From: an uncultured Lachnospiraceae bacterium
GTDB lineage: Bacteria; Bacillota; Clostridia; Lachnospirales; Lachnospiraceae
Direction of reading: 5' to 3'
NCBI GenBank assembly: GCA_902775485.1
Contig: CACYMJ010000017.1
Location: 1-40,633 of the forward strand
DNA: 40,633 nt
The translations under genes were made by a program, and so were the position numbers. Below the pieces are notes generated by a model, which did no database searches, had not been told where the DNA came from, and saw nothing but the letters and a program-made list of their open reading frames with translations. This document shows, in pieces, positions 1 to 40,633 of this stretch (positions within the stretch are counted from its first letter, which is position 1; every line of letters starts with the position of its first letter).

Positions 1-2
1 CG

Positions 3-89
3 GAGGTTGTTTATTCCCGCAAGTGGAATAAGGGTGAAGATGGAAGCGGAGTGCTGGAAAAAGATGGTATTTTGATCGTGAGGAAATAA
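3..89 (+). CDS. C-terminal tail of an unidentified protein (partial)
   Basis: An open frame enters from the left edge and gives 28 residues before TAA at 87-89. The residues are polar and charged with a plausible protein composition (tail ...KDGILIVRK), and the other two forward frames either stop early or look less protein-like. The gene ends about 8 bases before the probable left end of the IS element, so the element may have inserted just downstream of it. The family cannot be recognised from so short a piece. The frame is directly visible; that it is a real gene is inference. Confidence 0.35.
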   Translation, partial: EVVYSRKWNKGEDGSGVLEKDGILIVRK

Positions 90-96
90 CATTAGA

Positions 97-745
97 GGGG
101 CTGGTCTGTCTATGAAATAGTCAATAAAACAAAAACCGAGCTTCGAAAAGCCCAGCATTTGCTGTAAAATTTGTTTATGCTACTAAACAAAATCTTACAA
201 GGAGATTATACTGTATCTTCCTTGTATCATCAAATCAAACTTCCGCTCGACATAGAGATTTCTATCTCATCCGATGATCCGGTACGCCTGGTTAGTGCAT
301 TTGTGGAGGAAATGAATCTTTCTGATCTATATGGGACTTATGACAGAACCAGAAAGAATCAGGCCACACCGCGTCAGATGCTTAAGATTGTCATCTATGC
401 AGCAATGAACAGAATCTATTCAAGTCGTGATATTGAGTCTGCCTGCAAGAGAGACATCAATTTCATGTACCTTCTGGACGGAGCGCCTGCTCCTGACCAT
501 TCCACCATCGCAAGATTTATATCAATTCATCTCTCACAGTGCGCCAAGCAGATCATGGCACAGGTAGGAACCATACTGCTGGAACTTGGTGAGATTTCAG
601 GCGAAAACATCTTCATTGACGGAACCAAGATAGAGTCAGTAGCCAACAAGTATACCTTTGTATGGAAGAAAGCTGTATCAAAAAACATGATAAAGCTGAC
701 TGAAAAGATATGTGTTTTCTGTGCCGAATGTGAAGAACTCTATGC
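97..745 (+). mobile_element. Truncated IS1182-family insertion sequence
   Basis: The stretch beginning GGGGCTGGTCTGTC at 97 sits where the terminal inverted repeat of an IS1182-type element would be, about 80 bases upstream of the transposase start. No reverse complement of that end is found downstream, so the right end is missing. The transposase homology fades near 740-745, which I take as the deletion junction. The left boundary is inferred from position and the G-rich start, not from a matched repeat pair. Confidence 0.5.
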
Positions 746-773
746 TTATTTATGTATTGGAATTATTAAATAA
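177..773 (+). pseudogene. IS1182-family transposase, 3'-truncated
   Basis: The reading frame can begin at TTG 171 or ATG 177; ATG is preferred. It encodes about 198 residues, whereas IS1182-family DDE transposases are usually around 450-550. The N-terminal DUF772-type region is intact: the stretch with ...TPRQMLKIVIYAAMNRIYSSRDIE and the APDHSTIARF motif near residues 105-120 are typical. The first catalytic-core Asp is probably in FIDGTKIES near residue 150. After ...VFCAECEEL the family-like sequence stops and an unrelated hydrophobic tail leads to TAA. The remaining catalytic residues and the C-terminal half are absent, so the protein should be inactive. It is a relic of an insertion beside a second decayed feature, the split tRNA-like sequence downstream. 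Confidence 0.85.
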
Positions 774-892
774 AGAAGAGATTTAGTCATTGATGAGTAT
801 AGAACCTTGTGTTATAAGTTAATAAGAGTTATAATAGAAGCCACTTAAGAATACAATCGGTGAATAGTGGCTTGATAATTTAATCGATTATT

Positions 893-1025
893 GCAGGCGG
901 CTAAGAGGATTAAGTTGGGGTTTGGTCCAGACTTGGTCCAAACAGACCGGAGAATGCTCGCAACCTCCTTTCTTTACTGGGTTTAATGGGTATCGGGCAC
1001 GAGGGTTCGAATCCCTCCGTCTGCG
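893..1025 (+). other. Disrupted tRNA-like sequence, possible integration-site remnant
   Basis: The gap 774-1121 has no convincing gene. Within it, 1001-1017 forms a perfect T arm (GAGGG, loop TTCGAAT, CCCTC), followed directly by CGTCTGC (1018-1024) and a discriminator-like G at 1025. The heptamer GCAGGCG at 893-899 pairs with CGTCTGC over all seven positions with one G-T wobble, as a tRNA acceptor stem would. The distance, 133 bases, is too long for a normal tRNA, and I cannot fit D and anticodon arms between them. No CCA is encoded. Read on the minus strand it gives an RRRDSNPR-containing frame, a signature of spurious ORFs called over tRNA 3' ends. It could be a tRNA split by foreign DNA or the residue of a site-specific integration; coincidence is not excluded. 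Confidence 0.4.
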
Positions 1026-1030
1026 TATTT

Positions 1031-1051
1031 GTCCCGATCTTTGATCGGGAC
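1031..1051. terminator. Perfect 9-bp hairpin after the tRNA-like sequence
   Basis: GTCCCGATC and GATCGGGAC form a perfect 9-bp stem around a TTT loop, 5 bases after the tRNA-like 3' end. There is no following T run, so intrinsic termination is doubtful. A second small palindrome, CCGCTTGAGCGG, lies at 1062-1073. The position fits a tRNA trailer or the end of the minus-strand operon. Confidence 0.4.
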
Positions 1052-1096
1052 AGGCCGAGCGCCGCTTGAGCGGAGTATATCCGGCCAAAGATGATA

Positions 1097-1148
1097 AACC
1101 TTCATTGGAAACCTTGATTTTTCAAGCAATTCCGGTGAAGGTTTTTTT
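1097..1148 (+). terminator. Possible plus-strand terminator overlapping the MATE stop codon
   Basis: AACCTTCA (1097-1104) pairs with TGAAGGTT (1136-1143), which runs into a T tract on the plus strand. The loop is long (about 31 bases) but contains its own small CTTGA/TCAAG stem. It would stop plus-strand transcription arriving from the decayed region before it opposes the MATE operon. The long loop makes the call weak. Confidence 0.35.
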
Positions 1149-2909
1149 GTTAAGCCTTATGGAAAGAACATTTAGGCCCAGAATGTTTTGATAATACATC
1201 TCAGAGGCGATACTCGATACCAGACGGATCCCTATGTTCTTTGTCACATCCTCCTGATCCATCATCTGACGTCTCTGCTCTATATTAAAGGGAACACAGT
1301 CGTCTTTCAGTGAAAGGATCAAAGTATCGGGTTTGCAGGATATGGATACATTTACATTATGTTTCTTACTGTCGGCAGAAAAACCGTGCTTTATGACATT
1401 ACCGGCCATTTCCTCAAGAAAAAGACTTGCAAAGAATGCCCGCCGTCTGTCAACTCCTTTTTCCTGACAGAACTCCTGCAGTTTACCTGAAACAGCCATA
1501 ACACTGTCCATGTCATGCAGAGCGATATCAAGCCGGTAAAACAAAGGAACACCGAAGTCCTTTGGTACAGACATAAGTTCATCGATACTCTTTGGAAAGT
1601 GTTTATTAAATATACATGCGTAGATAAGAACAAAGACAGGAGCTATGAATCCATTCAGCACATTTGCCGTATATACTCCGGACACTCCCATTTTTCCGAT
1701 GAGCAGCGTGGAAAACATAACAACACCCACCACTCCGTCAAGGAATGCGAGAATATGAACCTGTACATGTCTGTCGGATGCCTGCCAATAGCAGGAGAAG
1801 TGGGTAACAATGATAGCAAGCGGCATACAGAACGGCAGGATACGAAATCCCATCACTGTCATCATATATACGGGATCTGACGGGTCCCTGTAATACAGTC
1901 TCGTAAGAGGTTCTGCCAGCAGCATGATGGCAACAGCCATTGCAGTCAGAACAGGAATGAAATTGAATAGAGCTACACGCATGGTATCCGTCAGTGATTT
2001 GCGGTCTTCCTCTCCTACGCTGACACTCATTAACATACGGGATACTACGACCATACCGTTCGGTATGGCCCAGAATAACGAAAGGAAGGAATTCGCCGCC
2101 GTAAATGCCGATATACCCACTGCTCCCACATTTGTAAGGATCAGAGAGTTCACTATCACACCCCTGAGGGCATTGTAAGCATTTCCGACTGCACCCGGTG
2201 CGCCTATCTTTATCATATTTACGGCCTCATGCCAGTTGATTCCCTTAATGCTAAAATGCATTGGGGTGTCCTTTTTCATAAAATAAGGCACCTGTATCAA
2301 AAAGTAAGCCCAAAGGCCGATAGCCGAAGCAAGAGCAAGCCCCAGTGCCTCCAGTCCCATGACACCCACAAACAGATAATTCAACAGGAAATTCAATACT
2401 ATATAGATCAAACTTGCCGTTGTTGTTATCCTGCCTTTATTATCCAGTGAAAGAAATGCAGACAACTGACTTCCGAGTATCAGTGGGATGATACCTACCG
2501 CCTGACCCAAAACATACAGGGTGATCATATGGCTGATGACCGGATCATCGGCAACCGGGTTAAGACTTCCTATCATTCCGAATGCAATATGTCCTGCTGT
2601 CACAACAATTGCAAGGATCCCCGAGACAGCTATATTAAGCGAAAATACATTCTGTATACCGGCCTGATCATTTCTTCCGATGTATTCTCCGCACAGGATA
2701 GTTGCACCGCCGACCAGCATAGAGGTGACTGCCACCAGAGCAAGACTTACGGGGGAATACAGTCCCACTGCTGTCATTGCCTTGACACCGACGAAATTTC
2801 CCGCAAAAAGACTTGATATTATGCCGTTTATCATTCCTACGGATGCCAGCAGGATCTGTACAGGCAGCAGTTTGAACATTACTTTCTGAGTTAGCTTAGC
2901 TTCTCTCAT
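1122..2909 (-). CDS. MATE transporter fused to a C-terminal RsbW-like ATPase domain
   Basis: The product has 595 residues. Residues 1 to about 440 form a twelve-helix MATE/polysaccharide-exporter fold, probably a cation-coupled exporter in the cytoplasmic membrane; typical MATE proteins are about 450 residues, so some 150 are extra. The extra part, about 460-595, resembles the GHKL ATPase of anti-sigma kinases (RsbW/SpoIIAB). It has an N box, FLEEMAGNVIKHGF (E499, E500, N504, H508), a nucleotide-binding LKDDCVPFN segment, and a late NIGIRLV motif. ATG 2909 has AGGTGA six bases upstream. It follows the glycosyltransferase gene by 22 bases and is the last gene of its operon. A second copy of the architecture lies at 7510-9231. 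Substrate unknown. The ATPase may be a regulatory kinase or nucleotide sensor controlling transport; that is inference. Confidence 0.85.
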   Translation of the reverse strand: MREAKLTQKVMFKLLPVQILLASVGMINGIISSLFAGNFVGVKAMTAVGLYSPVSLALVAVTSMLVGGATILCGEYIGRNDQAGIQNVFSLNIAVSGILAIVVTAGHIAFGMIGSLNPVADDPVISHMITLYVLGQAVGIIPLILGSQLSAFLSLDNKGRITTTASLIYIVLNFLLNYLFVGVMGLEALGLALASAIGLWAYFLIQVPYFMKKDTPMHFSIKGINWHEAVNMIKIGAPGAVGNAYNALRGVIVNSLILTNVGAVGISAFTAANSFLSLFWAIPNGMVVVSRMLMSVSVGEEDRKSLTDTMRVALFNFIPVLTAMAVAIMLLAEPLTRLYYRDPSDPVYMMTVMGFRILPFCMPLAIIVTHFSCYWQASDRHVQVHILAFLDGVVGVVMFSTLLIGKMGVSGVYTANVLNGFIAPVFVLIYACIFNKHFPKSIDELMSVPKDFGVPLFYRLDIALHDMDSVMAVSGKLQEFCQEKGVDRRRAFFASLFLEEMAGNVIKHGFSADSKKHNVNVSISCKPDTLILSLKDDCVPFNIEQRRQMMDQEDVTKNIGIRLVSSIASEMYYQNILGLNVLSIRLNKKTFTGIA

Positions 2910-2931
2910 TTTAATTCACCTATCCGGTTTA

Positions 2932-3957
2932 TTAATCTCTTTCATAACAAAGGAACGGAAAGGTCGGAAGCTTTATCTCGTCCTCCGGTAGTTCTCCTGC
3001 AAAGAATTTCATGCCCCGCTGTACCGGCTCAGAATAAAATGACTGATATTTGTATGCACGTTCCATATAACTGTCGATCACAGGACGGCACTCCAGTCTC
3101 TCTTTTTCATCAGCTTCCAGATAAAACAGAATTGTGTGGAAAATATGACGTTCACTGTGTGTGATCATAAGCTTTCTGTCCTCGTCCGACAGCTCCGTCT
3201 GCTCAATAAAATCAATGAGCTTCAAATAAACACATTTATATCCCAGTACTGAATCCATGAGCTTTTTGCTGTACATGACAGAATTCCGGCGCAGCCTTCT
3301 CTCCAAGAGTATCTCACTTATCTGCTCGATCTTTTCTGCATAGTACTGGGTGAAAAATCCGAAATGCTCATCTTCATGAATGACTCCTTCCGGAAAACGT
3401 ACGCCGCATTTTTCCAAAAAGCCTCTGTTATACAGCCTGCGCCATGCGGCAACCGGGTACTCGTTTTTTGTGGTCTCATAAAATTTTATGAGGCTTTCAC
3501 GTCCGTTCATTACCACACCCGTATCGGAACGTATAATGAATTCATCCTTGTGCGACACCACATCTCCTGCAAGGAGCGGATCTGAAGAGAATACCTCTGC
3601 AGAAAAAAACAGTATATCGAGGCCTTTAGAGGTTGCTTCATCAACAAGGAACTGCATAGCATTCTTTTTTAACCTGTCGTCGCTGTCAAGGAAATGTACA
3701 TAATCGCCTTTGGCTATATCCAAACCCGCATTTCTGGCAACAGAAGCTCCCTGGTTCTTTTGATGTATGACCTTTACCCTGTCCGGATACTTTCTGCCAT
3801 ATTCGTCAGCCAGAGCTTCGGAGCCGTCATCCGAGCCGTCATCCACCAAAATGGCTTCAACTTCCGGCAGTGTCTGTGTCAAAACCGAATCGATACATTC
3901 TTTAAGATAATCGACAACATTATAAAAAGGTATTATCACACTTACTCTTATCTGCAC
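2932..3957 (-). CDS. Family 2 glycosyltransferase
   Basis: The protein has 341 residues and starts at GTG 3957, with AAGGAGGG about 9 bases upstream. The N-terminal 110 residues are a GT-A fold of family GT2: SVIIPFYNVVDYLKECIDSV near residues 6-25, VDDGSDDGS near 38-46, the NQGASVARNAGL sugar-nucleotide segment, and the DXD-like DSDD near 91-94 that binds the metal and nucleotide sugar. The C-terminal half is a variable acceptor domain with no membrane segment. It probably transfers a sugar from UDP- or dTDP-sugar to a cell-surface glycan or glycolipid. It lies 29 bases after the Fe-S/thioredoxin gene and 22 before the MATE-ATPase gene, so it is co-transcribed. That context raises the possibility that the downstream MATE-like protein exports a glycosylated product. 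Donor and acceptor are unknown. Confidence 0.85.
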   Translation of the reverse strand: MQIRVSVIIPFYNVVDYLKECIDSVLTQTLPEVEAILVDDGSDDGSEALADEYGRKYPDRVKVIHQKNQGASVARNAGLDIAKGDYVHFLDSDDRLKKNAMQFLVDEATSKGLDILFFSAEVFSSDPLLAGDVVSHKDEFIIRSDTGVVMNGRESLIKFYETTKNEYPVAAWRRLYNRGFLEKCGVRFPEGVIHEDEHFGFFTQYYAEKIEQISEILLERRLRRNSVMYSKKLMDSVLGYKCVYLKLIDFIEQTELSDEDRKLMITHSERHIFHTILFYLEADEKERLECRPVIDSYMERAYKYQSFYSEPVQRGMKFFAGELPEDEIKLPTFPFLCYERD

Positions 3958-3986
3958 TTAATATTACCCTCCTTAGTATTATCTGC

Positions 3987-5894
3987 TTATTTGGCGTTTT
4001 CCAAATATTCCTTCATTCTTTCTTTATACTCTGCGGGATGAGCCCCAAGAATAGGGTTACCTATAAGTTTTCCCCTGCTGTCCACGAAATAAGTGGTGGG
4101 TGTTCCGACTGACTCGAGCACATCGTCATATCCTTCCCATGCACACAGGTTGGTGTAGGTTACGCCGGTATCCTTAACGACAGCTTGTGCTTCATCAAGG
4201 TATTTCATGTTGCTTACCCATACATCGTCAACGATCCCGATGATGGCACCGCCTTTGGCCTGAAATTCTTTGTTTAATTCTTCCAGTTCCGGCATCTCTT
4301 CGATACAGGGGCCGCAGGTTGTTGCCCAGATGTTTATCATGGTCACTTTATTCTGAGAGAACAGAGCTTCGGATGTTACCGGATTTCCGTTAAGATCTAT
4401 GGTTTCAAAAGAAAGATCAGTACCTTCTTCCGTGCCGGTCCAGACCTTGGGAGTATAATATTTCAGACTGCTGATGATCTCATCGGAGGCATCATAGAAT
4501 GCATTGTATTCTTCCATGCTTTCTTTTCTGATATCGTCTGACCTGGGGTCATCTTTTGTCATCCAGACATAACCGTTTTCCTGATGGATCATCTTAAGTA
4601 TAAGGACGGACTGTCTGTCCTCCTCGGAAATCGTGCCATACATCTTTTCCAATGTGGCGAGCATTTTTTCCTTTGCGGCCTCTTCGGAACCGACATCCTT
4701 TACGCATACGATCGTAAAAGAGTGTCCGGCATGAAGCTGAACGGATCCCTGCTCGATCGAAGCGGCATATTCGTCCCTTGGTATGTCGTAATATACAGGC
4801 CAGCCCACCATGACACCGCTGTCATAATCCAAGTCGCCGAGATCTGTTACATCAACAAAACCATTTGAAAAATTCATGTTTTCCGGCAGATCAAAACCGA
4901 ACCCCACTCCTTCGCAGTAATATGTACTATCGCTGCCGGTGGTTATGTCATTGTCCTTTTTGCCGTAGCTTATAAAAGCAAAACACAGGCACATCACCAG
5001 AAGTACAGTACCTATAACCGGTAATACGCCGCCCGGAATTTTTTTGTCCCTTATCCCCATGGAAAGCGCATTTTTCGGACAGGCGTTTATACACTCCCTG
5101 CACCGGATACACTCCGCGCTGTTGGGAGTCTTACAGGGATTTACGTTCATCTTGCAGGTTTTTGCACAGAGTCCGCAGTTTACGCATGCATTCTCATCCA
5201 CGTGCATTTTAACCAGGCTTACTTTTTGGAACAGACCGTAAAATGCACCGAGCGGACAGATGTATTTACAGAAAGGCCGGTAGATGAAAACCGAAGACAG
5301 AATGCAAATGATCAGCAACAGAAATTTCCATCTGAACAGCCATCCCAAGCCCGCGCGCATCGCATCATTAAGAAGTACCAACGGGATGCCGCCCTCGAGT
5401 GTACCGACAGGACAGATGTACTTACAGAAGAATGGTTCGCCGACACCTAATTTTGACCGTACGAAAAACGGAAGTGCAAATACCATTACAAACAGTACGG
5501 CGTATTTTAGGTAACGCAGGGGTTTATCGATCTTATCGGGTATCTTAAGCTTTGGTGTTGGGATTTTATACAGCAGTTCCTGGATAAGGCCGAAAAGGCA
5601 CAGCCATCCGCAGACGAACCGTCCCACTAATAGTCCGATAAGAGCAAGGTATCCGACAACATAAAACGCAAATTTTCTCTGCCGGGCATCAAAAACAGCC
5701 TGCATGGAGCCGATGGGACAGGAGCCCAGGGCACCCGGACAGGAATAGCAGTTCATGCCGGGAACACATATCTTTTTAAGGTCGCCTTTGTAAATGGACG
5801 GACCACCGGGCAGAAATCCTTGTACATATGCGTTCGTAAGGATTCCCCATCCGGCCTGTACGCATTTTCTGAGCGCACCCGGTTTTCTAGCCAA
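3987..5894 (-). CDS. Membrane polyferredoxin fused to a TlpA-like thioredoxin
   Basis: The product has 635 residues. The first 300 resemble NapH/CcoG-type 4Fe-4S proteins: several membrane helices, cysteine-rich segments (CPGMNCYSCPGALGSCPIG; FCKYICPVG; FCKYICPLG), then two 4Fe-4S motifs (CVNCGLCAKTC; CIRCRECINACPKNA). A further helix near 290-310 precedes an extracytoplasmic region of unknown fold to about 490. The last 140 residues are a TlpA/ResA thioredoxin with WATTCGPC (C527, C530) and a cis-Pro-type GTPTTYF. One chain could therefore carry electrons across the membrane and reduce disulfides or methionine sulfoxide repair partners outside the cell. The start is TTG 5894 with GGAG about ten bases upstream, overlapping the microprotein gene by 8 bases, which suggests translational coupling. 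Electron direction and partner are inferred. Confidence 0.85.
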   Translation of the reverse strand: MARKPGALRKCVQAGWGILTNAYVQGFLPGGPSIYKGDLKKICVPGMNCYSCPGALGSCPIGSMQAVFDARQRKFAFYVVGYLALIGLLVGRFVCGWLCLFGLIQELLYKIPTPKLKIPDKIDKPLRYLKYAVLFVMVFALPFFVRSKLGVGEPFFCKYICPVGTLEGGIPLVLLNDAMRAGLGWLFRWKFLLLIICILSSVFIYRPFCKYICPLGAFYGLFQKVSLVKMHVDENACVNCGLCAKTCKMNVNPCKTPNSAECIRCRECINACPKNALSMGIRDKKIPGGVLPVIGTVLLVMCLCFAFISYGKKDNDITTGSDSTYYCEGVGFGFDLPENMNFSNGFVDVTDLGDLDYDSGVMVGWPVYYDIPRDEYAASIEQGSVQLHAGHSFTIVCVKDVGSEEAAKEKMLATLEKMYGTISEEDRQSVLILKMIHQENGYVWMTKDDPRSDDIRKESMEEYNAFYDASDEIISSLKYYTPKVWTGTEEGTDLSFETIDLNGNPVTSEALFSQNKVTMINIWATTCGPCIEEMPELEELNKEFQAKGGAIIGIVDDVWVSNMKYLDEAQAVVKDTGVTYTNLCAWEGYDDVLESVGTPTTYFVDSRGKLIGNPILGAHPAEYKERMKEYLENAK

Positions 5895-6033
5895 GACCGA
5901 TACACTCCATACAGATATTTACGGCCTTCGTCAGGACCGTATCTACCTCTTGACGATAGATGCCGAACGCCATACATGCTATCGCAGCGAGGATCAGAAC
6001 GATTGTTACCCAAATCGGAATTGTCCGTTTCAT
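5887..6033 (-). CDS. CD1871A-family CXXC microprotein
   Basis: A 48-residue protein begins at ATG 6033 with AAAGGA upstream. Residues 7-26 are one hydrophobic helix, followed by a short polar segment and a C-terminal ICMECIGLG with C41 and C44. This layout (one anchor, then CXXC-IGLG at the very end) matches what is annotated as the CD1871A family, a tiny protein regularly found directly before a 4Fe-4S/thioredoxin gene in Clostridia. Its stop TAG at 5889-5887 overlaps the start of the fusion gene. It probably relays electrons or metal for the neighbouring redox protein; no function has been shown that I know of. It is short enough to be missed by automated calling. Confidence 0.8.
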   Translation of the reverse strand: MKRTIPIWVTIVLILAAIACMAFGIYRQEVDTVLTKAVNICMECIGLG

Positions 6034-6118
6034 TGTTTTTTCCTTTCAGGTTTCAGCCGGCCGCTGTTTGTCTGAAGATTGAAGTTACTGAAAATTCTAA
6101 CACAGATAACTGACAAAG

Positions 6119-7513
6119 TCACATTTTCCCACGCAATGCTTTGTCAAAGCTTAGGTCTAAGAAGCTTCTTGGAAAGTGCCCGCAGTTTTTCCACGCAAGA
6201 GCCAGGTTAAAGAGCAACAGCAGGACTTCAGATACGGGCTGCGCAAACCAGATACCGTTTATGCCGACAGTGTTTCCCAGAAAGAGCATAAGAACGGAAT
6301 AGAGCAATACTTCCATCAGATAGTTTAAGTGGGCATATTTTAAAAGGCCCACGGTCTCATACAGGCTGCTGAATGCATTGTTCATCAGGTAGAAGATAAA
6401 GTGCAGGCCGTATATGAACATGAGTTTCAGAGCAATAGTAAAGACCTCACTGCCGTCGCTTTCATTAACAAAGAATTTCAGAATAGGCCATGCCGTAAGC
6501 ATCAGGACAATACCGCCGGATATGGCGATCCTGATAATACTTTTGGCAACAGTACTGACATAGGCATGATATTTCCCGGCATCACGGCTTCCGTATGCGG
6601 TGCCTATTGTCACTAGAACCGCGTAAAAAACTACTGTTTGGAGCAATTCGCCATATTCCACACCATCGCGAAGCGTTATTGCAGCAAGGGCATCTCTGCT
6701 GCCAACGCGCAATACAAGGTTGTTTCGCAAAGCAAATGTTATGACACTGTAAATCCAGCAAAGCAGTTCCGGAAAACCTGTTTTCAGAGAATCCCTCACA
6801 CCTTCAAATCTTGTCATGGGACGGATATCGTAAAACATGGATTCGGTATTTTTTGTACTGATGCGCAGATACAGCAGGATAACAAAGTCTGAGATTATAA
6901 GGCCGAGAAGATAACCGCTCCAGATGCCGGCCATGGTAGGAAAAGAGTCCGAAACAACAGATGTTGTGATTATCTGGACAGCTATGGATATAATACCGAG
7001 GATCAGGGCATTTTTACGCTTTTGATTAAAGATCAGATTGGTCAGAAGGATCATGAGTATACAGAAGAAGGGACCGGCCAGGGAACCTGTAAGGAGAGCT
7101 TCTGTACTTTGACTTCTTAAATGAGCATATTCATCTGCAGCACCCAGAACTGTGATCAGGGGATAGTGGAATGCCCAGCATACCAGTGCGAATGCTGACA
7201 TAATTAAAAATCCCCAGGTAAGACCCGAACATAAATGTATTCGGGCGGACCTTTGATCACCGGTACTTACATCTCTGGCGCAGACGGCCTGTATTCCGGC
7301 AACAACCCAGGCCATTAATGCCATTATCACCGTGATGAGAGGATAGGATATTCCAAAGGCCGCGAGTCCGTCGCTGCCAAGATGCTTTGATATATAGTAA
7401 TCCAGCAGAACTTCCTGCAGGGATTGGACTATGTCTGCGACCAGCATAAAACGAAGAGCTTTATAGAAGATTTTTCTGATGGGTTTTTCCTGATATTCCG
7501 GTGCCATGGTCAT
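6119..7513 (-). CDS. MATE-family transporter without extra domain
   Basis: The protein has 464 residues, the normal MATE length, with about twelve hydrophobic segments and the paired-repeat fold (N-terminal DYYISKHLGSDGLAAFGISYPL and a second half beginning near residue 240). It ends right after the last helix and lacks the ATPase domain of its neighbour. Its ATG at 7513 overlaps the stop of the upstream MATE-ATPase gene by 4 bases (ATGA), so the two are translationally coupled and may act together, perhaps as a heteromer in which only one partner carries the ATPase. Substrate unknown. The next gene downstream, the CXXC microprotein, follows after an 85-base gap. Confidence 0.85.
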   Translation of the reverse strand: MTMAPEYQEKPIRKIFYKALRFMLVADIVQSLQEVLLDYYISKHLGSDGLAAFGISYPLITVIMALMAWVVAGIQAVCARDVSTGDQRSARIHLCSGLTWGFLIMSAFALVCWAFHYPLITVLGAADEYAHLRSQSTEALLTGSLAGPFFCILMILLTNLIFNQKRKNALILGIISIAVQIITTSVVSDSFPTMAGIWSGYLLGLIISDFVILLYLRISTKNTESMFYDIRPMTRFEGVRDSLKTGFPELLCWIYSVITFALRNNLVLRVGSRDALAAITLRDGVEYGELLQTVVFYAVLVTIGTAYGSRDAGKYHAYVSTVAKSIIRIAISGGIVLMLTAWPILKFFVNESDGSEVFTIALKLMFIYGLHFIFYLMNNAFSSLYETVGLLKYAHLNYLMEVLLYSVLMLFLGNTVGINGIWFAQPVSEVLLLLFNLALAWKNCGHFPRSFLDLSFDKALRGKM

Positions 7514-9231
7514 CCCTGTTTTATTTCAAACACATTTCGGTTGTAACTTAAAGCCAGGAAGTGTTTTTTTCTTGAAGATATATTATTTGCCATACTTGAG
7601 ATTATATAGCTCCTGAAGGAACTCGGCATCATATCGCTGTCTGTCATATCAAAAATGATGCCATCGTCCTTGATAACAAGGGTAAGTTTATCTCCCATAA
7701 GTATGGAGCATTCGGCGAGAACGTTCTTTTGGGGATTGTTTTCGCGGATCAGCATAAGCGCCTCTTCAACCAGCAGCATTACCTTGTGTATGGTTTTGTC
7801 TGTATAACCGTATTTCTTAAGGTCGTTTTCCACATTATCCATTACAAAGATGATCTCTTCCTGATTTAAACTGAGTTCATAAAAGAGTGAACGTTTGGAG
7901 TTTTCCTTGTCTGCGATAAACAGCGGATAATTCTCTTTTCCGTAATGTATACGGACATAACCTACAGAGATCAGATAGCTGACCGGCTGGGCCAGCATCA
8001 GGCCGATGGCCATACCGTTTATGCCGCCGATCCATGTACCGATCACTGCAAACGGGAGGGATATGACCACGTCTCTTAAGGCGCAGACAAGCACGCCCAA
8101 AGGTATCTTGTCTATGATTATGTAGTAGGAACTGTCCAGATACAGACGGCTTGTGAATACCATGCTCAGGGAAAGTAATCGCAGTTCCATTGAGGCGAGC
8201 TGTATTGACTGAGGGTCTGTTACCCCGATGATCCTGACCATAAAGGGTGCGAATATCAGGATCAGACCTGTTACCAGTGCGCTCTCGATACGAGAGGTTT
8301 TTTTGGCGTAATGCCATATTTCATGGACACCGCCATAGGTTCCCTCGCCAAGATAAAGGCTTATGAGCGGGGTTATGGCTTCCCCGATACCGTCAAACAG
8401 GATCTGCAGCTCCCTTACAAGAATGACTATTGAAGCCGCAAATATCATGTTCGGGCCGAAGTAATGCAGTACCAGGCGGTTACAGCCAAAAGTAAAGACA
8501 GCGATAAACAGATAGGCGCTGGCATCAACGATGCTGTATTTGACTATGCTTTTGACTGTTTCAATGGAATAATGCAGATTCAGGCGGAGTGAATTACTCT
8601 TTTTAGCAAAGTGGATAGACTGTATTCCAAAGGCCAGGATAATACTCAGAAAAGAAGCCAGCCCCAGTCCTTCAATACCTATAAGGCGGCACAGAAATAC
8701 AGATAAAACGATATTGAAGATTCCTGAGATCAGATTGTTCAGAGTGCTGATAACTTCATCTCCGTCGGCAAACACCATACCTGAAATCAGGGAATCAACC
8801 GGGCTTAGCATTATTACGTATTTCATCCACTTAAGATACCCCTTGGCCAGTTCATATATTTTCGGGGTAGCGTTATAAAACCGAAGATAAGCATCTCCGA
8901 AAAGCAGGATCATCAGTAACAGAACAACACCGATGACTATCGTGATCAGAAGACCTGTACCGAAAGTCTTATCAGCGTCTTCCTTCTGAAAAGCCCCCAT
9001 CTGATGAGAATACAAGATAGGGGCGCCTAAAGAGAACAGTAATGCAAAGAAACTGGCCAGGGAATAGATGGGCATTACAAGATTAACTCCGGCAACGCCG
9101 CTCTCTCCGAGTACCAGTCCGGCAATGAATGTATCGGCCATAAGTACTGCAGTTACGAACAAAGCGGTCAATGTTCCACCGGCAAGCATTGAGTAGTATT
9201 TTGAAGAAATAAAGGTTGATCTGTGCATCAT
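7510..9231 (-). CDS. MATE transporter fused to a degenerate RsbW-like ATPase domain
   Basis: The product has 573 residues: about 440 of MATE-type membrane fold followed by a cytoplasmic domain (about 450-573) with the layout of an RsbW-like GHKL ATPase. The nucleotide-binding Asp segment VIKDDGIIFDMTD is clear. The N box reads LLVEEALMLIREN: both Glu (E489, E490) are kept, but L494 stands where the 1122-2909 protein has the Mg-coordinating Asn (N504). The C-terminal glycine-rich lid is also poor. The domain may bind nucleotide weakly or serve only as a sensor. Start ATG 9231 overlaps the methyltransferase stop by 4 bases; an in-frame ATG follows immediately at 9228. Membership of the MATE family is firm, the ATPase call rests on motif spacing and on comparison with the sister fusion. 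Confidence 0.8.
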   Translation of the reverse strand: MMHRSTFISSKYYSMLAGGTLTALFVTAVLMADTFIAGLVLGESGVAGVNLVMPIYSLASFFALLFSLGAPILYSHQMGAFQKEDADKTFGTGLLITIVIGVVLLLMILLFGDAYLRFYNATPKIYELAKGYLKWMKYVIMLSPVDSLISGMVFADGDEVISTLNNLISGIFNIVLSVFLCRLIGIEGLGLASFLSIILAFGIQSIHFAKKSNSLRLNLHYSIETVKSIVKYSIVDASAYLFIAVFTFGCNRLVLHYFGPNMIFAASIVILVRELQILFDGIGEAITPLISLYLGEGTYGGVHEIWHYAKKTSRIESALVTGLILIFAPFMVRIIGVTDPQSIQLASMELRLLSLSMVFTSRLYLDSSYYIIIDKIPLGVLVCALRDVVISLPFAVIGTWIGGINGMAIGLMLAQPVSYLISVGYVRIHYGKENYPLFIADKENSKRSLFYELSLNQEEIIFVMDNVENDLKKYGYTDKTIHKVMLLVEEALMLIRENNPQKNVLAECSILMGDKLTLVIKDDGIIFDMTDSDMMPSSFRSYIISSMANNISSRKKHFLALSYNRNVFEIKQG

Positions 9232-9932
9232 TTTTCAATATCTTCTTTTACAACAATTGTCAGCATATAACTGCCATCCCCGGGAAGCTCATCGATGCCT
9301 CTGTAGCACATCTCCTGCGGCATACCGCAATCCGATACTGCATAAACCGAAATGCCGGTTTTTTTCCGAAGGATATCTTTGATGCGGCTGATATCCCTTC
9401 CGCATTTCATGATCACCTTTGTTCCTTCGCGATCCAGGATATCTTCGATATGATCGATATCGGGAATGACATGAAGCGGTACATCCTTATCACATAAGGT
9501 TATCCCAAGGCTGTTAGCAACGGCCGTGACAGATGAGATACCGCTTACGGCCTGTGTTTGGATCCCGTCTTCTTCGGCAAGGGCTGCAATATAGGAATAT
9601 GTTGAGTATATCGAAGGATCTCCGATCGTAAGAAAAGTGACCGTTTTTCCTTCCAGGACGAGCTCCTTAACGGTTTTGTATATTTCTTTATGATTATTAT
9701 CGCGCTTTTTTTCATCCTTTACCATTTCGAACTCAAGTGAGAGTGTTTCAATCTCCTCAATTTCGGGAATGACCTGTTTTGCGATCTGATATGCTCTGCA
9801 TTTGGACAGATCTTTTTTCGGACAGATAAGGATATCCGAGCTTTTAATAAGCCTTACGGCTTTGAGTGTTATATCTTCAGGGTCACCGATACCCACACCT
9901 ATTCCGAGTATTTTACCGGTTTTTGATTCCAT
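9228..9932 (-). CDS. cbiL: Precorrin-2/cobalt-factor II C20-methyltransferase-like (CbiL/CobI)
   Basis: The protein belongs to the SAM-dependent tetrapyrrole methylases. It shows the N-terminal GVGIGDPEDITLKAVRLI, the FLTIGDPSIYSTYSYI segment near residues 100-115 that binds SAM, and AVSGISSVTAVANSLGI near 130-150, all typical of CobI/CbiL; length (about 234) also fits. In the cobalamin pathway this enzyme methylates C20 of precorrin-2 or its cobalt form. ATG 9932 is preferred over ATG 9947 because GAGGA lies about 8 bases before it. It is the first gene of a run with two MATE genes, overlapping the next by 4 bases. No other cobalamin gene is in the window. It could supply a corrin pathway encoded elsewhere or modify another tetrapyrrole. 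Confidence 0.8.
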   Translation of the reverse strand: MESKTGKILGIGVGIGDPEDITLKAVRLIKSSDILICPKKDLSKCRAYQIAKQVIPEIEEIETLSLEFEMVKDEKKRDNNHKEIYKTVKELVLEGKTVTFLTIGDPSIYSTYSYIAALAEEDGIQTQAVSGISSVTAVANSLGITLCDKDVPLHVIPDIDHIEDILDREGTKVIMKCGRDISRIKDILRKKTGISVYAVSDCGMPQEMCYRGIDELPGDGSYMLTIVVKEDIEK

Positions 9933-9976
9933 TTTGGTATTCCTCATAACTGTTTTTGTCTTAATTAAACGCCCAT

Positions 9977-9985
9977 ATTATACCA
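9977..9985 (-). promoter_or_regulatory. Extended -10 promoter for the cbiL-MATE operon
   Basis: On the minus strand the sequence reads TGGTATAAT, a perfect -10 hexamer with the TGn extension, about 30-45 bases upstream of the cbiL start. No good -35 hexamer is present 17 bases upstream (AAATTT), as expected for an extended -10 promoter. It is the only strong promoter seen for the minus-strand block. Confidence 0.6.
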
Positions 9986-10089
9986 CACAAGAGGTTTCAA
10001 AATTTTCTTTGAAAAATGCTATATATGATTTAGTATTATTAAAGAAGACATCTTATGGCGTTAAACGAAGAAAGGATCGGAAATAAGGT

Positions 10090-10698
10090 ATGTCTGTTGA
10101 AATCATCGGTTATATAGGATCCGCACTGGTTCTGGTATCAATGTTGATGACGTCCGTTGTACGTCTTAGGATCATTAATCTTATCGGAAGTGTCATATTT
10201 GCCGGATATGCCCTGTTGATACAGTCTTATCCTACGGCGCTTATGAATATCTGTCTGGCAGGGATCAATGTGTATTACCTGATACGCATCTTTAAACAAC
10301 CCAAAATATACGATCCGGTAAAAACGGATCCCGATGATGCCTTTTTTTCCCATATGCTTGACCGGATGATGGATGATATCCATGTGTGGTTTCCGGAGTT
10401 TCCGGCAAAGGAGATAAACGCGGACGTGGCATATATCGTATGCTGCGAAACACAGCCGGCATGTTTGTTCCTTGGAAAAGACAATGCAGGCAGTCTGGAA
10501 GTGCTTCTTGATTATGCAACTCCCGCTTACAGGGATACTTCCGTGGGCAGATTTCTGTACAGGTACCTGGCTTCGGAGGGATTTACATCTCTTATATTTA
10601 AGCAGAAGTCCGATGGACATGTTCCATATATGAAGAAGATGGGATATAAGGATGCGGACGACGGGTCATATATACTGGATCTTCAAAATTTTAAGTGA
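10090..10698 (+). CDS. YgjV-like membrane protein with a C-terminal acyltransferase-like domain
   Basis: The product has 202 residues. Residues 1-75 contain three hydrophobic segments (IGYIGSALVLVSMLMTS; INLIGSVIFAGYALLI; ALMNICLAGINVYYLIRIF) of the YgjV/PQ-loop-like type. Residues 100-202 are soluble and end in VPYMKKMGYKDADDGSYILDL, which resembles the last strands of a GNAT acetyltransferase. It begins at ATG 10090 with a TAAGG just before it and a better AAAGGA about 13 bases upstream. The gene stands alone, divergent from cbiL and followed by a terminator. Molecular role unknown; the two-part architecture is seen, the GNAT-like relationship is inferred from a short motif. Confidence 0.65.
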   Translation: MSVEIIGYIGSALVLVSMLMTSVVRLRIINLIGSVIFAGYALLIQSYPTALMNICLAGINVYYLIRIFKQPKIYDPVKTDPDDAFFSHMLDRMMDDIHVWFPEFPAKEINADVAYIVCCETQPACLFLGKDNAGSLEVLLDYATPAYRDTSVGRFLYRYLASEGFTSLIFKQKSDGHVPYMKKMGYKDADDGSYILDLQNFK

Positions 10699-10726
10699 CC
10701 AGAGAGGCCGATTTACATGCATCAGA

Positions 10727-10757
10727 CCATCCGGAGAGCATTCCGGATGGTTTTTCG
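10727..10757 (+). terminator. Intrinsic terminator after the YgjV-like gene
   Basis: CCATCCGGA and TCCGGATGG pair perfectly over 9 bases around a 6-base loop and are followed by TTTTTCGTTTT. It separates the single YgjV-like gene from the exonuclease promoter a few bases later. Confidence 0.85.
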
Positions 10758-10762
10758 TTTTA

Positions 10763-10791
10763 TTGTAAAAAAGAGCTTCATTTAGTATAAT
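10763..10791 (+). promoter_or_regulatory. Sigma-A-type promoter for the exonuclease/trmB cluster
   Basis: TTGTAA (10763-10768) and a perfect TATAAT (10786-10791) are separated by 17 bases. The exonuclease ATG lies about 30 bases downstream with GGAG at 10811-10814. It probably drives the tightly packed exonuclease, trmB, FkbH, ACP and phosphofructokinase genes. Confidence 0.7.
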
Positions 10792-10819
10792 TATATGGAT
10801 TGTGTAATATGGAGTGAGT

Positions 10820-11773
10820 ATGCATTACATTGTATTCGACCTTGAGTGGAATCAGGCAGACGGAAGACTCGGACACGAGGGAGGACTTCCGTTTGAAATA
10901 GTTGAGATAGGTGCCGTTAAACTGAACCGCAGGATGCAGATAGTCGACAGGTTTGAAGAGGTTATCAAGCCGAAGATATATCCGCACATGCATTTCATGA
11001 CCACACGTATAATACAGCTTGATAAGGAAGACCTTGCCAACGGTAAGGACTTTCCCGATGTCATGGAGCGGTTTCTCAAGTGGTGCGGCAGAAGCTATAA
11101 GTTCTGTATATGGGGAACTCTTGATATCACGGAACTCCAGCGGAATATGTGCTATTACGGAATGGAAGAGCTTACAAACAAGCCTCTTCCGTATTTGGAT
11201 GTTCAGAAACTCTACAGCCTGGCATATGAAGACGGAAAAACAAGAAGAGCACTGGAATATGCGGTCGACGAGCTTGGCATAGTAAAGGACGAGCCTTTTC
11301 ACAGAGCCAACAATGATGCCTATTACACAGCGAAGGTTCTGGAGCAGATACACAAAAACCACATGGATGTGGAAAGCTACGTTTCCTATGATCTGTTCAT
11401 GCTCCCGCAGGATAAACGGGATGAGGTCAAGGTAAAGTTTAAAACATATTCCAAATACATCTCAAGAGAATTTACGGACAAGGTCAAGGCCATGGAAGAT
11501 AAAATGGTCTCTTCCACAAAATGCTGTGTATGCGGCAGACAGACAAAAAAAGTGATCAAGTGGTTTTCGGTAAACGGCAGACACTATTATTACGTCGGCA
11601 GCTGCAAAAAGCATGGCTATGTAAAGGCCAAGGTCAGAATGAAAAAAGCGGATGACGGCAATATTTTTGTCGTAAAGACGATGAAGATAATAGATGAAGA
11701 CGCAGTAACGGCGATCCGGGAGAAGCAGGAAAAACTACGTGCGGCAAGAGCCGAGAGAAGGCATAAAGAGTAA
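10820..11773 (+). CDS. DEDDh 3'-5' exonuclease with a zinc-ribbon and basic tail
   Basis: The protein has 317 residues. The first 180 form a DEDDh exonuclease (DnaQ/ExoX/KapD-like): Exo I FDLEWN near residues 6-11, an Exo II region with WGTLDITEL, and the Exo III HRANNDAYYTA segment carrying the catalytic His and Asp near 155-160. About residues 225-270 hold CCVCGRQ followed by SCKKHGY, a possible zinc-binding Cys/His cluster, and the tail is rich in Lys/Arg, suggesting nucleic acid binding. ATG 10820 is chosen because GGAG lies five bases upstream; an in-frame GTG at 10814 overlaps that site. It is first in an operon with trmB, only 6 bases away, so RNA is a likely substrate. Substrate is inferred. 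Confidence 0.8.
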   Translation: MHYIVFDLEWNQADGRLGHEGGLPFEIVEIGAVKLNRRMQIVDRFEEVIKPKIYPHMHFMTTRIIQLDKEDLANGKDFPDVMERFLKWCGRSYKFCIWGTLDITELQRNMCYYGMEELTNKPLPYLDVQKLYSLAYEDGKTRRALEYAVDELGIVKDEPFHRANNDAYYTAKVLEQIHKNHMDVESYVSYDLFMLPQDKRDEVKVKFKTYSKYISREFTDKVKAMEDKMVSSTKCCVCGRQTKKVIKWFSVNGRHYYYVGSCKKHGYVKAKVRMKKADDGNIFVVKTMKIIDEDAVTAIREKQEKLRAARAERRHKE

Positions 11774-11779
11774 AGATAC

Positions 11780-12421
11780 ATGAGACTGAAAAACGTACCG
11801 GGTTCAAGAGAAGCCGTTGCCAATTGCGCGTTCGCGATCGATGAGCCGGGCGAATTCAAAGGGCGCTGGGCGCGGGAAGTATTTGACAACGACCTGCCGA
11901 TATATATCGAAGTCGGAATGGGAAAGGGAAAGTTCATTACCGAGCTTGCCCGCCGAAATCCGCAGATCAATTACGTCGGCATAGAAAAATACTCAAGTGT
12001 ACTTATCAGAGCCATTGAAAAAACGCAAAACGATCCTCTTCCCAATCTCAGATTTATCAGGATGGACGCGGAGGATATCGAGGATATATTCGCAAAGGGC
12101 GAGGTTGCCGGGATATACCTGAACTTTTCGGATCCGTGGCCGAAAGACCGGCACGCCAAGAGACGGCTTCCTTCCCGAAGATTTTTGGAAAGATTTGCCA
12201 ATATACTGACAGATGAGGGATCGATCGAATTCAAGACCGATAACCGGGAACTGTTTGAGTTCGCTCTTGAGGAGGCACCGGCAGCGGGCTGGAAGATAGT
12301 ATGTTCAACATTTGACCTTCATAACGATCCGTCAATGAATGAAGGAAACATAATGACGGAATATGAAGAGAAGTTTTCGGGACAGGGACATCCGATCTGT
12401 AAATACGTGATAACGAGATAA
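11780..12421 (+). CDS. trmB: tRNA (guanine-N7-)-methyltransferase
   Basis: The 213-residue protein is a class I SAM methyltransferase of the TrmB family, which makes m7G46 in the variable loop of tRNAs. Motif I is IEVGMGKGKFITELA near residues 40-54, the acidic motif II is VGIEKYSSVLIRA, and the family signature FSDPWPKDRHAKRRL near 115-129 carries the catalytic and tRNA-binding residues. Length is normal. It begins 6 bases after the exonuclease stop and ends 21 before the FkbH gene. Identification is firm. Confidence 0.95.
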   Translation: MRLKNVPGSREAVANCAFAIDEPGEFKGRWAREVFDNDLPIYIEVGMGKGKFITELARRNPQINYVGIEKYSSVLIRAIEKTQNDPLPNLRFIRMDAEDIEDIFAKGEVAGIYLNFSDPWPKDRHAKRRLPSRRFLERFANILTDEGSIEFKTDNRELFEFALEEAPAAGWKIVCSTFDLHNDPSMNEGNIMTEYEEKFSGQGHPICKYVITR

Positions 12422-12442
12422 CGAACGGGGAAAGTAAAAAGC

Positions 12443-14233
12443 ATGAAAGAACTTGAATATCCTTTTGATGCCAGATATCTGATCAAGAAGAAAAAAACCT
12501 TGAAAAGGCAGTTTCTGGAGGCGGATACCAAATATATAGATAAGAAAATAGCGGTATTGGGCGGATCGACGACTCACGATATCGTTGCAATACTCGAACT
12601 GTTCCTGCTGAACTTCGGCATAAGGGGCTCGTTTTATGAGAGTGAATATAATCAGTATTTTGAGGATGTCATGTTTGACAATCCGGAACTGAAGGATTTT
12701 GATCCGGACCTGATCTATATATTCACGACAAACAAAAACATTACGGCCTATCCTTCCGTCGGTATGACAAAAGATGAGGTCGGAGCCATGCTAGATGCCG
12801 AGATGAACAGATTTAAGGCATTGTGGGAAAAGATTGAAAATACGTATCATTGCCCGGTCATACAGAACAATTTTGATTTTCCCCCTTACAGGCTGCTTGG
12901 CAATTCGGACTGTTACAATATCGCAGGTCATGTAAGATACATCAATTCGCTGAATGAACGTTTTGCGGATCATGCATGCACTCACAAGGATTTCTTTATC
13001 GAAGACATACAATATCTGTCAGCGTCATACGGACTTGATGCATGGGCGGATCCGCTGTACTGGCATATGTATAAATACGCCCTGTCAATGGAAGCGATCC
13101 CGACGCTTTCATACAGCGTTGCATGTATTATCAAGTCATTATACGGCAAGAACAAGAAGGTTCTTACGCTTGATCTTGATAACACTCTCTGGGGAGGGAT
13201 CGTCGGTGATGACGGACCCGAGAATCTCGCCATTGGACAGGAGACGAGCATGGGTCAGGCATACAGCGAATTCCAGGGCTATATCAAAAGCCATAAGGAT
13301 ATAGGCGTTATACTGACCGTTGATTCCAAGAACGATCACGAGAATGCTGTCGCAGGACTTAATCATCCCGATGCCACGCTTACGGCGGATGATTTTGTCG
13401 TGATCAAGGCCAACTGGGACCCGAAGAGCAAGAATCTTGCCGACACGGCAGCCGAGCTTAATCTGCTGCCCGAAAGCTTTGTGTTCGTAGACGACAATCC
13501 TGCGGAGCGCGAGATCATAAGGGCACAGATACCGGGGGCGGCCGTTCCGGAGATAGACAATGTGGAAAACTATATCCGAGCGATAGATCATGCCGGCTAT
13601 TTTGAGGTAACCAAGCTGTCCGCCGATGACGCAAAACGAAACGAGATGTATAAGGCCAACGCGCAAAGGGCGGCGCTTCAGGCGACATTTGATGATTACG
13701 GACAGTACCTGGATTCCCTGGAGATGACGGGAGTGATCCGGTCTTTTGAACCCGTATTTCTTGACAGGATCGCGCAGCTGACAAACAAGAGCAATCAGTT
13801 CAACCTGACAACAAAGCGTTATTCGCGCGCGGATATCGAGGAAGTTGCCGATTCGAAGGAGTATATCGATCTGTACGGAAAACTCATCGACAAGTTCGGA
13901 GACAATGGTGTAGTATCTGTTGTGATAGGACATAAAAACGGTGAAGTTCTTGATATGGACCTGTGGATCATGAGCTGCCGTGTCCTTAAAAGAGACATGG
14001 AATTTGCGATGATGGATTCTCTTGTATGCCGTGCAAAGGAAGAAGGATTGAAAAAGATCATAGGATATTATTATCCTACGGCAAAGAACAATATGGTCCG
14101 CGAATTCTATGATCTGATGGGATTTAAGAAGATTTCGGAAGATGAACAGGGCAATACGGTCTGGGAATTTGATTTGACGGGAACATATGAAAATAAAAAT
14201 TCACACATCAAAGTGGATCAGACAGGAGGGTGA
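12443..14233 (+). CDS. FkbH-like HAD-IIIC phosphatase / glyceryl-ACP synthase
   Basis: The product has 596 residues. The N-terminal 230 resemble the SGNH-like region of FkbH proteins (AVLGGSTTHDI near 38-48). The HAD core begins with TLDLDNTLWGG (nucleophile D244, general acid D246), continues with TVDSKND and IKANWDPKSKN, and closes with the acidic VFVDDNPAERE. A C-terminal GNAT-like part ends in NMVREFYDLMGF. FkbH enzymes take 1,3-bisphosphoglycerate, release phosphate and load a glyceryl group on the thiol of an acyl carrier protein. The next gene, 3 bases downstream, is exactly such a carrier protein. RBS GGGGAAAG precedes ATG 12443. No polyketide synthase or membrane acyltransferase is nearby, so the acceptor of the glyceryl group is unknown. 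Confidence 0.85.
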   Translation: MKELEYPFDARYLIKKKKTLKRQFLEADTKYIDKKIAVLGGSTTHDIVAILELFLLNFGIRGSFYESEYNQYFEDVMFDNPELKDFDPDLIYIFTTNKNITAYPSVGMTKDEVGAMLDAEMNRFKALWEKIENTYHCPVIQNNFDFPPYRLLGNSDCYNIAGHVRYINSLNERFADHACTHKDFFIEDIQYLSASYGLDAWADPLYWHMYKYALSMEAIPTLSYSVACIIKSLYGKNKKVLTLDLDNTLWGGIVGDDGPENLAIGQETSMGQAYSEFQGYIKSHKDIGVILTVDSKNDHENAVAGLNHPDATLTADDFVVIKANWDPKSKNLADTAAELNLLPESFVFVDDNPAEREIIRAQIPGAAVPEIDNVENYIRAIDHAGYFEVTKLSADDAKRNEMYKANAQRAALQATFDDYGQYLDSLEMTGVIRSFEPVFLDRIAQLTNKSNQFNLTTKRYSRADIEEVADSKEYIDLYGKLIDKFGDNGVVSVVIGHKNGEVLDMDLWIMSCRVLKRDMEFAMMDSLVCRAKEEGLKKIIGYYYPTAKNNMVREFYDLMGFKKISEDEQGNTVWEFDLTGTYENKNSHIKVDQTGG

Positions 14234-14236
14234 ATA

Positions 14237-14479
14237 ATGTCACGAGAGGAAGTTTATAAGCGATTAAATGCCGTTTTTGCGGACGTCTTTGATGACGAAG
14301 AACTCACGGTAAGTGATGAAACAACGGCAGCTGATGTGGAGGGATGGGATTCACTTGTGCATATAACACTCATCGATGCGGTCGAAGAAGAATTCGACAT
14401 CAGTTTTGACATGAAGACCATCGTGAAGTTAAAGAATGTCGGAGAGATGGTTGATGTGATACTCGAAGAGACTAAATGA
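14237..14479 (+). CDS. Acyl carrier protein paired with FkbH
   Basis: This 80-residue acidic protein is a phosphopantetheine carrier. The attachment site is the Ser of GWDSLVHI near residues 36-43, followed by the typical helix III (DMKTIVKLKNVGEMVDVI). Start ATG has GGAGGG upstream, inside the end of the FkbH gene. It is not placed next to fatty acid synthesis genes, so it is more likely the dedicated glyceryl carrier of FkbH than the housekeeping AcpP. A 36-base gap leads to phosphofructokinase. Confidence 0.92.
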   Translation: MSREEVYKRLNAVFADVFDDEELTVSDETTAADVEGWDSLVHITLIDAVEEEFDISFDMKTIVKLKNVGEMVDVILEETK

Positions 14480-14515
14480 TCAGTAAGTATATTTTTTAAC
14501 AGAAAGGATCGGACT

Positions 14516-15589
14516 ATGAAGAGAATCGGAATGCTTACAAGCGGTGGCGACTGTCAGGCACTTAATGCCGCAATGAGAGGTGTCGTAAAATCCCTGCTCA
14601 ACAGTAATGAGGATGTTGAGATCTACGGATTTTTGAACGGTTACAGAGGATTGATCTACGGCGATTTCAAGATGCTTACCGGAAGGGATTTTGCCGGCAT
14701 ACTTACCGTCGGAGGAACAATACTCGGAAGCAGCAGGACACCGTTCAAGACGATCAAGGATCCGGATGAGAACGGCCTTGATAAGGTAGAGGCCATGAAA
14801 CAGAATTACTACAAGCTTCGCCTTGACTGTCTTGTTATACTCGGTGGAAACGGAACCCATAAGACAGCGAACCTTTTAAGAGAAGAAGGACTGAACGTTA
14901 TCACTCTTCCGAAGACGATAGACAACGATCTGTACGGAACGGATATGACGTTTGGATTTCAGTCTGCGGTTGATATCGCAACTGACTGCATAGACTGCAT
15001 ACATACAACGGCCGCATCACACAGCCGTGTATTCATCGTGGAAGTTATGGGACACAAAGTAGGTTATCTTACTCTTAACGCCGGAATGGCCGGAGGAGCG
15101 GATATCATTCTTATTCCCGAGATCCCTTACGATATCGATAAGGTTGTGGAAGCCATCAGACAGCGTGAGGCAAGAGGCAGCAGATTTACCATCATCGCCG
15201 TTGCGGAAGGCGCTATCAGCAAGGAGGATGCAAAACTTTCCAAAAAAGAGTACGCCAAGAAACTTGAGAAGATGCCTCATCCTTCGGTTTCCTATGAGAT
15301 CGCGGCTGCGATACAGGAGAGGACCGGACAGGAAGTGCGCGTAACAGTTCCCGGTCATACACAAAGAGGCGGAAGCCCCTGTCCTTACGACAGAGTATTT
15401 GCAAGCCGTCTGGGTGCCGAGGCAGGAAAGCTTATCCTTGAAGGCGAATACGGATTCATGGTCGGATATCGTAACAGGGAGATCGTCAAGGTTCCGCTTG
15501 AGGATGTTGCGGGCAAGCTGAAGATGCTCGATCCCAAATCAACGATCATCCAGGAAGCCAAGATGCTCGGTATTAGTTTTGGTGATTGA
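14516..15589 (+). CDS. pfkA: 6-phosphofructokinase
   Basis: The enzyme has 357 residues and phosphorylates fructose 6-phosphate to the 1,6-bisphosphate. The opening GMLTSGGDCQALNAAMRG and the substrate segment PKTIDND (catalytic D136) are clear, as is VTVPGHTQRGGSPCPYDRV. Donor-site residues are mixed: the usual ATP-enzyme GGDGS is GGNGT (N112, G113), while K133 in PKTIDND replaces the Gly of classical ATP enzymes and is the residue found in pyrophosphate-dependent ones. From published mutational logic, Gly at the first site favours ATP and Lys at the second favours PPi, so the donor cannot be assigned by eye. AGAAAGGA precedes the start. It follows the FkbH/ACP pair, whose substrate comes from glycolysis. 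Confidence 0.93.
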   Translation: MKRIGMLTSGGDCQALNAAMRGVVKSLLNSNEDVEIYGFLNGYRGLIYGDFKMLTGRDFAGILTVGGTILGSSRTPFKTIKDPDENGLDKVEAMKQNYYKLRLDCLVILGGNGTHKTANLLREEGLNVITLPKTIDNDLYGTDMTFGFQSAVDIATDCIDCIHTTAASHSRVFIVEVMGHKVGYLTLNAGMAGGADIILIPEIPYDIDKVVEAIRQREARGSRFTIIAVAEGAISKEDAKLSKKEYAKKLEKMPHPSVSYEIAAAIQERTGQEVRVTVPGHTQRGGSPCPYDRVFASRLGAEAGKLILEGEYGFMVGYRNREIVKVPLEDVAGKLKMLDPKSTIIQEAKMLGISFGD

Positions 15590-15600
15590 TCGGTAACAAT

Positions 15601-17202
15601 ATGTCATATGTAGCACTATACAGGAAATGGCGGCCGACTACCTTTGACGAGATCAAAGGTCAGGACGCAGTCGTTACCACTTTACGAAATCAGATAGAGG
15701 CCAACAGGATAGGACATGCCTATCTGTTCTGCGGAACAAGGGGAACCGGAAAAACGAGTGCCGCAAAAGTGTTTGCAAAAGCAGTGAACTGTGAACACCC
15801 CGTTAACGGAAATCCCTGCGGAGAGTGTGAAAGCTGCCGCAGCATAAATGACGGAACGAGCCTTAACGTACTTGAGATGGATGCCGCTTCCAATAACGGT
15901 ATCGATGATATGAGGCAGATAAGGGAGAGCGTTGTTTATTCTCCGACAAATGCCAGGTACAAGGTCTATATCATAGACGAGGCTCATCAGATCACGAAGG
16001 ATGCATTCAACGCCCTTCTGAAAACGATAGAAGAACCGCCGTCGTATGTGATATTCATATTTGCGACAACTGAGCCTCACAGGATACCGATAACCATTCT
16101 TTCAAGATGCCAGAGATATGATTTTAAACGCATCGCTGTTGATACTCTTGAAGGAAGGCTTAAGGAAGTTGCCGAAAACGAAGGCATTGAGATAGAGGAC
16201 AAAGCGATCAGGTACATCGCATCAAAGGCGGAAGGCGGAATGAGGGACGCCCTGTCTCTTATGGACCAGTGTTCATCTTTTTTCCTCGGAAAGCCTATCA
16301 CATACGAAAGAGCCCTGGATGTTCTCGGTGCGGTGGACACTTCGGTGTTCAGCAGGTTTTTGCGTGCGCTTTGCGCCAGGAGCGTGACGGACAGCATAGC
16401 CGTGATCGATGAGGTACTGATACAGGGCAGAGACATCGATCAGTTCGTGAATGATTTTGTATGGCACATGAGAAATGTCCTTTTGGCAAATACCGCAGAA
16501 GATATCTCGGAAGTAGTTGATATAACGGGGGATAATCTCAAGCTGCTGCGCCAGGAAGCACAGTCGATCCCGGAAGCGCAGCTGATCCGCTATATAAGAC
16601 TGTTTTCGGAGTTGTCCAATAATCTCAGATATGCAACACAGAAGAGGATACTTACGGAGATAACCGTAATAAAGATCTGTAAGCCGCAGACGGAAACGAA
16701 TCTTGATTCCGTAAATGACAGACTGAAGGTTATAGAGGATCTTATAGAGAGCGGGAATCTTTCAAAGGAATCGTATGAAAAGGGTATCGGGGAATCACAG
16801 CCCAAACCGGGAAGTTCGGACAGAAAGATAAGATCCGAAGCCGAAGCTGCCGCAAGGAATCTCCCCAAGGCAACTATAGACGATCTGAAAAACATAAACG
16901 CCATCTGGCCGAAGGTCATCAGATCGGTACCGACGAATTACACGGCATGTCTGCGAATGGCCGCACCGTCGGTAAGGCCTGTGGACGGAAAGATAGTTAT
17001 AGTGTTTGAGGACGATACGGTACTCGGATTGTGTGACACCACCGAATTCAGGGAGAGTCTTGATAAAGCTTTCGAGGAGGCTGTCGGTAAAAAGGTTGAG
17101 TACGAACTCTCATCGGATACACAGGTGAAGGAAAAGGGAGAGTTTTATCCGCCCACATCAATGTTCGGTATGGATGTGGACGTTGACGATTCAGAGTTTT
17201 AG
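15601..17202 (+). CDS. dnaX: DNA polymerase III subunits gamma/tau
   Basis: The clamp-loader ATPase begins MSYVALYRKWRP, the usual N terminus; an in-frame TTG at 15586 overlapping the pfkA stop is less likely. Walker A is GTRGTGKTS (residues 45-53), a zinc module of four Cys lies near 62-80, the DEAH-type Walker B is IIDEAHQIT, and the sensor LSRCQRYDFKR is present. The C-terminal part beyond about 370 is variable and would be the tau-specific region; it is short (533 residues in total). I see no obvious slippery A tract for a programmed frameshift, though I did not search this exhaustively. Next come ybaB and recR, the classical order. Confidence 0.95.
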   Translation: MSYVALYRKWRPTTFDEIKGQDAVVTTLRNQIEANRIGHAYLFCGTRGTGKTSAAKVFAKAVNCEHPVNGNPCGECESCRSINDGTSLNVLEMDAASNNGIDDMRQIRESVVYSPTNARYKVYIIDEAHQITKDAFNALLKTIEEPPSYVIFIFATTEPHRIPITILSRCQRYDFKRIAVDTLEGRLKEVAENEGIEIEDKAIRYIASKAEGGMRDALSLMDQCSSFFLGKPITYERALDVLGAVDTSVFSRFLRALCARSVTDSIAVIDEVLIQGRDIDQFVNDFVWHMRNVLLANTAEDISEVVDITGDNLKLLRQEAQSIPEAQLIRYIRLFSELSNNLRYATQKRILTEITVIKICKPQTETNLDSVNDRLKVIEDLIESGNLSKESYEKGIGESQPKPGSSDRKIRSEAEAAARNLPKATIDDLKNINAIWPKVIRSVPTNYTACLRMAAPSVRPVDGKIVIVFEDDTVLGLCDTTEFRESLDKAFEEAVGKKVEYELSSDTQVKEKGEFYPPTSMFGMDVDVDDSEF

Positions 17203-17217
17203 AAAAGGAGAACCAAA

Positions 17218-17559
17218 ATGGCTAAAAGAGGTGGTTTTCCGGGCGGAGCGATGCCCGGTAACATGGCAAACCTGATGAAACAGGCGCAGAAAATGCAGCG
17301 TCAGATGGAGGAGAGCCAGAAGGAGCTTGAGGGAAAGGAATTTACCGCTAAATCCGGCGGAGGCGCTGTTGAAGTGACCGTTACCGGAAAGAGGGAGATC
17401 ACAAGCATTAAGCTGTCCGAAGAAGCAGTGGATCCGGATGATATCGAGACGCTTGAGGACCTTATTATAGCCGCCGTTAATGAAGCACTTAGGATGGTCG
17501 ATGAAGAGAGTTCTTCGAACATGAACAGGATGACCGGAGGAATGGGAGGACTGTTCTGA
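17218..17559 (+). CDS. YbaB/EbfC nucleoid-associated protein
   Basis: The 113-residue protein binds DNA as a dimer and is regularly encoded between dnaX and recR. A glycine- and methionine-rich N terminus is followed by a helix (MKQAQKMQRQMEESQKEL), the strand region FTAKSGGGAVEVTVTG, and a second helical part with AAVNEAL. A clear AAAAGGAG lies upstream of ATG 17218, 15 bases after the dnaX stop. It probably helps organise the chromosome or assists recombination repair with RecR; the precise role is unsettled in the family. Confidence 0.92.
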   Translation: MAKRGGFPGGAMPGNMANLMKQAQKMQRQMEESQKELEGKEFTAKSGGGAVEVTVTGKREITSIKLSEEAVDPDDIETLEDLIIAAVNEALRMVDEESSSNMNRMTGGMGGLF

Positions 17560-17605
17560 TCCGCAGAAAAGTTCCGCTTTTACAGATTAAGGGAGTGTAT
17601 AGGGG

Positions 17606-18202
17606 ATGGATATGTACAGCGGTTATATAGGCAGACTGATATCGGAACTTTCGGTACTGCCCGGGATCGGTAACAAGACCGCCCAGCGATTGGCATTTCA
17701 TATAATCAATATGCCGGCCGAGCAGGTGGAAAAACTTGCGGGAGCAATGACAGAGGCCAAGGAGCACATCAGGTATTGCAGTGAATGTTTCACACTGACA
17801 GACAGGGAAAAGTGTCCGGTATGCTCGAATCCCGCAAGAAACCGGAAGCAGATAATGGTCGTTGAGAGTCCGAGGGATATGACGGCATACGAGAAGACCC
17901 ATAAATACGAAGGGGTATATCATGTCCTTCACGGTGCCATCAATCCGAGTCTCGGAATAGGGCCTTCGGATATCAGACTGGCGGAGTTGATCAAGAGGCT
18001 CCAGTCGGATGTGGATGAGGTCATCATCGCGACCAATTCGAGCATAGAAGGTGAGACGACTGCGATGTATATCAGCAAGCTGATAAAACCGACCGGAATA
18101 AAGGTGACGAGAATAGCAAGCGGCGTTCCCGTCGGCGGTGAGCTCGAATACATAGATGAGATCACATTATCAAGAGCATTGGATGCACGTGTAGAACTAT
18201 AG
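17606..18202 (+). CDS. recR: Recombination protein RecR
   Basis: The 198-residue protein belongs to the RecFOR recombinational repair pathway, where it loads RecA on gapped DNA. The order of motifs is complete: helix-hairpin-helix LSVLPGIGNKTAQRLAF near 15-31, a four-Cys zinc finger (CSECF ... CPVC) near 57-75, the Toprim domain with VVESPRD, and a C-terminal Walker-like end. ATG 17606 or ATG 17612 may be used; GGGGA precedes the first closely. It completes dnaX-ybaB-recR. A GGAGGG site 15 bases downstream begins galM. Confidence 0.95.
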   Translation: MDMYSGYIGRLISELSVLPGIGNKTAQRLAFHIINMPAEQVEKLAGAMTEAKEHIRYCSECFTLTDREKCPVCSNPARNRKQIMVVESPRDMTAYEKTHKYEGVYHVLHGAINPSLGIGPSDIRLAELIKRLQSDVDEVIIATNSSIEGETTAMYISKLIKPTGIKVTRIASGVPVGGELEYIDEITLSRALDARVEL

Positions 18203-18220
18203 ACCATAGGAGGGAAAAAC

Positions 18221-19255
18221 ATGTCAGTTACTACCACTCAGTTTGGAAAAACACAGTTTGGGACAGATATAAAGCTTTTTACCATCAGCAACAAAAACGG
18301 TATGGAGGCATCCGTCACGAACATCGGAGCAAGCCTTGTAAAATTGATCGTACCAAACGACAAGGGCGAAAAGAAGGATATTATACTCGGCTTTGACAGC
18401 GGAGAAGAGTATATGATAAACGGAAGCTTTTTCGGCGCAACGATCGGAAGATGTGCAAACCGTACCGCAAATGCAAGTTTTATGATTGACGGAGTTAAAT
18501 ATAACCTTGCCGTTAATGATAATGAGAATAATCTTCATTCGGATTTTTACAGGGGAATGCACAAGGTATTGTGGGATGCCGGGTGCGGAGAAGATAACGT
18601 AAAGTTTTCGTATCATTCACCGGATATGGAAAACGGTTTCCCCGGAAATTTCGATATCAGCGTGACATATACTCTTACGGATGATAATGAGATCAGAATA
18701 GATTACGACGGAGTATGCGATAAGAAGACTCTGATCAACATGACGAACCACACTTATTTCAATCTGTCCGGTCATGACAGCGGGTCGATCGAAAATACAA
18801 AGCTTACGATCTTGGCTTCAAACTATACCCCCGTTGCAGCGGGAGCTATCCCTACGGGAGAAATCGCGCCGGTAAAGGGAACGGTCATGGACTTTACGAG
18901 TGAGAAGACGATCGGACAGGATATCGGAGAAGATTTTGAGCAGTTAAAGCTCGTCCGGGGATATGATCACAACTATGTTGTTGATGACTGTACTGGAGAA
19001 GTTAAGCTGATCGCTACCGCCAAGGCTGACGGAAGAGTTATGGAAGTATTGACCGATCTTCCCGGCGTGCAGTTTTATGCGGGTAACATGATCGCGACCC
19101 AGCAGGGTAAGGGAGGAGTAATGTATGGTGAGCGTACGGGGTTCTGTCTTGAGTCCCAGTACTTCCCGAACAGCGCTAACGAGCCTGCATTTGCCCATCC
19201 GGTATTTGATGCGGGACAGAAGTACAAAACAACCACGATATACAGGTTCAGGTAA
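18221..19255 (+). CDS. galM: Aldose 1-epimerase (galactose mutarotase)
   Basis: The enzyme (344 residues) interconverts the alpha and beta anomers of galactose and related aldoses in the cytoplasm. Key features are the GATIGRCANR substrate loop near 65-75, NHTYFNLSGH with the catalytic His near residue 176, and FCLESQYFPNSAN with the catalytic Glu near 308. GGAGGG precedes the start. It would prepare sugars imported by the ChvE/GguAB transporter, or galactose released from polymers, for kinases. It follows recR by 18 bases but is functionally unrelated to it. Confidence 0.92.
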   Translation: MSVTTTQFGKTQFGTDIKLFTISNKNGMEASVTNIGASLVKLIVPNDKGEKKDIILGFDSGEEYMINGSFFGATIGRCANRTANASFMIDGVKYNLAVNDNENNLHSDFYRGMHKVLWDAGCGEDNVKFSYHSPDMENGFPGNFDISVTYTLTDDNEIRIDYDGVCDKKTLINMTNHTYFNLSGHDSGSIENTKLTILASNYTPVAAGAIPTGEIAPVKGTVMDFTSEKTIGQDIGEDFEQLKLVRGYDHNYVVDDCTGEVKLIATAKADGRVMEVLTDLPGVQFYAGNMIATQQGKGGVMYGERTGFCLESQYFPNSANEPAFAHPVFDAGQKYKTTTIYRFR

Positions 19256-19279
19256 GAACGGACCGGAAAGTGTCATTAA

Positions 19280-21097
19280 ATGAAATTTACAGACAACGGG
19301 GAAAGACAACACAGAAAAGATAAAAAGAACAGAGACAGGTTCTCGGTCACGATCATCGGAGTGGTGATCTACTCAGTCGTTTTGATAGCGGTTATGGTAG
19401 CTTCATATGTCGGCGTCAAAGCGATCTTTCGAAATTATGACCGGGAAACCGCAATTGTAGCGGATCAGACACAAGAGCAGGTTCAAACGGAACCGGAGAC
19501 AACACCGGTTCCAAAACCGGAAGAGGACGTATCAGAAGATACGCAGATAGATCATGAAGTGTCACCCGATGAACTCAGCGATCCCGAGACAGGTGAAGTG
19601 GACTATTCGGTCATACGCTTTAAACCCGGGAAGAGAGATCCGAAACTTAAATGGAAAGATGACGTGTTCTCAAGGATCGAGAATGTGAAAGATCCGGCAA
19701 ATGCACCGGTGAACACATTCGGGTACAGGAGAGTATCTGCGAAGATCCCCGATAACAGGTCATCGGAATATAAGGTATATACCAACCCGGATAACGGAGC
19801 TGTTGAAAAGATCACGGAGATAATGGATTGCGGAGATAATCTTGATATCCTTGACTACTATTACAACAACGGCAATATCAATTATGTTGCGGAATACAAG
19901 ACATATACGGGCAAACCGATCGATATTTCGTCTGCCGAGGTAGAGTCCAGATACTATTTCAGGAACGATACGCTTGTCCGTTACATATACTGTACCGACG
20001 GAAACGCAACAGAGTATTCGGTCGCAAACATTGACAGTTACAGCAGCGGAACGAAGCAGCAGTATGATTATCTTGAAAAGGATATGATCAACCGTGCATA
20101 TATCGTATACAACCTCGCGCCTTCACTTAAGGAGACGGAACTTTTGTACGGATATGTCATGGATGAATTCTCCATGCCTATGGAGGATGCAAAGATAGTC
20201 GTCAGGTCCGAAGCGGATGACAGTGTGGTTGCTGAAACAGCAACGGACGGTGACGGTTTTTACAAGATCGCAATTGACTGCACCGATGATACTACGTTTT
20301 GTGTTATGGCAAGCAAAGATACGCTGAATGATGTGGGTGTATATGGGATAGGTGCAAGATACGGATCTGGGAAATATGCCGTCGAGCCCATATATATGCA
20401 GTATGTGAACAATACCGTAACCTATCCTACACAGTTTGTTGTAAGGGATGCTATAGATCCCAACAAGCCTCTTTCGGGAGCCGGAATGATGATACGAAGA
20501 GGACTCGGAAACCGTACCGGAGAGGTCATGCAGACAGGAGCACTTGATGATAACGGTACAGCCAGCGTTGCGCTGACCGCGGGAAGTTACACGGCCGAGA
20601 TCTCAAAGGGAGGATATGAGACTCTTTTCCTGTCGGTGATAGTTCGCCTTGATCATCAGTTTGCTATCGGATTTGCGCTCCCCGATGTAGAAGAGGATAC
20701 GTACCGTGCCGTGGTATCGTGGGAAACGGCTCCGCTCGATCTTAAGGCAATGGCCATTTCATCGAATCAGGGACGAATCCTTCGTTCGGCTGTTGACAGT
20801 CTGGGACTGACAACTGCGGAAACGGTTTCGATAGAAAATGCCGGAACGGATGACTACAGATTCTATGTTACGGACTTCGGAAGCATCACCTCCGGGGATA
20901 TGATGTCGTACAATATGACGGGCAGCTGCGCTTACGTTGATGTATATGACAGTAACGGACTGATCGCGAAATACCATGTTCCTGCCGCGAGCGCCGGAGT
21001 TATCTGGGAAGCGTTTGAAATACATAACAAAACGGTTCTTCCCGTCAACTCGTATTTTTATTCCGTTGAAAACGATAGTTTATGGAAAACAAAATGA
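19280..21097 (+). CDS. Membrane-anchored extracellular protein with a carboxypeptidase-regulatory-like domain
   Basis: I do not recognise a family for the whole 605 residues. A basic start is followed by one membrane segment (about 17-40, VVIYSVVLIAVMVASYVGV), then a Glu/Pro/Thr-rich spacer to about 105, as in surface-anchored proteins. Near 285-360 lies LLYGYVMDEFSMPMEDAKIVV, a beta-sandwich repeat resembling carboxypeptidase-regulatory (CarboxypepD_reg) domains, and a second similar unit follows near 395-450 (DAIDPNKPLSGAGMMIRRG). No catalytic motif is seen. It lies between galM and transketolase, facing the same way. A role in cell-surface structure or carbohydrate contact is possible but unsupported. 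Confidence 0.6.
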   Translation: MKFTDNGERQHRKDKKNRDRFSVTIIGVVIYSVVLIAVMVASYVGVKAIFRNYDRETAIVADQTQEQVQTEPETTPVPKPEEDVSEDTQIDHEVSPDELSDPETGEVDYSVIRFKPGKRDPKLKWKDDVFSRIENVKDPANAPVNTFGYRRVSAKIPDNRSSEYKVYTNPDNGAVEKITEIMDCGDNLDILDYYYNNGNINYVAEYKTYTGKPIDISSAEVESRYYFRNDTLVRYIYCTDGNATEYSVANIDSYSSGTKQQYDYLEKDMINRAYIVYNLAPSLKETELLYGYVMDEFSMPMEDAKIVVRSEADDSVVAETATDGDGFYKIAIDCTDDTTFCVMASKDTLNDVGVYGIGARYGSGKYAVEPIYMQYVNNTVTYPTQFVVRDAIDPNKPLSGAGMMIRRGLGNRTGEVMQTGALDDNGTASVALTAGSYTAEISKGGYETLFLSVIVRLDHQFAIGFALPDVEEDTYRAVVSWETAPLDLKAMAISSNQGRILRSAVDSLGLTTAETVSIENAGTDDYRFYVTDFGSITSGDMMSYNMTGSCAYVDVYDSNGLIAKYHVPAASAGVIWEAFEIHNKTVLPVNSYFYSVENDSLWKTK

Positions 21098-21160
21098 TAG
21101 TATGATATTCTATTAGACAGTTAAAATTCAGTATTACATATATATAGAAAGGAAAAAGCT

Positions 21161-21997
21161 ATGAACAATTTGGATTTGGCAAAGACGGCTAATGAAGTCC
21201 GCAAAGGCATAGTAACAGCGGTTCATTCAGCCAAGGCCGGACATCCCGGCGGATCACTGTCCTGTGCAGATCTGATGACGTTCCTTTATTTTGAGGAGAT
21301 GAACATCGATCCCAAGGATCCCGAAAAGGCAGATCGCGACAGATTCGTCCTTTCAAAGGGACATTGCGCGCCCGCTCTTTATTCCACACTTGCACAGAGA
21401 GGATATTTCCCGGTGGAAGAGCTTAAGACTCTTCGTAAGCTCGGTTCTCATCTCCAGGGGCATCCTTGCATGCAGCACACTCCCGGAGTGGATATGTCCA
21501 GCGGATCACTCGGTCAGGGAGTATCGGTTGCCGCAGGTATGGCGTTATCGGCCAAATTATCAAATGACAGTTATCGCGTATATACGCTTCTCGGAGACGG
21601 AGAGATCGCAGAGGGACAGGTTTGGGAAGCAGCTATGTTTGCCGGCCACAAGAAGCTCGATAATTTTGTTGTCATAGTAGATAACAACGGACTGCAGATC
21701 GACGGTAAGATAGAGGATGTATGTAATCCCTATCCGATCGATAAGAAGTTTGAAGCGTTCAATTTTCATGTGATCAATATCAATGCCCATGATTTTGATC
21801 AGATACGTGCAGCATTCAAGGAAGCACGTGAAACAAAGGGAATGCCCACGGCCATCATCATGAAGTCCGTAAAGGGTAAGGGCGTTTCATTTATGGAAAA
21901 TCAGGCAGGATGGCATGGCAAAGCGCCCAATGACGAGCAGTATGAAGTTGCCATGAATGATCTTGAGAAAGTAGGTGAAGCATTATGTCAGAAGTAG
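21161..21997 (+). CDS. Transketolase, N-terminal subunit
   Basis: This 278-residue protein is the thiamine-diphosphate-binding half of a split transketolase. It contains SKGHCAPALYSTLA near 60-73, LGSHLQGHP, MSSGSLGQGVSVAAGMAL, and the ThDP/Mg motif starting GDGEIAEGQVWEAA and ending NN near 145-175. Together with the next gene it moves two-carbon ketol units between sugar phosphates in the non-oxidative pentose phosphate pathway. AGAAAGGA precedes ATG 21161, and the 3' end overlaps the next gene by 13 bases, so both halves are made together. Split transketolases are common in Clostridia. Confidence 0.93.
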   Translation: MNNLDLAKTANEVRKGIVTAVHSAKAGHPGGSLSCADLMTFLYFEEMNIDPKDPEKADRDRFVLSKGHCAPALYSTLAQRGYFPVEELKTLRKLGSHLQGHPCMQHTPGVDMSSGSLGQGVSVAAGMALSAKLSNDSYRVYTLLGDGEIAEGQVWEAAMFAGHKKLDNFVVIVDNNGLQIDGKIEDVCNPYPIDKKFEAFNFHVININAHDFDQIRAAFKEARETKGMPTAIIMKSVKGKGVSFMENQAGWHGKAPNDEQYEVAMNDLEKVGEALCQK

Positions 21998-22926
21998 AAA
22001 AGATCGCTACCAGAGCCAGTTACGGTAATGCACTTGTGGAACTGGGCAATGAAAAAGATGACCTTGTTGTTTTGACCGCTGACCTTGCTGCAGCTACGAT
22101 GACGGGTGTATTTGCGAAGGCACATCCCGAAAAGCATATAAATTGCGGTATCGCGGAAGCGAATATGACATGTATAGCTGCCGGACTTGCGGCAACGGGA
22201 AAGGTTCCTTTTGCAAGTTCGTTCGCAATGTTCTCTGCGGGAAGAGCATTTGAGCAGGTCAGGAATTCCATCGGATATCCTCACCTTAACGTCAAGATCG
22301 GTGCAACGCATGCAGGTGTGTCCGTCGGTGAGGACGGAGCATCACATCAGTGTAATGAGGATATCGCACTTATGCGCACTATCCCGGGAATGGTGATAAT
22401 CAATCCCGCTGATGATGTTGAGGCAAGAGCAGCGGTAAAGGCAGCATATGAGTATGTCGGCCCCGTATACCTCAGATTCGGACGTTCGGCGGTTCCCGTA
22501 TTCAATGACGAGAAAACATATAAGTTTGAAATGGGCAAAGGCGTTGTTCTTCGCGAAGGTAAGGACGTTTCCATCATAGCTACGGGCATAACGGTTCCCG
22601 CATCAATGGAAGCAGCGGATATGCTCGCAAAGGACGGAATAGATGCCGAGGTCATCAACATTCATACGATAAAACCTCTTGATGAAGAACTTATATTAAA
22701 GACAGCCAAGAAGACCGGAAAAGTGGTAACGGCTGAAGAGCATTCGGTTATCGGCGGACTCGGAAGCGCGGTATGCGATGTTCTTTCCGAGAAGTGCCCG
22801 ACTCCCGTATTCAAGATCGGAATGAGGGACGTATTCGGCGAGAGCGGATCGGCGGCACAGCTGCTTCATAAGTATCTTCTCGATGCCGAAGGTATTTATG
22901 ATCAGGTTAAAAAGTTCGTTAAATAA
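21985..22926 (+). CDS. Transketolase, C-terminal subunit
   Basis: The 313-residue protein holds the pyrimidine-binding and C-terminal domains of the split enzyme. Landmarks are LTADLAAATMTGVFAKAHPEK's acidic start near residue 30, the GIAEANMTCIAAGLA segment with the conserved Glu that activates ThDP near 53, GVSVGEDGASHQCNEDIALMR-type loop near 110-125, and a C-terminal VTAEEHSVIGGLGSAVC. It starts inside the previous gene and would form a complex with that product. A hairpin follows at 22945. Confidence 0.93.
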   Translation: MSEVEKIATRASYGNALVELGNEKDDLVVLTADLAAATMTGVFAKAHPEKHINCGIAEANMTCIAAGLAATGKVPFASSFAMFSAGRAFEQVRNSIGYPHLNVKIGATHAGVSVGEDGASHQCNEDIALMRTIPGMVIINPADDVEARAAVKAAYEYVGPVYLRFGRSAVPVFNDEKTYKFEMGKGVVLREGKDVSIIATGITVPASMEAADMLAKDGIDAEVINIHTIKPLDEELILKTAKKTGKVVTAEEHSVIGGLGSAVCDVLSEKCPTPVFKIGMRDVFGESGSAAQLLHKYLLDAEGIYDQVKKFVK

Positions 22927-22944
22927 TCTTATTGATTAAAAATC

Positions 22945-22978
22945 GCGTCCTGTACAGGCTTCGGTCCGTGCGGGACGC
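22945..22978 (+). terminator. Hairpin between transketolase and the ManA-ROK gene
   Basis: GCGTCCTGTAC pairs with GTGCGGGACGC over eleven positions with two G-T wobbles, with a loop containing CTTCGG. Only CTTTG follows, so termination is probably partial. It may act as an attenuator or RNA processing and stability element between the two genes. Confidence 0.45.
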
Positions 22979-23013
22979 CTTTGATGTATACAGACAGGAG
23001 GATAGCGGAAAAC

Positions 23014-24783
23014 ATGAAAGAGTTGATCTTTCTTGAACCCGTTGTCAAGAAACTCATCTGGGGAAAGGAATACTGGACCGTAAGTGCGCACGAGAGCGGT
23101 GACTGCCTTGTAAAGGGCGGTACTTTTGACGGAATGCATCTGTCTGAAGTATGGCGCGATCATAAGGAAGTATTCGGCGTGGAAACGGAAGGGGAATTCC
23201 CGTTTATTGTCAAGGTCATTGACGCCAGGGATCCCCTGTCGATCCAGGTCCATCCCGACGATGAATATGCAAATGAGAATGAAAACGGCGCACCGGGAAA
23301 AACGGAGTGCTGGTATGTCATGGACTGTGACAGGGACGGATCGATCATAATCGGTCATAACGCAAAGAGCCGTAAAGAGGCCGAAGAGATGATCGCCGAG
23401 AACAGATGGGACGATTTTCTGCGGGAGATCCCGGTAAAAAAAGGAGATTTCTATCAGATAACGCCCGGTACAGTCCATGCGATAAAACAGAACACCATGA
23501 TAATGGAGATACAGAAGAACTCGGATGTTACATACCGACTGTATGATTACAACCGTGTCAGGGACGGTGTGGCAAGGCAGCTGCATGTTGACAAGAGTCT
23601 GGACGTCATGATGATCCCCCATAAGGATGCAGACTGTTACACCAACAAGGTTCCCGGAAAACTTGTATCTTGCAGATATTATGATGTTGACAGATATGAC
23701 ATATCGGGCGTCAGGGATTTTGAAAAAAGAGATTCTTTCATGATCATATCCGTTCTTGACGGAGAAGGCGGTATTGACGGCCGAAAGATCAAAGCCGGAG
23801 AATCATTTATCGTATCGGGCGGATACGGAGATTTTTCGATCTTCGGAAGATTGTCGATAATGGTCACAAGACTTCCCGAACTGTACGGAGGACTGGAGGC
23901 CGGCGGAACAAAAATGGTATGTGCTCTCGGATATGCCGATGGAACGATCATCGATCAGATATCGTTTCCTACAGCGACTCCCGATGAATCAATTCCCAAG
24001 ATAATAGACTATTTCAAGGGAAAGGATATAAGTGCACTGGGTATCGGGTCGTTCGGTCCGGTAGATGTGGATCCGGATTCTGAGACTTACGGTACGATCC
24101 TTGATTCACCCAAGCTTCCCTGGCAGCATTATCCGATCAAGAAGGTTCTGGAAGAGGCTTTGCATGTTCCGATCAAGATCGATTCCGATGTTAACGGTTC
24201 GTGTCTGGGTGAGATGACTTTCGGATGTGCCAAGGATCTTGATAATGTCGGATATGTCACGGTCGGGACCGGAATCGGCGCAGGAATGGCGGTCAACGGA
24301 CAGCTTGTTCACGGAATGGGCCACCCCGAGTTCGGACATATACTTGTATCAAAGCTTCCCGGAGACGATTATTCCGGAAAGTGTCCCTTCCACCCGACAT
24401 GCTTTGAAAGTCTCGCATCAGGTCCTGCGATCGAGGGAAGATGGGGAAAGAAGGCCGCTGATCTTTCCGACAGATGCGAAGTGTGGGAGATGGAAGCGGA
24501 TTACATAGCACAGGGACTGATGGCTATGGTGCTGACGATTTCGCCACGCAAGATAATACTCGGCGGAGGAGTGATGCATCAGCTGCAGCTGTTTCCGATG
24601 ATCAGGAAAAAACTTTCGGAAAAACTTGCAGGTTATATCCATACAAAGGAACTTGACGATATGGATGAATATGTTGTTCCTGCATCGCTTTCTGATGATC
24701 AGGGTATCATGGGAGCCGTGCAGCTTGGAGTGCTTGCCGGCATCGAATCAAAGGCAAATCCCGTTAAAGCGTATTATGGCTGA
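23014..24783 (+). CDS. Mannose-6-phosphate isomerase fused to a ROK-family fructokinase
   Basis: This 589-residue protein joins two enzymes. Residues 1 to about 288 are a type I phosphomannose isomerase cupin: QVHPDDEYA near 80, KTECWYVMD and ITPGTVHAI supply the zinc-binding His and Glu. From residue 290 starts a ROK sugar kinase: YGGLEAGGTKMVCALG for phosphate binding, DSDVNGSCLGE, TVGTGIGAGMAVNG, and the ROK zinc site starting GHPEFGHILV and ending CPFHPTCFES. Its closest look is GmuE/YdhR-type fructokinase. The pair would convert mannose 6-phosphate to fructose 6-phosphate and phosphorylate fructose, both feeding phosphofructokinase. ATG 23014 is chosen because AGGAGG lies 11 bases upstream; an earlier in-frame TTG at 22981 lacks one. 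The last 8 bases overlap the next gene. Confidence 0.88.
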   Translation: MKELIFLEPVVKKLIWGKEYWTVSAHESGDCLVKGGTFDGMHLSEVWRDHKEVFGVETEGEFPFIVKVIDARDPLSIQVHPDDEYANENENGAPGKTECWYVMDCDRDGSIIIGHNAKSRKEAEEMIAENRWDDFLREIPVKKGDFYQITPGTVHAIKQNTMIMEIQKNSDVTYRLYDYNRVRDGVARQLHVDKSLDVMMIPHKDADCYTNKVPGKLVSCRYYDVDRYDISGVRDFEKRDSFMIISVLDGEGGIDGRKIKAGESFIVSGGYGDFSIFGRLSIMVTRLPELYGGLEAGGTKMVCALGYADGTIIDQISFPTATPDESIPKIIDYFKGKDISALGIGSFGPVDVDPDSETYGTILDSPKLPWQHYPIKKVLEEALHVPIKIDSDVNGSCLGEMTFGCAKDLDNVGYVTVGTGIGAGMAVNGQLVHGMGHPEFGHILVSKLPGDDYSGKCPFHPTCFESLASGPAIEGRWGKKAADLSDRCEVWEMEADYIAQGLMAMVLTISPRKIILGGGVMHQLQLFPMIRKKLSEKLAGYIHTKELDDMDEYVVPASLSDDQGIMGAVQLGVLAGIESKANPVKAYYG

Positions 24784-25966
24784 GATAAACGAAACACTAA
24801 AGGAAAAATACGAGAATACCCAGAAGGATTTTGAACAGAAGATACGTCGTCACAGAAGGGCCATTCTTTATCGTATCATAATCGGTATCGCGATAGTTAC
24901 GGCGCTTATAGTGAGCGCATATTACAATTACCGCAAGATGGTATATACCGACTATGACGTGATCCGCAGCATTTCTTATGCGGAGGCATCAAATGCCAGA
25001 TTTCTCAAGTTCGGGGATAACGTTTTAAAGTACAGTCAGGACGGAGCCTCTGTTTTCAATATAGCTAATGACATGCTCTGGAACGAGACGTTTGAGATGC
25101 AGAATCCTATTGTGGATGTTTGCGGTGATTATGTTGCTATCGGCGACTACATGGGAACGACCATATATATATACAACAGTTCCGGACTGCAGGGGACGAT
25201 AGATACATCTACACCTCTCAAACGTTTTTGTGTTTCCGCAAGCGGAAGTGTAGCTGTAGTGCTTGAGGATAACGAGGTTACATGGGTAAAACTGTACGAT
25301 GTTAACGGAACGAATATCGCCAGCGACAGAACCACGATGTCCAAAAGCGGATATCCCGTATGTATAGATATTTCCGAAGACGGTATCCTTCTGGCGGTTT
25401 CATATCTGTTTGTTGACAGCGGTGTTCTGTCATCTTCCGTTGCGTATTACAACTTCGGAGCCGTCGGACAGAATGAGGTTGATAACCTTGTCAGCGGCTA
25501 CAATTATTCGGGAACGGTAGTATCATATGTAAGTTTTATAAATGCAGATACGAGCTTTGCGGTCGGCGATAACAAATTTTCGATATTCAAGGGTGCCGAC
25601 AAGCCCGAGAGCGTATTTGAAAAAGATATAGATAAGGAAGTTCTCAGTGTATTTCATAATAACAACATGATAGCCCTTGTTTTTGAAAACGATGAAGGGG
25701 ACGGAAAATATGTTGCCGAGGTGTATGACGATAAGGGAAATCTTGTTACCTCACAGGAATTTGACATGGATTATTCCAATATCTCTTTATACAAAGATCT
25801 TCTTATAATAAACAGCAGTGAAGCGTGTCAGATCTATAATACATCGGGCCTGAAGAAATTTGACGGAAAGTTTGACAGGTCGGTAATAACCGTCATTCCG
25901 GAAGCGGCAGGATTCCGGTATTTGATAGTCGGAGCCGACGGTATGGAGGAGATTAAACTGAAATAA
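24776..25966 (+). CDS. DUF5711-like membrane-anchored beta-propeller protein
   Basis: The 396-residue product starts at ATG 24776, inside the end of the previous gene (a longer frame to 24626 would overlap that gene deeply and is rejected). A charged N-terminal 25 residues is followed by one membrane segment (about 31-47), and the remainder appears to be repeated short beta units (DGASVFNI, YVAIGDYMGTTIYIYNSS, GYPVCIDISEDGILLAVSYLF) like a WD40-type propeller outside the membrane. This matches what I recall of the DUF5711 family of Lachnospiraceae, but that name is from memory. CvpA follows by one base, so the two probably share a function at the cell surface. No catalytic residues are apparent. 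Confidence 0.65.
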   Translation: MAEINETLKEKYENTQKDFEQKIRRHRRAILYRIIIGIAIVTALIVSAYYNYRKMVYTDYDVIRSISYAEASNARFLKFGDNVLKYSQDGASVFNIANDMLWNETFEMQNPIVDVCGDYVAIGDYMGTTIYIYNSSGLQGTIDTSTPLKRFCVSASGSVAVVLEDNEVTWVKLYDVNGTNIASDRTTMSKSGYPVCIDISEDGILLAVSYLFVDSGVLSSSVAYYNFGAVGQNEVDNLVSGYNYSGTVVSYVSFINADTSFAVGDNKFSIFKGADKPESVFEKDIDKEVLSVFHNNNMIALVFENDEGDGKYVAEVYDDKGNLVTSQEFDMDYSNISLYKDLLIINSSEACQIYNTSGLKKFDGKFDRSVITVIPEAAGFRYLIVGADGMEEIKLK

Positions 25967-25967
25967 C

Positions 25968-26669
25968 ATGAGCAACTACTATCTTCTCATAGCGGTATTG
26001 CTGGTACTCCTTGTGGGAGCGGTAAGAGGGTATATGAAAGGATTTTTGCGCATTGCGGTATGGTTTGCAGGCCTTATCGCAGCGCTTTTTATCGTTACGA
26101 AGATATCCCCGTACGTAAGTGATTTTCTTATCAACAATACGACTCTTTACGATAAGCTGAAGACAAATATCATCACCGCATATGAGAACAGGGATGAAAA
26201 CGAACTGCCCGATACCGCGGCTGCAGGGGATGCCGGTGAAGATGAAGCGATAGATGCATTCGGATTTCCGCAGCTTATATCGGATTCGCTTAAGACAAAC
26301 AACAAAAGTGATATATATGAAAAGCTTGCAGTCTCGCTTTTTAAAGAGTATATAGCCGGATATCTGTCCGCACTGTCGATCAAGGCCGGTACATTTGTCG
26401 GACTGTTCATAGTACTCGCTGTTACGGAGTGTGTGATCATTTTAGCCATTAAGATACTGGAAAAGATCCCGGTACTTCGAACGTTTAACAGACTTCTCGG
26501 CATGGCAGGCGGCATCACGCTTTCATTGGTAATAATATGGCTGTTTTTCATAGCGGCGATGATGTTCTTCGGAAATTCGCTGGGAAGCTGGATATTCGCC
26601 CAGGTAAAGGCAAGCAGGTTCCTGACATATCTTTTTAATAACAATATATTGTTCGATCTCGTAAGGTAG
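25968..26669 (+). CDS. CvpA-family membrane protein
   Basis: The 233-residue protein has four hydrophobic segments: YLLIAVLLVLLVGAVRGYMKG at the start, FLRIAVWFAGLIAALFIV, FVGLFIVLAVTECVIILAI, and ITLSLVIIWLFFIAAMMFF. The early glycine-rich RGYMKGFLRI segment is typical of the CvpA/colicin V production family, whose members act at the membrane in envelope stability. A soluble acidic loop sits at about 60-115. It begins one base after the DUF5711-like stop, so the two are co-translated. A strong terminator closes the operon. Confidence 0.8.
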   Translation: MSNYYLLIAVLLVLLVGAVRGYMKGFLRIAVWFAGLIAALFIVTKISPYVSDFLINNTTLYDKLKTNIITAYENRDENELPDTAAAGDAGEDEAIDAFGFPQLISDSLKTNNKSDIYEKLAVSLFKEYIAGYLSALSIKAGTFVGLFIVLAVTECVIILAIKILEKIPVLRTFNRLLGMAGGITLSLVIIWLFFIAAMMFFGNSLGSWIFAQVKASRFLTYLFNNNILFDLVR

Positions 26670-26691
26670 ACAACATTATATCGAACATACG

Positions 26692-26737
26692 AAAAAATCC
26701 TGCTGGATATTTTTATATATTCTGTGCAGGATTTTTT
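26692..26737 (+). terminator. Strong intrinsic terminator after CvpA
   Basis: AAAAAATCCTGC (26692-26703) pairs perfectly with GCAGGATTTTTT (26726-26737), and the 3' arm supplies the T tract. It isolates the sugar-transport operon from the housekeeping genes upstream. Confidence 0.85.
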
Positions 26738-26784
26738 ATTTTATCCGAAATTGATTTGTATTAGATTATATTCATCCGGTTTAA

Positions 26785-26803
26785 ATCCCTGGCAGTCAGG
26801 GAT
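26785..26803 (+). promoter_or_regulatory. Inverted repeat in the chvE leader, possible operator or RNA hairpin
   Basis: ATCCCTG, a 5-base spacer and CAGGGAT form a perfect 7-bp palindrome 12 bases before the AGGAGG of chvE. No clear -35/-10 pair with good spacing is visible in the leader, although TATATT at 26767-26772 is a candidate -10. The repeat could be a regulator site or an mRNA 5' stem-loop protecting a highly expressed transcript. Confidence 0.4.
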
Positions 26804-26827
26804 CAATAAAATCTAAGGAGGATGAAT

Positions 26828-27937
26828 ATGAAAAAGAAAGTTTTGGCAGCTATTATGGCAGTTGCAATGGTAGCACTTACAGCCTGTGGAGCAGCAGCTC
26901 CCGCAGCAGGCGGTGATGCAGCTCCCGCAGCAGGTGGAGCATCATCATCAGGCGGCGGCAAGAAGGTTGCAGTTGCAATGCCCACACAGTCATCAGAGAG
27001 ATGGATGCATGACGGCGCTAACATGAAGGCTCAGCTTGAGGAACTCGGATACACCGTAGATCTTCAGTATGCAGAGGATGATGTTCAGGCTCAGGTTTCC
27101 CAGATCGAGAACATGATCGCAGCAGGCGCTAACTGCCTTGTTATCGCAGCTATCGACTCAGACGCTCTTGTAAACGTTGAGCAGCAGGCAAAGGATGCAG
27201 GCATCCCCGTTATCGCTTATGACCGTCTTCTTATGAACACAGACGCTGTTTCTTACTATGCAACATTCGATAACAAGGGTGTTGGAACAAAGATCGGTGA
27301 ATACATCGTTCAGCACTGCGGCGCTACAAAGGACGATCCCAAGACCATCGAGCTGTTCATGGGTTCACCTGATGATAACAACGCTCATATGCTTTATGCA
27401 GGCCTTATGGAGCAGATCCAGCCTTTACTTGACGACGGTTCACTCGTTTGTAAGTCAGGTCAGATCGACTTCGAATCCAACAACACACTTCGTTGGGACC
27501 AGCAGACAGCTATGAAGAGATGTGAAGACATCCTTACAAGATACTACGCTGATGACAAGCTTGACATCTGTGCATGCGCATACGACGGACTTTCATACGG
27601 ATGTATGTCAGCTCTTGAAGGTGCAGGTTATACAGACGCTGACTGGCCGATGATCACAGGACAGGATGCAGAGCTTATGGCTACAAAGCACATCATCTCC
27701 GGTAAGCAGACAATGTCTATCTACAAGGATACAAGACTTCTTGCTTCCAAGTGCGTTACGATGGTTCAGGCCGTTCTCGAAGGTGCTAAGCCCGAGATCA
27801 ACGACACAGAGCAGTACAACAACGGCAAGATCGTAGTTCCTTCATACCTTTGCGAGCCCGTTCCTGTTGATAAGGACAACTACAAAGAAGTTATCATCGG
27901 TGGCGGATACTACACAGAGGAGCAGTTGGCTGAATAA
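26828..27937 (+). CDS. chvE: ChvE-like sugar ABC transporter substrate-binding lipoprotein
   Basis: The protein has 369 residues. An N-terminal signal peptide ends in the lipobox LTAC, followed by a low-complexity Ala/Pro/Gly/Ser linker to about residue 45, so it is tethered on the outer face of the membrane. The mature domain is a type I periplasmic-binding fold of the ChvE/multiple-monosaccharide class: VAVAMPTQSSERWMHDGANM at its start and PVIAYDRLLMNTDAV in the hinge-side sugar site. ATG 26828 lies 6 bases after AGGAGG; ATG 26822 has no room for one. Codon choice is much more uniform than in neighbours (GCA, ATC, CTT, AAG), suggesting high expression. Ligand is probably galactose, glucose, arabinose or xylose; the sequence alone does not decide. 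Confidence 0.93.
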   Translation: MKKKVLAAIMAVAMVALTACGAAAPAAGGDAAPAAGGASSSGGGKKVAVAMPTQSSERWMHDGANMKAQLEELGYTVDLQYAEDDVQAQVSQIENMIAAGANCLVIAAIDSDALVNVEQQAKDAGIPVIAYDRLLMNTDAVSYYATFDNKGVGTKIGEYIVQHCGATKDDPKTIELFMGSPDDNNAHMLYAGLMEQIQPLLDDGSLVCKSGQIDFESNNTLRWDQQTAMKRCEDILTRYYADDKLDICACAYDGLSYGCMSALEGAGYTDADWPMITGQDAELMATKHIISGKQTMSIYKDTRLLASKCVTMVQAVLEGAKPEINDTEQYNNGKIVVPSYLCEPVPVDKDNYKEVIIGGGYYTEEQLAE

Positions 27938-27966
27938 TCAGTAACAACTATTTTCACTAAGATAAA

Positions 27967-27995
27967 CAGGGCGGCGGCTGAAGCCGCCCTGTTTT
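27967..27995 (+). terminator. Intercistronic hairpin between binding protein and ATPase genes
   Basis: CAGGGCGGC and GCCGCCCTG form a perfect GC-rich 9-bp stem with a 7-base loop, followed by TTTTT. It sits 30 bases after the chvE stop. Such partial terminators or 3' stabilisers are common behind binding-protein genes and give more binding protein than transporter core. Confidence 0.75.
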
Positions 27996-28025
27996 TACAA
28001 ATGGTTATTAGAAGGAGTAGATAGG

Positions 28026-29588
28026 ATGTCGGATTACATCTTGGAAATGAATCATATTACGAAGGAATTCTCCGGAGTAAAGGCTCTTGATGATGTTAAT
28101 CTTAAGGTTAAGAAGGGCGAGATCCACGCTATATGCGGTGAGAACGGAGCCGGCAAATCTACACTGATGAATGTCTTATCGGGCGTATATCCTTTCGGAA
28201 CGTACGAGGGAGACATATTATATAAAGGTGAGCATTGCAAATTTCATAATCTTAGGGATTCAGAAGCCAAAGGCATCGTTATAATTCATCAAGAGTTGGC
28301 ACTTTCGCCTTTGCTTTCCGTAGCGGAGAACGTTTTTATCGGCAACGAGCAGACAAGCAGTAAGGGCATAATCGACTGGACACTGACCAGGAGCCGCGCC
28401 CAGGAAATGCTTGCAAAGGTGGGACTGGAGCACGAGGATGTCAACGTTCCTATCAACACTCTCGGTGTCGGCAAGCAGCAGCTTATTGAGATCGCCAAGG
28501 CCATGGCCAAGAAGGTTGAGCTTCTGATACTTGATGAGCCTACGGCTGCTCTTAATGATGAAGAGAGTAAAAAACTCCTGGATATCATGCTTCAATTGAA
28601 ATCGCAGGGTATCACATGTATCATCATTTCACACAAATTAAATGAGATCGAATATGTTTCCGATTCGGTTACGATCATCAGAGACGGTAAGACCATTGAG
28701 ACGCTGGTAAAGGGAGTGGATGATTATTCCGAGGACCGTGTCATAAAGGCAATGGTAGGTCGAGAGATGACAAACCGTTATCCCGCCAGAGAAGGTGTAA
28801 ACATAGGTGATGTTATCTTCGAGGTAAGGAACTGGAACGTCTTCCATCCCGACGATGAGCACCGTCAAATGCTCAAGGACATCAACATCAAGGTTCGCGC
28901 CGGGGAAGTTGTCGGACTCGCGGGTCTTATGGGTGCCGGCAGAACGGAGCTTGCAATGAGTCTGTTCGGAAGAAGCTACGGTCAGAAGATATCGGGAACT
29001 ATCCTGATAAACGGTAAGGAAGTACATATTAAAACGGTAAAGGATGCCGTTTCAAACAAACTGGCATATATTTCCGAAGACAGAAAGACATACGGCCTTA
29101 ACCTTATCGGTGATATAAAGGAAAACATGACGATCGCGGCAAGACCGTTCTTCTTCTCCAAGAACGGTGTCATAAATGCCAATGACGAGATAGTTGCGGC
29201 GCAGGAATATAAAGAGCGGATAAACGTCAAAGCCAATTCCATCAATCAGGTAGTCGGATCTCTGTCCGGCGGTAACCAGCAGAAGGTCGTTGTAGCCAAA
29301 TGGATGCTCACACAGCCGGATGTCCTGATCATGGATGAGCCTACAAGAGGTATAGACGTAGGTGCAAAGTATGAGATCTATTGTGTAATCAATGAACTCG
29401 CCAAGTCAGGCAAAGCCATTATCGTTATTTCTTCGGAAATGCCCGAGATAATCGGAACGTGCGACAGATGCTACGTTATAAACGAGGGAGAGATAGCGGG
29501 AGAACTGAACAAGGATGAGTTTTCACAGGAGCGTATAATGCAGCTTATCATGGCTCATATGAGAAAGGGAGATGGAAATGGAAACTAA
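28026..29588 (+). CDS. gguA: Sugar ABC transporter ATPase, two-domain (GguA/MmsA type)
   Basis: The 520-residue protein has two ATP-binding halves, as in carbohydrate uptake transporter 2 systems. The first has an intact Walker A, GENGAGKST near 38-46, signature VGKQQLIEIAKAM and Walker B LLILDEPTAAL. The second has a degenerate Walker A (GLMGAGRTE), signature LSGGNQQKVVVAKWM and Walker B VLIMDEPTRGID. This asymmetry is normal for the family. AGAAGGAG precedes ATG 28026. It energises import of the sugar delivered by the ChvE-like protein through the next-encoded permease, whose start overlaps its end. Confidence 0.95.
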   Translation: MSDYILEMNHITKEFSGVKALDDVNLKVKKGEIHAICGENGAGKSTLMNVLSGVYPFGTYEGDILYKGEHCKFHNLRDSEAKGIVIIHQELALSPLLSVAENVFIGNEQTSSKGIIDWTLTRSRAQEMLAKVGLEHEDVNVPINTLGVGKQQLIEIAKAMAKKVELLILDEPTAALNDEESKKLLDIMLQLKSQGITCIIISHKLNEIEYVSDSVTIIRDGKTIETLVKGVDDYSEDRVIKAMVGREMTNRYPAREGVNIGDVIFEVRNWNVFHPDDEHRQMLKDINIKVRAGEVVGLAGLMGAGRTELAMSLFGRSYGQKISGTILINGKEVHIKTVKDAVSNKLAYISEDRKTYGLNLIGDIKENMTIAARPFFFSKNGVINANDEIVAAQEYKERINVKANSINQVVGSLSGGNQQKVVVAKWMLTQPDVLIMDEPTRGIDVGAKYEIYCVINELAKSGKAIIVISSEMPEIIGTCDRCYVINEGEIAGELNKDEFSQERIMQLIMAHMRKGDGNGN

Positions 29589-30753
29589 GAACAAAAAGAT
29601 TGCTAATATGGATTTAAAACAGTACGGAATGTTTTTGATCCTGATAGGTATATTTATTCTGTTTGCGATCACAACAAAAGGAGCAAACGCAAAACCCGTT
29701 AATATCAACAACCTTATCATGCAGAACGGCTACGTTGTCATTCTTGCGATAGGTATGCTGTTGTGCGTACTGACCGGTAACATCGATCTGGGAGTAGGTT
29801 CGGTCGTTGCGGTAACCGGTTCGGTTGCGGGTATCATCATGATAGACTACAAGATGAACATGTGGGTTGCCATTCTTGCGGCTCTTGCGGTAGGTCTTCT
29901 TACCGGACTGTTTGCAGGATTCTTCATCGCTTATCTGAGTATACCGCCATTCGTTGTAACACTGGCGACGATGCTTATGGGAAGAGGTCTTACATATACA
30001 CTGCTTCAGGCACAGACAAAAGGCCCCTTCAATGAATCTTATAATTTCATCGGTGCGGGATTCCTTCCCTCGATCAAGGTACCGTTCATGGACGGTACGC
30101 TGGATATCGTCAGTATAGTAGTTGCGATCATCGCATCGATCGTGCTGATATTCTCGGAATTCAAAAGCTATGCAACCAAGAAGAAATACAACTTTGCAGT
30201 CAATCCTATATGGCAGATCGCTCTTAAGCTTGTGATCATGCTGTTCATCATCTGGTTCTTCTTCTACAAGCTTGCAAGGAACAACGGACTTCCCTTCGTA
30301 CTGCTGATCATGGTAATACTGATCGCCGTATACGGATTCATTACAAGCAAGACTGTTGCAGGACGTCAGATATATGCGCTCGGCGGTAACAGAAAGGCAG
30401 CAAACCTTTCCGGTATCGATACGAACAAGGTTTTCTTCTGGGTATACGTTAACATGGGATTCCTTTCATCAATAGCAGGTATCGTGCTCGCAGCAAGAAA
30501 CGGATCTGCTACACCCAAGGCCGGTGACGGTTTCGAAATGGATGCCATCGCATCATGTTACATCGGTGGCGCAGCGGTTGCCGGCGGTGCCGGATCCATC
30601 GTAGGAGCGGTCGTAGGTGCTTTCATCATGGGTATCCTGAATAACGGTATGTCACTTATGGGATTCACAACCGATGTTCAGAAGATCTTCAAAGGTATGG
30701 TACTTCTTCTGGCTGTTACACTTGACGTTCTTTCAAAGAGAAAGAAAAGCTGA
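29578..30753 (+). CDS. gguB: Sugar ABC transporter permease (GguB/MmsB type)
   Basis: The 391-residue membrane protein has about ten hydrophobic segments and belongs to the BPD_transp_2 permease family used by CUT2 sugar importers. Family marks are GMLLCVLTGNIDLGVGSVVA near 60-75, IPPFVVTLATMLMGRGL near 120-136, and the conserved cytoplasmic loop GRQIYALGGNRKAANLSGI near 262-280. ATG 29578 is preferred over ATG 29572 because AAAGGGA lies 7 bases before it; it overlaps gguA by 11 bases. It completes the chvE-gguA-gguB uptake system, followed by a terminator. Confidence 0.94.
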   Translation: METKNKKIANMDLKQYGMFLILIGIFILFAITTKGANAKPVNINNLIMQNGYVVILAIGMLLCVLTGNIDLGVGSVVAVTGSVAGIIMIDYKMNMWVAILAALAVGLLTGLFAGFFIAYLSIPPFVVTLATMLMGRGLTYTLLQAQTKGPFNESYNFIGAGFLPSIKVPFMDGTLDIVSIVVAIIASIVLIFSEFKSYATKKKYNFAVNPIWQIALKLVIMLFIIWFFFYKLARNNGLPFVLLIMVILIAVYGFITSKTVAGRQIYALGGNRKAANLSGIDTNKVFFWVYVNMGFLSSIAGIVLAARNGSATPKAGDGFEMDAIASCYIGGAAVAGGAGSIVGAVVGAFIMGILNNGMSLMGFTTDVQKIFKGMVLLLAVTLDVLSKRKKS

Positions 30754-30796
30754 TAAGCATATCAAAAAGACGATTTTGTCAAAGATTATCTACAAT

Positions 30797-30832
30797 GACT
30801 GCGGAATGTATTGTTCCGCAGTCTTGTTGTTT
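30797..30832 (+). terminator. Intrinsic terminator after gguB
   Basis: GACTGCGGAA pairs perfectly with TTCCGCAGTC over 10 bases around a 7-base loop, then TTGTTGTTT. It separates the transporter operon from the regulator operon, which therefore needs its own promoter. Confidence 0.85.
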
Positions 30833-30855
30833 AATCGGGCGCACGATGTTAAAAT
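30827..30855 (+). promoter_or_regulatory. Candidate promoter for the sensor operon
   Basis: TTGTTT (30827-30832) and TAAAAT (30850-30855) are 17 bases apart, placed just after the gguB terminator stem and about 40 bases before the regulator ATG. Each hexamer is imperfect and the -35 overlaps the terminator T tract, so the call is tentative. Confidence 0.4.
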
Positions 30856-30896
30856 CATAAAGTGTATACCATTTACCGTGATAGTGAGGAACAGAG

Positions 30897-32489
30897 ATGG
30901 ATCTGTATAAAGTGATCCTTGTCGATGACGAGGAGGAAGTAAGGGAAGCCATAAGGAAAAGGATCAATTGGGAAGAGATCGGATTTACCGTTGCCGGAAC
31001 AGCCGAAAACGGTGAAGAGGCTCTTGAACTTGCGGAGACGTGCGAGCCCGATGTTGTAATGACCGATATACAGATGCCGTTTATGGACGGACTGACGCTT
31101 CTGCGAAAACTCAAGGAAAGATTTCCGGATCTTCGAAGCGTGATCTTTTCCGGGTATGATGATTTTGAATATGCCAAGGAAGCGATCAGGCTTGAGTCCG
31201 AGGAGTATATATTAAAGCCGGTTGATGCCGAGGAGCTGCGCAAGGTATTTGCCAGGATAAAGGACAGACTGGATGAGCAGATCAAGCAGCGGCGAAATGT
31301 GGAACAGCTGTCGAAATACTATGAGGACAGCCGCCCCATGATGAAGGAACAGCTGATCATAGGATTGCTTGAAGGCAGGGAGCTTCAGTTCGATCTTGAA
31401 AGATATCAGAAGGATTTTGATCTGAGGATAGAATCGGCATTCTATTGTGCCGGGGCATTTCGTATTACCGCACCGCAGAATGAAAAGGAAAAGCTTGATA
31501 AAAATCTAATGGCGGTGTCTCTGAAACAGATCGTTGTTGAACGGTTTAAAGGCGTTCTTCCCGTCGAAGCGCTGGTTTATCTTGATACGGTCTGTGTTCT
31601 GGCACGTCTGTCCGGCACAGGACAGTACAGTGTTTTCGTTGAAGAGATGGACAGGATATGCAGGATCGCGCACAGATCACTTGAGGCCAATGTTTGTGCC
31701 GGGATCGGGCGTGTATACGGTAACGCCGAGAGCATTCATACGTCGTTTCTTGAAGCAAAGGATGCATTCCATCACAGGATATTTGTCGGCGAGAACCAGG
31801 CGATCTGTATCAATGACGTGGATCCTACGACGCACATTGAGGACTATATCAGTGAAAAGCAGATCCGCCATATAATCAGGCAGATCAAAGTCGGAACAAG
31901 GGAGAGCCTTGAATCTGAGATCAGGGTTTTCATCGAAAAACTGAAAAAATCGGATTTCGGACCTGCACAGCTTCAGATCTTCTATGCAGAATTCGTTGTG
32001 GAACTGCTAAGGCTCATGAGAGGACACAACATCAATATCGCGGACAGCGGGCTGTCCAACATCAATACCAACGAGGAGATGGAAGGTTTTGCATCTCTTG
32101 ATGAATTCGGCGACAGGCTGATCGAACTGACCGGAAATATATGGGAGCAGATAAGCAATACGAGATTTGACGCCACAAGAAAACTGGCTGAGGAAGCAAA
32201 ACAGTATATAGCGGATCATTATAATGAAAGCAAACTTTCGGTTGATGACATCTGTTCGCATCTCGGAGTGGGAACGTCCTATTTTTCATCCGTGTTCAAA
32301 AAAGAGACCGGAGTCAGTTTCGTTACCTATCTTACGGATGTGCGCATGAACGAGGCGCAGAGGCTTCTTGATACTACCGATGAGAAGAGCTATATTATCG
32401 CGGGACTTGTCGGATATGAAGAGCCGAACTATTTCAGTTATGTATTCAAAAAGCATTTTGGGATATCACCTTCAAAATACAGACAGTAG
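30897..32489 (+). CDS. YesN-type response regulator with AraC-family output
   Basis: The 530-residue cytoplasmic protein has an N-terminal receiver with acidic D10-D11, phosphoacceptor D57 (MTDIQMP), a FSGYDDFEYA switch segment and LKPVDAEEL with the conserved Lys. A long central region (about 130-415) of unknown fold with many charged helices is typical of YesN proteins. Residues 430-530 form two AraC-type helix-turn-helix units ending in YFSYVFKKHFGISPSKYRQ. It follows the sugar transporter genes and precedes its kinase by 21 bases. By analogy with AraPST and XylFII-LytSR of Firmicutes, it probably activates chvE-gguAB when sugar is bound outside; no site for it can be shown from this sequence. 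Confidence 0.93.
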   Translation: MDLYKVILVDDEEEVREAIRKRINWEEIGFTVAGTAENGEEALELAETCEPDVVMTDIQMPFMDGLTLLRKLKERFPDLRSVIFSGYDDFEYAKEAIRLESEEYILKPVDAEELRKVFARIKDRLDEQIKQRRNVEQLSKYYEDSRPMMKEQLIIGLLEGRELQFDLERYQKDFDLRIESAFYCAGAFRITAPQNEKEKLDKNLMAVSLKQIVVERFKGVLPVEALVYLDTVCVLARLSGTGQYSVFVEEMDRICRIAHRSLEANVCAGIGRVYGNAESIHTSFLEAKDAFHHRIFVGENQAICINDVDPTTHIEDYISEKQIRHIIRQIKVGTRESLESEIRVFIEKLKKSDFGPAQLQIFYAEFVVELLRLMRGHNINIADSGLSNINTNEEMEGFASLDEFGDRLIELTGNIWEQISNTRFDATRKLAEEAKQYIADHYNESKLSVDDICSHLGVGTSYFSSVFKKETGVSFVTYLTDVRMNEAQRLLDTTDEKSYIIAGLVGYEEPNYFSYVFKKHFGISPSKYRQ

Positions 32490-32510
32490 GATTTTCACAC
32501 GGAGAAGGAT

Positions 32511-34337
32511 TTGCTGGAGATTTTTTCAAAACCCGTTAATTTCATAAAAGAGGGATACAAAAAAAGAAGTCTTCAATGGACTATCTCACTTTCATATACG
32601 GCGATATCCATCATCAGTATCGCAACTCTTGCCATTGCCTTTTATTCCCATTCCATAAATACGATCAGAGAAAACACGATCAAGGAAAACGAGCAGATCG
32701 TCGATCAGGTGGGCTGGAATCTCAACTCCTATATCAGGAGCATGATGGGGATCTCTGATACGATGTATTACAGCGTGATCAAAAACAGAAACCTGACCAA
32801 TGAGCGTATCAACAAAGAGATGAACCTTCTGTATGAGGCCAACAAGGATAACCTGACGGGTATCGTGTGTGCCACGGAGGACGGGGCGATAGTTGCGGCA
32901 TCTCCCGTGTCGGCGAGGAAGGCCGGCGTTGATCTGAAAAAACAGGAATGGTTCCAGAAGGCTGTTGACGAGATAGAGAATATCCATTTCTCCACGCCGC
33001 ACGTTCAGAATATTTTTGATAACAGTAACTACAGATATTTCTGGGTAGTATCGCTTTCAAGAAGTGTCGAGCTTACATATCTCGGAAATGTCAGAAACGG
33101 TGTTCTGCTCGTTGATATGAATTACAGCGGGATCGAGCAGATGTTTGAAACGGTCAACGACGGAGGCGTGGGATTTGTTTACCTGTGCGATTCGGACGGT
33201 AACATCATCTATCATCCGATGCAGAAGGCCATATATGCAGATCTTGTAAAAGAAAACAATCTGGTTCATGCGAAACATCAGGACGGCGCTTTTTCAGAAA
33301 GATTTGACGGCCAGGAAAGAGACGTTGTCGTTAAAACGGTAGGTTACACGGGATGGAAGATCATAAGCGTCATTCCCACGAGCGAGCTTGCGATCGACAT
33401 GGGAAATATGCGTAACTATCTGTTTATGGTGGCGATCATAGTCCTGATACTGATAGTTTTCGGAAACTATATCATTTCCTATGTCGTTACCGATCCGATA
33501 CGAAAACTTGAGGAATCCATTGCGGACCTTGAGGAAGGTGTTTCCAATGAAGATGTTATGAACGAGGATGATATCTTTATCGGAGGATCCCATGAGATCA
33601 GGCATCTTGGCCGAACGATCAAATCGATGATACGGCAGATGAAGAAGCTTACGGATGAAATGGTCAGGGAGCAGAAGGCAAAGCGAAAGAGCGAGCTTGA
33701 TGCTCTTCAGAGTCAGATCAATCCCCATTTTCTGTATAACACGCTTGATTCCGTTGTATGGATGATCGAGGGTGAGAGGTACAGGGATGCTATCTCAATG
33801 GTGACCGCTCTGGCCCAGCTGTTCAGAATATCTCTGAGCAAAGGCAATAACATAATCAGCATTCATGACGAGATCGTGCACGCAAGGAACTACCTTAACA
33901 TTCAGATGGTCAGATACAAGAATAAGTTCACGGCGAGCATTGATGTGGATCCGGCGATCGAAGACTGTGCAACCATTAAACTGATAGTACAGCCTCTACT
34001 TGAAAATGCCATCTATTACGGAGTCGAGCATATGGACGGCGAGGGAGAGATAAAGGTTCGCGGATATGAAAAGGACGGAGATATATACATTTCCGTTTCA
34101 GATAACGGTATGGGAATACCGGAAGAGACACTTGCCACGCTTCTTACGGATAAGGCAAGAAGCCGCGGAAAGGGATCCGGGATAGGATTGTGGAATGTCA
34201 ATCAGAGGATACAGATCTATTTCAAGGGAGATTACGGACTGATGATCGACAGTGTTCTTGATGAAGGGACAACTGTTACGATACATCTTCCGAAGATCCC
34301 TCTTGAAGAATATCAGAAAGAGGAGGGAGGCCGATGA
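32511..34337 (+). CDS. YesM-type membrane sensor histidine kinase
   Basis: The kinase has 608 residues. One membrane segment near 26-48 and another near 297-320 enclose an extracellular region of about 245 residues with Cache-like features (WFQKAVDEIENIHFSTPHV, GWKIISVIPTSELA). A HAMP-like stretch follows. The His_kinase domain carries QINPHFLYNTLDSV with phosphorylation site H406, and the ATPase has LLENAIYYGVEH, DNGMGIPEE and GKGSGIGLWNV. The start is TTG 32511 with GGAG 6 bases upstream. The next gene overlaps by 4 bases. It should phosphorylate the preceding regulator; the following two binding-protein homologues are likely its extracellular input partners. Confidence 0.92.
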   Translation: MLEIFSKPVNFIKEGYKKRSLQWTISLSYTAISIISIATLAIAFYSHSINTIRENTIKENEQIVDQVGWNLNSYIRSMMGISDTMYYSVIKNRNLTNERINKEMNLLYEANKDNLTGIVCATEDGAIVAASPVSARKAGVDLKKQEWFQKAVDEIENIHFSTPHVQNIFDNSNYRYFWVVSLSRSVELTYLGNVRNGVLLVDMNYSGIEQMFETVNDGGVGFVYLCDSDGNIIYHPMQKAIYADLVKENNLVHAKHQDGAFSERFDGQERDVVVKTVGYTGWKIISVIPTSELAIDMGNMRNYLFMVAIIVLILIVFGNYIISYVVTDPIRKLEESIADLEEGVSNEDVMNEDDIFIGGSHEIRHLGRTIKSMIRQMKKLTDEMVREQKAKRKSELDALQSQINPHFLYNTLDSVVWMIEGERYRDAISMVTALAQLFRISLSKGNNIISIHDEIVHARNYLNIQMVRYKNKFTASIDVDPAIEDCATIKLIVQPLLENAIYYGVEHMDGEGEIKVRGYEKDGDIYISVSDNGMGIPEETLATLLTDKARSRGKGSGIGLWNVNQRIQIYFKGDYGLMIDSVLDEGTTVTIHLPKIPLEEYQKEEGGR

Positions 34338-35308
34338 AAAGAATTCGTGAAAACAAAAGCCTCCTGTTCGTGGTGATCCTGCTGATAGCGTTTTTGCTGA
34401 CGTACATTTATCAGATCAATTTCGAGACGGTAGATGAAAAAGAGCCAAAGCATGTTTCGATGATAGTATACGGAGATGACGCGGAGCGCTGGGAAAATAT
34501 GCGTGACGGCGCACTTCTTGTATGTGAGGAAAGAGGTGCCCAGCTCAGTCTGTTCACAATGCTTTCGGAAAACGATGCACAGGAGCAGAAAGAGATCATA
34601 GAAAGAGAGATAGAAGACGGTGCGGATGCACTTATGATCGCGCCTTGCAACAGTAAAGAGATAAAGGAGTTCATCGACCAGAAGAGACTTCGGATACCCG
34701 TAGTGTATATCGAGAGTATGGAGGATATGTCTCTGGGAGATAAGTCCATAGCAACAGATGATTATGCAATGGGTCGCGCACTCGGAGAAGAGATAGTCGA
34801 AAGCGAAAGTGATATAGTCACGGTCGCGATAATATCGGAGAATACCGAAAGGGACAGCGTTTCCCTAAGGGAAAAGGGCCTGAGGGATGCGATAGAAGGC
34901 AAAGTCGGAAAGATCATAAACTGGTCGCGAAATGAATATAAGACCAACTCCAATACGAGAATGTTCATCCAAAGAGCGATCGTGTCGGAAGCTACGGATG
35001 TTATAGTCGCTTTTGACAATTCAACAACGGATGCTGTACTGGATGCACTTACGAACCTCAACAAGACGAGCAAGGTCTATTCGATCTCAACGTCCAACAA
35101 GGCCGTCTACAATCTGTACAATAAAGAGATAAAAGCGCTTGTCTATCCCGATGAGTTCAGTATGGGTTATCTGTCTGCGATGTACGCGCTTGACAGCTCA
35201 TACGCATCGAGGAAGTATTCGCGCAAAAAGATAGAGTACAGAACGGTCAGAAAGGAGAATATGTATGATGAAGAAAATCAGACATTATTATTCCCGTTCG
35301 TTGATTAG
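34334..35308 (+). CDS. Signal-anchored sugar-binding-protein homologue, probable kinase co-sensor
   Basis: The 324-residue protein begins with an uncleaved-looking membrane anchor (about residues 9-28, SLLFVVILLIAFLLTYIYQI) without a lipobox Cys. The remainder is a type I periplasmic-binding fold related to LacI/RbsB-class proteins: ERWENMRDGALLVCEERGAQL, GADALMIAPCNSKEI, and SIATDDYAMGRALGEEI are in the usual order. The gene overlaps the kinase by 4 bases and lies away from the transporter core, as expected for a sensing rather than a transport role. XylFII of Clostridium beijerinckii, which associates with LytS, is the nearest precedent I know. Ligand unknown. It also overlaps the next gene by 44 bases. 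Confidence 0.8.
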   Translation: MKRIRENKSLLFVVILLIAFLLTYIYQINFETVDEKEPKHVSMIVYGDDAERWENMRDGALLVCEERGAQLSLFTMLSENDAQEQKEIIEREIEDGADALMIAPCNSKEIKEFIDQKRLRIPVVYIESMEDMSLGDKSIATDDYAMGRALGEEIVESESDIVTVAIISENTERDSVSLREKGLRDAIEGKVGKIINWSRNEYKTNSNTRMFIQRAIVSEATDVIVAFDNSTTDAVLDALTNLNKTSKVYSISTSNKAVYNLYNKEIKALVYPDEFSMGYLSAMYALDSSYASRKYSRKKIEYRTVRKENMYDEENQTLLFPFVD

Positions 35309-36335
35309 ACTTATGGCCGTTACCGCTGTCGCAGCATTCCTTATTGCAGGATGCTCATCACAAAATACAGCTCCCGCAAAAGAAGTAAAGATAGCGGTGC
35401 TGACATATGATGAATATGATACGTTCATCAATTCGATGACAAAATACATGACCAGATGGAGCCGGCAGAAAGAGAAAGAGGACGGTATCAGGATAACTCT
35501 TGATATAGTCGGCGCAAAGAAGAGTCAGATCACCCAGAACGAGCAGGCCAGAAAATTCATTACCGAAAAATATGATGTATTGTGCGTCAATCTGGTGGAT
35601 CGTACTGATGCGACGGTCATAATAGACAGAGCAATGGCGGCCGGAACACCGGTAATCTTTTTTAACCGCGAACCTGTTGAGGAAGATCTGTCCAGATGGG
35701 ATAAGCTGTATTATGTCGGAGCAATAGCAAGACAGTCGGGTGAACTTCAGGCGAAGATAATCACGGATGCGCTTTCAGATCCGGAGACTTTTTCGAAGAT
35801 AGATGTAAACGGAAACGGTACGATCCAGTACGTCATGCTTGAAGGAGAAGCCGGACACCAGGATACTCTCGTGCGTACGAACGTGTGCACATCGTCGATA
35901 GTTAACAAAGGTTTTTCACTGGAAAAACTGGGAGATGAATATGCCAACTGGGACAGGGATCAGGCAAGGGCAAAAATGAGGGAACTTGCAGACAGATATC
36001 CCTTCCAGATAGAAATGGTCATTGCGAACAATGACGATATGGCACTTGGTGCGATGGATGCACTGGAGGAGTGCGATTATCCGCTTGATCCTTTCGTGGT
36101 CGGCATAAACGGAACACAGGATGCACTTGAAGCGATCAGAACAATGAAACTTGACGGCAGTGTTTTTAATGATGCCAGAGGCCAGGGAGAGACGATAATG
36201 GAGATGGCATATTCGCTCGGAACCGACAGACCTTTTCCGAAGAGTATTGAATTTACATTTGATAAATATGTTTTTACACCGTATAGTATTATTACGTACG
36301 ATAACGTTCAAAGATATATAAATGCTGACAACTGA
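35265..36335 (+). CDS. MglB-like galactose/glucose-binding lipoprotein in the sensor operon
   Basis: A signal peptide ends in the lipobox LIAGC near residue 30; 356 residues in all. Compared from memory with E. coli MglB, nearly every sugar contact is retained: the Y..D.F trio at the mature start (TYDEYDTF), Asn of FFNREP, His/Asp/Arg of GEAGHQDTLVRT, Trp of NWDRDQA, Asn of IANNDDM, and Asn of VFNDARGQ. One contact differs: MglB's VDA Asp is Asn here (INGTQDAL). A calcium-loop-like DVNGNGTIQ and the later Glu (IEMVIANND) are also kept. So it should bind glucose or galactose. ATG 35265 (or 35268) follows AAAGGAG. It may deliver ligand to the transporter or to the kinase. Confidence 0.85.
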   Translation: MMKKIRHYYSRSLIRLMAVTAVAAFLIAGCSSQNTAPAKEVKIAVLTYDEYDTFINSMTKYMTRWSRQKEKEDGIRITLDIVGAKKSQITQNEQARKFITEKYDVLCVNLVDRTDATVIIDRAMAAGTPVIFFNREPVEEDLSRWDKLYYVGAIARQSGELQAKIITDALSDPETFSKIDVNGNGTIQYVMLEGEAGHQDTLVRTNVCTSSIVNKGFSLEKLGDEYANWDRDQARAKMRELADRYPFQIEMVIANNDDMALGAMDALEECDYPLDPFVVGINGTQDALEAIRTMKLDGSVFNDARGQGETIMEMAYSLGTDRPFPKSIEFTFDKYVFTPYSIITYDNVQRYINADN

Positions 36336-36354
36336 AGATCTGGGAGGATGGAAG

Positions 36355-37395
36355 ATGCGAGTATTTGAAGGATACCAGAAGGGAGTAAATCTCGGAGGGT
36401 GGCTGTCGCAGTGTGTTTCATATGACAAAGCACACTTTGACGGTTTTATTACCAAAAAGGACATAGAGGATATCGCTTCATTTGGCCTGGATCATGTAAG
36501 AGTTCCGGTTGATTATGATGTGTTCATGAAGGAAGTATCAGGAGAGGATGTTGTCAATGAAGAGGGAATGTCCCACATTGAGGATTGTATCGGATGGTGC
36601 AGGGACTGCGGACTTAACATGATACTTGATCTTCATAAGGCAAAGGGATATATGTTCGATTCCGAGGCAGTTGAAAATGCCGACCTGTTTTTTGAGGATG
36701 AGATGCTGCAGAATGTTTTCTACGAAACATGGGAAATGTTCGCGCAGAGGTTCGGAAAGTACAAGGATATGCTTGCGTTTGAACTGCTCAATGAAGTCGT
36801 GAACGCGGACTATGAATCCAAGTGGAACGAGATCGCGGCAAATGCGATAAAGAGGATCCGCGCCATAGTGCCCGATATATATATCATAGTAGGCGGAGTA
36901 CATTACAACAATGTCTTTGCGGTTCCCGGAATAAAAGTTCCCGTGGATGACAGGACAGTGTTTAATTTCCACTGCTATGAACCGCTTTGCTTTACCCATC
37001 AGAAGGCATACTGGGTTCCCGGCATGACGAAGGATTATGATATGTTCTATCCCGCGGATATTGAAACGATGAGGAAAAAGAGCGAGGAATTCTCTCCCGA
37101 TCATATGGGTGCGGTGTTCAATGAATGCCTTGATGACGGAGGTCCGCTTTTTGACAAGATGTTCAGGCAGGCATGTGACTACGCCGAGGAAAAGGGTGTT
37201 CCGCTTTATTGCGGAGAATACGGCGTAATAGATCAGGCCCCGCTTCCCGATACCCTGGCATGGCTTCGCGACATCAATGCAAGCTTTAAAAAGTTCGGGA
37301 TAGGAAGAGCTCTGTGGAACTATAAGAACAAAGATTTCGGTCTTGTTGATGAGCATTATGCTCCGATAAGAAAAGAGATGATCGAGGCACTGTGA
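36355..37395 (+). CDS. Glycoside hydrolase family 5 enzyme, no signal peptide
   Basis: The 346-residue enzyme starts GYQKGVNLGGWLSQCVSYD, typical of GH5 (endoglucanase/exo-beta-glucanase class). HVRVPVDYDVF, ILDLHKAKGY, acid/base E147 in LLNEVV, FNFHCYEPLCFTHQ, and nucleophile E288 in YCGEYG complete the retaining active site. ATG 36355 lies 7 bases after GGGAGG; the earlier in-frame ATG at 36322 overlaps the preceding gene. There is neither signal peptide nor binding module, so it acts in the cytoplasm, probably on imported beta-linked oligosaccharides or aryl glycosides. It is the last gene of the sensor operon. Exact specificity (beta-1,4-glucan, mannan, other) is not decided. Confidence 0.88.
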   Translation: MRVFEGYQKGVNLGGWLSQCVSYDKAHFDGFITKKDIEDIASFGLDHVRVPVDYDVFMKEVSGEDVVNEEGMSHIEDCIGWCRDCGLNMILDLHKAKGYMFDSEAVENADLFFEDEMLQNVFYETWEMFAQRFGKYKDMLAFELLNEVVNADYESKWNEIAANAIKRIRAIVPDIYIIVGGVHYNNVFAVPGIKVPVDDRTVFNFHCYEPLCFTHQKAYWVPGMTKDYDMFYPADIETMRKKSEEFSPDHMGAVFNECLDDGGPLFDKMFRQACDYAEEKGVPLYCGEYGVIDQAPLPDTLAWLRDINASFKKFGIGRALWNYKNKDFGLVDEHYAPIRKEMIEAL

Positions 37396-37399
37396 TCGT

Positions 37400-37900
37400 A
37401 TGAATATTGTGCTTCATGAGCCGGAGATACCGGCTAATACCGGAAACATCGGAAGAACCTGTGTTGTCACAGGTTCATCGCTTCATCTGATAAAACCCCT
37501 GGGATTTGAGATCAGCGAAAAAACGTTAAGACGCGCCGGACTTGACTATTGGAGTAAACTGGATGTGACGCTTTACGATGATTACGACAGTTTCATCTCA
37601 ACTCATCCGGAGGCGAACATATGGTATCTGACGACAAAAGCCGAAAGGTCATATACCGATGCTGTTTTCGGACCTGATGATTATCTGATGTTCGGAAAGG
37701 AAACCGCAGGTATCCCGGAGGAAATACTCGTAAAAAACAGAGATCACTGTATCCGTATCCCCATGGTAAAGGAAGAAAGATCGCTTAATCTTTCGAATGC
37801 CGCAGCAATCGTATTGTACGAAGCACTTCGGCAGAATGATTTTTGCGGACTTGAAGATAAAGGAAAACTACACAGGCTGAGCTGGCAGCCGGAAAGGTAA
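37400..37900 (+). CDS. trmL: tRNA (cytidine/uridine-34 2'-O-)-methyltransferase
   Basis: The 166-residue SPOUT-class enzyme methylates the wobble-base ribose of leucine tRNAs. Landmarks are IVLHEPEIPANTGNIGRTC near residues 3-21, LIKPLGFEISEK, LMFGKETAGIPEEIL near 94-108, and IPMVKEERSLNLSNAAAIVLYEALRQ forming the knotted SAM site. Length is normal. It begins 5 bases after the GH5 stop and ends 6 bases before the NSS gene, probably by chance of gene order rather than shared function. Confidence 0.94.
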   Translation: MNIVLHEPEIPANTGNIGRTCVVTGSSLHLIKPLGFEISEKTLRRAGLDYWSKLDVTLYDDYDSFISTHPEANIWYLTTKAERSYTDAVFGPDDYLMFGKETAGIPEEILVKNRDHCIRIPMVKEERSLNLSNAAAIVLYEALRQNDFCGLEDKGKLHRLSWQPER

Positions 37901-37905
37901 TTGTA

Positions 37906-39261
37906 ATGGAAGAAAAGAAAGATGGATTTGGCAGTAAATTGGGATTTATTCTGGCGGCAGCGGGCTCCGCGGTCGGTCTCGGAAATATATGGAGATTTCC
38001 GTATCTGGCTGCTAAGTACGGCGGAGGGATATTTCTGCTGATATATATCATTCTTGTGGTATCATTCGGGTTTTCGCTTATGGTCACCGAGATTTCCCTC
38101 GGAAGAAAAACCGGAAAAAGTGTCATAGGAGCATATAAGCATGCCGATAACAGATTCGGTTTTTTAGGACCGGTAGCTGCACTGGTTCCGTTTATCATTA
38201 CACCTTATTATTGCGTGATCGGCGGTTGGGTACTTAAGTATCTTGTTACGTTTATTTCCGGAAATGCGGCTGCCGCCACGAGCGATGATTTCTTCGGAGG
38301 TTTTATCTCGGGAGCGGGTCAGCCTTCCGTGTTTTTCATAATCTTTGCAGCGCTTACGGCTGTCATAGTCATATTCGGTGTGGAGAAGGGTATTGAGGGT
38401 ATGAGTAAGATCCTCATGCCACTGCTGGTCATTCTTTCAATAGGTATTGCTATATATACGCTGACTCTTCCGGGTGCGGGAATGGGACTTAAGTATTATC
38501 TGCTGCCGAACTTTGAAGGATTTACCGTAGCAAAGCTTCTTAAGACGATTGTTGCTGCAATGGGTCAGCTGTTCTATTCGATGTCTCTGGCAATGGGTAT
38601 CATGGTCACATACGGATCATATATGAGAAAGCAGGATTCCATTGAAGCTTCTACGAGGCAGATAAGCTTTTTCGACACATCGATCGCCATAATAGCAGGA
38701 CTTATCATTGTTCCCTCGGTATTCATATTCAGCGGCGGAGATGCCGGTATGCTCAACGCCGGTCCCGGTCTTATGTTTGTAACGCTGCCGAAGGTTTTTG
38801 ATTCAATGAAGGGTGGCACGATAGTCGGTACGGCATTTTTTGTCCTTGTGGCTTTTGCGGCACTGACATCTTCGGTATCGCTTCTGGAAACCATGGTTTC
38901 GATAATAACGGAAAAGTTTAACTTAAAGAGGGCCGGTTCTACAGCAGTATGCCTGATCATAGTCGTTATAATGGGAATGATGTCCGTTCTGGGATATAGC
39001 AGCTGGAGTTCGTTTACGATATTCGGATTCCAGATACTGGATTTCTTTGATTTTATCTCAAACAATATCATGATGCCGATAGTGGCACTGCTGACATGTA
39101 TTCTTATAGGATATATTGTTAAGCCGAAGTATATTGAAGAAGAAACAACATTGAATGGGGAAGAGTTTAAGGCAAAAGGTCTGTATGAGATAATGACCAG
39201 ATTTGTCTGTCCCATATTTATGATAATCATACTCCTTACACCGTTCTTTGTGGAATTGTAA
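37906..39261 (+). CDS. Sodium-dependent transporter of the NSS (SNF) family
   Basis: The 451-residue membrane protein opens with FILAAAGSAVGLGNIWRFPY near 13-32, the helix 1 signature that forms the substrate and sodium sites, and has eleven to twelve membrane segments. Helix 6-like SFFDTSIAIIAGLIIVPSVF and helix 8-like VAFAALTSSVSLLETMVS are present. Bacterial members (LeuT, TnaT, MhsT) import amino acids with sodium. The shortened bacterial 11-helix form is likely, but helix count is by eye. Substrate unknown; no neighbour suggests it. Confidence 0.92.
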   Translation: MEEKKDGFGSKLGFILAAAGSAVGLGNIWRFPYLAAKYGGGIFLLIYIILVVSFGFSLMVTEISLGRKTGKSVIGAYKHADNRFGFLGPVAALVPFIITPYYCVIGGWVLKYLVTFISGNAAAATSDDFFGGFISGAGQPSVFFIIFAALTAVIVIFGVEKGIEGMSKILMPLLVILSIGIAIYTLTLPGAGMGLKYYLLPNFEGFTVAKLLKTIVAAMGQLFYSMSLAMGIMVTYGSYMRKQDSIEASTRQISFFDTSIAIIAGLIIVPSVFIFSGGDAGMLNAGPGLMFVTLPKVFDSMKGGTIVGTAFFVLVAFAALTSSVSLLETMVSIITEKFNLKRAGSTAVCLIIVVIMGMMSVLGYSSWSSFTIFGFQILDFFDFISNNIMMPIVALLTCILIGYIVKPKYIEEETTLNGEEFKAKGLYEIMTRFVCPIFMIIILLTPFFVEL

Positions 39262-39424
39262 AGCCGCATAAACGCATTTTTGCGAGATTGCAACCATCGG
39301 TTGACAGATTTAAAAGCCGTCTTGATGGAATGCAACCGCTAAAAGAGTTATCTTCAGATCGTTCGAACACAACACAACTCATTAAGTGGTTTGAAGTTGA
39401 AGATGGCTTCGGAAAGGATTGAAA

Positions 39425-40420
39425 ATGATATTAGCGGATAAGATAATCAACGAAAGAAAAAAGAACGGATGGTCACAGGAAGATCTGGCAGAGATGCTTG
39501 ATGTCTCCCGTCAGTCGGTATCAAAGTGGGAGGGTGCGCAGAGCGTTCCCGATCTCCAGAAGATATTGAAGATGGCGGAAGTGTTCGGCGTGAGTACGGA
39601 CTACTTATTAAAGGATGAATTGGAGCCGGACAACAGGGAAGCAGTTTCCGAGGGAAGGTATGATTTCGATGAACCCGCACTTCGCAGAGTATCTCTTGAG
39701 GAGGCAACGGAGTATATTTCAACAAGAAAAGAGATCCTTCCAAAGATCGGACTCGGAGTATTCCTGTGCATAACCAGCCCGGTTATACTTATCTTTCTGG
39801 CAGGGCTTAGTGCATCAGGCTTGTGTAACATATCCCAGAAGGCATGTGTCGCCATAGGACTGGTCTGCCTGTTCATTCAGATCGGATATGCGGTTTTTCT
39901 CTTCATAACAAGAAGCGGAAAGCTTGCAAAATTTGATTTTCTTGAAAAGTTAAATTTTGAAACGGAATACGGTGTTGACGGTATGGTAAAGGAGCGTCTT
40001 TCGGAAAATGAGAGTCTTAATACAAGGGCGCTTACGACAGGTGTACTGATGTGTGTCCTCGGAGCGCTGCCTCTGATAATCTGTTCGGTACTTGAGATGT
40101 CATCGTTTGTAATAACTTCAATGGTATGCCTTCTCCTTCTTCTGGTCGGAACAGCAGTATATCTGTTTGTTTCGGTGTGCGGAGTGAACAGTTCATATCA
40201 TGTGCTCCTTCAGGACGGTGATTATTCAAAGGAGAAGAAAAAAACAAACGCAAAGCTGGAACCGCTTGTCAGCGCCTACTGGATGCTGATCGTGGTTATA
40301 TATCTTGCGATAAGCTTTCTGACCGGCAGATGGGATCGCACCTGGATCATATGGGCAGTCTCGGGTGTTCTGTTTGCACTTATAAGAATAATCGCCGAGT
40401 CGTTTGTAAGAAAAGACTGA
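39425..40420 (+). CDS. XRE-family regulator with a C-terminal membrane domain
   Basis: Residues 3-60 of 331 are an XRE helix-turn-helix: ADKIINERKKNGWSQEDLAE, then VSRQSVSKWEGAQSVPDLQKI and FGVSTDYLLKDE. Beyond about 100 come five or so hydrophobic segments (PKIGLGVFLCITSPVILIFL; ACVAIGLVCLFIQIGYAVFLFI; ALTTGVLMCVLGALPLIICSV; MVCLLLLLVGTAVYLFVSV; YWMLIVVIYLAISFL), so the regulator is tied to the membrane. The type is common in Firmicutes and often regulates a neighbouring efflux or stress gene. ATG 39425 is preferred over TTG 39419 because AAAGGA lies 8 bases upstream. It is followed by a terminator. Target unknown. Confidence 0.85.
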   Translation: MILADKIINERKKNGWSQEDLAEMLDVSRQSVSKWEGAQSVPDLQKILKMAEVFGVSTDYLLKDELEPDNREAVSEGRYDFDEPALRRVSLEEATEYISTRKEILPKIGLGVFLCITSPVILIFLAGLSASGLCNISQKACVAIGLVCLFIQIGYAVFLFITRSGKLAKFDFLEKLNFETEYGVDGMVKERLSENESLNTRALTTGVLMCVLGALPLIICSVLEMSSFVITSMVCLLLLLVGTAVYLFVSVCGVNSSYHVLLQDGDYSKEKKKTNAKLEPLVSAYWMLIVVIYLAISFLTGRWDRTWIIWAVSGVLFALIRIIAESFVRKD

Positions 40421-40483
40421 TAAATTGTGGTCAGTAGATAATACGGATACTACATATTGGGTCGAATGACGACGCTGATCAAA

Positions 40484-40518
40484 ATGTCCTGAAACGCTTT
40501 GTTTCAGGGCATTTTTTA
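40484..40518 (+). terminator. Intrinsic terminator after the XRE gene
   Basis: ATGTCCTGAAAC pairs with GTTTCAGGGCAT over 12 positions (one G-T wobble) around a GCTTT loop, followed by TTTTTTA. Its core resembles a catabolite-repression site but is better explained as terminator stem. Confidence 0.88.
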
Positions 40519-40543
40519 GTAATAAATTTTTATCAAAAATCCG

Positions 40544-40572
40544 TTGACAAGGCAATAATGCGGTGTTATATT
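40544..40572 (+). promoter_or_regulatory. Near-consensus promoter, probably of an rRNA operon
   Basis: A perfect TTGACA (40544-40549) and TATATT (40567-40572) are 17 bases apart. No protein start with a ribosome binding site follows before the window ends. The strength of the promoter and the sequence after it point to a stable-RNA operon running off the right edge. Confidence 0.8.
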
Positions 40573-40633
40573 GATATGGCCGCTTGAATGAGCGCTTGTT
40601 TTTTTGCGCTTTTTAAGCATGCACCTTGAAAAT
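40573..40633 (+). other. Likely rRNA operon leader with antitermination-like sequence
   Basis: The transcript leader contains GCGCTT...GCGC repeats and ends GCACCTTGAAAAT, which resembles the CCTTGAAAA-type sequence seen before 16S and between 16S and 23S genes in Firmicutes, linked with boxA-type antitermination. The 16S gene itself would lie beyond the window. The resemblance is from memory. Confidence 0.45.

Follow-up and report, generated by a model that had tools for sequence, protein, structure and literature searches.

Two MATE transporters with RsbW-like C-terminal tails in an uncultured Lachnospiraceae bacterium, and a possible transporter-tethered partner switch

The stretch of DNA analysed, which we call the window, is 40,633 nucleotides long and carries two genes for MATE transporters with a C-terminal extension, P0001 (1122..2909, 595 aa) and P0002 (7510..9231, 573 aa). 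All the window genes discussed here are on the minus strand. The sequence-only reading had reported both ORFs, each with a MATE domain, and this is borne out by the Pfam MatE profile (E 3.8e-14 for P0001 and 1.9e-25 for P0002) and by the fold. Upstream of P0001 by 22 nt is a gene for a GT2 glycosyltransferase (2932..3957, Pfam Glycos_transf_2), and a further 29 nt upstream one for a NapH-like ferredoxin membrane protein with a thioredoxin domain (3987..5894, Pfam Fer4_5 and AhpC-TSA), the NCBIfam napH_ match of which is below the cut-off of that model. P0002 has a 4-nt ATGA overlap with P0003 (6119..7513, 464 aa), a plain MATE by Pfam MatE, and its start overlaps by 4 nt a gene for a CobI/CbiL-like precorrin-2 C20-methyltransferase (9228..9947, TIGR01467 at 170.5 bits for a cut-off of 163.25), which is the probable first gene of a run with P0002. 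The genome has a third fused MATE, P0004, on contig C35.

The tail of P0001 (residues 455-595, 1125..1547) is a GHKL domain, with HATPase_c_2 matching residues 468-576 at E 3.1e-8 and 34.1 bits, above the Pfam cut-off of 27.4. It includes the motifs that we take to be the N-box, EEMAGNVIKHGF (residues 499-510, 1380..1415), and the G1-box, DDCVPF (residues 536-541, 1287..1304). The N-box LEEMAGNVIKHGF, Asp536 and an NIGI loop are all kept, with both Glu500 and the Mg-binding Asn504 in place. Among 161 fused MATEs Glu500 is present in all, Asn504 in 130 and Asp536 in 150, while G1-box position 538, a Cys in P0001, is Cys in 112 and Gly in 41. A profile of 38 tails had RsbW (6m36, E 2.3e-4) as its top match among PDB sequences, although phmmer with the P0001 tail as single query had no match there. 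The matches listed for the full P0001 model by Foldseek and VIA were confined to MATE and related flippases, because the large MATE domain filled the listing, and the case for a Bergerat fold in P0001 is thus the order of elements in its tail model, strand-helix-helix-strand-strand-helix-helix-strand-strand. The tail is under purifying selection as strong as that on the MATE part. Of six comparisons, five gave a tail dN/dS of 0.09-0.15 and one was saturated, and the MATE part has 0.08-0.14. P0001 is a real fusion of a MATE to a GHKL tail with intact kinase motifs.

The tail of P0002 (residues 445-573, 7513..7899) had no match in Pfam or NCBIfam searches. However, in hhalign the P0002-type tails aligned with P0001-type tails at 98.3% (E 1.2e-14) and with 15 RsbW domains at 95.8% (E 7e-9); a STAS profile, as control with an earlier 9-sequence P0002-type alignment, gave 0.2%. 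The RsbW set is what remained after removing three cut-off MATE tails, and with this cleaned set and the larger P0002-type alignment the score went from 97.6 to 95.8%. The P0002 tail model (pLDDT 90.5) has a predicted Bergerat fold, the fold search being led by SpoIIAB, RsbW and UsfX; its best solved matches are anti-sigma kinases, mostly solved with a STAS antagonist, and the fold matches also include SiaB (6kko). The nucleotide-binding Asp is kept (DDG), and the N-box region, EEALMLIREN, has Leu where the Mg-binding Asn is expected. That Asn is missing from all 23 aligned P0002-type tails, in which four residues are invariant. The P0002 tail is thus probably a pseudokinase, as judged from its sequence, and we class P0002 as a degenerate relative of the anti-sigma kinases and not as a kinase. 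The sequence-only reading had given both proteins RsbW-like tails with N-box and nucleotide-binding Asp. For P0001 this holds in full, by family profile; for P0002 the relationship holds by profile alignment and fold and the Asp is there, but the family profile match and the N-box Asn are not. Its suggestion that such a module has a partner as phosphorylation substrate could apply to P0001, but hardly to P0002, since the latter lacks the Mg-binding Asn.

The MATE plus GHKL-tail architecture defines a family of paralogues in Firmicutes of the rumen and gut. Loci were selected by tail (3 of 80, L127, L130 and L173, have no MATE in the same frame), and STAS, PP2C (SpoIIE) or free RsbW genes are within 3 kb in 20 of 73 non-redundant loci, or 14 of the 42 with both flanks of at least 3 kb; the remaining 53 of the 73, short contigs included, have none. 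All 33 partner ORFs in the 73 loci are on the same strand, while outside this set they are sometimes on the other (L245, L273). For comparison with plain MATEs a first matched set of 20 plus 20 was hand-picked, passing over a dozen stronger fused rows, and gave 8 against 0; it was then enlarged to take in most of the remaining long-frame sequences and another 20 plain MATEs. In the enlarged set 16 of 41 long-frame MATEs have a switch gene within 3 kb and 25 do not, and none of the 40 plain MATEs has one (p=4.9e-6); all 16 are among the 37 long-frame MATEs with a tail match. Within about 8 kb the figures are 20 of 41 and 0 of 40. Of the P0002-type loci 7 of 23 have a switch partner within 3 kb and 16 do not, and the order MATE-PP2C-STAS is found around P0002-type genes in L096, L097 and L233. 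For 34 fused MATEs at 32 loci, 28 of these loci being from the window's own genus, STAS or PP2C genes were within 3 kb in L119 (own genus), L120 and L121 only; further own-genus cases surfaced only when STAS and PP2C were searched for. The STAS proteins of relatives' loci have a phosphorylatable Ser: of the 58 distinct STAS sequences retrieved with these loci, 55 match an SSAG or SSSG pattern. Some loci encode PP2C-RsbW and STAS-APH-RsbW proteins.

In the window itself there is no STAS, PP2C or RsbW gene beside P0001 or P0002. The other contigs of the genome have one STAS match and one free RsbW on C4 and one strong PP2C on C7, and these may serve its three fused MATEs. This goes a step beyond the partnership of fused MATEs with a STAS switch, which we infer from the genomic pattern. 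The guess in the sequence-only reading of an antagonist-like partner gains support through relatives, but not from the window. Neighbourhoods of P0001 relatives had no switch genes and GT-like ORFs were near some of them; in L087 and L088 such ORFs, as judged from the start of the translation and not by family profiles, are upstream.

Among the closest known systems is SpoIIAB/RsbW with SpoIIAA/RsbV and SpoIIE/RsbU, which shares the tail fold, the N-box of P0001, the STAS and PP2C genes adjoining relatives and the STAS Ser motif. It differs in that here the tail is joined to a MATE, the G1 Gly is often Cys and the P0002-type tails lack the Mg-binding Asn. SulP/SLC26 transporters have a C-terminal STAS domain and are thus also transporters fused to a partner-switch domain, but there it is the STAS half that is fused, and in P0001 and P0002-type proteins the kinase half. 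SiaABCD of Pseudomonas aeruginosa has a STAS-like protein, a kinase and a phosphatase. Its client is not a sigma factor but the diguanylate cyclase SiaD, as given in excerpts of PMC8457831 and PMC7647112; the cyclase is not fused to the kinase, whereas the client that we propose is a fused transporter. CbrA and CrbS, described in excerpts of PMC13022988, PMC7096432 and PMC5715377 as SLC5-histidine kinase proteins, likewise join a transporter domain to a kinase that includes a GHKL ATPase domain. However the transporter there is SLC5 and not MATE, and a histidine kinase with response regulator takes the place of an anti-sigma-type kinase with STAS; neither P0001 nor P0002 has a Pfam match to a His_kinase or HisKA family. 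HATPase_c_2 appears in a list in the excerpt of PMC9540692, without fusion to MATE. In a literature search by title and start of abstract there was no apparent account of a MATE-HATPase_c_2 fusion. We presume that InterPro may already list the architecture.

Tailed pumps often adjoin the usual switch partner genes in relatives, which is suggestive of a known switch of gene control having been redeployed, so that it acts on transporters or responds to them. Building on the architecture, fold, motif state, selection on the P0001 tail and neighbourhoods in relatives, we propose that P0001 and P0002-type proteins are transporter-tethered partner switches, in which STAS binding and phosphorylation at the tail would gate the MATE or report on it, and put the probability at about 0.5. 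Within a STAS-RsbW-PP2C switch the tail would be the RsbW/SpoIIAB-type member, fused to a MATE and not acting on a sigma factor. An unphosphorylated STAS protein would dock on the tail and be released when its Ser is phosphorylated, the kinase being either a P0001-type tail itself or a free RsbW encoded elsewhere, and a SpoIIE-type PP2C, often with sensor domains of its own, would reset it. Docking would gate the transporter, which takes the place of the sigma factor as client, and P0002-type tails, having lost the Mg-binding Asn, would bind STAS but not phosphorylate it. That the tail binds STAS, that it can act as a kinase, that docking gates the MATE and that control runs this way are all parts of the proposal. 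The neighbourhoods do not show which way control runs, and the transporter could be the sensor.

That alternative, in which occupancy or conformation of the MATE domain controls the tail kinase and, through STAS phosphorylation, a downstream response, we regard as possible but on the unlikely side. PfMATE-type proton coupling involves an N-lobe acidic pair, and the pair is often lost in aligned sequences of fused MATEs: both D41/D184 equivalents are kept in only 51 of 161 (4 sequences were unreadable at the first position), whereas all 20 plain controls have Asp/Asp. P0001 has Ser/Asn and P0002 Asp/Ser, such that P0001 differs from PfMATE/DinF-type MATEs both in lacking these acids and in having the extra tail. 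This loss fits a sensor at least as well as a gated transporter, and there are transporter-histidine kinase precedents, the transporter domain of CbrA being thought to control its kinase (excerpts of PMC13022988 and PMC7096432). However P0002-type tails look catalytically dead, so no kinase output is possible from them, five of the seven PP2C neighbours scanned have their own sensor-type domain, and NRPS genes beside some fused MATEs hint at export.

The tail could also serve for assembly or stability only, without STAS partner, on a standard cation-coupled exporter. In line with this, a switch gene is lacking in the vicinity of most single loci, those of the window among them, but it is improbable given the conservation of the N-box Glu (161/161) and Asn (130/161), the enrichment of STAS, PP2C and RsbW genes over plain MATEs and the frequent loss of the acidic pair. 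We think it very unlikely that ATP binding by the tail serves nucleotide sensing or directly powers export with no protein partner involved: P0001 does keep the nucleotide-binding motifs, but the Mg-binding Asn is missing from every P0002-type tail, the best-matching families are partner-switch protein kinases and not transport ATPases, and the neighbouring genes point towards STAS. An ATPase-driven exporter is not supported. A passenger fusion without function, to which the degenerate P0002-type motifs might point, is hardly credible with selection on the P0001 tail matching that on the MATE part and four invariant residues in the P0002-type tails.

The standing view of MATE transporters is that of self-sufficient antiporters. 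If the partner-switch proposal is correct, post-translational switching as known for the sigma factors of sporulation and stress also governs membrane transport, or is governed by it, and the large fused family makes STAS binding to the tail and its effect on transport testable. The family also forms a natural series, with tails having kinase motifs, pseudokinase tails, tails plus HD-CE and tails apparently lost, that is useful for studying the transition from kinase to binding module. A literature search for "HD-CE domain" found nothing. More speculatively, and with considerable doubt, there might be a lineage-wide partner-switch class in rumen and gut Firmicutes with transporters as clients in place of sigma factors, the GHKL domain being on MATE and, separately, on sodium:dicarboxylate (SDF) transporters, with an HD-CE hydrolase on some MATEs, and an NRPS-linked branch in which STAS phosphorylation times export of a peptide-like product. 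Of the P0002-type loci 6 of 23 have NRPS neighbours, as do 6 of the 21 matched fused MATEs; the controls have none (0 of 20). Such neighbours are not general, as none of 72 tail-selected loci has one.

The pairing of P0002 with a plain MATE, also remarked on in the sequence-only reading, is confirmed in P0003 but is nothing special, and was dropped as a signature of fused MATEs: another MATE is within 3 kb of 6 of 20 plain controls. Of the matched fused MATEs 3 of 21 have one, and of the P0002-type loci 5 of 23. The acidic pair of P0003 reads Leu/Thr, the first position being uncertain as there is an Asp one residue further on. In the fetched loci the best non-self relative of P0003 is a plain MATE from another genus, beside a P0002-type gene, a PP2C and a STAS gene.

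The ORFs of the two fused MATEs proposed in the sequence-only reading lie at the stated positions, both on the minus strand: P0001 (1122-2909, 595 aa), with Pfam matches to MatE and HATPase_c_2, and P0002 (7510-9231, 573 aa), with a Pfam match to MatE. The GHKL domain claimed for both is supported by family profiles in P0001, where HATPase_c_2 covers residues 468-576 (34.1 bits; Pfam cut-off 27.4), and is not supported by them in P0002, the tail of which gave no match in Pfam or NCBIfam scans. The plain MATE said to accompany one of them is also present (P0003, 6119-7513). P0002 and P0003 each start with an ATGA overlap with the preceding gene, which suggests a single operon of a CobI/CbiL-like methyltransferase gene (9228-9947), P0002 and P0003. 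The three other TP_methylase matches in the genome lie elsewhere, all on contig C40. A GT2 gene lies 22 nt before P0001, and a NapH-like/thioredoxin gene 29 nt before that. Close to the contig end, a short ORF (171-773) encodes a DUF772 transposase domain and is perhaps a truncated insertion element, and at 30897-37395 genes for an AraC-type response regulator and a dCache histidine kinase adjoin two periplasmic-binding-protein-like genes and a GH5 cellulase gene.

The genome has a third fused member (P0004, 584 aa, contig C35), and an additional MATE match, a 548-aa ORF on contig C53 that is absent from the HATPase_c_2 matches, which we take to be a SpoVB-like flippase. Two peptide patterns drawn from the tail, run against genome contigs, gave at least 596 stretches, at least 517 of them confirmed, and 80 loci were kept, in 77 of which tail and MATE are in a single frame. 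Their source titles are mainly uncultured Lachnospiraceae, Erysipelotrichaceae/Solobacterium, Oscillospiraceae, Clostridiales and Butyrivibrio; many are from ruminant guts and one is from a Spirochaetaceae MAG. The family is patchy, as in a phylum sample the tail was matched at E 1e-12 or better in 13 of 398 genomes and, for 10 of these (this genome included), in a frame of 574-638 aa, scored on tail and frame length and not on the MATE itself. Four fused MATEs of the same genus (L082, L083, L084, L085) are longer, at 836-901 aa, with a C-terminal extension that is HD-CE by Pfam in both proteins scanned (L082 and L084, E 1.3e-38 and 1.1e-37), making a transporter-GHKL-hydrolase chain.

STAS, PP2C (SpoIIE), free RsbW, STAS-APH, STAS-APH-RsbW and PP2C-RsbW genes are found near fused MATEs in the tail-selected loci. 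The STAS/PP2C partners sought nearby are present in relatives, with STAS, PP2C or RsbW within 3 kb in 20 of 73 non-redundant loci (14/42 of those with both flanks of at least 3 kb), and no STAS or PP2C gene lies beside the fused MATEs of the window. All 33 partner ORFs, with 38 domain hits, share the strand of the MATE. Weighing against a partnership, only three of the first 32 loci, with 34 fused MATEs, had STAS or PP2C within 3 kb (L119 of the same genus, L120 and L121). Independent Pfam searches within the genus gave the orders fused MATE-STAS-PP2C (L290) and fused MATE-GNAT-PP2C (L292, with L291 and L295 alike by length and order), and STAS-APH adjoining fused MATEs (L293, L294). The genome itself, 84% complete, has one STAS match and one RsbW-sized HATPase_c_2 protein, both on contig C4, and one strong PP2C on C7. 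In four loci (L201:6158-7756, L140, L151, L189) one protein of 517-532 aa combines STAS, APH-like and RsbW domains, and a PHP-like gene comes next.

A control was needed because the STAS, PP2C and RsbW profiles had been seeded from the tail-selected loci themselves. Long-frame MATEs (about 560-760 aa, with the match reaching into the tail region) and plain MATEs (frames of about 430-480 aa) were taken from one family-wide search. The comparison excluded partial frames, the C35 protein of this genome, P0002-type rows, which were counted separately, and rows of some 485-600 aa whose match is confined to the MATE part. In a first set, hand-picked before neighbours were seen, 8/20 long-frame and 0/20 plain MATEs had a partner within 3 kb; in a second, of most remaining long-frame rows (5 of 21 in loci with neighbours already known) and 20 further plain rows, the counts were 8/21 and 0/20. 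Pooled, with two or three entries from some genomes and some flanks short, this is 16/41 against 0/40 within 3 kb (p=4.9e-6), and 20/41 against 0/40 within about 8 kb. A tail match is present in 37 of the 41 long-frame MATEs, including all 16 with a partner within 3 kb.

P0002-type proteins, with a degenerate tail, were matched at E 1e-100 or better and to the model end in 15 of 397 family-sample genomes (this one included). Seven of 23 P0002-type loci encode PP2C or RsbW no more than 3 kb away or STAS no more than 3.5 kb away, the orders including MATE-PP2C-STAS (L096, L097, L233) and PP2C-MATE with STAS 1.6 kb further (L237). Among the loci compared, P0003 is closest, itself aside, to the plain MATE adjoining the P0002-type gene of L233 (E 1e-36) and next closest to fused MATEs, and it may therefore be a former fused MATE that has lost its tail. 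NRPS-like genes adjoin P0002-type or other fused MATEs in L096, L101 and L247, called by Pfam, and in L095, L097, L099 and L241, called by similarity. Their products are of 969-1015 aa, except for 3008 aa in L247, and they give a hint of the substrate.

With fusion, fold, motif state, selection and neighbourhood shown, we suggest that a STAS protein would dock on the tail of the MATE, that a P0001-type tail or free RsbW would phosphorylate it, that PP2C would reset it, and that the state of this switch would gate the transporter. The main rival is the reverse direction, with the transporter as sensor. We think this less likely and favour gating, because P0002-type tails are seemingly inactive and yet can still have PP2C and STAS neighbours, and because five of seven scanned PP2C neighbours (L292, L290, L191, L245, L181; not L139 or L096) carry a dCache, HAMP or 5TMR domain, so that a sensor is already there.

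The system resembles P. aeruginosa SiaABCD in being a partner switch whose client is not a sigma factor, and CbrA in joining a transporter to a kinase, but by the features tested it belongs to neither type. In the open-access literature, as far as it was covered, no paper seems to report a MATE with a GHKL tail of this kind. Relatives have a second kind of transporter carrying an RsbW-like domain, judging by sequence similarity. Four SDF-like proteins (L162:4850-6499, L148:4852-6498, L178:1404-3065, L104:12168-13811; Pfam SDF in L162, the others alike to it) have an N-terminal degenerate RsbW-like stretch that matches our first RsbW set, three cut-off MATE tails included, at 95.9% and E 6e-9, and two of the four genes are in the same run as STAS-APH, STAS, RsbW and a fused MATE.
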